Positions 1 through 64,000 of a stretch of 64,000 bases of DNA are shown one piece after another (position 1 is the first letter of the stretch; each line of letters begins with the position of its first letter). Source of the stretch: Sulfolobus sp. A20 (GTDB lineage Archaea; Thermoproteota; Thermoprotei_A; Sulfolobales; Sulfolobaceae); the NCBI RefSeq assembly GCF_001719125.1, contig NZ_CP017006.1:1054001-1118000 (forward strand), given 5' to 3'. The notes beneath the pieces were generated by a model. The model was not told the origin of the DNA. It was given only the letters and a program-made list of their open reading frames with translations, and did no database searches. The position numbers and the translations under genes are program-made.

Positions 1-120
1 TGCACCTAAAATTATAGAGCCTACACCAATTAGTCCATCTTGAATACCAAATACTCTTGTTCTAAAACTGTCAGCTTCATTAATGTAATGAACTAATTCC
101 TCACCTTTTTCCTTTTCCAT
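1..120 (-). CDS. VIT1/CCC1-family metal transporter, N-terminal fragment (cut by window edge)
   Basis: Forty residues are readable before the window ends. They form a charged N-terminal helix (MEKEKGEELVHYINEAD) followed by FGIQDGLIGVGSIILGA. A short cytosolic lead-in running into a first membrane segment with an xDG(L/I) signature is typical of the vacuolar iron/manganese transporter (VIT1/CCC1) family, which moves Fe(II) or Mn(II) across membranes. A TATA-like element on the same strand at 143-153 lies about 26 nt upstream of the ATG, so the gene probably has its own promoter and a leaderless mRNA. Family assignment rests on this one segment only. Confidence 0.7.
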   Translation of the reverse strand, partial: MEKEKGEELVHYINEADSFRTRVFGIQDGLIGVGSIILGA

Positions 121-142
121 ACTTGTTAAGTTGTTTAATTTT

Positions 143-153
143 ACTTAAATACC
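143..153 (-). promoter_or_regulatory. TATA box for the VIT-family gene
   Basis: Reading GGTATTTAAGT on the minus strand, its centre is about 27 nt upstream of the ATG at 120, the spacing expected for a leaderless Sulfolobales transcript. It lies in the 47-bp gap behind the upstream gene. Confidence 0.45.
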
Positions 154-167
154 TCTCTAGCATTACG

Positions 168-638
168 CTAAGTCGTAACTACTAAAAATTTCTCCCCCTC
201 CTTCTTTAGAAGTCCAGAATAAACTCCCCATTCAACTAAAGTAATTTGTAAATCGTACAATCCTTCTGGACTGTTATAAAGCTGAATCCCCTTTTTTTGT
301 AAAACATTTTTTAATTGCTCGATAGTGAATTCTTTTAATTCTATAGCTGTTTTGAAGGGTTCTATTCTCCTTAAGGAATCTCGAATCATCTCTTTCCTCT
401 TTTTTATGTTGGACTTAAGAAATTCAAGTCCTTTATCCGTAATGATTATATCTCCTTCTCCTACCGTAATGAAGCCTAGCGTATTAGCTGAATGGACAAT
501 AGGCATGAGGTCATCTAGGTCTACTTCCATTTCTTTTTCTAGCATATATAAGTCCGTTTTTCCATTAAATGTAGTTTCTAGGGAGTATAATAATCCTACA
601 AGATCAGCTACTCTTGCATGAGGATCTAGAACTTCCAC
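168..638 (-). CDS. AAA-associated C-terminal domain protein (ABC_transp_aux-like regulator)
   Basis: The 156-residue protein resembles the AAA-associated C-terminal domain (the extra domain found behind some nitrate/sulfonate-type ABC ATPases, also occurring alone in archaea). Residues 1-70 look like a winged-helix module (LDPHARVADLVGLLYSL, then a helical recognition-like part and the hairpin ITVGEGDIIITDKG). Residues 75-156 form a second helical/strand half containing RRIEPFKTAIELKEF. There is no ATPase domain here. It starts with GTG, follows the small membrane protein by 12 bp and precedes the VIT-family transporter, so a link to metal handling is possible but inferred. DNA or ligand binding cannot be read directly. 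Confidence 0.65.
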   Translation of the reverse strand: MEVLDPHARVADLVGLLYSLETTFNGKTDLYMLEKEMEVDLDDLMPIVHSANTLGFITVGEGDIIITDKGLEFLKSNIKKRKEMIRDSLRRIEPFKTAIELKEFTIEQLKNVLQKKGIQLYNSPEGLYDLQITLVEWGVYSGLLKKEGEKFLVVTT

Positions 639-650
639 AAGAGTATATTA

Positions 651-1013
651 TTAGTATCTTCTCCTTTTTAAATTTTCCCTAATAAAGGATAAAATGTATA
701 GTATTGGTCCCACATAAAATCCCAAAATCATCAAAATATCCAAAACTGTAATATACTCTGAACTTCCAATTTCCTCTAACGCATTCAAGTGAGCGGTAGA
801 GACTGAAGATGAAATAATAGCTAGCAAGGCTAGAAGCAATAAAATGTATTTAACGATTGCAAATCTATCAAGAAGGATTAAGAGTATTAGAAGTAGAAAG
901 ACTATAGAGTATGTACCTATAGATAGAATAATCGGTACTTTTCCAAGTAAAAGTAATCCTCCAAATATCAATGAAATTATCGATAATATTATTGAATAAT
1001 GAGCAAGTTTCAT
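651..1013 (-). CDS. small four-helix membrane protein, unknown function
   Basis: Of 120 residues most are hydrophobic. Four membrane segments can be placed at about 5-27, 31-48, 54-70 and 90-110. The protein ends in a positively charged tail (RENLKRRRY) that predicts a cytosolic C terminus. I recognise no family signature. It is the first gene of a probable three-gene minus-strand unit with the AAA-associated-domain protein and the VIT-family transporter, which hints at a membrane-transport setting but no more. Confidence 0.6.
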   Translation of the reverse strand: MKLAHYSIILSIISLIFGGLLLLGKVPIILSIGTYSIVFLLLILLILLDRFAIVKYILLLLALLAIISSSVSTAHLNALEEIGSSEYITVLDILMILGFYVGPILYILSFIRENLKRRRY

Positions 1014-1069
1014 AATGTAAGATAGCAGATAGAGATTTTATATGTTATGGACTACCGTTAGATAATTCT

Positions 1070-1212
1070 TAGTTATAATTTAAATTTAACCGATATTATC
1101 AATGATCTTCTTAAGTATTCTTCAAATTTAGTGTCGATCCAAAACCTTCTTCATCTTCTATAGGTTTATAACTAATATTAGGAGTTATATGAACGTAATA
1201 GTGTGATAACTA
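1070..1212 (-). pseudogene. possible frameshifted coding relic
   Basis: On the minus strand the sequence reads HYYVHITPNISYKPIEDEEGF in one frame and then continues as WIDTKFEEYLRRSLIISVKF in the next frame, ending at a TAA near 1071. Restoring one T in the GGTTTTGG run joins the two parts. The residue mix looks protein-like and the segment has no start codon of its own. I do not recognise the parent family. It lies in an otherwise gene-free gap of 233 bp. Confidence 0.25.
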
Positions 1213-1246
1213 GCTTTTAAAATAATACTTTATATATTATACTGAT

Positions 1247-1612
1247 GTGGAGGCATTAGATTTAAGCAAAAGAAATTTTTACTCATATTTAATATCTATA
1301 TCAAAGTTCTATTACGAAGAAAGTAATTCGTCAAATTCTTTGCAGAATATATGTGAAAAATTATATGAATCAATAAGTGCTGGTCTAAGAGTATTATCTT
1401 ATTATTTCTCGCTTCAAGATAAGTCAAGAAGTGAAGCCGTAAGGGATCTAGCCAACATTCTAGGAGACTGGGTAGAGGATTATTGGAATTTAGGTTTATC
1501 ACTACATTACGATTGTTATTTAGGTGGAAACGTAGATGAAGAGTATTTGCCATTATACTCTAAACAAGTAAAGAACTTCATATCTAGAGTGGAAGAAGTC
1601 ATATTTGATTAA
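1247..1612 (+). CDS. PaREP1/HEPN-like helical protein
   Basis: The 121-residue all-helical protein has the build of crenarchaeal PaREP1/HEPN-like proteins: MEALDLSKRNFYSYLISISK, then NICEKLYESISAGLRVLSYYF, then a loop and RDLANILGDWVEDYW, ending in an amphipathic helix. Such proteins are often the small partners of nucleotidyltransferases or orphans. No RX4-6H HEPN nuclease motif is visible, so catalysis is unlikely. The GTG start is chosen because a TATA-like stretch (CTTTATATATTAT, about 1228-1240) sits just upstream, compatible with a leaderless mRNA. No partner gene is adjacent. Confidence 0.55.
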   Translation: MEALDLSKRNFYSYLISISKFYYEESNSSNSLQNICEKLYESISAGLRVLSYYFSLQDKSRSEAVRDLANILGDWVEDYWNLGLSLHYDCYLGGNVDEEYLPLYSKQVKNFISRVEEVIFD

Positions 1613-2084
1613 TATTTTCCTAATACGAAGCAAATTTATATTTCAATTGCTTATTATTTTCCTATTTTGATATATTTATTTATATTTACGTAAATATAAT
1701 TAAATTTGACACTTAAAGATTGTAGTGAAATATTTTGAGGTACAAATTAAGAATAACATTTTACACAGATTTAGAATGTAGGAGAATATTGATATCGATA
1801 TTTATACTGTTATTATTAGTTTGTTGAATCGTAAAGTTTGTATTGCTAAATGTCATTTATAATTTCTAAACTCCTTAATAAAGTAAATCAAAGCTTTCAA
1901 GTGTTAACGTCATATTGGCTTATACGATGCCATAATGAAGTTGGTGAGAGGTTAAGGAAGATATCCAAGAAGCTTCTAATGTTATCTTAGGGAGTTCAAC
2001 TCTTATAGGTGTCGTGAGGAGAAAATATGAGGTCGAGAATTGATACCAAGTATCATGAGATCCTATGGAAGACTGATCTATCTC
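1613..2084. other. gene-poor 470-bp interval with degraded coding traces
   Basis: No convincing complete gene lies here. The first 230 bp are AT-rich and featureless. From about 1849 a plus-strand open stretch of about 46 codons (MSFIISKLLNKVNQ..., stop near 1989) is followed in another frame by GSSTLIGVVRRKYEVEN. The two pieces look like fragments of one decayed gene. I cannot name the family and see no inverted repeats or target duplications that would mark an insertion sequence. Confidence 0.4.
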
Positions 2085-3224
2085 TCATCTAGCTAAAATA
2101 TCACTGAGTATTTTTACTCCCTCAACTATTTGCTCCGGCGAAGCTACCGAAATGCTCAGTCTGGCCATCGTTTCGCCTCCTCTAATAAAGAAAGGTTTTG
2201 CTGGTACGAAGCTTAGTCCTTTTTCAACTGCCTTGTAAAATACATCCCAACTGTTTTTGTTTAAATTGAGTAAAAGGAAGAAGCCACATTTTGGGGGGTC
2301 AAACTCGTTAAGTCCATTTTCCCTTAAAGAGTCTATTAATATCTTCATCTTCTCACCATAATATCTAAATAACTCTTTAGATCTCTCCTCAATCATCCCT
2401 TTTCTTATTAACCTTGCTACTACGTATTGATTTATTGTAGAAGTAGAGAAATCTAATTGCTCTAAAAGGCTTATCTTTTCCGAGATTTGCTCATTAGCTA
2501 TTATGAAGCCGATCCTTAATCCTGGAGCTATAATTTTACTAAAACTACTAACATAAATCACTCTTCCACTCGTGTCAAAGTTCTTTATTGGTGGTGGAAC
2601 TTCTCCGGCTATAGGTCTATAAGGATCATCTTCAATAATATAGAAGTCATATTTTTCAGCTAATTCAACAAGTCTTTTTCTTCTACACTCTGATATATTA
2701 ACTCCAGCTGGATTATGGCAGTTTGGAATAGTATATAACAGTTTTATTTTAACTATCTTTAGTATGTCCTCCAGTTCATCAACATTCAATCCATCGTAGT
2801 CTAAAGATATTGGAACAATTGAAGAGCTTCTTAATTTTAATGAATTAAACGTCTCGATAAACGTTGGATTTTCAACTGCTATTACGTCATTTTCTAGAAA
2901 ATATTTTCCTATTAGCTCTAATGCGTGTTGAGCCCCACTGGTTATTACAATTTTTTCATCTTTTCTTTTTGTAATTCCTAATAAGTTAAGAAATTTTTTA
3001 TCAATTTCTTGTATTAATTCCTCTTGCCCTCCAGCACCAGGATAAAACAAAACTTTTGCCCCATATTCTTCTATAACTTCTGTATAAGCTTCTCTTATAT
3101 CATTCAACGGAATTTTCTTAGGATCTGGAGTACCACTTGCTAAATTGATTTTTACCTTTTTAGCAATCTGTGAAGCTAACTCTACGGGGGAAATCTCTAT
3201 TTCCTTTCCAATTCTCGATACCAA
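2085..3224 (-). CDS. PLP-dependent aminotransferase, class I/II (AAT-I fold)
   Basis: Residues about 25-375 form a fold-type-I aminotransferase. Visible landmarks are the cofactor-phosphate region TSGAQHALE (95-103), NPAG with N171, EDDPY (198-202) and SSFSK, whose K230 should form the Schiff base with PLP. The pattern resembles archaeal 2-aminoadipate/aromatic/branched-chain (LysN/Aro8-like) transaminases, but the substrate cannot be read from sequence. It starts at TTG and overlaps the end of the upstream ornithine-cyclodeaminase-like gene by 28 bp, so the two are probably co-translated. An amino acid and its imine/keto form handled by the pair is a reasonable inference. Length (379 aa) is normal. 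Confidence 0.85.
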   Translation of the reverse strand: MVSRIGKEIEISPVELASQIAKKVKINLASGTPDPKKIPLNDIREAYTEVIEEYGAKVLFYPGAGGQEELIQEIDKKFLNLLGITKRKDEKIVITSGAQHALELIGKYFLENDVIAVENPTFIETFNSLKLRSSSIVPISLDYDGLNVDELEDILKIVKIKLLYTIPNCHNPAGVNISECRRKRLVELAEKYDFYIIEDDPYRPIAGEVPPPIKNFDTSGRVIYVSSFSKIIAPGLRIGFIIANEQISEKISLLEQLDFSTSTINQYVVARLIRKGMIEERSKELFRYYGEKMKILIDSLRENGLNEFDPPKCGFFLLLNLNKNSWDVFYKAVEKGLSFVPAKPFFIRGGETMARLSISVASPEQIVEGVKILSDILAR

Positions 3225-4153
3225 ATGCCCTTTACCTCTATTTCATTACCAATACCTTTGCTTAAAGCTTTTTCATAAATTAATTTTCCAACTGCAAGAT
3301 CTTCAAGTCCTATACCAACGGACTTAAACAACGTTATTCCCTCTTTCGGTATCGTAACTTTCTTCGATATTACGCTGGACAATGTGACGAGTTTGCTCTC
3401 ATCTAACATGTTCATCTTCTTTGCTATAACCAACTCTCCAGCTTCTTGTAATGTCTGTATAAAGTCTTCGACCACTATTATTTTCGAGGCCTTCACTACT
3501 TCTGGATATACTTCTATTTTTTCGGGAATGTTTGAACCCATGGCATTGATATGCTTTCTTTTAGAACTAACGTAATCTAACTTGATAAATGGATCTTTTG
3601 CTTTTGTTATGCTAACTATCACCTCACTATCTTCACAAATTTTTTTGATTGAGTCACTAACGTTAACACTTATTCCTTCACTTCCTAGAACGGAAATAGC
3701 TTTTTCCAATCTGCTCTTTGACTGCGTGAAAACGTTTATCTTGATACCTTTCTTTATCTCATTTATCACCTCCACATGAGCAATGCCTTGTTTCCCTAAC
3801 CCTATTATTCCGATACTGCTATAGTCTCCATAAATAAAATCTGACGCTATTACTGATAGAATTGCTGTTCTAATCTGAGTTAGCCTATCTGATTCTATAA
3901 TGCTAAGAAGTTCCCCTGAAATGTTGTATAGGAATATTAGGAAGTTGCCGCTAATGAACGTCTTATAACCTATATAATCTTCCATAGCAGCAGCTTGAAA
4001 TGTTAGAGTTGCTCCCTTGAAAGAAATTCTGCTCCTCTGTAGGTTAATTGCTAGTTTATTCTCAAATAATTCAAATGCATTTACTAGTGAATTGTATATT
4101 TCTCTGTAATCTATTAAATTCGTCACTTCACTCTCCTTGATTAAGAGTGTCAA
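3197..4153 (-). CDS. ornithine cyclodeaminase / mu-crystallin family NAD(P)-dependent enzyme
   Basis: At 318 residues the protein matches the ornithine cyclodeaminase/mu-crystallin family. It has an N-terminal substrate domain with SRISFKGATLTFQAAA and a Rossmann domain opening with GIIGLGKQG (115-123), later HINAMGSNIPEK. Members deaminate ornithine to proline, oxidise alanine or reduce cyclic imines, so the exact reaction is open. The TTG start lies about 30 nt from the TTTAAA element at 4182-4189. The gene overlaps the downstream aminotransferase, which suggests that both act on one amino-acid substrate. Confidence 0.82.
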   Translation of the reverse strand: MTLLIKESEVTNLIDYREIYNSLVNAFELFENKLAINLQRSRISFKGATLTFQAAAMEDYIGYKTFISGNFLIFLYNISGELLSIIESDRLTQIRTAILSVIASDFIYGDYSSIGIIGLGKQGIAHVEVINEIKKGIKINVFTQSKSRLEKAISVLGSEGISVNVSDSIKKICEDSEVIVSITKAKDPFIKLDYVSSKRKHINAMGSNIPEKIEVYPEVVKASKIIVVEDFIQTLQEAGELVIAKKMNMLDESKLVTLSSVISKKVTIPKEGITLFKSVGIGLEDLAVGKLIYEKALSKGIGNEIEVKGIWYRELERK

Positions 4154-4181
4154 ATCTATCTTTCTCTCATATGTCTTTACA

Positions 4182-4189
4182 TTTAAAAG
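4182..4189. promoter_or_regulatory. candidate shared TATA element between divergent genes
   Basis: TTTAAAAG is nearly self-complementary. Its centre lies about 29 nt from the plus-strand ATG at 4214 and about 31 nt from the minus-strand TTG at 4153, within a 60-bp divergent gap that holds no other good TATA sequence. Confidence 0.35.
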
Positions 4190-4213
4190 ATATTCTCTAA
4201 TAAGCTATAATAT

Positions 4214-4525
4214 ATGGAACTTACTCCAAGGCTTCAAGATATAATAAATATTGTAAAGTCAAGAGGTAATGTAAACATTAAGGATTTAGCTTTAGAAATA
4301 AAAGTTTCACCGAAGACAGCTAAAGGCTATGCTAGAGAATTACAAAGGTTAGGTCTGATAGAGGTAGATCAAGATGGGAATATTAAGCTGAAGAATGAAG
4401 AGGATCCACAACAAAAGATTATAAAGACACTTGAAGCACACGAGAGTGAGATATCAGCACTTAAGAAGGAAATAGAAGCTTTAAAGGAGGAATTGCAAAG
4501 GATTAAGAAGAAAGGGAAAGTTTAA
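4214..4525 (+). CDS. winged-helix HTH protein with C-terminal coiled coil
   Basis: Residues 3-60 form a winged-helix DNA-binding domain: helix RLQDIINIVKSRG, then NIKDLALEIKVSPKTAKGYARELQRLGLI as the helix-turn-helix, and a wing at EVDQDGNIKL. Residues 66-100 form a heptad-patterned coiled coil (IIKTLEAHESEISALKKEI and on) that should dimerise the protein. No effector domain is present, so it may act as a simple homodimeric transcription factor. It is divergent from the ornithine-cyclodeaminase gene, a plausible target. Its 3' end overlaps the convergent glycosyltransferase gene by 23 bp. Confidence 0.75.
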   Translation: MELTPRLQDIINIVKSRGNVNIKDLALEIKVSPKTAKGYARELQRLGLIEVDQDGNIKLKNEEDPQQKIIKTLEAHESEISALKKEIEALKEELQRIKKKGKV

Positions 4526-5195
4526 GAATATAAACAAACCAACTTATTATTTCAGTTATGTTCAACTTACTCTTACCTATTTTTCTGTCTCTAAATATTA
4601 TTGGGTACTCTGCAACTTTAAGCCCAGATTTTATGATTTTATAGACTGAGCATATCTGGAATTCATAACCATTAGTCGTCTCACACTCTAATGCCTTCAT
4701 GGCACCTAATCTAGAATAAACTCTATAGTTAGATGTATTATCCTTAAGGGGAGAGTGGGATACCATTCTAAATAAATAGTTAGCCCCCTTACTTATAATC
4801 CTCCTACTAAATGACCAGTTCTCTATTCCTCCACCCTTAACGTAACGTGAGCCAATTACCAGATCATAATTACCGTTAATTGCTAGCTGAATCATATTAG
4901 GCAAATATCTGGGATCATGACTCAAATCAGCGTCCATAGTGGCAATGTAATCAGAGTCCAGAAGCTCTTTTAAACCAAATCTAATTGCTGAACCTAAACC
5001 CCTTTCATTCTCTCTAACATGGATTAACAAATTTGCTAATTGCAACCCCCTTAACACTTGAGGAGTACCATCTGGACTATTATCATCAACTATCAAAATC
5101 TTAGCCGATGGTAAAATTCTATTTAGCTCTAAAACTAAGGGGACAACATTATCTTTCTCGTTGTAGGTAGGTATTGCTATGGAAATTTTAGCCAT
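4503..5195 (-). CDS. GT2 glycosyltransferase, dolichol-phosphate mannosyltransferase-like
   Basis: The 230-residue protein is a GT-A fold family 2 enzyme of the DPM1 type. It shows the nucleotide-binding start SIAIPTYNEKDNV, the IVDDNSPDGT segment, the metal-binding MDADLSHDP (DAD motif near residue 89) and GSRYVKGGG. The family transfers mannose or glucose from a nucleotide sugar to dolichol phosphate at the cytosolic membrane face. No clear C-terminal membrane domain follows, as in the short DPM1 form. It is the last gene of a four-gene minus-strand operon and overlaps the PUA gene by 8 bp. Confidence 0.85.
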   Translation of the reverse strand: MAKISIAIPTYNEKDNVVPLVLELNRILPSAKILIVDDNSPDGTPQVLRGLQLANLLIHVRENERGLGSAIRFGLKELLDSDYIATMDADLSHDPRYLPNMIQLAINGNYDLVIGSRYVKGGGIENWSFSRRIISKGANYLFRMVSHSPLKDNTSNYRVYSRLGAMKALECETTNGYEFQICSVYKIIKSGLKVAEYPIIFRDRKIGKSKLNITEIISWFVYILKLSLSS

Positions 5196-5646
5196 TGCAC
5201 ATCTCCCAAAGTTTATCCCCTACGTGATGTAAGTTTTCTGCAAATTTGCCCCTCTTCTCAGCTAAAGCCTTTTCTTTAGAGATTAACACTTTTAATATAG
5301 CTACTGGTAGATTGGTTTTAGTTTTAGCAAGTATAATGTCTCCTTCCTTACATTCACAATTATACTCTACTATGCCAGGGACGAACAAGTCAGCGCCAGT
5401 GCTTACGGCTTTTACTGCACCCTCATCAATCACTACATATGGTAAACTTATCTTTAGTTTAATAACTCCACATAACGTAGGGATTAAATCATCAAAAAAT
5501 GCTAACGTGTTATCAACGAAATACCAAACACTCTTTTTCTCTTTTCCTATTTCTAATTTAGCATTTGATAGATCTAATCCATACTTCTCCTTTATACTTT
5601 TTAAAAAAGCCTTTGTGTCTTTAGATGACATTATGTGCCTTTGCAT
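5188..5646 (-). CDS. PUA-domain RNA-binding protein (MCT-1/Tma20-like)
   Basis: A 152-residue protein with an N-terminal DUF1947-like lead (HIMSSKDTKAFLKSIKEKYG) and a PUA domain at about 68-150. The PUA part shows YVVIDEGAVKAVSTGADLF and VPGIVEY, where the AVxxxxxGAxLxxPG pattern is diagnostic. Related archaeal and eukaryotic MCT-1/DENR-type proteins bind rRNA or act in translation initiation. The gene sits 3 bp behind the molybdenum hydroxylase and overlaps the glycosyltransferase. That is an odd functional mix, so co-transcription may not mean a shared pathway. An internal ATG six codons in is an alternative start. Confidence 0.8.
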   Translation of the reverse strand: MQRHIMSSKDTKAFLKSIKEKYGLDLSNAKLEIGKEKKSVWYFVDNTLAFFDDLIPTLCGVIKLKISLPYVVIDEGAVKAVSTGADLFVPGIVEYNCECKEGDIILAKTKTNLPVAILKVLISKEKALAEKRGKFAENLHHVGDKLWEMCNG

Positions 5647-5649
5647 AAT

Positions 5650-7782
5650 TTATAATACCTCTTCAGCTCTAACTGGCATTTTAACTATTCTTCGCCCTAT
5701 ACATTTCTCAATAGCGTTTACTATAGCAGGGGTTGAGGCTATTGCTCCAGCCTCTCCTATTCCCTTACTCATTGTTGGATGATTAGAAAATCCCTTTTCG
5801 ATATAATTCCACTCAACTCTTGGCGATTCTACAGCGGTAGGAACTCCGTAATCGTTAAGGTTCGAGTTTAACAACACTCCTTCGCTACTATATACTGTCC
5901 CTTCATATATCGCTTGTCCCATTCCTTGAACAACTCCACCTATAATTTGACCCTCAGCTAATAACGGGTTTATCACTCTCCCTACATCATCAATCGCGAC
6001 ATATTTCTTTACTTTGACTAACCCTGTCTCCTTATCTATGCTAATCAAGGCTAAGTGTACGCCATACGGAACAGTATAACCTGGTTTTTGGACACTATAA
6101 ACGTAAGTCACATCTAGTGAATAGCCCAACGAGTATGCTTTTTCCATTATTTCTTTAATTCCAACACTCTTTCCATTCTTTTTGTGCTTTACATTACCGT
6201 TCTTATACTCAACCTCCTCTATGTCTGCTTCTAATAATTTTGCTCCAACTTCTACTATTCTCTTTTTAAGTTCCTCAGATGCCTTATAGATTGCAGAACC
6301 GCCTACAGTCACAGTTCTGCTTCCCCACGTTCCAATACCATCCTCTATAATATCTGTGTCTCCCCATCTAACCTCAATATTCTCTAATGGTATTTCTAAG
6401 ATATCAGCAGCTATTTGAGCGAAAGCAGTCCCGTCTCCTTGACCATGTGGACCACTTCCGGTTACGATTACCACTTTCCCATCACTTTTTGCAAATACCC
6501 TAGCTGTTTCCCAGGGACCAAAACCGGAAATTTCAACGTACATACTAGATCCAACACATTCATTAGGTTTAGCCTCAGCCCTCAATTTATCATACAACTC
6601 TTTCCCTTTACTTAAGATTTGTAAATAATCTCCACTATCATATGTTATTCCAAATGCATTTTTATATGGTAACTCTCTTACTATATTTTTTTCCCTGATT
6701 TCGAACTCATCTCTATTTAGTTCTTTAGCAACTATATTTATTATTCTCTCTATAAAGTATGTAGCTTCGGGTCTCCCTGCTCCCCTATATGACTGTGTAG
6801 GAGCTTTATTTGTATTTACAGCGTAGTGGTCTATTAGCATATTAGATACCTTATATGCTCCAGGTAACATTCTTACAGTACTGTGAACATTTCCTATTTC
6901 GTCATCGTTAGCATCAGGATATGGAGCTCCTAAATCAGCTATTAAAGTACCTTTAATTCCTAAAATAGTACCATCGTTTTTCACAGCTACTGAGAACTTT
7001 AACTTTTTGTCTCTACCATGACCTGCTGACTGCATTTCTTCAGTTCTGGTGGGAACCCATTTAAGTGGTTTCCTTAATATCAAGGCAAGCTTAGCTAAAG
7101 CATATTCCTCTGGGTGTGCTATGATCTTACTACCAAAAGCTCCACCAACATCGGGCTGTATTACATGAATGTTATTAATCCCTAAGAAATTAATCAGGTT
7201 TCTCCTCAAATAATGTGCTGATTGTGTAGATGACCAAATATTTAATCTATATCCGTCGTAATATGCTAAAGTTCCCCTAGTCTCTATTGGACTTGCTATC
7301 ACTCTCTGATTGTAGAGTTCACCTTCGATTATCTTATCTGCACTTTTAAAGCTCTCATTCACGTTTCCAGCTTGCCATGTTTTATGTTCATAAATGTTTG
7401 TGTTATTCTTAGAATAAACCTTTATTTTGTCATTTAACGCAATTTCTGGATCTATAACATAATCCAAGTCCTCATACTCTACTTCTATACTTTCAACCAA
7501 GTCATAGGCCTCATATCTATCTTTTGCTACTACAGTAGCTATTGGCTGACCAACGTATGTTACCTCATCAGTAGGTATAGGGAAATCTTTACCAGGATTT
7601 ATATCTATTCCGGTGAATATGTTGCTACTAGACTTTTTTATCTTGATTTTTGCATGTGGCTTAGTCGATCTTAGAAATGCTACAAACAGAGTACCCGGTA
7701 ATTCAATGTCGTCAACGTAAGATGAACCACCAGTTATAAACTTTATATCCTCAATCCGTTTTACGGGTTGACCTACGTACAC
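5650..7782 (-). CDS. xanthine dehydrogenase/CO-dehydrogenase-type molybdenum hydroxylase, large (MoCo) subunit
   Basis: This 710-residue protein has the two-part build of the aldehyde/xanthine oxidoreductase large subunit: an N-terminal a/b hammerhead (GQPVKRIEDIKFITGGSSYVDD) and a molybdopterin-binding domain. Landmarks are GGAFGSKI, the arginine-rich SYRGAGRPEA, TGSGPHGQGDGTAFAQ, GTWGSRTVTVGG, and the near-C-terminal GIGEAG, whose Glu is the usual catalytic base. Sulfolobus glyceraldehyde oxidoreductase is a three-subunit enzyme of this family, but no FAD or [2Fe-2S] subunit gene is adjacent here. They must be encoded elsewhere, or this is an orphan paralogue. It starts at GTG, 3 bp after the M48 gene. 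Confidence 0.85.
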   Translation of the reverse strand: MYVGQPVKRIEDIKFITGGSSYVDDIELPGTLFVAFLRSTKPHAKIKIKKSSSNIFTGIDINPGKDFPIPTDEVTYVGQPIATVVAKDRYEAYDLVESIEVEYEDLDYVIDPEIALNDKIKVYSKNNTNIYEHKTWQAGNVNESFKSADKIIEGELYNQRVIASPIETRGTLAYYDGYRLNIWSSTQSAHYLRRNLINFLGINNIHVIQPDVGGAFGSKIIAHPEEYALAKLALILRKPLKWVPTRTEEMQSAGHGRDKKLKFSVAVKNDGTILGIKGTLIADLGAPYPDANDDEIGNVHSTVRMLPGAYKVSNMLIDHYAVNTNKAPTQSYRGAGRPEATYFIERIINIVAKELNRDEFEIREKNIVRELPYKNAFGITYDSGDYLQILSKGKELYDKLRAEAKPNECVGSSMYVEISGFGPWETARVFAKSDGKVVIVTGSGPHGQGDGTAFAQIAADILEIPLENIEVRWGDTDIIEDGIGTWGSRTVTVGGSAIYKASEELKKRIVEVGAKLLEADIEEVEYKNGNVKHKKNGKSVGIKEIMEKAYSLGYSLDVTYVYSVQKPGYTVPYGVHLALISIDKETGLVKVKKYVAIDDVGRVINPLLAEGQIIGGVVQGMGQAIYEGTVYSSEGVLLNSNLNDYGVPTAVESPRVEWNYIEKGFSNHPTMSKGIGEAGAIASTPAIVNAIEKCIGRRIVKMPVRAEEVL

Positions 7783-7785
7783 AAT

Positions 7786-8340
7786 TTATTTTATTCTATT
7801 TATATTTTTAAGTCTTACTTGAATGTTTGGATGTGTTGATAAAAAAGTACTTGTTTTGTCATTATATTTCATTATTAGATCTATTAATAAATCTTTGTTT
7901 ATTATCTTTGTGGCGAAATTATCCGCATTAAGTTCAAATCTTCTCAATAAATACCTCTGTGAAATGAAAACTACCATTATGAAAGGTAAAATAAGCAAAG
8001 GATACCTAATTATAAAAAAAGTAAATAAGATAACTATCAAAACAATTATTCCTAACATCTTTAAATGGTGATTAGATTCTAGATGTCCTACCTCATGAGC
8101 TAACGCTGCATTAATATGTTTCTCATCTTCTCTATCTATTAATTCCTTAGTTACTACAATAAATTTTCCCCATATGGAAAATATAGAGAAAGCGTTTATT
8201 TCATCAGAGTTCAATAGATATACTGGATATTTGTAAAATTGAGAGAATTTCTTAGCTCTTTTAAGTATTATTGCTGGTACTACTACGAGTTGAAGTAAAA
8301 TAACCAGAGAGACTATAATGAAAGTAATAATTATTTCCAT
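7786..8340 (-). CDS. small M48-family membrane metallopeptidase
   Basis: Residues 3-25 form a membrane helix. The zinc motif HEVGH follows at 82-86, two more membrane segments span about 93-126, ELNAD (136-140) supplies the third zinc ligand, and a THPN motif lies near residue 169. This is the M48 (HtpX/Ste24) peptidase pattern. With 184 residues it is much shorter than HtpX and lacks the long luminal or cytosolic insert, so it is a minimal version. It is the first gene of the operon leading to the MoCo subunit, PUA protein and glycosyltransferase. Substrates are unknown. Confidence 0.82.
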   Translation of the reverse strand: MEIIITFIIVSLVILLQLVVVPAIILKRAKKFSQFYKYPVYLLNSDEINAFSIFSIWGKFIVVTKELIDREDEKHINAALAHEVGHLESNHHLKMLGIIVLIVILFTFFIIRYPLLILPFIMVVFISQRYLLRRFELNADNFATKIINKDLLIDLIMKYNDKTSTFLSTHPNIQVRLKNINRIK

Positions 8341-8412
8341 ATAATTAATAAGGTAAGTATTACCATATAACTATTCTTTTAAGCTTTAATATTTGGGCTT
8401 TAATGATTCATT

Positions 8413-9432
8413 GTGAAAAGTGTCGTATTGGAGAATGGTAGGGCAGTAATAAAAGAGTTACCTATACCTAAACTTCAAGAAGGTGATATCTTAGTAGAGA
8501 TGAAGGCATGTGGCTTGTGTGGTACGGATATAGAGAAGATTTGTGGGCAATACACTGCTTCTCAGCCTATTATTGGACATGAACCGGCTGGGATTATAAA
8601 AGAATCTACCGTAGATTGGCTTAAGGTAGGGGATAGAGTATTCGCTCATCATCATGTACCTTGTTACGAGTGCTATTATTGTAAGAAAGGTAGCCCAACA
8701 ATGTGTCCATATTATCGAAAGACTAACTTAGACCCTGGTGGATTTTCCGAGTATTTTAGAGTTCCAAGTTGGAACGTGAAAAGAGGTGGAGTACTTAAAC
8801 TCCCAGATAACGTAACCTTTGAAGAAGCTTCGTTTATAGAACCCTTAGCTACAGTAATTAGAGCGCAAAAAAGAGTGAAGATTATGGAGGGTGATTCAGT
8901 TTTCATAGTAGGTTCCGGACCAATGGGATTACTTCATGCAATGATGGCAAAAGTTAACAAGGCAGGTACTGTAATTATCTCAGATATAAGTGAGTTCAGA
9001 GTAGAATACGCCAGTAAAATTCCCCAAGTAGATCACTCTATAAATTCAAAGAAAATGAATGTAGTAGATGAAGTAAAAAAATTGACCGATGGAAGGGGGG
9101 CGGATATAAGTATTATTGCCTCAGGTTCACCATCTGCAATATTATCTGGACTTTATGCTACAAGAAAGGGAGGTAGGGTGTTACTATTTGGAGTACCGTA
9201 TAAGGGAACTACTTTAAATTACGATATAAGCGACCTACTGAATAATGAGATATCAGTAATTTCTAGCAATGCTGCTGTAGAGGAAGATACTAATGAGGCG
9301 CTGAAAGTAATCGCCTCTAAATCTATTGATGTTAATAGTCTTATAACACATCGTTTTCCCTTAGATGAATTTAATGAGGCCGTAAGGGTTGCTAAAGAGG
9401 GTAAGTCCATAAAGGTAATAATCTACGACTAA
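8413..9432 (+). CDS. zinc-dependent MDR alcohol/sorbitol dehydrogenase
   Basis: A 339-residue medium-chain dehydrogenase. The catalytic zinc site is C36 (CGLCGTD), H56-E57 (GHEPAG) and a later Glu (FIEPLA). The structural zinc site C84, C87, C90, C98 is complete. The nucleotide site has GSGPMG near residue 167, followed by SDISEFR, where the acidic residue after the second strand suggests NAD preference. Substrate could be a secondary alcohol, polyol or L-threonine; the sequence does not decide. It starts at GTG with TTTAATAT about 26 nt upstream. Its 3' end overlaps the antisense cbiB coding end by 72 bp. Confidence 0.88.
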   Translation: MKSVVLENGRAVIKELPIPKLQEGDILVEMKACGLCGTDIEKICGQYTASQPIIGHEPAGIIKESTVDWLKVGDRVFAHHHVPCYECYYCKKGSPTMCPYYRKTNLDPGGFSEYFRVPSWNVKRGGVLKLPDNVTFEEASFIEPLATVIRAQKRVKIMEGDSVFIVGSGPMGLLHAMMAKVNKAGTVIISDISEFRVEYASKIPQVDHSINSKKMNVVDEVKKLTDGRGADISIIASGSPSAILSGLYATRKGGRVLLFGVPYKGTTLNYDISDLLNNEISVISSNAAVEEDTNEALKVIASKSIDVNSLITHRFPLDEFNEAVRVAKEGKSIKVIIYD

Positions 9433-10278
9433 AATTACCGAAAAGAATAACACTAGTGTAAGTTTGAATAGTTTTAATGCCATAATTACATCTTTTTCAG
9501 TTGGTAATTCACCAAATCCTACCCTATAACTTCCAATTTTCTCTAAGGAAACGTTTAATAGTCCAGCGGCGATCGCTATGGGATATTTAGCATTGATACT
9601 TTCCATCTTAGCTTTTTTTAAGGATTTCATTCCTTGTTTAACGTTAAGTCCTAAAAAGAAGCCAGCAAGTAGCATAAATAAAGCAGTAAGCCTAGCTGGG
9701 ATATAATTTAATATTGTATCAACCTTAGCTGAGAACCAACCCTCCTTGATTAGTTCTTTAGTTTTATATCCGACCATGCTATCCATCGTGTTGGCTAATC
9801 TCTGTAGCATAGCACCCGATAAACCTAGAAATAAATACCAAAAAATTGGGGAAGTAATACCGTCTACCATACTCTCAAATAATGACTCAATTAGCGCTGA
9901 GGCTATATGATTTTTATCGCTATTACTTAAGTCCCTTCTAACTATCTGTTGGGCGTAAAATCTAGAGCTTTCATCTAGTTTTGAGCCTTTGTTTACGATA
10001 CTATATAACATCCGTATTGAAAAAGTAGTTTTAAGGGAGAAAATTAGTATAATTATCTTGATATAAATATTGATATTGAGCATTATAGGTAATATACTGA
10101 AAATAAATAAGACCGGAAATACTGATACTATCCATATAAAAATTCCATATATATGACCTTTATAAGGCCTTATCAATTTCTCTGATATTTTTCCCGTCCA
10201 TACTACTGGATGAATATATATAGGGGGTTCTGACAAAAGCAAATCCCATAGTATCGCGAGTAACAGTATTAGGAGCAT
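9361..10278 (-). CDS. cbiB: adenosylcobinamide-phosphate synthase CbiB/CobD
   Basis: CbiB joins aminopropanol (phosphate) to adenosylcobyric acid at the membrane in cobalamin synthesis. The 305-residue protein starts with a hydrophobic segment and the family pattern DLLLSEPPIYIHPVVWTG. Further signatures are RFYAQQIVRRDLS, ALIESLFESMVDGITSP, ANTMDSMVGYK, WFSAKVDTILNYIPAR and the tail GSYRVGFGELP. About five membrane helices are visible. The start codon abuts the stop of cobS (10279), so the two are translated as one unit. Length is typical. The 3' end runs 72 bp into the antisense alcohol dehydrogenase gene. Confidence 0.93.
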   Translation of the reverse strand: MLLILLLAILWDLLLSEPPIYIHPVVWTGKISEKLIRPYKGHIYGIFIWIVSVFPVLFIFSILPIMLNINIYIKIIILIFSLKTTFSIRMLYSIVNKGSKLDESSRFYAQQIVRRDLSNSDKNHIASALIESLFESMVDGITSPIFWYLFLGLSGAMLQRLANTMDSMVGYKTKELIKEGWFSAKVDTILNYIPARLTALFMLLAGFFLGLNVKQGMKSLKKAKMESINAKYPIAIAAGLLNVSLEKIGSYRVGFGELPTEKDVIMALKLFKLTLVLFFSVILVVDYYLYGLTLFSNPYGLIKFI

Positions 10279-11022
10279 TTATAATAACATGGACAGAACT
10301 GAGTAATTTAAATGAGTAACCTCATTAACTAAAAGAAAAATGGAGAAAGATATAGTTATTGCTGCTCCCGCGATATCTCCTGAGGATCCTCCTAACGATT
10401 TACAAATTTTATGGAATATAATATATAATATCAAGAACATTATAACGTTATATAAAGAGATAAATGGTACAATTTCTATGAGCAAGAAAGCAATTTTATT
10501 TTTTAGATATTGATTAAATAGTTTACCTAGATTACTCTCGTTCATTGGCTCTATAGAAGCTAGAACAAATAAACTAAAACTTCTGGATATAATATCTGCT
10601 GAGACTATGTTGAGTAATGTCATTATTGAGTATCCTTCTAACTTCAGCATAGCAACGGTCTGAAATGATAAATATACTACCAGTAATCCTATACCACCAG
10701 AGCCGATTTGAACGTCCTTTAACGCTTTTATCTTACGTTCTCTGTCACCCTTTACCATTAGTGCATCTCCCAAATCTAACAGACCATCCAGATGATTAAA
10801 TCCCCTTAATAGCTCAATGATACCTATTAGTAAGATTCCAGCTATTGTACCTAGTATGAAATGTAGTAATGTGTAAGATGAGAACTCAATTATGGCTAAT
10901 ATGGGACCCACTATTATTGGAGCTAGAAATGAATATTTTGCTATGTCTTCTATGCTAACATTGGATCTTATTGGTAACGACGAGAAGAAGGCAATCTGTC
11001 CAACGATTCCCATCTTGCTCAT
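10279..11022 (-). CDS. cobS: adenosylcobinamide-GDP ribazoletransferase (cobalamin synthase)
   Basis: The signature [16 protein letters not shown] near residues 74-89 carries the aspartates that bind Mg and the GDP-cobinamide pyrophosphate. It is followed by KVQ-like [11 protein letters not shown] and a further hydrophobic half with [10 protein letters not shown]. CobS joins adenosylcobinamide-GDP and alpha-ribazole in the membrane, the last assembly step of the nucleotide loop. About six membrane helices fit 247 residues, the usual length. The gene is divergent from cobQ across a 42-bp gap that contains a TATA-like element for each direction. It is followed directly by cbiB. Confidence 0.93.
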
Positions 11023-11035
11023 ATCTAATCATAAG

Positions 11036-11050
11036 TTTATTTACTAAAAT
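11036..11050. promoter_or_regulatory. overlapping divergent promoters of cobS and cobQ
   Basis: On the plus strand TTTATT centres about 27 nt before the cobQ GTG at 11065. On the minus strand TATTTTAG centres about 26 nt before the cobS ATG at 11022. The two boxes are only about 10 bp apart, so the divergent cobalamin genes probably share one control region. Confidence 0.45.
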
Positions 11051-11064
11051 ATGTGATATGATTT

Positions 11065-12462
11065 GTGTCAATAATAGTAGCGTCGACAATGAGTGATTCT
11101 GGTAAATCCTTTATTACAGCGGGTTTAGTAAAAATCTTGAATTCTAAGCCATTAAAAGTACAGAACATGTCATTAAATAGTATATCTACGCATGATGGAG
11201 GAGAAATTGCATTTATTCAAGCATATCAGGCTATTGGTAGTCGTATCACTCCAGAAAGATTCATGAATCCAATACTTTTGAAACCAATGGGAAACGGCAT
11301 AGAAGTAGTATATATGGGAGAATCCTTGGGTATAATGAAAGGCGAGGAGTATTATGACTTAGCTAACAATAAGCTTTGGTTAAAAATATCAGAATATTTA
11401 AAAAGAAATGATTTAGTTATTGAAGCGGCTGGAGGGTTAGGGGAACCTAATTTCATACATAAAGATATTACGGCAATAAAGGTTATGAAAGAGCTAAAGA
11501 TTCCCGCTATATTAGTTTTAGACATTGATAGAGGTGGGGCATTCTCCTCGGCTTATGGAACATTTATGATGTTGCCAGATTCTATAAGAAGTAATCTAAA
11601 AGGTTTCATAATTAACAAATTCAGAGGAGATGAAAGATTTCTTTTTGATGCGATAAAGTGGCTCGAGGAGAAGACTGGAATGAAGTATCTAGGTTATATT
11701 CCATATCTTGAAGAAAGTCCAATTATGCCAGAGGATTCTATGAATATATATGATATAGGTGATGGGGATAAGGAAGTTGCTATCATAGCTTATCCTTATA
11801 TGAGTAACTTTAATGAATTCTACGCTTTTAAGAAATCTAATGCTCACGTGTACTTCGCTAAGAAACCAAAAGAAATTGTAAAGGCTGATCTTGTAATATT
11901 ACCCGGTAGTAGAAACACGTTAGAGTCTTTAAATTGGTTAGTTAGTAAAGGATTTATTGATTATATCAAGAATAAGAGAGTTTTAGGTATATGTGGCGGA
12001 TTTCAGATTTTAGGTAGAAAAATTCTTGATCCCTATGGAATAGAGTCTGGCAAGCCATCGGAGTATAATGGCTTAGGTATATTTGATTTTAATGTATATT
12101 ATGATAAAAGGAAAATTGTTTCTATGACTAAAGCTATTTCTAATTTTGGTGAAATAGAAGGCTATGAAATTAGGAGAGGGATAATTAGGTATCAAGATGA
12201 GAAACCGATAATAGAAATAGTTTCGAGAAATAATATGAAAGTAAGTGTATTTGATGGCGCTTATAATAATAATTTCATTGGACTTAGTATTCATGGTAGC
12301 TTGTTCTCGGAGGGAGGAAAGAAGTTATTAAAGGAATTGTCGGATATTGAAGTTTATTCATCATCTATGAATCAAGAAATTCAAAGTCAAGTATCTTTAA
12401 TAGAGACTTTATTAAACAAGTATTTACATTTAGATGAGATAATGGAGATTTATAAGGCATAG
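11065..12462 (+). CDS. cobQ: cobyric acid synthase (adenosylcobyrate amidase)
   Basis: CobQ/CbiP amidates four carboxylates of adenosylcobyrinic a,c-diamide. Residues 1-230 are a dethiobiotin-synthetase-like ATP domain (ASTMSDSGKSFITAG, then DIDRGGAF). Residues 235-450 are a class I glutamine amidotransferase domain with nucleophile C310 in GICGGFQILG and the later histidine in SIHGSL. At 465 residues it is slightly shorter than many bacterial CobQ proteins but complete. Its GTG start is supported by the upstream TATA box. It is divergent from cobS-cbiB, so three late cobalamin genes sit together; earlier corrin-ring genes are not in this window. Confidence 0.92.
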   Translation: MSIIVASTMSDSGKSFITAGLVKILNSKPLKVQNMSLNSISTHDGGEIAFIQAYQAIGSRITPERFMNPILLKPMGNGIEVVYMGESLGIMKGEEYYDLANNKLWLKISEYLKRNDLVIEAAGGLGEPNFIHKDITAIKVMKELKIPAILVLDIDRGGAFSSAYGTFMMLPDSIRSNLKGFIINKFRGDERFLFDAIKWLEEKTGMKYLGYIPYLEESPIMPEDSMNIYDIGDGDKEVAIIAYPYMSNFNEFYAFKKSNAHVYFAKKPKEIVKADLVILPGSRNTLESLNWLVSKGFIDYIKNKRVLGICGGFQILGRKILDPYGIESGKPSEYNGLGIFDFNVYYDKRKIVSMTKAISNFGEIEGYEIRRGIIRYQDEKPIIEIVSRNNMKVSVFDGAYNNNFIGLSIHGSLFSEGGKKLLKELSDIEVYSSSMNQEIQSQVSLIETLLNKYLHLDEIMEIYKA

Positions 12463-12480
12463 CATAGAAAATAAGTTAAA

Positions 12481-13584
12481 ATGTTTGATCCTTCTTCATT
12501 CATCGAGGAAATATCGCCTCAACTAAAAGAGAAAGTAGGTAACGAGAAAGTCCTAGCCGCTGTAAGTGGTGGAGTAGATAGCACTACGGCAGCAGTATTA
12601 GGCTATAGAATTTTAGGAGAAAGAATAGTACCGGTTTTGATAGATACCGGGTTCTTAAGAAAAGATGAAGCTAAGAGGGTTAAAAATTATCTGAAAGATG
12701 TTTTACCAAATTTGGAAGTAATTGATGAAAGCGATAAATTTATATCATCTCTTGAAGGCACTTCAGATGCTGAGGAGAAGAGGAGGAAGTTTAGAGATTT
12801 ATTTTATTCAACTATTTCTTCTCTTATGAGAAAATATGATGCAAAGCTCCTAATGCAAGGAACAATAGCCGCAGATTGGGTTGAAACTCAAGGAGGAATT
12901 AAAACTCAGCACAATGTTTTAGTTCAGATAGGAATAAATACAGAGAAAACTTGGGGATTTACGGTAATTGAACCATTGGCGGACTTATACAAAAATGAGG
13001 TTAGGGAATTAGCTAGATACTTAAAATTGCCAAGGGAAATTTCTGAAAGGCAACCGTTCCCTGGTCCCGGTTTACTAGTAAGAACAGTTGGGAAGTTTAC
13101 TAAGGAGAAGCTATCCATTGTTAGAGAAGCTAACGAGATCGTCGAGAGTTACTTAAACAGCTTTGGCTATTCGCAATACTTTGCGGTGATTTTTGAGAGC
13201 GATGGAGTTGATACTACGTTAAACGGACTTAATGTTTATAAATATCTCGTAAAAGCTACTGGAGTAAAGGGAGATGTAAGATCCTACGGTAATATAATTA
13301 AGCTTAGCTGTAAGGATATAACAAATATTAAGGAGATAATCGATAAGCTTCAAAAATACGACGTAACTCACGTGTTATGCAGAGTAAGGGAGAAACAAGT
13401 GGGAAAATATTCTATAGGAATTAGAGCAGTTTTAACTGAAGACTTCATGACCGCAGACTACGCAAAAATACCGATTCCGATATTAGATAGAATAGCTGAG
13501 GAAATTGTGAATAAGTTTCCAGAAGTAAAAGAAGTGTTATACGATGTAACATCTAAACCTCCAGCCACAATAGAATTTGAATAA
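12481..13584 (+). CDS. guaAB: GMP synthase [glutamine-hydrolysing] subunit B (PP-loop ATPase)
   Basis: This is the ATP-pyrophosphatase subunit that adenylates XMP and receives ammonia to make GMP; archaea encode it apart from the glutaminase subunit. The PP-loop [10 protein letters not shown] lies at 29-38. Family signatures [40 protein letters not shown] and the C-terminal KPPATIEFE are all present. With 367 residues it is somewhat longer than the usual 310, mostly within the C-terminal dimerisation part. The glutaminase partner guaAA is not in the window. It starts 18 bp after cobQ and may be co-transcribed with it. Confidence 0.93.
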
Positions 13585-13634
13585 TATATAATATAAATTT
13601 CCTAAAAAGATGTTTTGTTACACAATAAAAATAT

Positions 13635-14606
13635 TTACTTATTTATCTTTTCTAATAGTTGAATTCTTTTAGCTGGATGAGGATGATCCATTAATATATC
13701 AGCATACCATGGCACTTTACTATTTTTCCATATTTCTACTAGTTCCCTAGCATTCCATGCAGGAACTTCTTCAATCCCATTAGTGAAGAACAGCATACTC
13801 GTTAATTGGTTGGTAGTATTTCTTTTCTTGAATTTATCTAATGCTTCTGGATCCATGGATAAGGTTAATTTAGCTAAGGCTAACTGTAAGTTCTCTTTCC
13901 CTCCCGGAACTGTTAACGCAGAATTAACATCAGCATATGCCTCTCTCATTCTGTTAAGGAATAATACGAATAGTTGGAACACAAAACTGACTGCCATCAT
14001 CGCTATTCCTACTAAGAATATAAGTCCCCCGTTATTTCTTCCATTTCCTCCACCGCTAAATAATCCACCCCAGAACAGCCACCATCCCAAATAATATATT
14101 AATGAAGGTATTAATCCAACAGCCATGAGTAGTTCAACATCTCTATGCTTCAAATGTCCAATCTCATGTCCAGCTACTGCTTTTAACTCCTCTTTATTAA
14201 GTAATTTCAAGATAGGTAAAGTAAATGCTATTCTCTTTCCAGCTATAGGACTACCATATGCAAATGCATTAGGGAAAGGCACATCAGCTATATAAACTTT
14301 AGGAACTTCTTTGAAACCATTATATCTCGCAACTTCTGCTACAAGATTATATAGCCAACCATATACTGGATCATTAGGACTTACTTCTACTGTTCTGTAA
14401 GCCCAGTTTATTAAATAAGGTCCAAAAAGCCACTGAATTATATCAAAGAAGAAAAGGAAAATCAATATTGAAATTATTAACCCTAAGCCAAATGTTGCAC
14501 CAAACGCATAGTCAGCTACAGCTAATGCTAGGGCAAATCCAAGTAATAAGATTCCAATTGTAGCCAATATCATATTTACTCTTAATTTTACTACAGCTAG
14601 ATTCAT
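13635..14606 (-). CDS. htpX: protease HtpX homologue (M48B membrane zinc peptidase)
   Basis: HtpX degrades damaged membrane proteins. Two N-terminal membrane helices are followed by the HEIGH zinc motif, two more helices around a glycine/asparagine-rich loop (WGGLFSGGGNGRNNGG), the third-ligand region REAYADVNSA and a C-terminal HPHPAKRIQLLEKI. I place the start at the ATG giving MNLAVVKLRVNM because a TATA element (14629-14636) lies 26 nt upstream and the family usually begins just before the first helix. An upstream in-frame ATG at 14648 would add 14 residues but leaves only 4 bp to the divergent gene. Confidence 0.88.
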   Translation of the reverse strand: MNLAVVKLRVNMILATIGILLLGFALALAVADYAFGATFGLGLIISILIFLFFFDIIQWLFGPYLINWAYRTVEVSPNDPVYGWLYNLVAEVARYNGFKEVPKVYIADVPFPNAFAYGSPIAGKRIAFTLPILKLLNKEELKAVAGHEIGHLKHRDVELLMAVGLIPSLIYYLGWWLFWGGLFSGGGNGRNNGGLIFLVGIAMMAVSFVFQLFVLFLNRMREAYADVNSALTVPGGKENLQLALAKLTLSMDPEALDKFKKRNTTNQLTSMLFFTNGIEEVPAWNARELVEIWKNSKVPWYADILMDHPHPAKRIQLLEKINK

Positions 14607-14628
14607 ATGATAGTATTCATAGCTAGGG

Positions 14629-14636
14629 TTTAAATT
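14629..14636. promoter_or_regulatory. palindromic TATA box probably serving two divergent leaderless genes
   Basis: TTTAAATT contains the self-complementary TTTAAA. Its centre is about 26 nt from the htpX ATG at 14606 on one side and 27 nt from an in-frame ATG of the CBS gene (14659) on the other. On the htpX side it is preceded by a purine-rich GGAAAA stretch that could serve as BRE. Confidence 0.45.
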
Positions 14637-14652
14637 AGTTTTCCACATAATA

Positions 14653-15051
14653 ATGAATATGATGAAAGAAGAATTAGTAAGTGATTACATGAAAACCCAA
14701 GTTTTGACAGTAGATAGAAATACAAGTCTTAAAGAGATTGCTATAATAATGACTAAAAATAATATTGGATCAGTAATTGTTGTTGATAGAGATAAGCCTG
14801 TTGGGATTATAACTGAGAGAGATATAGTAAAAGCAATAGGTAATGGAAAAGATTTGTCAGCTAGGGCAGAAGAAATTATGACAACTAATTTGATTATGGT
14901 TAGGCAAGACTCACCTATTACTGGAGCATTAAGTTTAATGAGATCGTACAATATAAGACATTTACCAGTGGTAGATGATCAAGGGAATCTAAAAGGTATA
15001 ATTTCTATAAGGGACGTGGCGAGAGCCATAGATGATATGATTGAAGGTTAA
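14653..15051 (+). CDS. CBS-domain pair protein
   Basis: Two CBS motifs fill the 132-residue protein: residues about 8-62 (VSDYMKTQVLTVDRNTSL ... PVGIITERDIV) and 72-128 (IMTTNLIMVRQDSPITGA ... LKGIISIRDVARAI). A stand-alone CBS pair (Bateman module) binds adenine nucleotides and usually regulates another protein; no partner domain is fused. In-frame ATGs also exist at 14659 and 14662, and the TATA box at 14629-14636 fits 14659 best, so the first two codons may not be translated. It is divergent from htpX. Confidence 0.88.
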   Translation: MNMMKEELVSDYMKTQVLTVDRNTSLKEIAIIMTKNNIGSVIVVDRDKPVGIITERDIVKAIGNGKDLSARAEEIMTTNLIMVRQDSPITGALSLMRSYNIRHLPVVDDQGNLKGIISIRDVARAIDDMIEG

Positions 15052-15087
15052 ACTTTATACCTAATTACCGAAATAATTTAAAGTAAT

Positions 15088-15321
15088 ATGGTCAAAATAA
15101 AGATTGTCAGAGAATGGTACGAAATTCTCAGAAGGATAGCTCAAAATCGAAAAATTAGTATAAGTGAAATTATAATTGAGATCATGACAAAGGAGGAGGA
15201 ATGCCTTAATTTACCCTTTGTATCTTCAACCTCTTTTAAGGAGATAAATGTAAGCATAAATAATAAATATAGTAAGGCTGAGATCGAAGATAAGATACGA
15301 TATTTTCTATTTTGTAGGTGA
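15088..15321 (+). CDS. small basic protein of unknown function, possibly ribbon-helix-helix-like
   Basis: The 77-residue protein opens with a strand-like MVKIKIV and a basic helix REWYEILRRIAQNRKISISEIIIEIM, an arrangement that recalls ribbon-helix-helix DNA binders. The second half (FVSSTSFKEINVSINNKYSK) is unlike that family, so the match is weak. Its TGA overlaps the GTG start of the flippase-like gene by 4 bp (GTGA), which implies translational coupling and membership of the surface-glycan-like operon. Confidence 0.55.
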   Translation: MVKIKIVREWYEILRRIAQNRKISISEIIIEIMTKEEECLNLPFVSSTSFKEINVSINNKYSKAEIEDKIRYFLFCR

Positions 15322-16808
15322 ATATTTTGGAAAGGGGAAAGAGAAGAGAAGGAGTGACAAGGATCGGATTATATAACGTTTTATTTAGAATTTCCGTCGC
15401 TCCATTATCTTTCATATTCACGTTTCTCGTAGCTAGATACCTATCTAACCCACCTTACGGCACGACATATTTCGCTACTTGGCAGACTCTGTACGTTTTT
15501 ACTGTTGGTTATTTTACAATTCCTGCGGATCTGTTTTCTTTGATAACTTCGAGATACTCTGCGGAGAAAAAAGACGTGGGTGGAATCGTTATAGTAAACT
15601 TACTGTCTGGAGCCCTCTCTGGTATAATTTTTGCTTTATTAGTACCATACTATGTATCTTTAACTAAGCTTGACATTCCATTGTATTTTTACTCAGCGAT
15701 CTCGTTAATAGTACTTACTTATCTGCTAAAAGTAACTAACGCTATAGCTCAAGGTAGAACTCCAAAAATAGTAGGGATATCTGCAGTAGTATTTCAAGCT
15801 TTACGACTTATCTTCGGTTTGTTTTTTATGTTTGTTCTTAATCTTTCAATTCTTGCTGTAATACTAGCGTACGATATAGGCTATATCGCTCAAATACTTT
15901 TCAATATCTTTTTCATTAGGGCTAATCTTAAGTTAGATTTTAATATAGCTAAAGCAGCAGTTCGTAAGTCGTTGGTCTACATAGCTAATTATCTTCAATA
16001 TATTTTAGAAGCATCTATTGTATGGATAGCTTTGGGGATTACCAATTCTGATCTAGTGGTTGCATATTTTGAGTCAGCCATAATTGTAAGTAATATTCAG
16101 ATATGGACACAAGCCTCATATACTGGGTTAATGGCAAAGCTAGCAGAAGATAAGGACCCCTCGCTTATCCCCGTCTCTATTAAATTATACTCTATAATTG
16201 GTAGTTTATTCTTAACCCTAATTTATTTAGATGGTTACGGTTTGTTATTTAAGCTAAGACCAGATTATATACAAGCCATATTTGCATTATACGTTTTAAC
16301 TTTCTCTAATTATCTAAGGGGTTTATATGGGATTTTTTATCAAGCAATTACAATGGCTGATCCCACTCTTTCCCCTAACTCACAAAACGAGTTTAAGGGT
16401 TATGTATTTAGCTTAACTAGGAATAACCTAGTTTTCTCTCTAGTTGGGTTAGGAGCATCTTCATTATTGATATATCTCTTCTCTTCTTATCCTTCATACA
16501 TAGTAGCTATGTTAATGACTATAGGATTACTCATCAACTCTCTCGTAATGCTTTTTACGTCCTTTAAGTTGTCATCAAGGATATACAAATTCTCATTTCC
16601 ACTAAAAGAGTTCTTAATTCCCTTACTCTTATCGTTCATTTCTCTTCCTATATCCATGAGATTTAAGCCAATTACCTTCTTGCAAATGATAGAATATTCT
16701 ATAATTTGGATAATCGTGTTTTCTTCTTTCAATGTTATTTTAAATCCTTATGGTAAGCAGTTATTTACGTTAATTATAAGAGAATTTAAGCAAAGATATT
16801 ATAAGTGA
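15318..16808 (+). CDS. polytopic membrane protein, MATE/Wzx flippase-like
   Basis: At 496 residues with 12-14 predicted membrane segments, the protein has the look of the MOP exporter superfamily (Wzx/polysaccharide export). Suggestive parts are an N-terminal FRISVAPLSFIFTFLVARYL, ATWQTLYVFTVGYF, and repeated Pro/Gly-rich helices through the C terminus. There is no decisive short motif, so the call rests on topology and context. It is coupled by GTGA overlaps both to the small upstream gene and to the aldolase gene downstream, and a GT39 glycosyltransferase follows. The likely role is flipping lipid-linked sugars for S-layer glycosylation. Confidence 0.65.
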   Translation: MNILERGKRREGVTRIGLYNVLFRISVAPLSFIFTFLVARYLSNPPYGTTYFATWQTLYVFTVGYFTIPADLFSLITSRYSAEKKDVGGIVIVNLLSGALSGIIFALLVPYYVSLTKLDIPLYFYSAISLIVLTYLLKVTNAIAQGRTPKIVGISAVVFQALRLIFGLFFMFVLNLSILAVILAYDIGYIAQILFNIFFIRANLKLDFNIAKAAVRKSLVYIANYLQYILEASIVWIALGITNSDLVVAYFESAIIVSNIQIWTQASYTGLMAKLAEDKDPSLIPVSIKLYSIIGSLFLTLIYLDGYGLLFKLRPDYIQAIFALYVLTFSNYLRGLYGIFYQAITMADPTLSPNSQNEFKGYVFSLTRNNLVFSLVGLGASSLLIYLFSSYPSYIVAMLMTIGLLINSLVMLFTSFKLSSRIYKFSFPLKEFLIPLLLSFISLPISMRFKPITFLQMIEYSIIWIIVFSSFNVILNPYGKQLFTLIIREFKQRYYK

Positions 16809-17632
16809 TAGGTGTGAGTGGGTTAGAAATCCGCATAAATAAGCTATTCGAGAAAGGTAGGGCTTTTGTAGTAGCCTTAGATCATGGATTAGTAATGGGT
16901 CCCCTAAAGGGCATAGAAAACCCTGTCGAGGTAGTTAGTAAGATTGCCAAAAATGGTCCAGATGCGTTACAAATGACTCCAGCTATGGTGAAGTTGGTGA
17001 AGGAGAACTTCTTCTCAAGGAGTTCACCTATGTTAATTGCTAGACTGGATACTGCAAATGTTTGGAGACAGAAGTATAAGGAGTATGACTCTGGTTATTA
17101 CTCGTTAATATACAGACTTAAGGACGCTATAAATGTTGGGGCAGATGCCGTAGTAACTTACTTAGTAGTAGGATATGGTGATGATAGGGTTGAGGGGTAT
17201 AATTTAGAGGCTTTAGCGTCAGTGAGAAGAGAGGCTAATGATTACGGAATTCCGTTCATCATAGAACCATTATTTGTGAATAAAGGAAATCAAGACTCCG
17301 TGAAAGATAACGAGTTAGTGAAATATGTAACTAGGCTAGCATCTGAAATAGGTGCGGACATTTTGAAGGTTGATTACACTGGTAATAAGGAGATGTTTAA
17401 AGAGGTTGTTAACGTCGCCTTTGCTCCAATATTAATAAGAGGAGGACCTAAGACTAGTAATGATGAAGAATTTTTGCAAATGCTAAGGGATGCTTTACAA
17501 GCTGGAGCAAAAGGAGTTACCGTTGGACGTAATTTATGGCAAGCCAAGGAGCCAGATAGACTAGCAAAGGCAATTTCAAAAATTGTACATGAAAACGCTG
17601 ATGTTGGAGAAGTTTTAAAAACCTTTAAATAA
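16805..17632 (+). CDS. fba: archaeal class I fructose-bisphosphate aldolase (DhnA/DeoC-LacD family)
   Basis: DhnA-type aldolases cleave or form fructose 1,6-bisphosphate through a Schiff base. The protein shows [13 protein letters not shown] near residues 21-33, [20 protein letters not shown], and the active lysine K188 in [10 protein letters not shown], then RGGPKT and VGRNLWQ for phosphate binding. Sulfolobales also have a bifunctional FBP aldolase/phosphatase, so this DhnA enzyme might act on another ketose phosphate. Its GTG start overlaps the flippase stop (GTGA); an in-frame GTG at 16814 is an alternative. Placement inside a surface-glycan-like operon is unusual for a central enzyme. 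Confidence 0.83.
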
Positions 17633-17642
17633 ATCGTTTTTT

Positions 17643-18767
17643 ATGCAATTTAATAATAAGTGGATTGATTATTTCTTTTACATTGCCCTAATTAGCTTAT
17701 TAATAGTTTATACTTATGAGACAGTGATTACGTTTGCACCAATCAATGGATATATCGGAGACGAGGTTTGGTATCCTACAGCTGCTTACAACCTTTTAAA
17801 ATATGTGTTTCATGTTACACCTCCACCTATGTCGACTATTGGGTATCCTAATGAGCAAAATATTCAAACTTATTTGAATCCGGAACATCCGCCTTTAGCT
17901 AAATATATCATGGCTGTATTTATATATCTATTGGGCTATAATCCAGTAGCATGGAGATTACCAAGTTGGATTTTAGGCGATTTAACTATACTAGTTGCGT
18001 TTTTCTTGTCTAAGAAGATAGTTGGTAATGGATATTTAGGTAATATAGCAGGGTTGTTATCAGCTTTACTTATAGCGTTAGATCCTAACTTTTGGGTACT
18101 TCATGGTATAGGTCTCTTGGACATATATGTATCTTTCTTTGGAATATTATCATTATATTTTCTTTTAAGGGGGAATATACTCTTGTCATCTATTACTTTG
18201 GCTTTAGCTATGTTATCAAAAGAACCTGCTTATGTATTAATTTTCCCCTTCTTATTTTATCTAGGTGAATTGACTAACAGTATTAAGAGAAGAGCAATTT
18301 ATGGCTTGGGTTTACCCATATTTATTTATGTATTATTCTCTATACCGCTGATAGCATATTATGGTGGTGTAACCTCTTGGTTAGATGCTACAGTAATACA
18401 TAGAGCAATTTGGGACGTAACTAATGGACATATTACATTGACTGCAACTTCCCAGATATCTACACCATGGGACTGGTTTCTTGATATACATCCATTCTAT
18501 TTAGGTTATAACTTATATGCTAGTACAAACCCATACGTATTAATATTATGGATAATTACTACTCCCATTGCTTTTATTTTTAAGGACATAAAACTAATAG
18601 TCACCACAATGTGGGCATGGACTGAGTGGATAGGCTTTGTAATAGTTTATTTCTTAGGAAATCACACATTATTTAGTTTCTATGTCACAGATTTCATGCC
18701 GGTAGTTGACGTGTATGTAGTGATGTCATTATTTAAATTAGTTCAAAAGATAAATATTCTTAAGTAA
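17643..18767 (+). CDS. GT39/ArnT-like membrane glycosyltransferase
   Basis: Integral membrane protein-mannosyltransferase type. After a first helix (10-30) comes the acidic loop [15 protein letters not shown], where D40-E41 match the catalytic DE pair of PMT/ArnT enzymes. The second luminal signature EHPPLAKY follows near residue 80, then about eight more helices. The family moves a sugar from a polyprenyl-phosphate donor to protein or lipid outside the membrane. At 374 residues it is shorter than eukaryotic PMT and lacks the MIR insert. It follows the aldolase gene by 10 bp, with a T-rich run immediately before the ATG. Confidence 0.82.
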
Positions 18768-18773
18768 TTTTTT
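18768..18773 (+). terminator. T-run terminator candidate after the GT39 gene
   Basis: Six Ts directly follow the GT39 stop codon, in a gap before the next gene's own TATA (about 18790-18803). Sulfolobales usually end transcripts at T-rich tracts without a hairpin. Support is limited to the run itself. Confidence 0.3.
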
Positions 18774-18825
18774 ACTGTAAATTCAAAGAGAGTTTAAATA
18801 CTGAACAGATTAATCTATTCTTCGA

Positions 18826-20172
18826 ATGTCTAAACCATCAATTAATGAGCAACAAAAAACGCGAGAACCAGAGAGGCATTTAAGCTTCCTTGATATCGTG
18901 TTCCTCTCAATGGGTGGACAATCTCCATTTTTAAGCATATTAACATATGGTCTAGCAGCTTTCTTATATGCTGGCTTATTTGGTCCTATAGCTATTATAC
19001 TAGGTACTTTATTAGTCTTAATAAATGGTCTCGTAGTATATGAGCTTTCTAAGAGATTCACAAAAGAAGGGGGATATTATACATACGCCTTTTATTCACT
19101 CACCAAGAGGCTAGGCTTCGAGACTGGATGGTTGTACGTATTTTATTCACTGACATATGGTGTGGCATACATTTTAGGTGCAACATATGTAATTTACCAT
19201 GTACTGGGAATAAGTCCATGGATTGTAGGATTAGGTATAGTAGGAATAACCTCCATATTTGCTATATTAGGCATTAGGGTAAGTACTAAATATGCAATAG
19301 TTGCAGCGTCTCTCGAAATTGCAGTAATGACTACTTTAGCTTTTTTGTTTATTCAATCCACGCACTTTTACTTTTATAATCCTTTCTCTGTGCATATAAA
19401 TTTTAGTAAGTTAGCCTTCGCTATTCTATTCGGCTCTTCCATTCCTACAGGTTACGGTTCTATTACTCCAATATCTGGTGAGGCTAAGAATGCAAGAAAA
19501 ACTATAAGTAGAGCTATCATAACCGTTATCTTATTAGGTGGTCTTCTAGCTGCCTTTGACGTATACGCAATTGGTGACCATTTAGTATATTTCCATCTTA
19601 TATCCAATGTCACAAAGATAGATATACTAAACCTAATAAAAGATAGGTTGGGTATTGTGACACTAGTGTTTGTTCTCTTTGCGTCAATCAATGATGGTAT
19701 ATTAGGTGCGTTAGCCTTTCTAACGGCAACATCTAGAACAATTTTTGCAATGTCCTCAGTAGGATTTTTACCTAAGTTTCTTAGTAAATTTGAAAATCAT
19801 AAAGGTCCAACACGAGCTGTTGCCTTATCTTCAATTCTGTATATAATGTTGACTGCGTTGATGCTGTATATTGTTAAAGCTCCTTTTCTAGCTTTTGAAA
19901 TACTTGGAGCAATAGCTGTGTTATCAAGCTTATTCGTACACTTGTCTTCTAACTTTTCACTAGTCAGAATATCTTTAAAGAAGATAAATAAGAGAAAATT
20001 GCAAATTAGTATAGGTTTAATCGCCTCAGTATTTAGCTTCTTTATCCTTATATACTCTATGGAACAAGCTTCGCCAATTGAGGTTTATGTCTTTATGACA
20101 TGGATAATTATTGGATTTTTGTTAGCTGAGATCTTTAGTATGATAGAGGAAGAAAATGAAGAAGAGGATTAA
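18826..20172 (+). CDS. APC-superfamily amino acid permease
   Basis: A 448-residue transporter with 12 expected helices. The N-terminal part FLDIVFLSMGGQSPFLSI is the APC helix-1 unwound region (GG(Q/S)xP), and KRFTKEGGYYTYAF is a family hallmark. FGSSIPTGYGSITPISGEAKN marks the helix-6 region. It is a clear paralogue of the permease at 53086-54396, sharing the GGQxP start, the GGYYTYAF segment and the IPTGYGSITP segment. Substrate is an amino acid or amine, not specified by sequence. A TATA-like GTTTAAATA lies about 27 nt upstream, so the gene is probably monocistronic. Confidence 0.88.
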   Translation: MSKPSINEQQKTREPERHLSFLDIVFLSMGGQSPFLSILTYGLAAFLYAGLFGPIAIILGTLLVLINGLVVYELSKRFTKEGGYYTYAFYSLTKRLGFETGWLYVFYSLTYGVAYILGATYVIYHVLGISPWIVGLGIVGITSIFAILGIRVSTKYAIVAASLEIAVMTTLAFLFIQSTHFYFYNPFSVHINFSKLAFAILFGSSIPTGYGSITPISGEAKNARKTISRAIITVILLGGLLAAFDVYAIGDHLVYFHLISNVTKIDILNLIKDRLGIVTLVFVLFASINDGILGALAFLTATSRTIFAMSSVGFLPKFLSKFENHKGPTRAVALSSILYIMLTALMLYIVKAPFLAFEILGAIAVLSSLFVHLSSNFSLVRISLKKINKRKLQISIGLIASVFSFFILIYSMEQASPIEVYVFMTWIIIGFLLAEIFSMIEEENEEED

Positions 20173-20223
20173 GAATATCTATTCATTAAATTTATTACTC
20201 ATGCTTTATTCAATAACTATAAC

Positions 20224-20985
20224 ATGTTAAGAAAGGCAATAATTACTTCTGCGGGTAGAGGAAGCAGAATGAAGCATATTACTACTTTTCTTCCTAAAGC
20301 ATTGTTACCGCTTTTTGTGACGGAAAATGGGGGTAAAGTTACCAGACCGATCATAGATCTAATACTTGATTCACTAAAGAACATAGGAATAGAAAAATTC
20401 TGTATAGTAGTAGGCAAGAATGGCATGTTATTAATGCAATATCTATTTGAAAGGACTCCGACATTCGTTTTTCAAGAAACTCCAAAAGGATTTGGAGATG
20501 CCGTATTAAGGGCAGAAGACTTTTCCGGAAACGAACCATTTTTTGTTCATGCCGATGACGGAGTTCTAACTAAAGGCTATGATTCCTTAAAATCTTTATA
20601 TGAAGAAATATCTCCAGATGCCTTACTTCTAGTAAGGCGAGTTCAAAATCCTAAGAGATATGGAGTAGTCGAAGTTGTTGACAAGGGCTATTATGATAAT
20701 CATAAAATGTATAAGGTGACTGATGCAGAGGAAAAACCTCAATTTCCTAAATCTAACCTGGGATTAGTAGCTGTTTACATATTTAAACCATCGATATTTG
20801 ACGCCTTAAAAAGAGTTAAAGTCGAGGAAAATAGGGAATTAGAATTGACTTATGGTATAAAAAACTTGATTTTGGATAATAGAGAAGTTTATGCGTTAGA
20901 AATGAAAGAAAGTGAAACTTGGTTAAACGTTGGAGATCCCAAGAGTTACTTAGATTCTTTAAACTATTCATTTAAATTGCTCTAA
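20224..20985 (+). CDS. sugar-1-phosphate nucleotidyltransferase (GalU/RmlA-like)
   Basis: The N terminus carries a slightly modified nucleotidyltransferase signature, ITSAGRGSRMK...LPKALLPL, where most relatives have LAAGxGxRxxPxTxxxPKxxLP. HADDGVL near residue 105 matches the metal-binding aspartate region and LNVGDPKSYLDSL the C-terminal loop. Such enzymes make UDP- or dTDP-glucose from sugar 1-phosphate and NTP. Which sugar and base are used cannot be told. The next gene, 19 bp on, encodes a sugar kinase, so the two may feed activated-sugar synthesis for glycans. The protein has 253 residues, the compact archaeal length without an acyltransferase domain. Confidence 0.84.
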   Translation: MLRKAIITSAGRGSRMKHITTFLPKALLPLFVTENGGKVTRPIIDLILDSLKNIGIEKFCIVVGKNGMLLMQYLFERTPTFVFQETPKGFGDAVLRAEDFSGNEPFFVHADDGVLTKGYDSLKSLYEEISPDALLLVRRVQNPKRYGVVEVVDKGYYDNHKMYKVTDAEEKPQFPKSNLGLVAVYIFKPSIFDALKRVKVEENRELELTYGIKNLILDNREVYALEMKESETWLNVGDPKSYLDSLNYSFKLL

Positions 20986-21004
20986 TGACATAATATAATT
21001 TTGT

Positions 21005-21901
21005 ATGATACTTGTTGGAGTGGACGGAGGAGGAACCAAAACATCAGCTATAGCGTATACTTGCAGCGGAAATTTAATAGGCAAAGGATTAGGAGGCCCC
21101 GGTAACTTCCATAACGTAGGTGTGGAGGAGGCTGTGAAAAACATCAGAAAAGCTATAATGTCTGCTACTAAAGGCATGAAACCAGATGTAGCTTATATAG
21201 GATTAGCTGGTATAGATTCTAAGTATGATTATGATATAATGAGCGAGGCATTAAGAAATGTATCTAATTCGACTTATGTGGATCATGACGGTTTTGTCGC
21301 ACTTTATGCTGAGACTAGAGGTGATCCAGGCGTTATTACGATAGCAGGAACTGGTAGCGTAATAGTAGGGTTTAACGGTAAGGAAAGATTTAGATATGGG
21401 GGATTAGGTTGGTTAATAGCCGATGAAGGTTCAGCTTATTGGATAGGAAGAGAAGCCTTAAGGGCTTTAGGAAAAATGTTAGACGCGAGAATTCCTAAGA
21501 CTATTTTGGCTGATAAAATAATGGGCCTTCTAGAAATAAATTCTCTGGATGATTTAATTAAATGGGCATACCATGAAGGTCATAAAGTAAAAGAAATTGC
21601 CTCGTTAGCTACTGCAGTGAGTGAAGCTGCTAAGGAGGGAGATCAAGTTGCATATAATATTTTAAAGACTGCTGCATACGAATTAGCATCTTATTCAATT
21701 CAAATGGCCGTAAAGATTGGTGTGAGCAGAATATATCTAAAGGGAGGGATGTTTAATTCTGAAATCTATTATAATCTATTCAAAGAATATTTAGATAATA
21801 ACAACATAAAAGGAGTTATATCTTCTCGTGATCCAGAATATGGAGCATTATTGTTGGCGTTTAAATATAGCGGATGTGATGGCGAGGCTCTATTTAGATA
21901 G
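21005..21901 (+). CDS. BadF/BcrA-type ATPase family sugar kinase (hexokinase/GlcNAc-kinase-like)
   Basis: ASKHA-fold kinase of 298 residues. The phosphate-1 loop is VGVDGGGTKTSA (4-15); AGTGSVIVG is the phosphate-2 loop and YLKGGMFNSEIY the adenosine motif. The protein resembles the characterised ATP-dependent hexokinase of Sulfolobus tokodaii, which phosphorylates glucose and glucosamine-type sugars. In an Entner-Doudoroff organism this would serve hexosamine use or activated-sugar synthesis rather than glycolysis. It follows the nucleotidyltransferase gene by 19 bp. Its stop overlaps the convergent gamma-glutamyltransferase end by 8 bp. Confidence 0.85.
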   Translation: MILVGVDGGGTKTSAIAYTCSGNLIGKGLGGPGNFHNVGVEEAVKNIRKAIMSATKGMKPDVAYIGLAGIDSKYDYDIMSEALRNVSNSTYVDHDGFVALYAETRGDPGVITIAGTGSVIVGFNGKERFRYGGLGWLIADEGSAYWIGREALRALGKMLDARIPKTILADKIMGLLEINSLDDLIKWAYHEGHKVKEIASLATAVSEAAKEGDQVAYNILKTAAYELASYSIQMAVKIGVSRIYLKGGMFNSEIYYNLFKEYLDNNNIKGVISSRDPEYGALLLAFKYSGCDGEALFR

Positions 21902-23330
21902 GTAGCGCTACTCCTTCGCTTCTAATATCAGCTACTCCAATATACTTACCTTTTTTATATTTTAATGCTTGAACAACACCTACTTCTGGAGAATAGTAAT
22001 CAGTTTGAGTTGCCGTTATTCCAAGCCTTTTTTCTGCTATAACCTTATTCCCTAAGTACATAAACCTTGGTGCATATACGGCTTCGTCAATCTCCATCTT
22101 ATAGTCCACATAATACTCTAATACTTCTGCGTGAATTTGTGGTCTTAAATCTCCACCTGCACACCCTATTATTAATCTCTCATTATCGTTCTCAGCTAGT
22201 AATACCGAAAGAGTGTGTAAAGGCCTTTTTCTAGGCTCTGGTTTGTTAATTCCTTCAGTAAAACCTGCTCCTCTATTATTAAAAGGTATTTCTTCTACAA
22301 CGATACCGGAACCGAATGGATAGAATAAACTTTGAATAAATCCAACTTCGTTCTCCCCGTCAGTTACAGTAAAGAAGGTTGTATCACCGTGAGAGCTTAC
22401 CTTAACCTCAATTCCGTATTCTGATAATTTATTTGATATGTAGCTTTCTGAGAGTAGTTTTTCGACTGGAACGCTTGCAAAACGTGGATCAGCAACATAT
22501 TTGTTTCTATCTTCATAAGCTAAAGCACTTAATCTAACGTGCTCGTTTATCCTTCCTATATCGTTATATGGCATTTTATTAATATCAGTTAACTCTATCA
22601 TTTTCAGCAATTCTAGCGTTGTTAATCCTTGACTATTTGGAGGTAATTCATAAAGGGTATATCCTTTATACGTTGACTTCAAAGGAGTTACCTTTTCTCC
22701 ATGAAATTCTTTAAAATCTTCATAGCTTACTGGTACTCCCCTTTCTCTTAATCCTTTAACTAAATCTTCAGCTATTTTTCCATCATAAAATTCTCTAGGG
22801 TCTCTGGAAATATGCTTCAATATTCGAGCCATTCTATTTAACCTAATTTCGTCACTAAATCTCTTGTTTCCATAAACTTTCTGCCAATCCTCAGACAATT
22901 TAAACGAACTTACAATAGCGTGATGTAAACTTCTCCCTACCATAAATCCATTAGATGCTATAGAAATCGCTGGATTTAATAACTCTTGTAAAGGTTTAGA
23001 AGCATAATTTTCATGGATAAACTGCCATAGATCTACTAATCCCGGTACCATTACTGTAAAAGGGCTTCTGTAATCTGGAATTTTTTCTACACTAAGTTCC
23101 TTTGATGCCCAACCAGATGCGTTATAAGCTATAATACCCTCTGGTGTTTTAGCTAGTAGAAATCCGTCTCCCCCTAACCCGCTAGTGTGTGGCATTACAA
23201 CCGAGAGAACTGCACTAACTGCTATTGATGCATCGAATGCATTACCTCCGTTCTCTAATATCTTAGCTCCAACATAACTTGCCACATAATTTTGCGACGA
23301 CACGACTCTTTTTCCTGAAGCAGATGGCAT
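21894..23330 (-). CDS. ggt: gamma-glutamyltransferase / Ntn-hydrolase
   Basis: Autoprocessing N-terminal-nucleophile enzyme of 478 residues. The large-subunit part shows NGGNAFDASIAVSAVL and MPHTSGLGGDGF; the processing site is the HGDTTFFTVTD segment, whose first Thr after GD becomes the nucleophile of the small subunit. The oxyanion/substrate region SLFYPFGSGIVV follows, and the small subunit ends with the GGDLRPQ region. Family members transfer or hydrolyse gamma-glutamyl or acyl groups; archaeal versions are usually shorter than the bacterial enzymes and lack a clear signal peptide, as here. It is divergent from the Cys-rich small protein gene over 43 bp. Confidence 0.88.
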   Translation of the reverse strand: MPSASGKRVVSSQNYVASYVGAKILENGGNAFDASIAVSAVLSVVMPHTSGLGGDGFLLAKTPEGIIAYNASGWASKELSVEKIPDYRSPFTVMVPGLVDLWQFIHENYASKPLQELLNPAISIASNGFMVGRSLHHAIVSSFKLSEDWQKVYGNKRFSDEIRLNRMARILKHISRDPREFYDGKIAEDLVKGLRERGVPVSYEDFKEFHGEKVTPLKSTYKGYTLYELPPNSQGLTTLELLKMIELTDINKMPYNDIGRINEHVRLSALAYEDRNKYVADPRFASVPVEKLLSESYISNKLSEYGIEVKVSSHGDTTFFTVTDGENEVGFIQSLFYPFGSGIVVEEIPFNNRGAGFTEGINKPEPRKRPLHTLSVLLAENDNERLIIGCAGGDLRPQIHAEVLEYYVDYKMEIDEAVYAPRFMYLGNKVIAEKRLGITATQTDYYSPEVGVVQALKYKKGKYIGVADIRSEGVALPI

Positions 23331-23373
23331 AATTATTTAATAGATTATTTTAACATAAATACTTATCAGTATT

Positions 23374-23733
23374 ATGGAAATACCTAAGGATGTGAAAGAT
23401 AAGTTAGAGGATGGAGTTTGCATGGCTTGTTGTATAAATGACGTTATCTGTATGACTAATGATTATCCTAGATCATCTAATGTAGATGTATTATTTGAGA
23501 TAGATAGAAAAGGTAGGGAAATAATTTTTAGACATATCATTATGGATGATCCCTCAAACCCTTTAACTGTAGAATACATGGTTGATTCGAATTTCATTAA
23601 TAACGTAATAAACTCTCGAATGATCGATGTGTTTTTCGTTAATAATACCTTTAAAGAAGAGATGAAGATACGAATATTATTTTCTGAAGATGAAATTAAG
23701 TTAATGAAGAGGGAAATAGGACTTGGAACTTAA
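23374..23733 (+). CDS. conserved-looking small protein with an N-terminal cysteine cluster, unknown function
   Basis: In this 119-residue protein the first third has four cysteines in VCMACCINDVICM (C16, C19, C20, C26), a spacing that could bind a metal or form disulphides. The remainder alternates strands and short helices (VDVLFEIDRKGREIIFRHII). No family is recognised. The end overlaps the TTG start of the MazG gene by 11 bp and the TmcA gene follows, so all three are likely one transcript, which hints at nucleotide or RNA metabolism by association only. Confidence 0.6.
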   Translation: MEIPKDVKDKLEDGVCMACCINDVICMTNDYPRSSNVDVLFEIDRKGREIIFRHIIMDDPSNPLTVEYMVDSNFINNVINSRMIDVFFVNNTFKEEMKIRILFSEDEIKLMKREIGLGT

Positions 23734-23968
23734 GCAAATACAAGATAAAATGAAGGAAATGTATTATGCGAAGGATTCTGAAAGAGGAATTTATGCTACA
23801 TTTACTTGGCTGGTTGAAGAAGTAGGAGAACTAGCTGAAGCATTATTATCAGATAATACTGAGTCTATTCAAGAGGAGTTAGCTGATGTCTTAGCCTGGA
23901 CATTATCAATTGCGAATTTAAAGGGCATTGATATGGAAGAAGCTATAAAGAAGAAATATAAATTGTAA
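23723..23968 (+). CDS. MazG-family nucleotide pyrophosphohydrolase
   Basis: The 81-residue protein is a minimal all-alpha NTP-PPase. WLVEEVGELAEALL supplies the first EExxE-type metal-binding helix, and EELADVLAWTLSIA the second (ExxD). MazG enzymes hydrolyse (d)NTPs to monophosphates and pyrophosphate, cleaning non-canonical nucleotides. The TTG start is forced by the reading frame and overlaps the upstream gene by 11 bp. The TmcA ATG is 3 bp after the stop. Confidence 0.86.
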   Translation: MELKQIQDKMKEMYYAKDSERGIYATFTWLVEEVGELAEALLSDNTESIQEELADVLAWTLSIANLKGIDMEEAIKKKYKL

Positions 23969-23971
23969 GCT

Positions 23972-26287
23972 ATGGTTAATGAAGATCAGTTCTTTGAGGT
24001 ATTGAAGAAATCCCTAATCGATGGTGAAGCAAGGTATTATCGTAACTTAGTATATATAGAAAAAAGTAATTATTTTGATTTAGTGAAAAAAATTATAGAA
24101 CTATTTTTGAGCTTTAAAAAGGATCCTTCAGTTGCTTATGGTTTTGTTCCTTGGGCTGAGGGCTCAAAGGATAGGATGAAGGAAATAAAGGGATATTTCC
24201 AAAAGTTCGATGATATTGATTACGCTAATGCCGAATATAAGCTAGGAAACACTTATGACCTAGTAATTCTTGATACAGTTGATAATTTCCAACCAATTAA
24301 TATAGGTAGGCTTGTGGATCTAGCGAGAGGTGGTGGTCTGGTAATTATCTATACTGATAATCTTATAAAGGACAAGATGGTATTTAGATCTTCTATAATA
24401 AGAAATAACAAAATATATGATATATATGAAAGAAGATTTAAGAAAAAATTGCAAGAGCATGAGGGTATATTTACGATTATTGGTGATCAATTTGAAGTAA
24501 GACCCTTTTCTGGTGATATTAAACCTAAGCCAGAAAAGAAGGTTCCATCAAAACCTATAATGCCTAAAGAGATTCATGAATTGTCATTAAGCGAAGACGA
24601 GAATAGAGTAATCGAATCTTTTTCTTTTATGCTTAGCGGTGGAAGGAGGGTTCTAGTATTAACCGCGCCAAGAGGAAGGGGAAAGAGTTCTGTGACCGGT
24701 TTATCAATTGCTAGTTTAGTAGCTAAGTATAAGAGTAAGAGAGAGAGAAACGCGAAAATCGTAGTTACTGCTCCTTCAATAGTTAGTGCATCTCAAGTCA
24801 TGCTCTTTGTAAAAAATGCGATGGAGAGATTAGGTGAAAACGTCTGGGTTAAGATGAGTGATACGGGGCACGTAAAAATAATAAAAGGTAGTGATTTCAA
24901 GGTAGAATATGTCCCACATGATGCTGCTTTAGAGGATGAGGGCGATTTATTAGTTATAGATGAAGCAGCATCACTTGGAGTGAATTACATAGACTTAGCA
25001 TTAAGGATGTGGAGAAAAGTAGTTCTGGTAACCACAGTCCACGGATATGAAGGATCGAGCAAAGCCTTCTTAAGGTATTTAAGGAGGTTAATCGAAAGTA
25101 GGAGAATTAAGGTAAAATGGGTAAATATGGAGCAACCATTACGTTATGCTGAAGGTGATCCTATAGAGAAATGGTTGTATGATGCCTTATTACTGGATGC
25201 TGAGCCAGAGGAGCCTAAATCAGAGATAAATCTAATTAACTATGAAGACATTGATAAGGCTGAGCTAATTGACGATGATAAGAAATTAAGATCACTATAC
25301 GGAATAATGGTTACAGCTCACTATAGGAATAATCCTGATGATTTAATGATTATGTTAGATGGTGCCCATCACTTAATCAAGGCATTGTATTCTGATAATA
25401 ACTCTTACATAGCGGCTTGTCAGATAGCCGAAGAGGGCGAACTGCCGGATAACTTAATTGACATGGCGTTAAAGGGTGGCACTTTTGATGGTGATCTAAT
25501 TCCAGATAGAATAATAAAGCATGTAAGAATAAGGGATTTTGGAAAACTAAAAGGTTGGAGAATAGTTAGAATAGCTGTTTTACAAGAATTACAAGATAAG
25601 GGCTTTGGGAGTGAAATGCTTAACATTATCTTCAACGAGGCAAAAGAAAAGGGAATAGATTGGTTAGGTTCTTCATTTATGTCTGATCCCAAAGTTTTGA
25701 ATTTCTGGATCAAAAATGGTTTCGTTCCAGTTCACATATCTCCTAAGAAAAATGAGAAACTCGGGGACTATCCCGTTGTGGTTATGAAACCTATAAGTGA
25801 TATAGCAAAGAAAATAACAGAAATATCAGCTTACATATTAAAGGAAAAACTTCTAAATACACTCCACGATGTGTACTTTAATATTAATCCGGAAGTTGCT
25901 AGATTACTTTTGACAGGAGCTAGAGCAAACAAAACTGTTAACATAAATGACATTCTAATTGATAAAGTAGTATCATTTTTGCAAGGAATCAGTCCTTATG
26001 AGTCTTCTGCAGATGGGATACACATGTTAGCAATTAAGTATTTCTGGGACTCTAAAAGGGACTGGGCTTTATCAAGGGAAGAGGAGCTAGTGCTGATAGC
26101 CAAAGTAATTCAAGGAAAACCTTGGAATTACGTATCCTCCCTCTTAGAATCTAATAGATCGCATGTTTATGAGTTAATATATGATTCAATATCAAAGTTA
26201 ATGAAAAAATATTATAACTTGTCTGCTGAATCAACTGTTGGTTTAACCCTAGATCAAGTGATGAAATCACAACACTATGAAAAGTGA
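23972..26287 (+). CDS. tmcA: RNA/tRNA cytidine acetyltransferase TmcA (NAT10/Kre33 family)
   Basis: This 771-residue modular enzyme makes N4-acetylcytidine in RNA, using ATP and acetyl-CoA. Domains in order: N-terminal TmcA_N (1-190), a RecA-like helicase with Walker A TAPRGRGKSS (231-240) and Walker B VIDEAA (328-333), a GNAT acetyltransferase with the acetyl-CoA loop LQELQDKGFGSEM, and a C-terminal RNA-binding region. All catalytic landmarks seem present. In hyperthermophilic archaea ac4C is abundant and helps growth at high temperature. The gene is tightly joined to the MazG gene upstream and converges on ctaA. Confidence 0.93.
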   Translation: MVNEDQFFEVLKKSLIDGEARYYRNLVYIEKSNYFDLVKKIIELFLSFKKDPSVAYGFVPWAEGSKDRMKEIKGYFQKFDDIDYANAEYKLGNTYDLVILDTVDNFQPINIGRLVDLARGGGLVIIYTDNLIKDKMVFRSSIIRNNKIYDIYERRFKKKLQEHEGIFTIIGDQFEVRPFSGDIKPKPEKKVPSKPIMPKEIHELSLSEDENRVIESFSFMLSGGRRVLVLTAPRGRGKSSVTGLSIASLVAKYKSKRERNAKIVVTAPSIVSASQVMLFVKNAMERLGENVWVKMSDTGHVKIIKGSDFKVEYVPHDAALEDEGDLLVIDEAASLGVNYIDLALRMWRKVVLVTTVHGYEGSSKAFLRYLRRLIESRRIKVKWVNMEQPLRYAEGDPIEKWLYDALLLDAEPEEPKSEINLINYEDIDKAELIDDDKKLRSLYGIMVTAHYRNNPDDLMIMLDGAHHLIKALYSDNNSYIAACQIAEEGELPDNLIDMALKGGTFDGDLIPDRIIKHVRIRDFGKLKGWRIVRIAVLQELQDKGFGSEMLNIIFNEAKEKGIDWLGSSFMSDPKVLNFWIKNGFVPVHISPKKNEKLGDYPVVVMKPISDIAKKITEISAYILKEKLLNTLHDVYFNINPEVARLLLTGARANKTVNINDILIDKVVSFLQGISPYESSADGIHMLAIKYFWDSKRDWALSREEELVLIAKVIQGKPWNYVSSLLESNRSHVYELIYDSISKLMKKYYNLSAESTVGLTLDQVMKSQHYEK

Positions 26288-26298
26288 TATAATGCACC

Positions 26299-27084
26299 TC
26301 AACTGATACTATTCAATATTATAGCAACTACTACGAGAATTGAGAATAGTTGATGCAAGCCTACAGATATCCCAGGCTTAAGAGAGTTTCTATTACTTGA
26401 GTCCCACACCCACAATCCTACAACCAGTTCAATTGCTGTAAATGCTAAAGTAAGCCAATAATGAAGTAATACCAATGCAATAATAAATATTAGTGCAGCT
26501 ATTCCATGAATCACCCAGGCTATTTGAAGCCAAATATTTCTTTCTTGACTCTTTTCCCATACCTTCCCTATTTTTAACCTCATTCTTCTGGTCCCAGTTA
26601 CCACTCCTCCCATGAAAATTACGAAATACAGAAAGTGTGGTGGTATTATTGCATCAATCAAGAATGAAAGAATACTTAACTTGAATATATTCAAACCTTG
26701 TAACATTAATAAGAAGTATGTAACAAAGGTTGTGTATGCAGCTATATCGTGAAACCCTTGAAATATTGAAGGTAACTTTCCAGCCAATACATATAGTGTA
26801 GCCATTCCTAATAACGCAGTGAAGACTACTGCGACAAACCCGATAATTGATATAAGAGAAGGATGGATGATTAGGATAGCTAAAGAGAGTATTCCAACTA
26901 ATGTGGCTAGTATTCTATGTATTGCCTCTGGATCTCTTTTAGCTGCTACTTGTAACATGTCCTTTGTGTATGGCCAATTAGTACCTAAAGATAATCCATA
27001 CCCATATCCTTCAACTACTCCTCCAAAAACTATTGTCGTTCCTGCTAGCAGAGATTCAATTCCCGCAAGGTAAGTAATAATCAT
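26299..27084 (-). CDS. ctaA: heme A synthase-like protein (CtaA/Cox15)
   Basis: Eight membrane helices in 261 residues carry the four heme-ligand histidines of the CtaA fold: H56 in EAIHRILATLVG with the preceding ExxH glutamate E53, H112 in FQGFHDIAAY, H193 in WVIHGIAAL, and H244 in VGLHQLFS. The two halves thus each have two His, as in bacterial CtaA; some archaeal relatives are only half length. The enzyme oxidises heme O to heme A for terminal oxidases, and Sulfolobales use A-type hemes. The gene is divergent from a small membrane protein that might belong to the same process. Confidence 0.8.
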   Translation of the reverse strand: MIITYLAGIESLLAGTTIVFGGVVEGYGYGLSLGTNWPYTKDMLQVAAKRDPEAIHRILATLVGILSLAILIIHPSLISIIGFVAVVFTALLGMATLYVLAGKLPSIFQGFHDIAAYTTFVTYFLLMLQGLNIFKLSILSFLIDAIIPPHFLYFVIFMGGVVTGTRRMRLKIGKVWEKSQERNIWLQIAWVIHGIAALIFIIALVLLHYWLTLAFTAIELVVGLWVWDSSNRNSLKPGISVGLHQLFSILVVVAIILNSIS

Positions 27085-27225
27085 ACTCTAACATAGCTCT
27101 CATAGACTTAAAAATTTCTTTTGATGAGTTTTAACAAATGGGTAAGTTAGATTATTTTTCAATAACACGGTTGATTTGGGTAAAACTATTTTTATAATTT
27201 ATAAAAATATTGAGAAATTGTAAAA

Positions 27226-27231
27226 AGGTGA
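27226..27231 (+). promoter_or_regulatory. Shine-Dalgarno AGGTGA before the small membrane protein
   Basis: AGGTGA lies 4 nt before the ATG and matches the Sulfolobales 16S rRNA 3' end. A TATA-like TTTATAATTTATA further upstream (about 27190-27203) predicts a leadered mRNA, unlike most promoters in this window. Confidence 0.5.
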
Positions 27232-27235
27232 GATC

Positions 27236-27625
27236 ATGGCAGAAGGGAAAATTAGTGCAGTAAATTTGTCAGTTAGGTGGATAGGTGCCATATTATCAGC
27301 CTTATGGGCTGGAGTACATCTAGTGCTAACACATGCTGTTTTGCCTAATCCTAATGCTACGATGATATACGATATCTTTTTTGGATTTACTGCCTCACTA
27401 GCCATATTAGCAGCAATAATTATGATAATTGGATTAAGATATGCTTATCCATTAATTACAGCCTTTTATACCATAGATTTGGCACTATTGGCAGAAACCA
27501 GGTTAGGGCCAGCATTATTTGTGGGTAAGAGATTGCCGTTTAATCCTTACGTATATATCTCGCTATACCTAGACATAGTTCTAATTGCTATATCTATATT
27601 GCTGATAGTTATTGATAAAAAATAG
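27236..27625 (+). CDS. four-helix membrane protein of unknown function, next to ctaA
   Basis: The 129-residue protein has four membrane segments (about 13-33, 42-66, 69-85 and 104-126) joined by short loops, with histidines in AGVHLVLTHAV of helix 1. No family signature is recognised. The strong Shine-Dalgarno and the divergent position next to ctaA suggest an abundant membrane protein, perhaps an oxidase accessory subunit, but that is a guess from context. It is not a fragment: start, stop and topology are all regular. Confidence 0.6.
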   Translation: MAEGKISAVNLSVRWIGAILSALWAGVHLVLTHAVLPNPNATMIYDIFFGFTASLAILAAIIMIIGLRYAYPLITAFYTIDLALLAETRLGPALFVGKRLPFNPYVYISLYLDIVLIAISILLIVIDKK

Positions 27626-27644
27626 TAATAATAATAGATAAAAG

Positions 27645-28901
27645 TTAAAGTTTTTCTATTTCCTCCTTCATTATTTTAGTTCCTTTTATTGCTAAATCTT
27701 CCGGAATTATAAGTGGAGGTTCTATTCTAACAACTGATTCTCCAGCGCCTATAGCTAATACTCCTCTTAAAAAGGTATTATAAAGTACTTTTTCTAGTCC
27801 TTCTACATAAGGTTTATTATCCTTTCTAAGCTCAACTCCTATCAATAATCCTAACCCCCTAACCTCATAAACGTATGGTGATCTAGTATCTTTCAACTCC
27901 TCTACTATCTTTTTGCCTAAGCTACTCACGTGGTCCAATAACCTGGGTACCTCATCTAATACTACCTCGGCAGCAGCTAGAGCTAATGGATTACCTCCAA
28001 AAGTATTAGCGTGCGATCCAGCTGGTAAATTCATCACCTCTTTTCTACCTACTACGGCACCTAATGGTATACCACCTCCAATAGCTTTTGCAATACAAAT
28101 CATATCAGGCGTTACGTTAAAGTGTTCGAAAGCGAACATTTTACCGGTTCTACCAATACCAGTTTGAACTTCATCAAGAATTAACAAAATACCATATTTT
28201 TTCAGAATACTATTAAGTTTATAAAAGAAATCATATGGCGGTACGATTACTCCTCCCTCTCCTTGTATTGGTTCAGCAATAAAAGCAGCTATTTCGCTAG
28301 GATCTACGATCTTTTTGAACAGCCAATCCTCTATAAATGATAATAGATTATCAGTACAGTCTTCTTTACATAGAGGATTTCTCTTATCGGGATAGGGAAT
28401 TAAATATGTTGATGATAATAATGGTGAAAACGATTTTCTTTGTACGGATTTACTAGATGTAAATGCTAAGGAACCCATTGTTCTGCCGTGGAATGAATTC
28501 ATAAATCCTATGATCCACTGCCTTCCAGTATTCCCCCTAGCTATTTTTATAGCAGCTTCAACACTTTCTGTACCGCTGTTAGTGTAAAACACCTTTGCAG
28601 GATAAGGCATAAATGAGACCAATTTCTTAGCCACTCTTATAGCTAATTCATAGTAGAAATCAGTTAAACTATAATGGAAAAACTTGTGCATTTGTTGGCT
28701 GACTGCATTAATAATCTTTTCATTTGCATGCCCTAAGGCTAATACTCCTATACCAGCATTAAAATCAATATACTCTTTTCCTTGGACGTCATATACCAAA
28801 GCACCACTTCCACGACTTATGACGAATGGGTACCATCTTTTGAAGGATTGCATTAAATAGTTTTCATCCTCTTTTATGATGCCATTTATTATTTCGTTCA
28901 T
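27645..28901 (-). CDS. class III PLP aminotransferase (GABA/acetylornithine type)
   Basis: Ornithine/GABA-type transaminase of 418 residues. It shows FNAGIGVLALGHANEKI, the phosphate-binding NSGTESVEAAIK, GFMNSFHGRTMGSL, the aspartate of LILDEVQTGIGRTG, and the Schiff-base lysine in CIAKAIGGGIPLGA. The HTNTFGGNP-like segment SHANTFGGNPLA binds the partner subunit's cofactor. Sequence alone does not separate 4-aminobutyrate from acetylornithine or other omega-amino donors; the Sulfolobus arginine/lysine LysJ-type enzyme is usually in a lys cluster, so a catabolic GABA-type role is more likely here. No neighbouring gene clarifies the substrate. Confidence 0.87.
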   Translation of the reverse strand: MNEIINGIIKEDENYLMQSFKRWYPFVISRGSGALVYDVQGKEYIDFNAGIGVLALGHANEKIINAVSQQMHKFFHYSLTDFYYELAIRVAKKLVSFMPYPAKVFYTNSGTESVEAAIKIARGNTGRQWIIGFMNSFHGRTMGSLAFTSSKSVQRKSFSPLLSSTYLIPYPDKRNPLCKEDCTDNLLSFIEDWLFKKIVDPSEIAAFIAEPIQGEGGVIVPPYDFFYKLNSILKKYGILLILDEVQTGIGRTGKMFAFEHFNVTPDMICIAKAIGGGIPLGAVVGRKEVMNLPAGSHANTFGGNPLALAAAEVVLDEVPRLLDHVSSLGKKIVEELKDTRSPYVYEVRGLGLLIGVELRKDNKPYVEGLEKVLYNTFLRGVLAIGAGESVVRIEPPLIIPEDLAIKGTKIMKEEIEKL

Positions 28902-29042
28902 AGTTTAATTTTCGAACATAACATATAAGAGTTTTTCCATTAATTTGTAAAAGACATACGTCAGAAGAATAAAGATCGAAAATTTAAAAATAACATAATT
29001 AGATATTAAAAACTATTAATTTAACCTATATGAAAAACAATG

Positions 29043-29052
29043 TTTTATATCA
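29043..29052 (+). promoter_or_regulatory. TATA box of the ThDP-enzyme operon
   Basis: TTTTATATCA is centred about 24-26 nt before the ATG at 29071, which predicts a leaderless mRNA for the two-gene unit. Confidence 0.45.
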
Positions 29053-29070
29053 GAAAGGCAATTAGGTTAT

Positions 29071-30681
29071 ATGAATGGTGGTAAAGCTTTCTTATCTTTA
29101 TTGAAAGAATTTAAAGTAGATAGAATATTTTTAGTCTCTGGAACCGATTATCCTGCATTTATTGAAGCCAAAGTTGAAGACCCAAACTTGCCGGAATTAG
29201 AAGTTGTCCCTCATGAGATCACTGCAGTTTCAGCTGCTATAGGTTATTCCTTAGGGGGAAAGATAGGCGTAGTTGGAGTTCATACCACGCCAGGAACTGC
29301 AAATGCATTAGGAGGAATAATGAACGCTTATACCTCCAGAATCCCTCTCCTAGTTATAGCTGGAAGAAGTCCGTACTTGGAGAAGGGTAATACCGCAAGC
29401 AGAAATTTAAGGATACACTGGACTCAAGAAGCTAGAGATCAAGGGGAGATAGTTAGGCAGTACGTTAAATATGATTTTGAGGTGAGAAGAGTAGAGCAAA
29501 TACCAATAGTAGTTTCTAGGGCTTTTCAGATAATGCTTAGTGAACCTAGAGGTCCAGTTTATCTCGTAGTCCCAAGGGAAGTAAGTGTTGATGAGATAAA
29601 GGAAATTAAGAAGATCCCTATGGACTATTATGAACCAGCTCCGCCAGCAGATAAATTAAATAAAGCTAAGGAGATGTTGGAAAAAGCAGAAAATCCGGTA
29701 ATAGTAACTTGGAGGGCAGGTAGAAGAAAAAGCTGGTTCGAATCACTTAAGAGATTCGCTGAAAAATATAACATTCCTATCTTGAATTACGTCGGTGAGG
29801 TATTAAATTATCCGTCTAACGGGGCCATGGCTTTAGATAAGTTTGACTTAAAGAGGGCAGATTTACTCCTCGTTATTGAGGCAGAAGTGCCATACTTTCC
29901 TAAAAAACTTGATCTTGACATACCTATTATTAAAGTAGACGTCGAGCCTTCATATTCCTATATTCCTTATTATGGATTTAGATGTGATCTTTGTATTCAG
30001 TCTACGCCAGATAACTTCTTGGACTATATTTCTCTTAGGCCTAAGAATGCTGAGGTGATTAAGGAATTAAAAGCAAAGCAGGATGAGGAAAAGAGAAGAT
30101 TGATTGAAAGCTTAATGGATAGAAAGCCAATACATCCTAAATATTTATCTCATGAAATTGGTGAGATCGCGCATGAATATGATTTAGCTATCTTTAATGA
30201 ATACCAATTTGATCCCAGATATGCCAGATTAAATGAATTCGGCTCTTATTTCGCCGACTTATCAATAGGGTATCTAGGTTTCTCTTTAGGAGCAGCTGTA
30301 GGTTATAAGATGGCAACTAATAAAGATGTAATAGTTACTACTGGGGATGGTTCTTTCATTTTTGGAGTTCCTGAGGCGTTTTATTACATTGGATATAGAT
30401 ATCCAGTCATGGTAGTAATTTATGATAATGCTGGCTGGTTAGCCTCTGCTGAAGCTGTAAATGAGGTCTTCCCAGAAGGATTAGCAAGGATTAAGAAATA
30501 CTATCCTGGAGCTGACTTCAGTAGATTTGAAATTGGCAAAACTGTTGAAGCTTTTCACGGGTATTATGAATTAGTGGAGGAGCCATCAGAGATTAAACCA
30601 GCCTTGTTAAGAGGGTTAGACAAGTTAAGAAGAGAGAATAAAATAGTTGTGATCCAAGTTATTGTGGATAAGGTGAGATAA
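29071..30681 (+). CDS. thiamine-diphosphate-dependent enzyme (acetolactate synthase-like fold)
   Basis: Three-domain ThDP enzyme of 536 residues: PYR domain with the activating E49 in VVPHEITAV, a central domain (about 185-320) and a PP domain with TTGDGSFIFGVPEAFYY and the metal-binding aspartate-asparagine pair in IYDNAGWL. The family includes acetolactate synthases, benzoylformate decarboxylase and 2-hydroxyacyl-CoA lyase. The FAD-binding features of true acetolactate synthase are not evident and no regulatory subunit is near, so a decarboxylase/lyase is as likely. It is followed without a gap by an aldo/keto reductase, which could reduce its aldehyde or ketone product. Confidence 0.83.
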   Translation: MNGGKAFLSLLKEFKVDRIFLVSGTDYPAFIEAKVEDPNLPELEVVPHEITAVSAAIGYSLGGKIGVVGVHTTPGTANALGGIMNAYTSRIPLLVIAGRSPYLEKGNTASRNLRIHWTQEARDQGEIVRQYVKYDFEVRRVEQIPIVVSRAFQIMLSEPRGPVYLVVPREVSVDEIKEIKKIPMDYYEPAPPADKLNKAKEMLEKAENPVIVTWRAGRRKSWFESLKRFAEKYNIPILNYVGEVLNYPSNGAMALDKFDLKRADLLLVIEAEVPYFPKKLDLDIPIIKVDVEPSYSYIPYYGFRCDLCIQSTPDNFLDYISLRPKNAEVIKELKAKQDEEKRRLIESLMDRKPIHPKYLSHEIGEIAHEYDLAIFNEYQFDPRYARLNEFGSYFADLSIGYLGFSLGAAVGYKMATNKDVIVTTGDGSFIFGVPEAFYYIGYRYPVMVVIYDNAGWLASAEAVNEVFPEGLARIKKYYPGADFSRFEIGKTVEAFHGYYELVEEPSEIKPALLRGLDKLRRENKIVVIQVIVDKVR

Positions 30682-31479
30682 TTGAAAATATGCGAAAAGG
30701 AAGTTTCACAGATAGGTTTTGGTACTTGGAAGTTGGGGGGAGGCTTTTGGTCGCCAGATTACTCCAGAGATAAGGAGAGTGTAGAGGTAATAGAGTACGC
30801 AATTAGTAGAGGTATAAATTTGATAGATACTGCAGAAATGTATGGTGGAGGTCACGCAGAAGAACTAGTAGGAGAGGCTATCAAGCGATTTAATAGGGAC
30901 GATTTAATAATTGTCACAAAGGTCTGGCCTAATCATTTGATGTATGAGGATGTTATAAAGTCGGCAAAGAACAGTTTAAGGAGATTAAACAGTAAATATA
31001 TAGACTTATATTTAATTCATTGGCCAAATTCCTCGGTTCCCCTTGAGGAGACTATAAGGGCTATGGAGAAATTAATCGATGATGGTATAGTTAGATGCAT
31101 AGGAGTTAGTAATTTTGACGTTAATTTACTTCAACAAGCTATACATTTAACTAAAAAATACGAGATAGTGGCCAACGAGATAGAATATAACGTTAATAAT
31201 AAAAGTGCTGAAAAAGATGTTATACCATTTTGCGAGAAAAATAATATAAAAGTTATAGCCTACTCGCCCTTGGCTAGAGGAAGTGTTAAGGATAATGAGA
31301 TTTTAGAAGAGATTGGCAAAAAATATGGCAAGACACCTGTTCAAGTTGCCTTAAATTACGTTAAAAGACGTTCAATTCCTATACCTAAAGCATCTAGCAA
31401 GAAACATGTAGATGAAATACTAGGTTCTATGGGTTGGGATTTAAGTGAAGAAGATTATGAGAGAATTAAGAATCTTTGA
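30682..31479 (+). CDS. aldo/keto reductase
   Basis: Compact (beta/alpha)8 AKR of 265 residues with the catalytic tetrad D49, Y54 (IDTAEMYG), K80 (VTKVWPNH) and H113 (LIHWP). The cofactor-binding end IPIPKASSKKHVDE carries the Lys-Ala-Ser pattern that favours NADPH. The TTG start immediately follows the TAA stop of the ThDP-enzyme gene, so translation must be coupled or re-initiated there. The probable role is to reduce a carbonyl made by the upstream enzyme; the substrate is unknown. Confidence 0.9.
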   Translation: MKICEKEVSQIGFGTWKLGGGFWSPDYSRDKESVEVIEYAISRGINLIDTAEMYGGGHAEELVGEAIKRFNRDDLIIVTKVWPNHLMYEDVIKSAKNSLRRLNSKYIDLYLIHWPNSSVPLEETIRAMEKLIDDGIVRCIGVSNFDVNLLQQAIHLTKKYEIVANEIEYNVNNKSAEKDVIPFCEKNNIKVIAYSPLARGSVKDNEILEEIGKKYGKTPVQVALNYVKRRSIPIPKASSKKHVDEILGSMGWDLSEEDYERIKNL

Positions 31480-31548
31480 CTTATATAGTTAAAAATATTG
31501 CAATATTGAATTTATTTAATCATAAATTAATTTTTGTATAGATCTGAT

Positions 31549-31576
31549 ACTTAAATAATACCTTATACAAGGTATT
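31549..31576 (+). promoter_or_regulatory. promoter with perfect 8+8 bp palindromic operator
   Basis: A TATA-like ACTTAAATAATA (31549-31560) is centred about 26 nt before the GTG at 31580. Overlapping its end and filling the space to the start codon is AATACCTT-ATAC-AAGGTATT (31557-31576), whose two 8-bp arms are exactly complementary. A dimeric repressor bound here would block polymerase loading at the start site. I see no second copy elsewhere in the window. Confidence 0.6.
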
Positions 31577-31579
31577 ACT

Positions 31580-32788
31580 GTGATACAAGACAAATTAAGA
31601 CAAGTTTATGGCTTAGATAAATATGGTAGCAAGATACCTGAATGGACAGAGGATTTGAAATATGAATTTGTAAAAGAAGTTATAGGTAATAAGATATATG
31701 AAGCCAGAGAATGGATAAATAATATGAATAAAATATTAGAAGAATTGAAAGATAAAGTGAATGTGAAAGGTTGGATATTTAGTAGAGAAATGACCAGCTT
31801 TATAAAAGACCCTTATAGGCATTTAGTCAAAAAACTGTTTATTTATTTCCATGATTTATTAAGGGGGAGGATTACAGTCGAAGAATTCATCACTAAGGGT
31901 AAACAAGCTATAAATAGTTCATTCAGTTCCAACATGAGGTCTATATATCAAATATGGGGATTCTCGTCAATAATACTTCTTTTAGGGGATTATGGATTCA
32001 ACGTCGTATATCCCGAACATAAATATCTGAACTTTGACAGAAGCGGAAAGCAAAAGCTAGGGATAATTCCCCCTAATGTCGTGTTACAAAGATTGTCGAG
32101 TGCATTTAGCTTCTTTCTTGAAGCTCCTAGACCAATAGCTTGGGAAGATGGTTCTGATCTGGAAAGAGTGTGGAGACTGTACTCTACCTTGCGACCAGAT
32201 ATGATGATATATAGGGGATTTCAAATAGACATATTAGATTTAGAGAACTCAGATATTCCTATTAAGAGACCCTCATATATTCTAGAATTCAAGGAACTAG
32301 ATAATTGGTGGAAAAGGTGGAGGTATTTAAAAGAATATAAGCCGTTATCCGGCAATGAGTGGAGAGCTAGATGGATAAAGGGACTCTATAATGGATTGGT
32401 TGAGGTCCTAAATAAGTTACCGGAAGATTTGCCAGATTTTAAGGACAGCAAAAGTAAGAGAATAAGGGAGTATGAAATTATTTACCTATATAATAATATT
32501 TATAAACCAAAGGATAAGGGAGTGCTAGCAAGTAGAGTGACAGTGAGCGAAGAGATAAAGACTAAGATAAATAACGAGATCATGGTTATTGATAATATAG
32601 CCTTTAATTACAATAAGTTTGAAGATCTGGTAGACGATATGTTAAGGGGTAATGTTGTAGGTAAAGGCGAAGTCGATGTTACAAGACTAGCGTACAAGTT
32701 TGCGTTGGAAAGAAAAGACGAATTTTTGAAATGGTTAAAAAACCAAGGGATAGATAATATTGACCTTTCGAACGATTTTAACTATTAA
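31580..32788 (+). CDS. putative PD-(D/E)XK-fold protein, uncharacterised
   Basis: No named family is recognised for the whole 402-residue protein. The middle has the build of PD-(D/E)XK nucleases of the McrC/DUF2357 kind: a helix MRSIYQIWGFSSIILLLGDYG (119-139) resembling their YExW helix, then RPDMMIY (206-212, with D207) and YILEFKELDNW (233-243), an ExK motif with E236 and K238. These supply the Asp, Glu and Lys expected at such an active site. The N-terminal 110 residues are helical and charged; the C terminus (300-402) is unassigned. It begins with GTG behind a palindromic operator and lies upstream of a TPR/kinase gene with its own promoter. Nuclease activity is inferred. Confidence 0.6.
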   Translation: MIQDKLRQVYGLDKYGSKIPEWTEDLKYEFVKEVIGNKIYEAREWINNMNKILEELKDKVNVKGWIFSREMTSFIKDPYRHLVKKLFIYFHDLLRGRITVEEFITKGKQAINSSFSSNMRSIYQIWGFSSIILLLGDYGFNVVYPEHKYLNFDRSGKQKLGIIPPNVVLQRLSSAFSFFLEAPRPIAWEDGSDLERVWRLYSTLRPDMMIYRGFQIDILDLENSDIPIKRPSYILEFKELDNWWKRWRYLKEYKPLSGNEWRARWIKGLYNGLVEVLNKLPEDLPDFKDSKSKRIREYEIIYLYNNIYKPKDKGVLASRVTVSEEIKTKINNEIMVIDNIAFNYNKFEDLVDDMLRGNVVGKGEVDVTRLAYKFALERKDEFLKWLKNQGIDNIDLSNDFNY

Positions 32789-32818
32789 AAAGCGGGCTCA
32801 GTATTACTAGATTATGCC

Positions 32819-32830
32819 TTTAAAACATAT
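32819..32830 (+). promoter_or_regulatory. TATA box of the soluble protein kinase gene
   Basis: TTTAAAACATAT is centred about 27 nt before the GTG at 32852, so the kinase can be transcribed independently of the upstream palindrome-controlled gene and would be leaderless. Confidence 0.45.
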
Positions 32831-32851
32831 ATGACAATGAACTAACTTAAT

Positions 32852-34861
32852 GTGCAATTAGTATTACAGATAAATGATGATAGATATTTAATTATCGACG
32901 ATCTAGTGAGAACCTTTGATGGGAAGATAAAAACTAAGGAAAGTGTTATAGGTTATAGGATTGTATATGACGCAGGTAAAGTAAAGATACTAAATGATTT
33001 CAAAGTGTATAAGATAACTGACGATACATTGCTTCAAAATGCTATTCTAAGAAAAAACGTAGAAAAATTGGGTATTTATATATTTGAGAGTGGAAACGAT
33101 GTGTACGTTTACTTCGGAAATATAAGAAATCCAAAGTATGATTCTCCATATATTATTCTTTATGGGAGACCAATTTTCCTAGGATCAAAAAATGAACTTA
33201 TTGATGCAGTAAGAGAAGATTTTAGAATAGCCCTTTATAGCCTTGAGAATTTTAAGAACGATATAAATGTGATCAATCATGCTATCGTTTCCCTTGTGAA
33301 GTCTGATAAATGTAATGAAGCAATTAAATATTTTAGGGAATATAAGATTTCTGATCCGGAAGTTTCGTTAGCTGTAGCCCAATGTATGGAAAAACTAGGG
33401 TATGATTTAGAGGCTTTAAAAATCTATTCTTTCTTTTCCGAGGAGAAGTATAGAGAGTTAGAAAGTAAGATTAGGGAAAAGATTAACAAAATAATAGATG
33501 AGTATAGAAAAGAAAACAATCTAAAACTTTTATTAGAAGCTGTTAAGATGTTACCGACTTACGATGCTCCATTAATTGAACTAGGATGGTATTATGCAAA
33601 TAAGAGAAAGTTTAGTGAAGCTATAAGGTATTTTGACGAAGCAGTTAAGAGAGTTCCTTCGTTAAACAACATGCTAATGTATGCTTGGGCTTTAATAGAG
33701 AACCAAGAATATAAGAAAGCGTTAGAGGTTATCGAGAAAGCTGAGAAGGTTAAGAGAAATGCTGGTTTAGCTTATATAAAAGGCTTAGCATTTGAGGGTC
33801 TTAACGCTCCTTCTCAAGCCGAAAAAGAATTTCTCTTTGCGTGCAGAGAGGGAATAATTGACGCGTGCATGAAAATAAGAGCTTATAGATTATTCGTACC
33901 AGAGCCATTCGATCCGTCAGTTTGGTTGGGCTACGTTATGTATGGTTATGAGGTTAAGCAAGTGATTGGAAACGGAGGAATGGGGTATGTCCTACTAGTT
34001 GAAAGAAACGGTAGAAAGTACGCTATGAAGGTCATGAAGAAGGATTACACGTTCATCGAGATGTTATATGAGGTTGCTAAAATGCAAGAAATCTCTAAAA
34101 GATCGGAGTATCTAGTAAAAGTCTTTGCTAGCTTCTTGGACGAGAATTGGACAGATTATTTCAGTTCGCCTCCTGCAATAGTTATGGAGTATATGGAAGG
34201 TGGGGATTTAAGATCAATATTGGTTGATCCAGAGTACTCGGCATTGAGACACTCTATTAAATGGCCTCAAGTCGTAGCGTACATTTTTTCAAAAGTTGCA
34301 AAGGGAGTAATGGAAATACATAAGGAGGGATACGTTCATTGTGACATAAAACCATCAAATATACTGTTTAACAAGAAGCTACCTAGATATGGAGAGGATG
34401 CATTAAACTCTTTGATCAACTCTGAGGTAATTCCAAAACTATCTGATCTCGGTTCTTCGGTTAAGATAGGTACTCCTGTCATGCATTATACACCTTATTA
34501 TGCCCATCCATTGCAGAGATTTGGAAATAAAGCTGAAGTCATGTTTGACGTTTATTCCTTTGTCGTTTCTCTTTATGTGACCTTGACAAATAACTTTCCT
34601 TTTCCAGAATGGTTAGAAAATGAAATTGAGGAAGCCGTCAGAAATAAGGAAATTAGAGGATCTGTTCTAGATGATTTCCACAACGCCTCTCCAAGGTTAG
34701 ATTACGTTCCTTTAGAATTTAGGGATATTATAGTTAGTGGTTTAAGAGGAGATATCTCAATGTTAGAGATAAATAAAAGATTAGAAGAAATTCTGGTTGA
34801 AGAATATAACATAGACATAAATAATTTGAAGCAAGAAACAGAAAAGCTTATAAATGTTTAA
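32852..34861 (+). CDS. eukaryote-like (Hanks-type) Ser/Thr protein kinase with N-terminal TPR-like repeats
   Basis: Soluble 669-residue kinase. Residues 1-130 are a strand-rich domain I cannot name. Residues about 140-345 are helical repeats of TPR type (NAIKYFREY; KRKFSEAIRYFDEAVKRVP; YKKALEVIEKAEKV). The kinase domain spans about 365-640: glycine loop IGNGGMGYV (372-380), K393 in YAMKVMK, catalytic loop HCDIKPSN (496-503, with HCD instead of HRD), DLG (532-534) in place of DFG, and FDVYSF. All catalytic residues are present, so it should be active. HCD/DLG also occur in the membrane kinase at 60014, marking one archaeal subfamily. The TPR part probably recruits substrates. Confidence 0.88.
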   Translation: MQLVLQINDDRYLIIDDLVRTFDGKIKTKESVIGYRIVYDAGKVKILNDFKVYKITDDTLLQNAILRKNVEKLGIYIFESGNDVYVYFGNIRNPKYDSPYIILYGRPIFLGSKNELIDAVREDFRIALYSLENFKNDINVINHAIVSLVKSDKCNEAIKYFREYKISDPEVSLAVAQCMEKLGYDLEALKIYSFFSEEKYRELESKIREKINKIIDEYRKENNLKLLLEAVKMLPTYDAPLIELGWYYANKRKFSEAIRYFDEAVKRVPSLNNMLMYAWALIENQEYKKALEVIEKAEKVKRNAGLAYIKGLAFEGLNAPSQAEKEFLFACREGIIDACMKIRAYRLFVPEPFDPSVWLGYVMYGYEVKQVIGNGGMGYVLLVERNGRKYAMKVMKKDYTFIEMLYEVAKMQEISKRSEYLVKVFASFLDENWTDYFSSPPAIVMEYMEGGDLRSILVDPEYSALRHSIKWPQVVAYIFSKVAKGVMEIHKEGYVHCDIKPSNILFNKKLPRYGEDALNSLINSEVIPKLSDLGSSVKIGTPVMHYTPYYAHPLQRFGNKAEVMFDVYSFVVSLYVTLTNNFPFPEWLENEIEEAVRNKEIRGSVLDDFHNASPRLDYVPLEFRDIIVSGLRGDISMLEINKRLEEILVEEYNIDINNLKQETEKLINV

Positions 34862-34890
34862 CAACAGTTATATAAAATAAAAGGCAAAAA

Positions 34891-34897
34891 AGGTGAG
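34891..34897 (+). promoter_or_regulatory. Shine-Dalgarno AGGTGAG deciding the start of the small Cys/His protein
   Basis: AGGTGAG lies 4-5 nt before the ATG at 34902. An in-frame GTG inside it (34893) could also be read as a start but would overlap the ribosome site, so the ATG is preferred. Confidence 0.55.
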
Positions 34898-34901
34898 ATA
34901 T

Positions 34902-35093
34902 ATGAGTGGTACAGAGACCTTCAAGAAAGTTTTCGAGGGATTAGCGTACACGATAATAGAGGACGATGAGGCAACTATTGTTTTTTTAGAAGGTAAGCCT
35001 ATTCAAGTAAGCTGTATAGAGCATGGAAATCATGAACTCTTTGACTTAAATTGTGCACATGCGGAAAAGCTATTGAAAAAGATTTTTTCCTAA
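34902..35093 (+). CDS. small Cys/His-rich protein, unknown function
   Basis: A 63-residue protein chosen to start at the ATG behind a good Shine-Dalgarno. Strands dominate the first half ([20 protein letters not shown]), followed by a cluster C38, H41, H44, C51, H53 in [19 protein letters not shown] that could bind zinc or another metal. It follows the kinase gene by about 40 bp on the same strand and uses Shine-Dalgarno-led translation, which fits an internal gene of the kinase transcript. It might be a kinase partner or substrate; nothing in the sequence proves that. Confidence 0.55.
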
Positions 35094-35470
35094 GTCTTTT
35101 GAGCTATTAAAGCAATTTCTATTAATGCATCCCTAGGTAATCTTGAAACTTCCACGGTTACCCTAGCTGGCGGTTTTTCTGTAAAATATTTTGAATATAT
35201 ATCGTTAAACTTACTAAAGTCTTTCATATCTTTTAAAAATACGAAAGTCATGACAACGTCATTTAAGGTATAACCAGATTTTTCTAACACTGACTTAATG
35301 TTTTCCAATACACGAGTAGTTTGTTCCTCTATATTCTTTCCTACTATCTCATTAGTTTTTGGGTCGATTGGTATTTGACCGGATATATAAAGTGTATCCC
35401 CAACTTTAACTGCTTGTGAATAAGGACCTATTGGTTTAGGAGCTTTTTCAGAATATATAACCTCTTTCAT
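35090..35470 (-). CDS. ridA: RidA family enamine/imine deaminase
   Basis: The 126-residue protein has the full YjgF/YER057c/UK114 signature: [23 protein letters not shown]-type start, [26 protein letters not shown], and [20 protein letters not shown] with the active-site R103. RidA trimers hydrolyse reactive 2-aminoacrylate and related enamines formed by PLP enzymes. In a window rich in PLP transaminases such a scavenger is expected. It overlaps the small Cys/His gene stop by 4 bp in convergent orientation. Confidence 0.93.
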
Positions 35471-35576
35471 AGCGGGTTAGTATAATAAGTTAAAGTATTT
35501 ATGTATATTCTTATTTGTCGCAACATAATCTTCTGCATCTTATTAATTTTTATGATTTGAAATATTATATTTAAGG

Positions 35577-36410
35577 TTAAGATAACTTTTTTAATCTATC
35601 TAATAATAAAATATGATGTAATGCTATTAAAAGATCTCTTTCAGTCACTATACCTCTTACTGTATTATTGTTATTTAGTATCAGAAGTGAGCCGATTCTT
35701 CTTACAATCATTTCCATTGCAGCCTTATTGATAGACATCATCTCGTCTATTGTGTATACATTTCTTGTCATGATATCCTTAACCGGTTTTCCATAAAAAT
35801 AATCTGGGTCTAATTTTTCTACAGCCTTAGCTAGTTGTTTCAATGCGTTAACAGCAGTAATTATCCCAATAACTTTATTATCATCATCTACCACGGGAAG
35901 CCTTCTGAACCCTCTTTTAATCATCACTTTAACCGCCTGCTCTAATCTGACCTCTTTGTATATAGTTTGAACTTTTGTTGTCATAAACGCCTTTACTGGA
36001 AACTTTTCATCAAGGTCCTTATAAACTAGCAAAAATTCTCTCTCAGTAACTATACCTACAGGCTTCTGATTGATATTAACAACTGGTAATGAGCCAAAAT
36101 TTCTTGTTACCATTGTATTAATAGCAGTAAAAATGTCTTCATCTTCGTAAACCGTTACTGGATTATTTGTCATCTTATCGGCAACGTTTATAGTAGACAT
36201 CTTATAAAGATCTCCTTGAGTACAAACGTTTCCACAATATTCTAAGGATAAACCTAAAAGATCTCTGGTAGTTAAGAGCCCCTCTATTTTCTCGTTAGCC
36301 ACAATAATCCTGCCTATTCCTCCCTCATTTATTTTCTTAAACACGATACCTAACTTGTCTTCTCTGCTCACAATCGGGGGATTTACTACCATTAAAGTCT
36401 TAATATTCAC
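35577..36410 (-). CDS. protein with four CBS domains
   Basis: Four CBS repeats in about 277 residues: NPPIVSREDKLG...GLLTTRDLLG; MTNNPVTVYEDED...GIVTEREFLL; MTTKVQTIYKEVR...GIITAVNALK; and MTRNVYTIDEMMS...GIVTERDLLI. They form two Bateman modules, which bind AMP/ATP or similar ligands and regulate other enzymes or channels. I start the gene at GTG 36410 because a TATA box (36434-36444) lies about 28 nt upstream; a longer form from ATG 36449 would place that box inside the coding region. The ClC channel and CBS pair elsewhere in the window are separate genes. Confidence 0.87.
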   Translation of the reverse strand: MNIKTLMVVNPPIVSREDKLGIVFKKINEGGIGRIIVANEKIEGLLTTRDLLGLSLEYCGNVCTQGDLYKMSTINVADKMTNNPVTVYEDEDIFTAINTMVTRNFGSLPVVNINQKPVGIVTEREFLLVYKDLDEKFPVKAFMTTKVQTIYKEVRLEQAVKVMIKRGFRRLPVVDDDNKVIGIITAVNALKQLAKAVEKLDPDYFYGKPVKDIMTRNVYTIDEMMSINKAAMEMIVRRIGSLLILNNNNTVRGIVTERDLLIALHHILLLDRLKKLS

Positions 36411-36433
36411 AATTAGTATCTTACAATATTCCC

Positions 36434-36444
36434 TATTAAATATA
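36434..36444 (-). promoter_or_regulatory. TATA box that decides the start of the four-CBS protein
   Basis: On the minus strand TATATTTAATA is centred about 28 nt upstream of GTG 36410. It argues against the upstream in-frame ATG at 36449. Confidence 0.45.
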
Positions 36445-36514
36445 TTCATTACAGAGATAAATCAAATTCAGCTATCTACTTTATTTAACTTAAAACTAAT
36501 AAGTTAGAGTTAGG

Positions 36515-36967
36515 ATGTTAACTTGTATCTCTATAGTCCAAAAAGGAAATCAAGTGTTATTAATATATAAGAAGAGAGGATTCGGTAAAGGACTTTATAA
36601 TTTCCCCGGAGGTAAGTTTGAGGCAAATGAAAATGGAGAGGAATGCGCGATAAGGGAATTACGGGAAGAAACTGGTATAGTTGCGAAAAAGGCCGTGTAT
36701 AAGGGGAGAATTACTTTCGTCCTAGACAGTGAGATAGCCCAACTTATGGAAGTCTATGTAATAAATGATTTCGAAGGACAGATAAGGGAAACTGATGAGG
36801 CTGTACCATTATGGATTGACGTTAATCGGATTCCATATGATAAAATGTGGGAAGACGACAAAGAATGGGTTAGATTAGTTTTGGATGGATATAGTATTGA
36901 CTGCAAATTTTATTTTTCTGACAATTGGAAAATATATAATGGAGGATCGTGTAAAACATTTAAATAA
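36515..36967 (+). CDS. Nudix hydrolase (MutT/8-oxo-dGTPase-like)
   Basis: The Nudix box is complete ([20 protein letters not shown] followed by ETGI, residues 32-54). The preceding YNFPGGK and the MutT-like N terminus [20 protein letters not shown] fit 8-oxo-dGTP or nucleoside diphosphate derivative hydrolases. Length is 150 residues. The glucose dehydrogenase gene follows after 20 bp, so the two may be co-transcribed; a link between NAD(P) or nucleotide turnover and glucose oxidation is a possibility only. A TTTATTTAACTTAAA promoter element lies about 25 nt upstream. Confidence 0.9.
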
Positions 36968-36987
36968 TTAGAGTACAAAATTTTTAT

Positions 36988-38073
36988 ATGAAAGCAGTAA
37001 TAGTTAGACCCCCTAATAGAGGAATCGAAGTGAAGGAAATCGACTTAGGGATTAAGCAACCTAATTCTAATGAAGTTTTAGTAAAAACGTTATTCACGGG
37101 TATTTGTGGAACGGATAGAGGTATTGTAAACGCACAGTTAACATTTTCGAGATCTCCAAAGGGGAAAGACTACTTAGTGTTAGGTCATGAAGGATTTGGA
37201 CAAGTCGTTGATGTCGGAGATGGGATCAAGGAGATCAAAAAGGGAGATTATGTAGTTCCGATTGTGAGAAGGGGTTGTGGTAAATGTTCCAACTGTTTAG
37301 TCGGTAGGCAGGATTTTTGTGAAACTGGTGAATTCGTAGAAGCCGGTATTAGAGGTCATGATGGTTTCATGAGAGATGAATTTATTGAAAAAGAGGAATA
37401 TTTAGTTAAAATACCATCGGAGATAAAGGATATCGCAGTGCTTTTAGAACCTTTATCAAATGTGATAAAAGCATATAACGAGTTAACTTTTGTACAGAGA
37501 AGGATGATATGGTGGTGTAAAGAGGGAAGTTATTCTTGTAAAAATGCTGTTATAATTGGCTCTGGTCCAATAGGTATTCTTTTTGGTATGCTTTTCTCTT
37601 CACAGGGTTTTAATACTTATATTTTAAATAGGAGAGATCCATCTGCAGTAGAAGAATATATCACAAAAAAAGCTAATATTGAGTTCGTAAATACGCTGAA
37701 GACTCCAAGTTTATCGCTTAATATAGACGTTTTAGTAGATACTTCTGGTCATCCGTCGGCTTTTATCCCACTAATGAAACTACTTAACAAAAACTCTGCA
37801 GTGGTACTGTTTGGTACAACTGGTGGGGAGAAGTCAGAAATCACTGCTGATTTGGTTACATTTCTAGTTGAAAATAATATATTGCTAGTTGGTAGTGTTA
37901 ATGCTAGCAAAAAGGATTTCATGGATGGTGTAAACTATTTAACGGTATGGAAGAATATTTATGGTGATTCTCTGAATAGGATGATAACAAGAGTAGTTAA
38001 GGCTGAAGAGGCTCCCTCAGTTTTGTACAAAAAATCTCCTGGCGAGATAAAAACTGTAATATCATGGGCTTAA
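36988..38073 (+). CDS. gdh: glucose 1-dehydrogenase, zinc-dependent MDR type
   Basis: First enzyme of the Entner-Doudoroff route: oxidises glucose or galactose to the lactone with NAD(P). Catalytic zinc residues C40 (TGICGTDRG) and H67-E68 (LGHEGFG) and the structural zinc cysteines C97, C100, C103 and C111 are all present. The nucleotide site [10 protein letters not shown] is followed by LNRRDPS, where the Arg pair after the second strand is the NADP-binding feature described for Sulfolobus glucose dehydrogenase. Insertions such as [19 protein letters not shown] are typical of that subfamily. Its 361 residues fit. It is 5.3 kb from gad, with acs, clc and two other genes between. Confidence 0.9.
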
Positions 38074-40026
38074 TTGATGTTTAAGTTCTTCTATAGCTCG
38101 TTTTATCTCTTCCATTGATGCTTCGTCCTCAAGTGTTGAGATGTCTCCTGCACTAGATCCTAACATTACAGCCTTTATTACTCTTCTCATCACCTTGCCG
38201 GACCTAGTCTTCGGCAAAGCTTTAACGAAATGTATATCTAAAACTACTATTGGTCCCAGTATCTTTCTTACGTGTTCTTGAATACTATTAGCTAACTGAG
38301 GTGAAGGTTCATATCCTTGTTTTAAGACTACGAATGCATGAGCTACCTCTCCCTTTACTTGATCTGGAATCCCAATTACGGCAGCCTCGGCTACAGATTG
38401 ATGTGAAGTTATAGCTGATTCTATCTCGCCGGCTCCTAACCTGTGTCCAGCTATCTTTAACGTTTCATCGGCTCTACCAGTCACCCACACGTATCCTTCG
38501 GAGTCTATCATAGCAAAGTCACCAGTATAATAAATGTTAGGGAACTTATTGAAGTAAGTCTTTATGAGCCTTTCACCATTATTATCATTCCACATCCCTA
38601 TCATCATACTTGGTGGGAATGGTGGTTCCATAACTAAATATCCCCTTTCATTTACTATCTCTTCTCCCTTATCATTCAATACTTTAATCTTATTTCCCGG
38701 TAATGGAAATCCTGATGAAGGTCCAGACTTCATAGGTAAGTATAATGGATAACCGGGCATATAGCCAATATTTGGAGCACCGGTTTCAGTTTGCCACCAT
38801 TGGTGAGACATATAAACTCTTCCTCTTCCAATGCTTTCTAAACCAAATTTCCATGGAGCATAGTTTAACGGTTCCCCATTAGTAACGATGATTCTAAGTG
38901 ATGATAAATCGTGAGCTCGTATATAAGAATCACCATACTTCATCAAGTATCTTAAGAATGTAGCAGAGGTTCCAAATGTGGTAACTCCATATTTTTCAAT
39001 TAGTTCAGCCCATTTATCTGGATAAGGATAATCTGGAGCACTTTCATAGACAACTACGGTCCTTCCCATGATTAAGGGGGAATAAGTTATGTAAGAATGT
39101 CCTACAATCCAGCCAATATCCGAAGTGTTGAACAAAACATCATTTTCTTGGCTTAATCCATAACTCCATAATAACATAGCTGAAGTACCTACTAAAAACC
39201 CCCCAGTTGAATGAACTATTCCCTTAGGCTTTCCAGTAGTTCCCGATGTATAAAGGATAAACAAAGGATGAGTGGACTCTACTGGCTCTGGCTCAATATA
39301 CTTATATTTTCCTATCTCGTCAAAGAAAACATCTCTTCCTTCCTTAAATGGTATCTCAATTCCAGATCTTTTATATACTATAACATTTTTTACTGAATTG
39401 TTAGGAATTTTAGTAAAGGCTTCATCGACAACCTTCTTTAACTCTACTATTTTTCCCCTTCTATAGTAAGCATCAGCAGTTATCACTAATTTAGATTCAG
39501 CATCGCTTATTCTATCAGCTAATGCTTGAGAGCCGAAACCGGCGAAAACTACACTATGAATTGCTCCGATTCTTGCACAAGCAAGCATTGATATTATTCC
39601 TTCTGGTGTCAGTGGCATGTAAATTGTCACTCTATCACCCTTTTTGACACCTAATTCTCTAAGGGCATTACTCCATTTATTTACTTCATAAAACAAGTCT
39701 TGGTACGTTAATACTTTCTTTTCTCCCCTTTCAGATTCCCAAATTATGGCAGCTTTGTATTTTTTATTACTATTGAGATGTCTATCTATAGCATTGTATG
39801 AAGCATTTAACTTTCCACCAACAAACCATTTTGTTAATACTTCTTGCTTAAAGGTCTCTATCCAAGGCTCATACCAACTAATTAGCTCATTAGCTAATTT
39901 ACCCCAAAAACCAGCTGGGTCTTCAACACTCTTCCTGTATATATCCTTATAGAGCCTTTGATTGTAATCAACTTTTTCCACTATCTCTTGTAATTCCTTA
40001 ATTGTTCCAGAAATTTCTTGAGTCAT
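38062..40026 (-). CDS. acs: acetyl-CoA synthetase (AMP-forming)
   Basis: Full-length 654-residue ANL enzyme that makes acetyl-CoA from acetate, ATP and CoA. Signatures: [12 protein letters not shown]-loop, [25 protein letters not shown], the hinge [15 protein letters not shown], and the C-terminal [11 protein letters not shown] with the lysine that is acetylated for control in other organisms. It converges on the glucose dehydrogenase with a 12-bp overlap of coding ends. A TATA-like GATATAAACAAATTTATAT lies upstream of the ATG on its strand. It can recycle acetate produced from sugar breakdown. Confidence 0.94.
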
Positions 40027-40273
40027 ATGGAATCATATAAATTTGTTTATATCATACTAAAAAACCTTATTCCCCACTATTTAGATTAATTAGAACATTC
40101 AAAAATGTCCATACTTTCTGACGAGCTAAGCTGTCAAACCATGAGAGGGAAAAAAGTCAAAATTTATTGAGGATTTGATTTTGTTATTTTTTAATCTATT
40201 AATTTATATCTTAATACTTTATGGGATTTATTTCAAAATAGCTTTATCAAGTTTTTCAGGTTCAAATTTAGAT
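40027..40273. promoter_or_regulatory. acs/clc divergent control region with two small dyads
   Basis: Besides the TATA-like segments next to each gene, the region holds two small inverted repeats: ACATT-CAAA-AATGT (40096-40109) and TGACGAGC-TAA-GCTGTCA (40119-40136, one bulged base). The second lies in a patch that is clearly more GC-rich than its surroundings. Either could be a regulator site or an RNA hairpin if transcription starts upstream. Confidence 0.35.
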
Positions 40274-42031
40274 ATGAAGATTTCTTCATTGCCATATTTT
40301 GAAAAATGGTTAATTTTAGGTATAATCCTAGGAGTCGTTATAGGGTTACTTGTAATATTATTTTACTTCTTACTTAACCTTTTTACTCATATATTTTTAA
40401 TGGATTTCGTTGAAATTTCTTATCCGTATCCAATAGGTGAAGGTGGTTCCTTAAATTTCGTATTTAGAACTGGAAGGTATATTCTTATACCAGTTTCCCT
40501 AGCGATCGGAGGCTTATTATCCGGTTTGATAGTATATTTTTTCGCTCCGGAGACAGCTGGAAGTGGAATTGACTATGCTATTTCCTCTTATCATTACAGA
40601 CAAGGTAAAATGAGGTGGAGAGTAGTTCCAATAAAAATAATTGCTTCAGCAATAACCATGGGTTCTGGCGGAAGCGCGGGTAGTGAAGGTCCGTCAGCTC
40701 AATTCTCAGCTGGAATTGGATCAGTAATCTTAGACTTATTAAGATTGTCACCAGAAGATAGAAGAAGAGCTGTCGCAGTGGGAATAGGAGCTGGAATTGG
40801 TATAATTTTTAAAACACCAATTGGCGGAGCGTTACTAGCTTCTGAGATCCTTTACAAAAGGGATTTAGAACCAGAAGTAATATACCCCGCCTTAGTAGCT
40901 TCTGCAATTGGCTATACAATATTTGGATTATATGCAGGGTTTGAACCTATATTTGGATATTACTCAATTCCCTTTAATCCATTAAGGCTTCCAATGTACG
41001 CAATCATAGGAATAATTTCTGGCTTGTTGGCAATACTATATGTGAAGACGCTTAATGGAGTTAATACCCTCTTCGTAAGAATGAAAAAAGTTCCTAATTA
41101 TTTGAAACCTTTAATAGGCGGTGGATTAGCTGGGTTAGTAGCATTGATGGCTCCAGAGGTTTTATCTACCGGAGAAGGATGGATAAACTTAGCCGAATAT
41201 GGGAAGTTCTCAGCTTTTTATTCTCCCGTTCTCCCATTATTAGCTCTTTTAGTATTGCTTCCTATTTTAAAAATACTAGCAACATCTTTTACAGTTAGCT
41301 CTGGTGGTAGTGGGGGTGTCTTCATACCGGGTTTATTCATTGGTGCTTTTATTGGGGCTGATTTTGGCTTAGTTTTCCATTACTTCTTCCCCAATGTAGC
41401 CTCTTCCTTAGCACCATTTGTAATTATAGGTATGATAAGTTTCTTTGCAGCAGCTGGCAAGGTTCCGTTATCTGTTCTCATAATGGTAACTGAGATGACT
41501 GGTAGTTTACAGCTATTACCTGGAGCTATGATAGCTGTAGCGCTATCATATTTAGTATCAGGTAATTATACGATTTATCCATCTCAGTTGACTTCTAGAA
41601 GAGATTCACCAGCACATAGATCAGAGTATGAAACACCGATCCTTACACTAGTTAAAGTTTCCTCGTGTAAAATAGACGATATTAAGGTTAGATTTCATGA
41701 TACAGTAGAAAATGCATTAAAGCTAATGTATGAGAGGAATTATCTAAGTTTACCGGTAGTTGATGATAATTCCAACTTCATCGGGGTCGTGTATTTAAAG
41801 GAGATTGAGGATAAACCATTAACAGATATGGTAGGCAAATACGTAGTTAGGGGAACCCCTTATGTTTCGTTAAGCTCTTCATTAGAGGAAGCCTTAGAAA
41901 TACTAGCTAAAAGTAAATGTATTCCAGTGGTAGATAAAAACAAACTTTTAGGGATAGTAACTATTGAATCAGTTTTACAAGCTTATGAAGAAGAAGCTAA
42001 AAAGGTAAGACAAAGTAGTAAGTTACAATAA
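40274..42031 (+). CDS. ClC-family chloride channel/antiporter with C-terminal CBS domains
   Basis: ClC transporter: selectivity-filter segments [18 protein letters not shown] (GSxGxEGP), [18 protein letters not shown] and [18 protein letters not shown] are in the right order across about 10 helices (to residue about 430). The cytosolic tail has a CBS pair ([20 protein letters not shown] and [16 protein letters not shown]). I start at the ATG giving MKISSLPYF, 26 nt after a TATA-like CTTTATCAAG; an upstream in-frame TTG at 40175 would add 33 mostly hydrophobic residues and cannot be excluded. Chloride or proton-coupled anion transport in an acidophile is the likely role. Confidence 0.9.
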
Positions 42032-42622
42032 TGGTCTTCTTCTAGAATGTTTACCACCTTGTCCCTTAAATCTTTCCTCTTCCCAAACGTTTCCACGCTC
42101 ATGATAGCCTCTTTCTTCCCAATAACCGTCTACGTATTCTTTCAAAAACTCTATTTCTGTTAACCATTTAGCACTCTTCCAACCATATAAATGGGGTATT
42201 ATTGGTCTAGCTGGAAAACCATGTTTTAGAGGTATTTTATCACCATTCATCTTCAATGCTATGATTACATTTTCCTTTAATACATCATCATAAGGTACAA
42301 TTGACGTATATCCGTCTAAGCTATAGAACATAACCCATTTGACTCCTTCCCTAACCTTAGCTAAGTCTATAATTAACTTGAAAGGAATCCCTTCCCATTT
42401 AACCTCCTTAACTGACCAGCCTGTAACACAATGGAAGTCTTCTACTATTTCCTTCATTGGCATTTTTAGTAAATCATCGTAAGTGAGTGATACTTGATTC
42501 TCAACCTCTCCACTAACCTTAAGCTTGTACGAGTTTAAATTAACTTCAGGTAGTCCAAATTCAGCATACACTATAAAGTTTCTTACGTACTTCTGATTAG
42601 GTGGTATTTTTAACTCTTGCAT
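42023..42622 (-). CDS. sulfite-oxidase-fold molybdopterin oxidoreductase (catalytic domain only)
   Basis: The 199-residue protein has the SUOX fold core: [21 protein letters not shown], the molybdenum-ligand cysteine C65 in [10 protein letters not shown], and [20 protein letters not shown]. No heme or dimerisation domain and no Tat signal peptide are present, so it is a cytosolic single-domain enzyme of the YedY/MsrP-like or sulfite:acceptor type. The C terminus is basic ([10 protein letters not shown]). The stop overlaps the clc end by 9 bp in convergent orientation. Sulfur oxidation in Sulfolobales makes a sulfite-related role conceivable, but the substrate is not shown. Confidence 0.85.
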
Positions 42623-42993
42623 AATGCTAGATTTAATAACTACAAATAAAAGCTTGAGTTAGAAAAATTTTAATATAGTTCGTAACAAAAAAGGAAAGAA
42701 GAAGGATGTTCTTAAAGTAATGATAGAATTAATTCTAATTTGCATGAATTTTTGCATTATAAAGTAAAACGTTCTATTAGTGACTTTTACAGTTGCCGTT
42801 ATTAAGCTATGTTTTAAGTCAAACTTATTGAAGATCCTAAGCTACTGTATATTAATGATCCAATTTTACATATTCGAAACTTTACTACATTTTCATGCAA
42901 ACTGGTGAGTGTGATGCATTAATAATTAATTTACTAAACAAATATGATCACAATAAAGAGTGAAGTATATTATGATCGAGATTGTGGTATATA
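42623..42993. other. 371-bp interval without a convincing gene
   Basis: AT-rich DNA between the convergently reading end of psiE-like gene and the start of the sulfite-oxidase-fold gene. A plus-strand open stretch at 42818-42922 (KLIEDPKLLYINDPILHI, then RNFTTFSCKLVSVMH) is protein-like but has no start codon and a stop just before it, so it may be a remnant. I see no RNA gene or repeat here. Confidence 0.4.
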
Positions 42994-43380
42994 TTATTTA
43001 CTAGCTAAAAATCTTGATAAAGTTAATATTCCTACTATTCCTGCGAGGATTAGTAAGTTCGTTATACTGGTGTTAGCGGAGAAGAGTTCTAGAATTATTT
43101 CTCTAACTACAAAAGATATTCCAGCGTCAATAACATTTGCTATACTTCTTTCTTTTCCAGATAGATAATTATTTACAGCTATATACAACTCAAGAAAGAC
43201 CAATATTAGAAGGGATCCTATAATAGTCGAGTTTACTAAGTCAAGTATATTTAACTTTATGACATCTGACACTATTTGAAGTACTGTTAAAATTACTTGG
43301 AAAATGATGCCCAATAATAATATAATTCTTATTATATATCCAACAAATTTTATTATATCCTTATCATTTATACCTCTCAT
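42994..43380 (-). CDS. PsiE-like small membrane protein
   Basis: Four membrane segments in 128 residues, with the PsiE-family segment NYLSGKERSIANVIDAGIS and then FVVREIILELF in the second half. PsiE is known as a phosphate-starvation-inducible membrane protein in bacteria; its action is unknown. I choose the ATG giving MRGINDKD. A longer reading from 43458 would run antisense into gad and cross its promoter. A TATATTTT box on the minus strand (43406-43413) fits the chosen start. Confidence 0.68.
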   Translation of the reverse strand: MRGINDKDIIKFVGYIIRIILLLGIIFQVILTVLQIVSDVIKLNILDLVNSTIIGSLLILVFLELYIAVNNYLSGKERSIANVIDAGISFVVREIILELFSANTSITNLLILAGIVGILTLSRFLASK

Positions 43381-43391
43381 TGTGAAAGACT

Positions 43392-43413
43392 TATATTTTA
43401 ATATCAAAATATA
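43392..43413. promoter_or_regulatory. mirrored TATA dyad between psiE-like gene and gad
   Basis: TATATTTT-AATATC-AAAATATA is a perfect 8+8 bp inverted repeat filling most of the 37-bp divergent gap. The left arm serves as TATA for gad (ATG 43418) and the right arm, read on the minus strand, as TATA for the PsiE-like gene (ATG 43380). Confidence 0.5.
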
Positions 43414-43417
43414 GTTT

Positions 43418-44602
43418 ATGAAAATCAAGGAAATTGAACCTATACTTCTTACCCACAAAGAGAAGGGAAGTGCTACATGGGCTTCTAGTATGATTATAGT
43501 AAGACTAACGACAGATAATGGAATGGTAGGTTATGGGGAAGCAGTACCTACGTTGAGAATAATATCAGTATATAACGCTATAAAGCAGGTCGCAAAAGGA
43601 TATATAGGTAAGGAAGTTGAAGAGGTTGAAAAGAATTATCATGAATGGTATAAACAAGATTTTTATTTACCTAGATCATTTGAGTCTGTTACTGCTTTGA
43701 GTGCTGTTGATATTGCTTCTTGGGATGTTATTGGTAGGGAGTTTGGTTCTCCTATTTATAAGTTGTTTGGTGGTTTGTTTAGGGATAAGGTTCAAGTTTA
43801 CGCTAATGGTTGGTATGAGAATTGTGTTACTCCAGATGATTTTTATAATAGGGCTAAGGAAGTGGTTAAGATGGGTTATAGGGCTTTAAAATTTGACCCC
43901 TTTGGAGACTACTTCGACAATATTGATGAGAAAGGTTTAAGGGAAGCTGAGGAGAGGGTAAAAGCAGTGAGGGATGCAGTAGGAGAAGAGGTAGAAATAC
44001 TAATAGAACACCACGGAAGATTCAACGCAAACTCAGCAATAAAAATAGCAAAAAGACTAGAAAAATACAACCCAGGGTTCATGGAAGAACCAGTACACCC
44101 AGAAGACATACAAGGACTAAAAAAATACAGAAAAAACACAAACCTAAAAATAGCACTAGGAGAAAGAATATTGAGTCTAAAGGAAGCGATGTTTTATATA
44201 AATGAAGGTGTAAATATTTTACAACCTGATATAACTAATATTGGTGGTGTTACGATAGCCAGTAAGGTGGTCAAATTAGCTGAGTCTAATGACGTGGAAA
44301 TAGCTTTTCATAATGCATTTGGCTCAATTCAAAATGCAGTTTCCTTACAATTAAGTGCAGTTACACCTAACCTATATCTATTAGAGAACTTTTATGACTG
44401 GTTCCCCCAGTGGAAAAGAGATCTAGTATTTAACGGAACTCCAGTTGAAAATGGATATGTTAATGTTCCAAACAAACCTGGCATAGGCGTAAGCGTTAAT
44501 GAAAAGTTAATAGAAGAACTAAGAGCAGAGCCTACTCCACTAGAAGTCAAAGAAGAACCCGTGTGGGTAGTCAAAGGAACGTGGAAGAGTTATGGTGTCT
44601 AA
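43418..44602 (+). CDS. gad: gluconate/galactonate dehydratase
   Basis: Enolase-superfamily enzyme of 394 residues that turns gluconate (and galactonate) into 2-keto-3-deoxygluconate (or -galactonate). The N-terminal capping domain ends near 120. The barrel shows [13 protein letters not shown], the metal-ligand strand [19 protein letters not shown], the third ligand in IALGERIL, and FHNAFGS carrying the catalytic histidine. Codons 89-156 end almost only in G or T, whereas codons 192-251 end almost only in A or C, a synonymous mosaic described separately. Together with kdgA and kdgK it forms the core ED operon. Confidence 0.93.
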
Positions 44603-44603
44603 A

Positions 44604-46420
<1,817 letters not shown>

Positions 46421-46433
46421 ATGTAAAGGTTAA

Positions 46434-46446
46434 TGCTTAAATTTTT
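46434..46446 (+). promoter_or_regulatory. separate TATA box for gapN
   Basis: GCTTAAATTTTTG is centred about 27 nt before the gapN ATG, in the 46-bp gap after kdgK, so gapN can be transcribed independently of the gad operon. Confidence 0.45.
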
Positions 46447-46466
46447 GTTTAGAAATAATTTAGAAT

Positions 46467-47996
46467 ATGGAAAAAACTTCTCTAGCGATAAAGTCTAAAG
46501 AGCTTAGCGATATATATGAAGTCAAGGATGGTATTCCTTATTTTAAGACCTATCTAGCTGGACAATGGATAGGTGGAGACGAATGGCAGGACGTTGTAAG
46601 TCCAATAGATTTGAATTTGATTGCTAAGGTACCTAAAATTAGTTGGAATCAAATAGATAATACGCTGGAAGTAATTTACAAGAAAGGAAAATGGAGCATA
46701 AGGGATACTCCAGGAGAGAAGAGGCTAAAAATCTTTGATAGAATGGCCTCGTTAATTGAAAAATTTAGAGATGATTTCGTGAATGCCTTAATGATTAATA
46801 ATGGCAAAACCAGAGCTTCAGCAGATGGTGAAGTTAACGCTGCGATAGAGAGACTATCAAGAGCTGACCTTGATGTGAGAGAGACTAGAGGAGACTATGT
46901 ACCGGGTGATTGGAGTTCTGAAACATTGGAAACAGAAGCAATAGTAAGGAGAGAGCCGATTGGTGTAGTTCTCTCTATAGTTCCTTTCAATTATCCATTA
47001 TTTGATACTGTAAATAAGATAGTTTATACTACAGTTATAGGTAATGCTATACTGTTAAAGCCACCATCTTCAACGCCAATTCCCATGCTAATGTTAGGTA
47101 AAGTGATGGAGTTAGCTGGTTTTCCTAAAGACTCTTTTGCAATACTAACTGTACCTGGGAAAGAAATGAATAATATAGTTGCGGATAAAAGAATACAAGC
47201 TATTTCTTTGACTGGCAGCACTGAAACTGGCGAAGTGGTAATAAAAAATGCCGGTATTAAACAATTCATAATGGAATTAGGTGGAGGGGATCCAGCAATA
47301 GTTTTAAGTGATGCGGACCTAGCTTGGGCTGCTCAAAGAATAGTTAGTGGTATAATCAGTTATACAGGTCAAAGATGTGATTCGATAAAAATAGTCTTAG
47401 TGGAAGAAGAAGTTTACGATACTCTGAAGGACTTGTTAGTAAAGGAAATGGAAAAAACTGTCAGAGTAGGAGATCCTAGAGAACCCACTACTACTGTTGG
47501 ACCAATAATAGATCCTAAAACGGCTGATGAGTGGGAAAATGGAATTAAAGATGCTGTGGAGAAAGGAGGTAAAATATTATTTGGAGGCAAAAGATTAGGA
47601 CCAACTTATATTGAACCAGCCCTTATTGAGGTTCCAAAAGATTCATTAAAGAATATCTATTTATATAACAAAGAGGTCTTTGCTTCTGTAGCTCTTTTAA
47701 TTAAAATAAAGAACATTGATGAGGCTATAGAGATCTCGAATTCGAGGAGATATGGTCTTGATGCAGCAATATTTGGCAAAGATATTAACAAGATAAGAAA
47801 ATTGCAAAGATTCTTAGAGGTAGGAGCAATATATATTAACGATTACCCAAGACATGGAATAGGCTACTTCCCATTTGGAGGTAGAAAGGATTCCGGTATT
47901 GGAAGAGAAGGTATTGGTTATACTATTCAATACGTTACTGCGTATAAGTCAATAGTCTATAATTATAAGGGTAAAGGTATTTGGGAATATTTGTAA
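46467..47996 (+). CDS. gapN: non-phosphorylating glyceraldehyde-3-phosphate dehydrogenase
   Basis: Aldehyde dehydrogenase of 509 residues that oxidises glyceraldehyde-3-phosphate straight to 3-phosphoglycerate with NADP, without ATP yield. Catalytic residues: N175 in VPFNYP, general base E270 in [10 protein letters not shown] and nucleophile C304 in [20 protein letters not shown] is the cofactor site. The ending [22 protein letters not shown] is standard for GapN-type ALDHs. Adjacent to the KDG genes it closes the semi-phosphorylative branch. Confidence 0.93.
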
Positions 47997-48045
47997 TAAT
48001 TAACCATGATAATTTATAAGATACGAAGCCTAATTTTTTATTAAG

Positions 48046-48981
48046 TTGTATGGGTTTTCCATACTTCAATTAATTATTTTGATGCTTTTAGTCGCTTTAG
48101 CCTCTGATCTAATGTCTAAAGGTACAATCGAACTCGAAAAGAGGTTCGGTAAAGGTATAACGGGCGGAGTAATTTTAGGCATCATCAATGCCTTGCCAGA
48201 AACCATTATTGTAACCGAGGCATTACTAAATGGTTTTTATGAGGTGGCATTAGGTTCAGCGTTGGGAGGTAACATATTGCTATTTACTTTAGGCCTTGGG
48301 GTAGTGTCAATTGTCTATTACATTAAATATAGATCGAAAGTTATACAGCTAGAGGGGGAAATAAATATAGAGTACTACTCACTAGTGGTTGCTACGTTAG
48401 TCTTATTAATTTCTATAATTTATGGGAAGCTTAACATATATTTATCATTATGTCTACTATTCATCTACGCATTTTATGTTTTCAAAAGATATAAAAATTA
48501 TTCCAGTAGACGAGATTCGTTTTCAAAAAATAATGTAAAGAGAGGTATAATATATTTACTAATAGGCGGATTTTTACTAATTTTTATTACGAAATATTTC
48601 ATAATATCAGTAATTAATACTGCTGAGATATTAGGGGTTCCAACATTTTTAATAACAGTACTTCTAACACCTCTTGCAGGAGAGCTTGGGGAAAACCTAA
48701 TTGCGGTAAAGTTAATTTCAAGCTCACCTTCAGATGCAACAACTGCCATAATCAACTTCATGGGTAGTAAGCTGGAAAACATGACGCTTTTGCTGAGCAT
48801 TATTGGGATTAGTCAAACCATCAGTTTACGTTCTTCCGTATTGGAATTAATAATGATTTTATTCGCAACGATAATTTTCCTTGGAATATTGAAAGATAGA
48901 AATATTAAAATAAATGAGGGCATATCATTATTTCTCATATATACTATTTTAATCGCAATATTGATAAAATTTTCAGCTTAA
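48046..48981 (+). CDS. Na+/Ca2+ exchanger-type (CaCA) cation antiporter
   Basis: Ten membrane helices in 311 residues with the two inverted alpha repeats of the CaCA superfamily: ALPETIIVTEALLNG plus GSALGGN in the first, and PLAGELGENLIAVKLISS plus NFMGSKLEN in the second. The acidic residue and the Asn/Ser of each repeat bind the cation. Each repeat differs slightly from the canonical GNxxE(S/T) pattern, so the ion (Ca2+, Na+, K+ or Mg2+) is open. The start is TTG with a TATA-like AATTTATAAG about 26-30 nt upstream. A poorly conserved central loop is charged. Confidence 0.82.
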   Translation: MYGFSILQLIILMLLVALASDLMSKGTIELEKRFGKGITGGVILGIINALPETIIVTEALLNGFYEVALGSALGGNILLFTLGLGVVSIVYYIKYRSKVIQLEGEINIEYYSLVVATLVLLISIIYGKLNIYLSLCLLFIYAFYVFKRYKNYSSRRDSFSKNNVKRGIIYLLIGGFLLIFITKYFIISVINTAEILGVPTFLITVLLTPLAGELGENLIAVKLISSSPSDATTAIINFMGSKLENMTLLLSIIGISQTISLRSSVLELIMILFATIIFLGILKDRNIKINEGISLFLIYTILIAILIKFSA

Positions 48982-49180
48982 AGGAATTTCTTCACATTTC
49001 AGATACGGTCGCTTTCTTCATTCAAGGATGCATAATATGTTTTTTAGATATATATTTTTTCATCCTTATGCAAAAGAATGTAATTATCGTAAGCTCTTAT
49101 CTCATTTAGGAGGGACGCATTATATAGAAAAATAAGTACATGAGCTATACTTAAATATTAATTTAAATATCATATACGTA

Positions 49181-50929
49181 ATGGTTCATGCTTGTACGAG
49201 AGACTGCTATGATACTTGCATATTTGATGATAGTCATAAACCTCTGGATATTTTTCCTTTTCAAGGATTCACGTGTTCTAGGGGAATTGCAGATTTGAAA
49301 AGAAATGATAAAAACAGAATAACCTCAGCTTTGATTGAGGGTAAAGAAGTTAGTATAGATGAAGCTATTGATTACGTGGTAAAAGAGATAAGAAAAAGAA
49401 GGAGAGATCAAATAGTTCATGTAGAATACGATGGTAATCAAGGACTTCTAACATGGTACTTTCCAGCTAGGCTCTGGAATGTAATGCAGACTGCGTCAAT
49501 TGATTATTCAATATGCAGCGCCGAGGGGCATGAAGCAATAAAATCACATTACGGGAACTCAGTTGGCGCTTTGCCGGAAGATTTCGTTAAGTTCAATTCC
49601 TTTGTGATTTGGGGAAGTGAAACAGTATTTAGTTTTATCCATGGTTGGAGTCTAATCAAGGATAAGTATAAAATCGTAATAGATGTTAGGATGAGTGAGA
49701 CTGCAAAGAGAAGTGAGGAGCATTATATAGTAAGACCAGGGTCTGATGTATACTTAGCTGTAGGTATAATTAAGGCACTATTCATAAGGGGGTTAGCTGA
49801 TACTTCTCTCTTAGACTACCCAGAAAAACTAAAGGAGTATGTCAATAGTTTCGATGACGAAGAAATAATTCAAAGAACTGGTCTAAGTAGGGAAAGTATA
49901 GAACATCTTGCAGAGTTTTACTATAATAAAAAGCCTTTAACGATTATAGGTTTTGCTTTAGGTAGGTCTTTAAATGGTGGAGATGCGATCTCGATGATAT
50001 CTTTAATACCAGCTTTATTAGGTATGAGAAACGGTTTTTATTATGCAAACTCTCAAGGTTTAGGGATAAATTTCAAATATTTAAGGGGGTTACATAAATA
50101 CTCCCCATCTAGAATAGTTAAGATGGCTGAGGTAGGAAAAGAAATAGAGGAGGAGAAAATAAGTTTTATGTTTGTATGGAACTCGAATCCCCTTCACTCC
50201 TTACCAATGTCTGATAGGATTTATGAAGCAGTTGAAGAGGGTAAATTATTTCTGGTTGTCCATGATCCCTTTTGGTCTGAGACAGCTAAAATAGCAAACG
50301 TAGTTTTACCTGCTCCTACTTATTTAGAGAAGGAAGACGTAGTTTATAGTTATTGGCATAACTATCTAGTATATAATAGGCCAATGTTCCCTAAGAGAGG
50401 CATATCTGAAGTTGAGCTCATGAGGAAATTAGCTAAAAAGCTAGAAATATATGATGATCTAGTATATGAAAATGAGTTTAAGGCTATAGAATATGCGACA
50501 GGAGTTGATATAAACGAATTAAAAGCTAAGGGATATGTTAAGCTCTCTGTCAAGTACCCTAATAGTAAGATAAGGGTAGAGCCTTTGCCAGATAAGGATA
50601 AATTAGTAATTCCTAAAGATTATGTAATAGTTTTTTCGTCCCATCCAAATTATACAAATAGTCAGTTTAAGGAAACTTACGGAGATAAGCAGTGTTTAAT
50701 CTATAACTCAGAAGTAGAGGGCGAGGGCTATATAATAAGCAAGTATGGTAGAGTAAAAGTTAAGTTTAAGGTAGATAGTTCATTACCTAAAGGATTACTA
50801 TTCACTTTTAAGTCAAATTTAATAGGAATTGATGGAGTTCCGTTAAACTCTATTATAGGTGACAGATTTGGAAAATTTGGAAATACTCCAATAATTAATT
50901 CAGATGGTATAAAAATTTATAAAAAATAA
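49181..50929 (+). CDS. molybdopterin oxidoreductase (DMSO-reductase/formate dehydrogenase family) with [4Fe-4S] site
   Basis: Cytosolic 582-residue catalytic subunit. The N-terminal [4Fe-4S] cysteines C5, C9, C13 and C32 (ACTRDCYDTC ... FTCSRG) are complete. SYDSA-like AEGHEAIKSHYG and VWNSNPLHSLPMSDR fit the bis-MGD fold, and NYTNSQF belongs to the C-terminal cap domain. The usual metal ligand (Ser, Cys or Sec) is not obvious, so the acceptor is unknown. No electron-transfer partner genes are adjacent. Shorter than many relatives (700-800), with loop losses rather than a broken frame. A TATA-like AAATATTAATTTA precedes the ATG by about 26 nt. Confidence 0.85.
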   Translation: MVHACTRDCYDTCIFDDSHKPLDIFPFQGFTCSRGIADLKRNDKNRITSALIEGKEVSIDEAIDYVVKEIRKRRRDQIVHVEYDGNQGLLTWYFPARLWNVMQTASIDYSICSAEGHEAIKSHYGNSVGALPEDFVKFNSFVIWGSETVFSFIHGWSLIKDKYKIVIDVRMSETAKRSEEHYIVRPGSDVYLAVGIIKALFIRGLADTSLLDYPEKLKEYVNSFDDEEIIQRTGLSRESIEHLAEFYYNKKPLTIIGFALGRSLNGGDAISMISLIPALLGMRNGFYYANSQGLGINFKYLRGLHKYSPSRIVKMAEVGKEIEEEKISFMFVWNSNPLHSLPMSDRIYEAVEEGKLFLVVHDPFWSETAKIANVVLPAPTYLEKEDVVYSYWHNYLVYNRPMFPKRGISEVELMRKLAKKLEIYDDLVYENEFKAIEYATGVDINELKAKGYVKLSVKYPNSKIRVEPLPDKDKLVIPKDYVIVFSSHPNYTNSQFKETYGDKQCLIYNSEVEGEGYIISKYGRVKVKFKVDSSLPKGLLFTFKSNLIGIDGVPLNSIIGDRFGKFGNTPIINSDGIKIYKK

Positions 50930-50935
50930 TAATCT

Positions 50936-52486
50936 TTATTCTGGTGGAATTTCCTTAAAAGCTAAACTTATATCAATACCCTTTCTCTTATTACTTATTT
51001 TTGCAATGTGATAAATTAGGAAGCTTACAATTAAGGTTCCTATTACGAAACTTGTAGTTATTAAATTAGGAGTATTGTTGGCTTGCATAAATCCAAAATC
51101 TGGATTTGTAGCAGCTATGTACGTTAAATACGCGAAGTATCCTGCAGATACGATTCCAGCTATTGTTAATAAATGGTTTCTATCCTTATATCCCACTTTA
51201 ACGCCTGCTACACTGACGATAAGGAAGTACAAACTTCCAAGTATGGTAGCTCCATATAAAGCTAAGGCTGCAGATAACGAGAACACTGGAATTAACAATA
51301 ACCCAAGAGTTAAGCCTAAGTCTAGTACATGGGCAAAAACTGGAGACCCGTTTTTATTAACATTACTAAACTTTTCCGGTAAGACTCTGTCAAAAGATAA
51401 GGCGAATACGTATCTAGAAAATACTATTACTCCATATGCTAAAATGTAAATATTCCAAGCAATTAATCCTAAACCAATTATCCATTGCAATATTGGATTT
51501 GATGCTACTGCTATGGAAGCTGTCCAGAAGTTATAAATGACAGTTGGATATGCTTGTAGGTTAAAACTATATCCACCTACTACGTCCATTTCTAAGAAAG
51601 CTCCTGTCACGAGTAGTCCGGTCATTATTAACGCTATGGGTAGGTTCCACTTTAATACCTTTTTACCTTTGAATTCTGCTGATACTGCGGGTCCTGCCTG
51701 CATCCATGGATAGGTATATAGAGCGAAGAACGGTAAAAGGAAGAGCGTAGCTGTTATTGAGATAGATGGAGGTAAGAAAGATTGCTTAGTTGACGGTATA
51801 CTAACGTTTAAGTTATTAGCTGATATAAAGGTGGATATTTTAGAGTAAAAGTCTCCGGCATTAACACCTAATACTATCATAGCTAACACAAGGCTAAATA
51901 TTGAAAATATTCCTAGAACTGTTACTATATGATATCCCCATTTTGCTTTGAAAATATTCATCAGTATTATTATTATAAAAACTAGTGCTGATATTCCGTA
52001 TATTATTAAGTTTTGAGTAAGAGTTGGTGTAGTTACGTAAGGATTAACTATTACGTTGTTGGCTATGTATAGGAGCGAGGTGGAATGCTGATACTCTCCG
52101 ATAACTGTTAATACTGTGTTTATCGCTGAAGAAGTGAAGAATGCTATTAAGGCGAAGTATGCAGTTGATTCTATCATTAGTGCCATAGCCATAGCTGACC
52201 CTAGTCCTCCATTTAAGTTTCTTGAAATCCATACGTAATCTCCTCCAGTTCTAGGCACTTTGGTATTCAAGTAAACATAAACTATCAACTGGGGAATTGC
52301 GAATAGAAAACCTATTAATGACGCTAGCCACAATACTCCACCGGGTTGAATATACGGGGATATGGATTCAAAGAGGGCAACCCCAGCCGACATATTCCCT
52401 ATGTTTAAAGCTACTGCATCTAACGTTGATACATTCTTTACTAACCCAGAGGTTTCTCTTACAAATACAGTTGATCTTCCACTCAC
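50936..52486 (-). CDS. APC-superfamily amino acid permease (516 aa)
   Basis: Twelve-helix transporter. Helix 1 carries [20 protein letters not shown], with the small-residue break typical for APC members. [15 protein letters not shown] is the family's GGxYxxxxR-like segment. The helix-6 area reads [17 protein letters not shown]. It differs clearly from the 448- and 436-residue permeases of this window, so it is a different subfamily. It starts at GTG (MSGRSTVF). The 200-bp divergent gap upstream separates it from a possibly membrane-bound HTH regulator, which may control it. Its end converges on the molybdopterin oxidoreductase gene with 6 bp between. Confidence 0.86.
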
Positions 52487-52686
52487 GACTATTCTTTTGA
52501 TAGCGAGTATTTAAATTTACTTGTGTATAGCAAAGTATAATCGTAGTTTGGGCTATTGTTTTTACTTAAATAAGTAAATAACCAGTTGTTAATAAATGTT
52601 ATGCTCAAACTTACCAATAGCCGTAAGATTCTAAAGAATTGGTTTTAAGAGGAGGAATTATATATTAGTTTTGAGTTAGAAACATA

Positions 52687-53076
52687 ATGGATAATGAAAA
52701 AAGAGTTCGCATAATTGGTAGTATAATCTTATTACATTTAATTATATTCACATTAAAGTACCATAAAGTTAGTGGAACATCGTGTCCATATGCTTGGGTT
52801 TTACCTATTTTATTTGTTAATGATGATAATTACGATATACTAAATTCAAAATGCAGATATAATGTAGTGAAACTCTTAGAGTTATTAGTAAAAAACGGTG
52901 GACAAGTTAAGATAGAAACACTTGCATCTGAACTTAATGTTAGCAGGAAGGTCGTAAAAAATTACATTCTAAAATTGGAAAAGAACGGTCTAGTAAAAAG
53001 GTTGGATAGAGAAACTTGTGCTATAACTGAATTAGGTGAAAGGGTTTTAAATGATATAAAGTCAAAAGGGTTTTAG
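52687..53076 (+). CDS. winged-helix regulator with an N-terminal hydrophobic segment
   Basis: Residues 9-24 (IIGSIILLHLIIFTLK) could be a membrane anchor or buried helix. Residues 57-125 are a winged helix with RYNVVKLLELLVKNGGQVKIE, the recognition part LASELNVSRKVVKNYILKL and the wing LDRETCAITELGER. Cysteines C33, C56 and C111 are spaced through the protein and may be redox-active. Membrane-tethered transcription factors are known in archaea, but topology here is only predicted. It lies between two permease genes, both plausible targets. A TATA-like TTATATATTAG lies about 27 nt upstream. Confidence 0.7.
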   Translation: MDNEKRVRIIGSIILLHLIIFTLKYHKVSGTSCPYAWVLPILFVNDDNYDILNSKCRYNVVKLLELLVKNGGQVKIETLASELNVSRKVVKNYILKLEKNGLVKRLDRETCAITELGERVLNDIKSKGF

Positions 53077-53085
53077 AGTATATAT

Positions 53086-54396
53086 TTATTTTTGTTCTTC
53101 CCTAGGGGTTTGTCTTAAAATATCTAAGCTTTCAGCATATAAAAATCCTAAAATTATCCACCCAAAGAATATGTATGCTACATACTTTTCTACACTCGGT
53201 AAGGAATAGAGAAATATATAAGCTGAGATTAATATAGCTAAAATGCTCACCACTATTTCACCTACTCGCTTAATGAATCTCTTTAAGGATATTCTAAAAA
53301 GTGAAAAGTTAGCTGACATATGTATAAAAATGTTGAAGAGTCCGGCAAGAGCGCCCAATGCTTGAAAAGTACCATATAAGCCTAATAAGTAACTGGATAG
53401 GGTAAGTCCTATAATGAAAAATACCGTGGATAAAGCTTCAGAGTATATAGGTCTTTCCTTGTTGACTTTAGAGAAGAATTTAGGTAAAAGTTCATCTTTA
53501 GACATTGCGTAGATTACTCGTGAAGAAGCTAACATATATGCCATTCCTCCTAGCATACCATCATTTATTGCTACAACGAGTATTCCTATTCTTTCTGGCA
53601 GGTTTAAGGTAGATAGTAGAAATTGAACAAGATTTCCAGTAAAATTTAGCGAGGCTAAAGCATAGAAGAAGAAAGATGATAGTAGACCTCCTACAAGAAT
53701 TACAGAAATTGCAACCTCACCAACAGTTTTTTGTGCATACTTTACCTCACCGGATAGAGGAGTTATCGAACCATAGCCAGTTGGAATACCTAAACCAAAT
53801 AGTATACCTTCAATGAACTTAGTTGTAATATCTTTTTCGCTAAAGATTGGTAAGTAAAAATGAAAGTTCGATAGATAAAGAAAGAAAACAGAGAGTAACA
53901 CTATTCCTATCATTTCTACGATTCCAGATCCTATAGCATATTTTGACGATATTTTGACTCCAGACATGAAGATTATTGAGGCTAGTATAACAATAATAAC
54001 AGATATGTAGAAAGGACTAAATCCAGTCATCAAGTATATTATGTAAGCACTTCCAGCAAGTAATGTGCCACCGTATGCAAAAGCGTAAATTATATAGTTC
54101 CAACCAGTAGAAAGTCCTAGTTTTTCCGTTAAACCATGAAAGGCATAAGTATAATACCCACCCGATCTTGTAAATCTCTTAGATAAGAAGTAAATAACGA
54201 GACCGTTCATTAAAACAACTATCGTTGCTCCAATCATGGCAAATGTTGATAGTAACCCGGCATAAAAGATCATAACAGTGCCAAAAGTTAATAACGAGAT
54301 TAATGGCCCTTGACCTCCAAACGATATGAAGAACAATTCTCTAAATCTAATAACTCTCTTCAATTCCTTGTCTTTTTCCTCACTTTTTTCAACCAT
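53086..54396 (-). CDS. APC-superfamily amino acid permease (436 aa)
   Basis: Close relative of the permease at 18826-20172. It has FISFGGQGPLISLLTFG in helix 1, SKRFTRSGGYYTYAFHGL and GLGIPTGYGSITPLSGEVK. Twelve helices fit the length. A strong TATA-like sequence (TTTTTTATATT on the minus strand, near 54421) lies about 25 nt before the ATG. The 2-hydroxyacid dehydrogenase gene diverges from the same 33-bp gap, so import and the oxidation/reduction of a keto or hydroxy acid may be co-regulated. Confidence 0.87.
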   Translation of the reverse strand: MVEKSEEKDKELKRVIRFRELFFISFGGQGPLISLLTFGTVMIFYAGLLSTFAMIGATIVVLMNGLVIYFLSKRFTRSGGYYTYAFHGLTEKLGLSTGWNYIIYAFAYGGTLLAGSAYIIYLMTGFSPFYISVIIVILASIIFMSGVKISSKYAIGSGIVEMIGIVLLSVFFLYLSNFHFYLPIFSEKDITTKFIEGILFGLGIPTGYGSITPLSGEVKYAQKTVGEVAISVILVGGLLSSFFFYALASLNFTGNLVQFLLSTLNLPERIGILVVAINDGMLGGMAYMLASSRVIYAMSKDELLPKFFSKVNKERPIYSEALSTVFFIIGLTLSSYLLGLYGTFQALGALAGLFNIFIHMSANFSLFRISLKRFIKRVGEIVVSILAILISAYIFLYSLPSVEKYVAYIFFGWIILGFLYAESLDILRQTPREEQK

Positions 54397-54429
54397 TAAG
54401 CTAATAATCTTTAGGTAATATAAAAAATT

Positions 54430-55332
54430 ATGAGGATCATATCAACGGAGAAAGTTCCGGAAGAGTGTAAGAAGGTAATTAATGTTAAAGACGAAAACTT
54501 GACTGATAATGATTTTAGGGAGGCAGAGATATTATTGACGTGGCCTAGTAGAGTAAATAAAGACTTAATAAGCAAGATGCCTAATATAAAGGTAATACAG
54601 ACTTTTTCAGCTGGCGTGGATGACTTAGATTTTTCTATACTTCCTCAAAACGTTAAAGTGTTTTCTAATGCTGGAGCTTACGCATTATCGGTAGCTGAAC
54701 ATACATGGGGGTTAATATTAGCATTAGCTAAAGGTGTAGGGACTAAAAAGAGGACTATTGTTTATGAAGTTACCGGTAAAACGTTATTAATATTAGGTGG
54801 AGGTGGTATAGGCTCAGAAGTTGCTAGAATTGGGAAGTCAGCTTTCAGAAATTACGTAGTAGGAATATCGAGGTCGTTTAAGAAGCCTGAATGGTTTGAC
54901 GAGAAACATACTATTTCGATGTTAAGGCAAAAGATTAATGAAGCTGATATAATAGTTGATACGTTGCCACTAAATAAGCAAACTAAAAGTTTACTTAACT
55001 ATGAATTACTAAAGAACGTTAAACCAAAAACGATAATAGTCAACGTAGGAAGAGGAGAAACAGTAGATGAGGAGGGAATTTATAAACTTTTGAGGGAAAG
55101 ACCTGATGTCAGATTTGGTACTGATGTGTTTTGGAGAAAGAACGGAAAGGAAGATTTCTTCAATACTAAGCTTTGGGAGTTAGATAATTTTACAGGGACT
55201 TTACATACTGCTGGAGCTTATGGAAATGATGAAGTAATGAAAAGAGCTATGACGATCGCTTGTATGAATGTGAAAAAATATATAGATAGCGGTGTCGGAG
55301 ATAATGAAGTGAGGAGAGAAGATTATGTTTGA
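54430..55332 (+). CDS. D-isomer-specific 2-hydroxyacid dehydrogenase
   Basis: NAD-dependent reductase/dehydrogenase of 2-keto/2-hydroxy acids (300 residues). It has the Rossmann motif LLILGGGGIGSEVARI (about residues 117-132), FSAGVDDLD, the catalytic-arginine segment IIVNVGRGETVDEEGI, the Glu-containing region and TLHTAG with the proton-transfer histidine. Substrate candidates are glyoxylate, hydroxypyruvate or phosphoglycerate; without an ACT domain it is not a classical SerA. The coding end overlaps the DUF2299 gene by 8 bp. Confidence 0.88.
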   Translation: MRIISTEKVPEECKKVINVKDENLTDNDFREAEILLTWPSRVNKDLISKMPNIKVIQTFSAGVDDLDFSILPQNVKVFSNAGAYALSVAEHTWGLILALAKGVGTKKRTIVYEVTGKTLLILGGGGIGSEVARIGKSAFRNYVVGISRSFKKPEWFDEKHTISMLRQKINEADIIVDTLPLNKQTKSLLNYELLKNVKPKTIIVNVGRGETVDEEGIYKLLRERPDVRFGTDVFWRKNGKEDFFNTKLWELDNFTGTLHTAGAYGNDEVMKRAMTIACMNVKKYIDSGVGDNEVRREDYV

Positions 55333-55816
55333 TAAATCTGCTGATAAACAGGTAGAAGAGTGGATAAAGGAATTAGGCTTATCCGTCAATAGGCCTCCGC
55401 AAGCTAAAGAATATTTTCACGTTTTGGTTGCTCCCCCTCAAGGTGGACCGGCCCTAAGCGTAATAAGAATTAACGAGAATTCAAAATTTTATGTGATAGC
55501 TATGGGAATAGCAATACATCCTACTCATATATCCTCATTGATGTCTATGAAAAAAGAGGAGAGAATAAAGTTTTTAATAGATCTCCAATTAGAGGCTTTA
55601 AGATATGGTGTAGACTTCGTAGCAATACCACCCAATCAAGAAGTGCCTAATGCTATACAGATATCAAGACCTTTGTTTGTGGAAAATTTGACAGCAAATG
55701 AATTCATAAAAACTTTATTAAACGTTAGAAATGCGGGAGTAAGTATTATGCTAAAGTTTGCTCAAAAATTCGGTCCTTATGAATCACAACAGAGTACTTC
55801 GTTAAGATACACGTAA
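55325..55816 (+). CDS. DUF2299-type archaeal protein
   Basis: The 163-residue protein resembles DUF2299, an alpha/beta family (DKQVEEWIKELGLSVN, VLVAPPQGGPALSVIR, VIAMGIAIHPTHI) found in archaea with a fold like secretion chaperones. No catalytic motif is evident. It overlaps the dehydrogenase gene by 8 bp and precedes a small helical protein by 22 bp, so the three probably form one operon. Function unknown. Confidence 0.72.
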   Translation: MFDKSADKQVEEWIKELGLSVNRPPQAKEYFHVLVAPPQGGPALSVIRINENSKFYVIAMGIAIHPTHISSLMSMKKEERIKFLIDLQLEALRYGVDFVAIPPNQEVPNAIQISRPLFVENLTANEFIKTLLNVRNAGVSIMLKFAQKFGPYESQQSTSLRYT

Positions 55817-55838
55817 AAATTTTTATTCTATTTTTAAT

Positions 55839-56171
55839 ATGAACTTACTACGTATGAGTGAGCTTAAGAGCATTTTATGGAAGATTATAGATAATGAAGC
55901 ACCATTAGTTGATAGTGATATAGTAATGTATCACGTTAAGGAAGGTATATTAACTGAGGAAGATGTAAAAAAGTGGAGAGAGGCATTAAGGTTGCTAAGG
56001 GAAGCATATTATGATTCTTATAAGAACGAAAAGTTAGCGATTGAAAAAAGCCTTAAGGCTCTAGAGATTGTAAATTCAATAGTTCCTAAGAAACCTATGC
56101 CACCTGAAATGAAAATACGATTCGAAGATTTAAAGAAAAATATTGAGCTTATTGCTAAATTAAATAAATAG
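55839..56171 (+). CDS. small helical protein, unknown function
   Basis: Mostly helical and charged 110-residue protein: SELKSILWKIIDNEAPLVD, then EDVKKWREALRLLREAYYD and a C-terminal helix pair. The ATG after NLLR (MSELKS at 55854) is an equally good start. No family is recognised. It is last in the dehydrogenase-DUF2299 gene row. Confidence 0.55.
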   Translation: MNLLRMSELKSILWKIIDNEAPLVDSDIVMYHVKEGILTEEDVKKWREALRLLREAYYDSYKNEKLAIEKSLKALEIVNSIVPKKPMPPEMKIRFEDLKKNIELIAKLNK

Positions 56172-56249
56172 TTTTTGTTTAAAATGATGTACTTTTGATA
56201 GATGTTCTGCATTATCCCTTGAATAATAATATCTTTCTTTTATTCCTAT

Positions 56250-56355
56250 AAGCTTAATTTAATATTTTTTAAGGGAACATCTTTTAAGCTTTTATGAAAC
56301 TCCTCACCTTAATTTAGGAAAGTTTTTTAAACTTTTAGGACAGAAAAGCTTAAAG
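56250..56355. repeat. three AAGCTTAA motifs upstream of a permease gene
   Basis: The 8-mer AAGCTTAA or its complement TTAAGCTT occurs at 56250-56257, 56284-56291 and 56346-56353, spaced about 34 and 62 bp, in the 193-bp gap before the 463-residue permease. TTAAGCTTAA-type dyads are plausible sites for an Lrp-like dimer. The last copy overlaps the probable transcription start region. Confidence 0.4.
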
Positions 56356-56364
56356 GGAAGTTAT

Positions 56365-57756
56365 ATGGACCTCAAGAAGGCAGCGTTGTCTTTTAAGGAG
56401 AATTATGCTCAAGCTATGGCTGTAACAGCACCGCTCGGTAGTGTTGTCTCAACTACTACTGCAGCTATTGCCTATGCAGGTTCTTCAGTGGTATTCACTA
56501 CCTTCTTGTCTCTAGTTGCTAGTGCTCTATGGATTTATACGTTATCAATGTACACTAGAAAGATTGCGTCAGCGGGAGGTTATTATACTTTCAATTATGG
56601 GGCTTGGAGAAGTAAAAAGTTTGCATTTCTCGAAGCATTAACTGAAGCAGTAGCTTATATATTACTTAATGCGGTAAATGTTATAGCAATATATTCAATA
56701 TTATCGGTCACGTCTAATTTACTGAATATTCATATTCCTACTTGGGTTTTATACCTATCCCTATTTTTAGCAGTAATATATCCGACTATTGCCTCGCTGA
56801 TAGACATTAGAAAATTACTAGGATATATTGTGACTATTAGTGCTACAGCTGAAGCTATATTACTGATAGTATTATTTCTACTGTCGTTATCCAATGGATT
56901 TCATCTAGACTACTTCTTGCCAAAGTTTAGAAGCCCCGGAGACTTAGCCACAGCATTCGTTTTAACCACAGTAAGTATATCGGGTGCAGGAGCTTCAACT
57001 TACTTAGGAGAGGAGACGAAAGACCCTCATAAAAATGTAACGAAAGGTATGTGGCTTGCGTTGATAATAGGTGGGGCTTCAATGTTTCTAGGAACTTATG
57101 GTATAATCGCATTATGGTCTGGAGCCCTAACTAATATAACTAGTACTCCTCAACCATTATTTGTAGAAATGATAAGATATGGTAGTATAGCCTTGTTTAT
57201 TTCACTAATCTTATCTATAAATAGTCTTCTTTCATCTAATATAGGCACTACAGTGGGCTCAGCAAGAATATTATATAACTTAGCTAGAGAGAATGCAGCA
57301 CCGTCTATTTTTAGAAGGTTGAATCAAAAAGGAGAGCCCTTATTCGCAACCGTCATAGCCGGTGTTGCGACCGGTGTAATAACTATCGTTTCAATAAATC
57401 TTTTAGGTTTTCAGAGTGCTCTTAATGAGATAGCTGCTGTTGAGGGAATATTGTGGTTATTAGGAAGAATATTTGATGGATTTGGTGCACCTATTTTCTA
57501 CTGGAGAATAGGTAACTTGAAATTAGGATATGTAATAATCCCAGTAATAGCTACTCTTATTAATTCATGGGGAGACATTCAGTCAATATTATCAATGGAT
57601 ATGGTTCAAATCTTTTCCCTTGCGTCATTTGGAGTTTTAACTGTAGTGTGGTATGCCTTAAAGGCTAGCAAGGGTAATCCTGGATCGTTGGTAGTTGATG
57701 AGAACAATAAAGTTATTACTATAGATGAGTATCTTAAAAAAGTTGTTAGTAGGTAA
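56365..57756 (+). CDS. APC-superfamily amino acid permease (463 aa)
   Basis: Transporter with 12 helices. Helix 1 reads AVTAPLGSVVSTTTAAIAYAG, and RKIASAGGYYTFNYGAW is the APC helix-3 segment. Helix 6 carries TVSISGAGASTYLGEETKDPHK, the canonical glutamate-bearing loop. Residue pattern separates it from the other three permeases here. It is probably transcribed alone from a TTTTTTAAAC box (about 56323-56333) and may be controlled through upstream AAGCTTAA motifs. Substrate unknown. Confidence 0.87.
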   Translation: MDLKKAALSFKENYAQAMAVTAPLGSVVSTTTAAIAYAGSSVVFTTFLSLVASALWIYTLSMYTRKIASAGGYYTFNYGAWRSKKFAFLEALTEAVAYILLNAVNVIAIYSILSVTSNLLNIHIPTWVLYLSLFLAVIYPTIASLIDIRKLLGYIVTISATAEAILLIVLFLLSLSNGFHLDYFLPKFRSPGDLATAFVLTTVSISGAGASTYLGEETKDPHKNVTKGMWLALIIGGASMFLGTYGIIALWSGALTNITSTPQPLFVEMIRYGSIALFISLILSINSLLSSNIGTTVGSARILYNLARENAAPSIFRRLNQKGEPLFATVIAGVATGVITIVSINLLGFQSALNEIAAVEGILWLLGRIFDGFGAPIFYWRIGNLKLGYVIIPVIATLINSWGDIQSILSMDMVQIFSLASFGVLTVVWYALKASKGNPGSLVVDENNKVITIDEYLKKVVSR

Positions 57757-57841
57757 TTTCTATTCCTCTACGTCTATATTTTAAACTTTTTAATATTGTT
57801 GAGAGTTATATTTAAAAATCTATTAGTTATATATTAACAAT

Positions 57842-58234
57842 GTGAAAGTTGTAGTAGCGTTTGATGGATCAGATAGATCGAAAAAGGCGTTGTTTTTTGT
57901 TATAAGATTAATTAAATCTGATGACGAAATACATCTAGTTACAGTAATCAAAGAAGCACCTAAAAGTCCAGAACAAGTAATAATTGAAAGTGAGAAGAAG
58001 GCTTCAGAGATGCAAAACGAAGTAATTAAGGAGTTAGAAGGATATAGAGTAGTTTCTAAAATACTCGAAAGTAATGAGGTAGCAGAAGCATTAATTCAAT
58101 ATTGCAATAATATTGGTTGTGATTTAATAGTTTCTGGAAGTAGAGGTCTTACGGGTATTAAAAAAGCGATATTGGGAAGTGTGTCGAGTGAGCTTGTTTC
58201 TAAAGCTAATGTTCCAGTCTTAGTGGTAAAGTAA
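57842..58234 (+). CDS. UspA-type universal stress protein
   Basis: Adenine-nucleotide-alpha-hydrolase fold of 130 residues. It starts with KVVVAFDGSDRSKKAL and ends with the ATP-binding pattern GSRGLTGIKKAILGSVS (G-x2-G-x9-G-S) and VPVLVVK, so it should bind ATP. Between lie a helix-rich middle and SGCDLIV-like CDLIVSGS. The start is GTG with ATATTTAAAAATCT about 26 nt upstream. USPs respond to stress in ways not predictable from sequence. Confidence 0.92.
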   Translation: MKVVVAFDGSDRSKKALFFVIRLIKSDDEIHLVTVIKEAPKSPEQVIIESEKKASEMQNEVIKELEGYRVVSKILESNEVAEALIQYCNNIGCDLIVSGSRGLTGIKKAILGSVSSELVSKANVPVLVVK

Positions 58235-58278
58235 TCGATATCGAAATCGAAAATCTTTTTAATTTAAAGATATATCTT
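58235..58278 (+). promoter_or_regulatory. ABC exporter promoter with two palindromes
   Basis: TCGATATCGA (58235-58244), with a further TCGAAATCGA at 58241-58250, lies upstream of the TATA-like CTTTTTAATTTAAA. The perfect 12-bp palindrome AAGATATATCTT (58267-58278) ends exactly at the ATG. The second site covers the expected transcription start, as a repressor operator would. Confidence 0.5.
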
Positions 58279-59250
58279 ATGTTCATGGATTTTGCGATAC
58301 TTGTTCAAGATTTAACTAAGAATTATGGGGATATTATCGCATTGGATCACATTAATTTTGAAGTGAGGAGGGGAGAAGTATTTGGGCTTTTAGGACCTAA
58401 TGGTGCTGGAAAGACCACTACGATAAAAATTCTTACTGGGCTAACCAAACCTACATCTGGTAAGGCTATCGTAGCTGGGTTCGATGTGGTCAGGGAACCA
58501 GTAGAGGTAAAGAAGAGAATAGGTTGGATAGCAGCAGAAGTCATAGTGGATGATGACTTAACAGCATGGGAGAATTTAGAGTTACAGGCTAAATTAGAGG
58601 GTTTAAAAGATTGGAAAGATAGGGCATCTGAATTATTAAAATACTTTGGTATTTATGAATTTAAGGATAAACAGGTAGGTAAATTCTCAACTGGCATGAG
58701 AAAAAAATTGGAGATATCTTTGGCTTTACTTAATTCTCCGGAAGTCATCTTTATGGATGAGCCAACAATCGGTTTAGATGTCTCAACTAGGAAGGCGTTG
58801 TGGGATATAATAAGGCAAATAAATAAGGACTTTCAAGTTAGTGTTTTACTTACTACTCATTATATGGAAGAGGCTGATTCTCTTTGTGAGAGAATAGCTA
58901 TAATCAATAAGGGAAAAATCATAGCTATAGGGAGTCCTAATGACCTAAAGGAAAAATATGGTTCAGACATCATCGAGATAGAATATGAAGGAACAACTAT
59001 CAACCTTAGTAAAATACAGAAATTTGGAGAGGTGATAGCAAACAACGGTAAGCTTAGGATTAGGACAAAAAATGCTGAAAATGTTTTACCAGAAGTTATT
59101 AGAGAAATATCTGACGTTAAACTAAAATCGATAAGATTATATAAGACTAGTTTAGATACTGTATTCCTATCCTTAACTGGAACTACAATAGATGAAGGAG
59201 AGTTTGATGCTAGAAGATTTTATATGACAATAAGGAGGGCTAGAAGATGA
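58279..59250 (+). CDS. ABC transporter ATP-binding protein (ABC-2/DrrA-type exporter)
   Basis: ATPase of 323 residues: Walker A GPNGAGKTTT (residues about 39-48), Q-loop region AAEVIVDDDL, signature FSTGMRKK (a variant of LSGGQ), Walker B VIFMDEPTIGLD and switch LTTHYMEEAD. A C-terminal extension after residue 225 is typical of DrrA/NatA-type exporters. It is coupled to the permease through an ATGA overlap. The two form a drug- or lipid-type exporter with unknown cargo. Confidence 0.93.
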   Translation: MFMDFAILVQDLTKNYGDIIALDHINFEVRRGEVFGLLGPNGAGKTTTIKILTGLTKPTSGKAIVAGFDVVREPVEVKKRIGWIAAEVIVDDDLTAWENLELQAKLEGLKDWKDRASELLKYFGIYEFKDKQVGKFSTGMRKKLEISLALLNSPEVIFMDEPTIGLDVSTRKALWDIIRQINKDFQVSVLLTTHYMEEADSLCERIAIINKGKIIAIGSPNDLKEKYGSDIIEIEYEGTTINLSKIQKFGEVIANNGKLRIRTKNAENVLPEVIREISDVKLKSIRLYKTSLDTVFLSLTGTTIDEGEFDARRFYMTIRRARR

Positions 59251-60017
59251 TAGATAAGGTTATAGCTCTCTATGAGAGAGAGATGAAAAGGTTCTTTAGA
59301 AGTAGATACATGTGGATAATGATATTGGCTCAGCCAATAATGTGGATAGTATTCTTCGGTAGTAGCTTTTCACAAGTACCTAAAGAGTTTTTACAAACCT
59401 TCTTTCACACTAATGATTACATAGCCTTCATAGTGCCGGGGGAGTTATCAGTATCAATGATGATGGTAGGTTCATTCAGCTCAATGAGTCTAATTCAAGA
59501 TAAAAGGCTGGGGTATTTAAGGAGGATCTTAATAACACCAACAAGGAAGTCGGCTATATTCTATGCTAAAGTGTTAGGAGGTATGACTAGAGGGCTAATA
59601 CAAGTTCCAATAATGATAATAGCGAGTCTAGCATTAGGTGTAGCATATAATATAGATTGGATAGGACTCGTAGAGTGGTTAATAGGCTTAGTATTCCTTG
59701 GTATAGGATTCTCTTCACTTTACGGAATTATTACCGCTAATACCTCAGATTGGCAGGCGCCTGGTGTAGTGTCGAACTTATTGAATCTACCTTTAATGTT
59801 TTCAAGTACTGCATTATTTCCAGAGGCATTCTTTCCCTCTTGGCTAAAAACAATAAGTAATGGCAATCCTTTAACCTATGCAGCAGAATTAGGCAGAGAT
59901 GCGTTACTATTCGGAGATCCGCCTAATCCATTATATTTGTTATACCTAGTAGCGTTTGGAATAATAATGCTGATAATAGGATCTTTAGTTATAGAAAAGT
60001 ACTTAACTGTGGATTAA
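59247..60017 (+). CDS. ABC-2 type permease of the exporter
   Basis: Six membrane helices in 256 residues, of the DrrB/NodJ type: first helix MWIMILAQPIMWIVFFGSSF, then a loop with FQ-like DYIAFIVPGELSVS, the coupling segment KRLGYLRRILITPTRKS and PLMFSSTALFPEAFFPSWLKTIS as a late hydrophobic/polar pair. The family exports drugs, lipids or polysaccharides. It overlaps the ATPase gene by 4 bp. The stop overlaps the convergent kinase stop by 4 bp. Confidence 0.9.
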   Translation: MIDKVIALYEREMKRFFRSRYMWIMILAQPIMWIVFFGSSFSQVPKEFLQTFFHTNDYIAFIVPGELSVSMMMVGSFSSMSLIQDKRLGYLRRILITPTRKSAIFYAKVLGGMTRGLIQVPIMIIASLALGVAYNIDWIGLVEWLIGLVFLGIGFSSLYGIITANTSDWQAPGVVSNLLNLPLMFSSTALFPEAFFPSWLKTISNGNPLTYAAELGRDALLFGDPPNPLYLLYLVAFGIIMLIIGSLVIEKYLTVD

Positions 60018-61957
60018 GCTTTAGAGTAAAAGAATTCTTTTACCTCCTTGCTAGTAGGTCTTTTAGAAGGATCCGGATCAACCATTGTTATTATGAAGTT
60101 AGCTATATCACTATCTATGTATCTTTTTAATATATTTAATCTCCTAGTGTCATATAATTTGTAGTCTAAGAGATTCTCATCCTTATTTAACTCATATTTT
60201 TCCATAGCTTTTATCATCTCTGGACTATTTAAAGAACTTAAAGTGAGCAACTTATATATTGTTGCGCCAAGAGAGTATACATCTACTGTAGGAGATACAC
60301 CACCATGTACTGAAGCTTTAATTAGGTCGAAGGGAGCATAAGCAGGAGTATAACTAAACGGTTTTTGTCCAGCCCTTACTGCAGAGCCTAAATCAGCTAA
60401 TTTTACTAATATGTTATTTCCCCTTATTCTTTCATAAGCAGATTTTAAATCTGAGGGGAGCTTTTCACTGAACAATATATTTTGTGGTTTTACATCACAA
60501 TGAACGTAACCTTCTGAATGTACAATTTCTAACGCTTCAGCCATCTTTGCAGATACTAAGATCACTAGCTTTTTCCAATATATATCCTTTATCAAGTTAG
60601 GATTTCTTATTAAACTATCTATAGACCCACCCTCCATGAGTTCTACCACAAGAAGTGGTGGTCTGGTTACATAATATTCATAATCGCCAGATAATATAGA
60701 TTTAATATCATTTTGATCAGCATAAATGGCAAATAGCCTTACAATGTTAAGTGATTTGCTAGATAATTCAATGAGTTTAGAAGATTCTCCTACTATATCA
60801 ACGATGTTGTTTAGATATTTGGGCAATGGTATTTTTAACGCAAATAATTTTCCTTCTCTCTCCCCCTTTAGGACGTAGCTAGTTCCTCCAATACCCATAA
60901 TTTCTATAACCTTATATCCATGTATTTCTTTATTTAACCATACTTTTTCATCCCAATTATTAATGTCCAAAGGTCTATTATGTTCATTAGAGCACGCCCT
61001 TGAAAAACCTTTCTTACATGCTAATTCTAATAAACTTTCTTTATTAGTTTGGATTGCTAATTCATATAACATTTCTGGAGTGAGTCTATCAATATATTTT
61101 TCGATGATTTGGACGTTAGAGGGACTCCCAATTATGAGGCGGAAAGTGTTTATATCATTTTGAAATACGCAACATTGAATCACTTTTTCAATGCATTTTT
61201 GCGGTATGTATATCATATAATTTTTATAAAGTTCTATTGACTTGTTACAATCGCTTTTATTAATTTCTTTACACAGATTTTGTTTAAATCTTTGAGGATC
61301 TTTAACTAAAATTGAAGGATCTAGCTTAGCTTTCTTACTCCTAATAGGAAAAATCGCTGATAATAGTAATAGTACACCCACTGCTAATCCAACTATATTT
61401 AAGCCTAAGGGGTATGATAATAGTATGCTACTTAGGCTAAAAACTAGTAATGGGATTGAAAGAGGAAAAGTTACGTAAGATATTAGTCTTATTCCTCTAT
61501 CTCTATTAGCTAAGACAATTGATAATGATGTTAATCCAACCCCTAACAGCGATAAAAGAGATGAAGAAAGGAGATAGTTATACACGAAATACGACATCAT
61601 GAATACGTCTAAAATTGTATAGATTGTGCCTCCTATACCTCTCCTTGAAGCTAATTGGGTTTCTATGATTGCTCCCATTAATAGGAATATCTTATTCTGA
61701 ATAGGCAAGAATGAATAAAATGTTAGATAAACTAATATTATAGCAAAGAATATAGCAAAAGGTTTTTCTATGAGTATCTTCTGGGTAAAAGTATATGTTA
61801 GAGCCAAGAGGCTAAAGAATAAGAGACCTAAGTCCGCTATAATTATTAGCTTAGGAGGAAAGGTTAAACCTCGTTGAAGAATTAATATTATAGCATATAT
61901 CAAGCTAGGGAATCCTAAAAATCCCGTTATATACCTTAATACGTTACTTGTTTTCAT
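60014..61957 (-). CDS. membrane-anchored eukaryote-like Ser/Thr protein kinase
   Basis: Residues 5-205 hold about seven membrane helices, then a cytosolic linker with helical repeat-like, Cys-containing segments (225-325) and a kinase domain (about 345-645). Landmarks are IGGTSYVL (356-363), K375 in FALKIP, HCDVKPQN (486-493), ADLGSA (521-526) and VDVYSLG. The domain keeps its catalytic residues, with DLG for DFG, as in the soluble kinase at 32852. The membrane part lies before the kinase, unlike bacterial PknB-type kinases with one helix and a sensor. It is divergent from a glycoprotein-like gene, a candidate sensor partner. Confidence 0.88.
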   Translation of the reverse strand: MKTSNVLRYITGFLGFPSLIYAIILILQRGLTFPPKLIIIADLGLLFFSLLALTYTFTQKILIEKPFAIFFAIILVYLTFYSFLPIQNKIFLLMGAIIETQLASRRGIGGTIYTILDVFMMSYFVYNYLLSSSLLSLLGVGLTSLSIVLANRDRGIRLISYVTFPLSIPLLVFSLSSILLSYPLGLNIVGLAVGVLLLLSAIFPIRSKKAKLDPSILVKDPQRFKQNLCKEINKSDCNKSIELYKNYMIYIPQKCIEKVIQCCVFQNDINTFRLIIGSPSNVQIIEKYIDRLTPEMLYELAIQTNKESLLELACKKGFSRACSNEHNRPLDINNWDEKVWLNKEIHGYKVIEIMGIGGTSYVLKGEREGKLFALKIPLPKYLNNIVDIVGESSKLIELSSKSLNIVRLFAIYADQNDIKSILSGDYEYYVTRPPLLVVELMEGGSIDSLIRNPNLIKDIYWKKLVILVSAKMAEALEIVHSEGYVHCDVKPQNILFSEKLPSDLKSAYERIRGNNILVKLADLGSAVRAGQKPFSYTPAYAPFDLIKASVHGGVSPTVDVYSLGATIYKLLTLSSLNSPEMIKAMEKYELNKDENLLDYKLYDTRRLNILKRYIDSDIANFIITMVDPDPSKRPTSKEVKEFFYSKA

Positions 61958-61980
61958 GAGATAAGTATATTGTGATAAGG

Positions 61981-61990
61981 TTTAAAATTA
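61981..61990. promoter_or_regulatory. TATA element probably shared by the membrane kinase and the surface protein
   Basis: TTTAAAATTA sits in the 55-bp divergent gap. The centre of its TTTAAA is about 27 nt from the kinase ATG (61957) and 29 nt from the other ATG (62013). No other TATA-like sequence at a suitable distance is visible for either gene. Confidence 0.45.
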
Positions 61991-62012
61991 GTTTAGCCTA
62001 TACTAATCAGCA

Positions 62013-63221
62013 ATGAATGCTAAGGAATTTGTTGTTATAGTTTTGTTATTCTTTCTAATTTCGGTTATTAGTGATTTTAATATATCGCATGCTAACTCTA
62101 ATACGTATACGTTTAACATAAATTATGTACAATACTATATTAGAGATTCTAAAATATTCCTCTCTTACTCTCTTGAAAATAGGTCTATAGTTCAAAGTGA
62201 GTTAATATCATCAAATTTCACTACTACGTTTACTGGATTTTTAAATTTATCATACTTTTCGAATAATTGGACTTTGTCAATAAATACAAATTTACCTAAC
62301 ATATTTGCAGTAGTTTTGCAAGGCAAATACGTAATATGGTCTGGATTTGAAACAAATGGTATAAGTTTAATGTTACCGATTCCCTATCTAAATCAGTTAA
62401 GGATTACAATTATCGTAGCTAACGTTCCTGCAGTAATTTCAATAAACGAGACCATTTTACCTGGTGAAAGTGAATCCTTTCCTTTGCAACTTATCAACTT
62501 ACATAATTTTATTATTAAGAATATTAGCGTGAAGGGTTTTTTGAGCTATAATTTACCTCAATTTGATAAACCAACTTATGCCATATTTCCATTTAATTAT
62601 ACATACGTGCCGGTTACAATTTATAACTCCACAAGTTACGTGGTAGAGATAATTAAGGGGATTAATGGAGTTCCGGTAGCTCAATTATCAATGATATATG
62701 ATAATGGAATTACAATTTATACTTATAATAAAAGCGGATATTATGTTTATCCTTATGTTAAGAAGCTAGGATATTTTGTAATAACTAATGAAGGAGTAGA
62801 AACTCCATTTAGCGTTTTAGGCTCATTATATACTCCAAACTATAGCTTGGTTATCTTCAATACAACATACGGTAGTGTTATACAAAATGATACAATAACA
62901 ATATTTCCTATAGATCCTCTGAATTCGAACTTAACTTTAACTTTCATTATTATAAATAATATACCTAGAATAGGTCTAATCAACTACTTTACACACAAAG
63001 GTATATATTTACTTAAAGGAAAATTTGACGTGATTGACACATCAAGCATTTTCATTGACGGCTATACTTTCTTTTACATTAGTAAACCATCAAACTATGT
63101 CCTTTTATCAAGAAATTTGGGATTCAACATAAATTCTTTAGCTCTAATATACTCTTTACTTATATCGTCTATATTGGTAATAGTAGCTCTCCTATTGATG
63201 AGATTAAATAGGAGTAGCTAA
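62013..63221 (+). CDS. secreted, membrane-anchored, sequon-rich surface protein
   Basis: An N-terminal signal-like segment (EFVVIVLLFFLISVISDF, residues 5-22) and a C-terminal helix (about 377-396), followed by the basic MRLNRSS, predict an extracellular protein anchored at its C terminus. The ectodomain is strand-rich with about 13 N-x-S/T sequons (for example NFT, NWT, NYT, NST, NDT), a density that fits heavy N-glycosylation. No named domain is recognised. Its divergent position from the membrane kinase and the shared promoter suggest joint function, perhaps a surface sensor. Confidence 0.7.
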   Translation: MNAKEFVVIVLLFFLISVISDFNISHANSNTYTFNINYVQYYIRDSKIFLSYSLENRSIVQSELISSNFTTTFTGFLNLSYFSNNWTLSINTNLPNIFAVVLQGKYVIWSGFETNGISLMLPIPYLNQLRITIIVANVPAVISINETILPGESESFPLQLINLHNFIIKNISVKGFLSYNLPQFDKPTYAIFPFNYTYVPVTIYNSTSYVVEIIKGINGVPVAQLSMIYDNGITIYTYNKSGYYVYPYVKKLGYFVITNEGVETPFSVLGSLYTPNYSLVIFNTTYGSVIQNDTITIFPIDPLNSNLTLTFIIINNIPRIGLINYFTHKGIYLLKGKFDVIDTSSIFIDGYTFFYISKPSNYVLLSRNLGFNINSLALIYSLLISSILVIVALLLMRLNRSS

Positions 63222-63312
63222 CTCTATACCATAATTACAAAAGTTTAAGCATGCAAGGTAACTATATAAAATATATAGTTGACAATAGTCTATATTTAGT
63301 CTATAGGTTAAG

Positions 63313-63346
63313 TATATAATTCTGTGCAACATACATGAACTCGAGG
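63313..63346 (+). promoter_or_regulatory. promoter and Shine-Dalgarno of the MFS transporter
   Basis: TATATAAT (63313-63320) predicts transcription from about 63342. GAGG at 63343-63346 lies 8 nt before the ATG at 63355, giving a short leader. Confidence 0.4.
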
Positions 63347-63354
63347 AATTAGAA

Positions 63355-64000
63355 ATGGGCAAAAATTACCAAAATCCCTTTGCTTCTTTAGATTCCATAA
63401 AGCTTTCCTTTAACCACATAAAGGTTTGGTACACATCCGGTATGGGGTTTTTTACTGATGCTTACGATCTTTTCATAATTAGTGCAATTTTAGATGTTTT
63501 TAAATACTTAAATAGTCCTAATTTTCCATTAAATGACTTTACAACTGGTTTGTTGGCTTCCTCGGCTTTAATTACTGCGATCATAGGTCAATTGGTATTT
63601 GGTTTTTTGGGCGATATTTTAGGGAGGAAGGCGATATACGGAGTAGAAGCGACATTAATGGCTATAGGTGCTTTGTTATCGGCATTAGCTCCTAATATAT
63701 ATTGGCTAATTGCATTTCGGTCTATAATGGGATTAGGAATAGGAGGAGATTATCCAATTTCTGCAACAATAATGAGTGAGTACGCTAACGTTAAAGACAG
63801 AGGAAAATTAGTTGCCTTGGTTTTCGCTAATCAAGGATTGGGTTCGTTAGCAGCTGTGGCAGTTGGAATAGGAGCCACGTTGGCTTTTCCGTTAGATCTG
63901 TCTTGGAGAATTATGGCTGGTATAGGTGCAATTCCAGCTTTGACAGTAATATATCTGAGGAGGAAAACACCTGAAACTCCTAGATATTCTTTACTGGCTA
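63355..64000 (+). CDS. MFS transporter (phosphate/sugar symporter-like), N-terminal part, cut by window edge
   Basis: 215 residues are readable. After a basic lead comes helix 1 with MGFFTDAYDLFIISAIL, whose G-x-F-x-D-A-Y-D pattern is typical of the Pho84-type phosphate:H+ and related symporters. Then come the MFS loop GFLGDILGRKAIYG (the G-x3-D-x2-G-R-x2 signature) and RSIMGLGIGGDYPISATIMSEY in helix 4. The first six helices are present, and the reading frame is open to the window edge. In an acidophile a proton-driven symporter is expected. Confidence 0.87.
   Translation, partial: MGKNYQNPFASLDSIKLSFNHIKVWYTSGMGFFTDAYDLFIISAILDVFKYLNSPNFPLNDFTTGLLASSALITAIIGQLVFGFLGDILGRKAIYGVEATLMAIGALLSALAPNIYWLIAFRSIMGLGIGGDYPISATIMSEYANVKDRGKLVALVFANQGLGSLAAVAVGIGATLAFPLDLSWRIMAGIGAIPALTVIYLRRKTPETPRYSLLA

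What the first reader, a model, noticed from the sequence alone, without database searches (positions are those of the whole stretch)
43682..44170. gad contains two adjacent blocks of opposite synonymous-codon bias
In codons 89-156, 64 of 68 codons end in G or T. In codons 192-251, 58 of 60 end in A or C and none ends in T; one of the two exceptions is the obligatory ATG. The 35 codons between are mixed. The protein sequence reads normally through both blocks, so the change is synonymous. Neighbouring genes show nothing like it. Strand-specific mutation, a recombination mosaic, or selection on mRNA structure (a G/U-rich segment followed by an A/C-rich segment) could produce it.
Basis: seen in the sequence. 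Interest (0 to 1): 0.7.

Follow-up and report, generated by a model that had tools for sequence, protein, structure and literature searches.

The report
Strand-polar biased gene-conversion tract in gad
The odd codon blocks mark a stretch that this gene keeps copying back and forth with a distant sister gene elsewhere in the same archaeal chromosome, and the copying (or its mismatch policing) pushes silent sites towards G/T at one end and A/C at the other; the same signature appears in most copied stretches of this genome, which suggests a new form of biased gene conversion.

Summary
It is not peculiar to mRNA or to gad. The genome is Sulfolobus sp. A20. Both copies carry the same G/T block then A/C block, with the midpoint at 0.51 of the tract. 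Across the chromosome, repeat tracts cover 1.2% of the sequence but hold 80% of all such codon blocks. Of 55 independent identical tracts, 46 are keto-rich at the 5' end and amino-rich at the 3' end on either strand (about 9 SD above random); flanks, shifted windows and 29 E. coli repeat tracts show nothing like it. Best reading: long-running ectopic gene conversion with strand-polar keto/amino bias. The likeliest cause is the mismatch endonuclease EndoMS/NucS, whose Sulfolobus form cuts G/T, G/G and T/T but not A/C, A/A or C/C (PMC7736090). The tract is shown; the polarity is shown for this genome and illustrated in two others; the EndoMS cause is inferred. I found no earlier description, in open-access full text only.

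The parts
43418..44602 (+). gad1, D-gluconate dehydratase gene (394 aa), first copy
   Evidence: gluconate dehydratase is listed in the published ED-pathway table of strain A20 (PMC5127849)
43680..44170 (.). ectopic gene-conversion tract: 491 bp, 0 mismatches to gad2 at G000:C1:1747023-1747513
43679..43885 (+). keto (G/T) block, codons 88-156
   Evidence: score 53; K at third positions by tract decile 1.0, 1.0.82.94
43886..43975 (+). transition zone around the tract midpoint (logistic midpoint 0.51)
43976..44170 (+). amino (A/C) block, codons 187-251
   Evidence: score 53; K .06 in each of the last four deciles
43418..43679 (+). gad1 5' flank, outside the tract, ordinary codons; 46% aa identity to gad2
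44171..44602 (+). gad1 3' flank, outside the tract, ordinary codons; 56% aa identity to gad2

Best explanation
The interval is an ectopic gene-conversion tract shared by two ancient gad paralogues of Sulfolobus sp. A20. Repeated conversion over a long time keeps the tract identical, and each event favours keto (G/T) alleles on the top strand to the left of the initiating break and amino (A/C) alleles to its right. Silent sites therefore evolve to G/T at the 5' end and A/C at the 3' end of the tract, read on either strand. The most likely agent is EndoMS/NucS. After synthesis-dependent strand annealing, the new donor-sequence strand pairs with the recipient strand. Keto:keto mismatches (G/T, G/G, T/T) are cut and the event aborts; amino:amino mismatches (A/C, A/A, C/C) escape and are inherited. 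Right of the break only A/C donor alleles then pass on the top strand, and left of it only G/T alleles. Shown: tract identity, edges, polarity, genome-wide recurrence. Inferred: break positions spread through the tract, the annealing route, and EndoMS as the agent.
For: Exact 491-bp identity with sharp edges into 46% and 56% identical flanks. The same organisation in other pairs, e.g. an aminotransferase pair. Tracts cover 1.22% of the genome but hold 79.5% of block bases; 41 of 55 blocks lie mostly in a present tract. D = K(left half) - K(right half) is above 0 in 46 of 55 tracts; mean 0.089 against SD 0.0096 for random sets. At third codon positions 38 of 42 tracts are positive. It holds for near, far-direct and far-inverted repeats (13/14, 10/13, 22/28). 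K falls evenly along the tract.63 to .37 by decile (symmetrised), and flanks are flat. EndoMS gene present in A20. S. islandicus EndoMS cuts G/T, G/G, T/T and not A/A, C/C, A/C, T/C, A/G in Mg2+ (PMC7736090); NucS hinders homeologous recombination in M. smegmatis (PMC8228993). Simulation of annealing with keto:keto rejection gives the observed sign and a similar slope; no rejection gives none. E. coli, which has MutS and no NucS (my own knowledge), shows no such effect: 29 tracts, mean D -0.031. Normal-complexity K blocks at the listed K-run locus in 11 of 15 EndoMS-bearing and 1 of 14 EndoMS-lacking Sulfolobaceae genomes. K-to-M pairs with identical strings in both copies in G005 (aminotransferase) and G012 (cdc48-like AAA gene; another genus).
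Against: The agent was not tested directly. Some tracts are keto throughout on the coding strand (glcV, part of gdh), which needs breaks concentrated at one end. T over G in K blocks is 13:1 against 3.2:1 in background, more than a pure keto/amino rule predicts without a strong transversion bias. In the simulation the opposite sign results if invasion heteroduplex is retained in the recipient, so the sign depends on the assumed route, and the simulated slope is gentler than gad's near-step. A few block genes have no partner in the genome now (633086, 2293533, 1561093), nor does a Glu dehydrogenase in G005. The reversed M-to-K pattern is also frequent in other genomes; in G012 it straddles two tracts, in G018 it is unexplained. 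The EndoMS/no-EndoMS contrast is not corrected for phylogeny, was classified by eye, and has exceptions (G023 IS1, G010 TnpB). Noncoding tracts lean the right way but weakly (9/13).
Confidence: 0.62

Rival explanations
1. Recombination-associated mutagenesis: single-stranded 3' tails formed on both sides of breaks are deaminated (C to T, A to G) on the exposed strand, giving G/T left and A/C right, as in break-associated mutation showers.
For: Predicts the same polarity and the strand switch in the middle of the tract; high growth temperature favours deamination (general knowledge).
Against: It changes bases by transition only. At four-fold sites in K blocks A+G falls to 8% from 50% in background, and in M blocks C+T falls to 10%, so transversions are also directional. 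EndoMS can itself cut U/G mismatches (PMC7736090). No such effect in E. coli repeats.
Confidence: 0.18
2. Biased gene conversion with this polarity, but the bias comes from another factor: short-patch mismatch processing of the kind seen in S. acidocaldarius recombination, strand-exchange proteins, or polymerase proofreading, not EndoMS.
For: Localised strand removal at mismatches during recombination is reported for S. acidocaldarius (PMC4471258). An endoMS deletion in S. acidocaldarius did not raise the mutation rate, as discussed in PMC7736090.
Against: No other Sulfolobus activity was found whose substrate list divides so exactly into keto:keto against the rest.
Confidence: 0.13
3. Selection at the RNA or codon level (mRNA structure, tRNA supply, translation speed) in these genes.
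For: The blocks are most visible at third codon positions, and several affected genes belong to glucose metabolism.
Against: Blocks coincide with repeat tracts; orthologues lack them; RNA folding is ordinary; Leu first positions follow the rule; internal direct repeats of unrelated genes follow it.
Confidence: 0.03
4. Reverse causation: the codon blocks arose first for an unknown reason, made paralogues more alike, and so invited conversion.
For: Restricted codon choice raises nucleotide identity between paralogues.
Against: Edges of blocks and of identity coincide, including identical amino acids where flanks share 46-56%. Polarity is referenced to tract ends and midpoint.
Confidence: 0.03

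Closest known systems
Ectopic gene conversion / concerted evolution of paralogues
   Same: Identical internal tract with sharp edges between otherwise diverged paralogues
   Different: Ordinary cases homogenise without imposing a base composition; E. coli repeat tracts tested here show no such polarity
GC-biased gene conversion
   Same: Conversion acts like selection on silent sites and leaves a composition signature in converted tracts
   Different: The bias here is keto against amino on one strand and reverses in mid-tract; four-fold sites in the blocks become poorer, not richer, in G+C
EndoMS/NucS non-canonical mismatch repair and its barrier to homeologous recombination
   Same: The substrate list (G/T, G/G, T/T) matches the direction of the bias, and the enzyme is known to affect recombination between diverged sequences
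   Different: A composition footprint of this activity on genomes was not found in the papers searched
Break-associated strand-coordinated mutation clusters (kataegis)
   Same: Strand of change switches across the break
   Different: Those are transition-type new mutations; here transversion classes are directional too and the signature sits in homology tracts
Repeat-induced point mutation (fungi)
   Same: Composition change confined to duplicated DNA
   Different: RIP makes C to T changes on both strands without tract polarity; here strand-polar and mostly silent

Membership tests
Ectopic gene-conversion tract | Segment of near-identity between paralogues that are diverged on both sides | tested here: met
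   491 bp with 0 mismatches; flanks 46% and 56% aa identity
Ectopic gene-conversion tract | Orthologues in relatives lack the shared segment's signature, so it is lineage-specific | tested here: met
   29 orthologues without blocks; second gad copies of other genus members are only 61-63% identical to gad1
Biased gene conversion | Systematic direction of base composition in conversion tracts against flanks | tested here: met
   46/55 tracts, about 9 SD; flanks and shifted windows flat
Biased gene conversion | Direction shown by following allele transmission in crosses | not testable with these tools
   Needs a conversion assay
GC-biased gene conversion | Enrichment of G+C at silent sites in tracts | tested here: not met
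   Four-fold sites: K blocks T .888, A .018; M blocks A .884, T .024; background A+T .76
EndoMS/NucS-driven bias | EndoMS gene present in the genome | tested here: met
   G000:C1:1876037-1876363(-), E 3.4e-33
EndoMS/NucS-driven bias | Signature absent where EndoMS is absent | tested here: inconclusive
   E. coli negative; Sulfolobaceae 11/15 against 1/14, Fisher p = 0.0005, but not corrected for phylogeny and with exceptions
EndoMS/NucS-driven bias | Bias lost on deletion of endoMS | not testable with these tools
   Experiment proposed
Kataegis-type deamination cluster | Changes limited to transitions on the exposed strand | tested here: not met
   Purine share at four-fold sites falls to 8% in K blocks, which needs directional transversions

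The most novel reading that the evidence does not exclude
In organisms that use EndoMS/NucS in place of MutS/MutL, ectopic gene conversion is strand-polar and keto/amino-biased strongly enough to saturate silent sites. Each conversion tract then carries a readable record of its edges and of where its breaks start: a new class of biased gene conversion and a genomic footprint of EndoMS activity.
Probability: 0.55. Interest if true: 0.9.

Novelty: new variant of a known kind. Interest (0 to 1): 0.82.

Why it matters
Biased gene conversion is usually thought of as favouring G+C. A bias that favours G/T on one strand and A/C on the other, reversing in the middle of each tract, would be a different rule and points to a specific enzyme. 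It would let one read past recombination (tract edges, break positions, orientation) straight from codon usage, offer a way to ask what EndoMS does to recombination intermediates in living cells, and warn that extreme local codon bias in EndoMS-bearing microbes need not mean selection on translation or foreign origin.

Tried and rejected
mRNA structure: ordinary folding energy. Pattern shared by all homologues: no. Transition-only hypermutation: four-fold sites contradict it. K-gap-M against M-gap-K pattern counts across relatives as a clean test of polarity: weak in the first form, and in the longer form clear in A20 (48 against 4) but confounded elsewhere because adjacent tracts create M-to-K junctions. 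K-run counts per genome as a measure: confounded by Thr/Ser-rich and tandem-repeat proteins, so the listed locus of each genome was read individually instead. Named genome search with gad: found only distant relatives; the window's own genome is left out there. Mao and Grogan 2012, on mismatch resolution in S. acidocaldarius recombination, was not held.

Full report
WHAT WAS CHECKED. The gad gene is window 43418-44602 on the + strand. Codons 89-156 end in G/T in 64 of 68 cases and codons 192-251 end in A/C in 58 of 60. With +1/-3 scoring both blocks reach 53; the best score in any other ORF of at least 100 codons in the window is 16. None of 29 orthologues, 28 from Sulfolobaceae and one more distant, shows it. 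The genome, 2,688,317 bp in one contig, has the size of Sulfolobus sp. A20 (PMC5127849), sequenced with PacBio (150x) and Illumina (700x).

THE PATTERN IS GENOME-WIDE AND SITS IN DUPLICATED DNA. The whole chromosome was read in pieces and scanned. Similar blocks occur in glucose dehydrogenase (two copies), a glcV-like ABC ATPase (two), glcS-like binding proteins, an aminotransferase (two), an M1-type aminopeptidase (two), TusA-like genes (two), transposases and internal repeats of a large surface-type protein (names from my reading of the translations). Of the first 29 block genes, most have a paralogue that also bears blocks. gad itself has a second copy at G000:C1:1746761-1747960 with the same two blocks.

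THE REPORTED INTERVAL IS A GENE-CONVERSION TRACT. Aligned codon by codon, gad1 and gad2 are identical at every nucleotide from about codon 89 to 252 and diverged on both sides. As an exact match this is 1097680-1098170 against 1747023-1747513, 491 bp with no mismatch, which is window 43680-44170. Amino-acid identity between the copies is 46% before, 100% inside and 56% after the tract.

THE RULE. All near-identical repeat pairs were listed from exact 40-mers, with no reference to composition. For each tract, D is the G+T fraction of the left half minus that of the right half; it does not change if the strand is reversed. In 55 non-redundant tracts of at least 100 bp, D is positive in 46 by z-score (45 by raw value), and the mean of 0.089 compares with a standard deviation of 0.0096 for random sets of segments. 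At third codon positions 38 of 42 tracts are positive, mean 0.25. The G+T fraction falls evenly along the tract, from 0.63 to 0.37 by decile after symmetrising; 150-bp flanks give 0.004, and windows shifted by one tract length give about -0.02. Near direct, far direct and far inverted pairs all behave alike (13/14, 10/13, 22/28). gad is the clearest case: D 0.32, third-base keto fraction by decile 1, 1.82.94.38.56.06.06.06.06, logistic midpoint at 0.51 of the tract. Tracts of 60 bp or more cover 1.22% of the genome and hold 79.5% of the bases in blocks.

DNA LEVEL, NOT CODON LEVEL. In M blocks Leu goes to CTA (85%, background 18%) and in K blocks to TTG (66%, background 14%), so first bases move as well. 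Noncoding tracts lean the same way, 9 of 13, but weakly. The RNA of the gad tract folds no better or worse than synonymous controls.

MECHANISM. The conversion tract itself is shown. The direction of the bias needs a process that treats keto and amino bases differently, and each strand differently on the two sides of a break. Sulfolobus EndoMS fits: it cuts G/T, G/G and T/T mismatches and, with Mg2+, none of A/A, C/C, A/C, T/C or A/G (PMC7736090), and NucS is known in M. smegmatis to hinder recombination between non-identical sequences (PMC8228993). In synthesis-dependent strand annealing the new strand with donor sequence pairs with the recipient strand. Right of the break a donor G/T against a recipient A/C allele gives a keto:keto mismatch, which is cut; the reverse gives amino:amino, which survives. 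Left of the break the strands are swapped. A simulation with random breaks and this rule gives keto fraction falling from .84 to .16 by decile; without rejection the profile is flat; if invasion heteroduplex were kept in the recipient instead, the sign reverses. The sign therefore supports the annealing route but does not prove it. The gene is present in A20.

TESTS OF GENERALITY. E. coli K-12, chosen as a MutS-bearing, NucS-free control (from my own knowledge), has 29 repeat tracts in the regions fetched; mean D is -0.031 and 7 are positive. EndoMS is found in 16 of 31 Sulfolobaceae genomes and absent from six whole genera. Reading one listed K-run locus per genome, a normal-complexity coding block was found in 11 of 15 EndoMS-bearing relatives and 1 of 14 lacking it; the rest were low-complexity or tandem-repeat genes. 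This is suggestive only: the classes were assigned by eye, are phylogenetically clustered, and G010 also has a TnpB-like exception. Two individual cases outside A20 show the structure: an aminotransferase pair in G005 (2210253-2210502 and 2211658-2211907), and a cdc48-like AAA gene pair in G012, of another genus (566949-567216 and 621470-621713), both with identical printed strings in the two copies and K-to-M order. In G012 the apparent reverse order at 567117-567420 spans a stretch where the copies differ, so one tract ends in A/C and the next starts in G/T, as the rule says. A reverse-order locus in G018 remains unexplained.

WHAT DOES NOT FIT. glcV and part of gdh are keto along the whole tract on the coding strand. 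Some block genes have no partner today, and a Glu dehydrogenase with a long keto block is single-copy in G005; partners may have been lost, which was not tested. T exceeds G by 13:1 in K blocks against 3.2:1 in background. The steepness in gad exceeds the simulation. S. acidocaldarius lacking endoMS is reported not to be a mutator although its enzyme cuts the same mismatches (PMC7736090).

NOVELTY. Gene conversion between paralogues and biased gene conversion are known. A keto/amino bias that reverses within each tract, or a composition footprint of EndoMS, was not found in the open-access papers searched. Subscription papers were not searched, so prior description cannot be excluded.

Noticed in passing
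G000:C1:1367837-1368898 and 1540614-1541675: Two glcV-like ABC ATPase genes, identical in protein over 353 aa, with G/T at nearly every third position of codons 1-337 and no A/C half: the most extreme block in the genome, and an exception to the K-to-M gradient.
   Followed up: partly
G000:C1:633086-634675: Radical-SAM-like gene with K (49-165), M (221-251) and K (329-406) blocks but no block-bearing partner in the genome; possibly a fossil of tracts whose other copy was lost.
   Followed up: no
G000:C1:1040158-1043073: Large secreted-type protein (971 aa) whose two A/C-rich blocks coincide with 204-bp internal direct repeats.
   Followed up: partly
G012:C1:566949-567420 and 621266-621713; G020:C1:616877-617348 and 671383-671629: Pairs of cdc48-like AAA ATPase genes with shared K and M blocks in another genus; G020 has the size I recall for S. 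acidocaldarius DSM 639.
   Followed up: partly
Sulfolobaceae genomes G000-G030: EndoMS/NucS is patchy within one family: present in 16 of 31 genomes, absent from six whole genera.
   Followed up: partly
K and M blocks genome-wide: At four-fold sites T:G is about 13:1 in K blocks and A:C about 11:1 in M blocks, against about 3:1 in background; the keto/amino rule alone does not explain this.
   Followed up: no
window 43680-44170 (protein): Inside the tract gad1 is less like its nearest orthologue (75%) than in its flanks (86% and 84%), as if the tract's protein evolves faster or carries gad2 history.
   Followed up: no
E. coli K-12 repeat tracts (L230-L244): Mean D is slightly negative (-0.031, z about -2.4).
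   Followed up: no
G018:C1:1178869-1179172: A strong M-to-K block pair with no partner seen, opposite to the rule.
   Followed up: no
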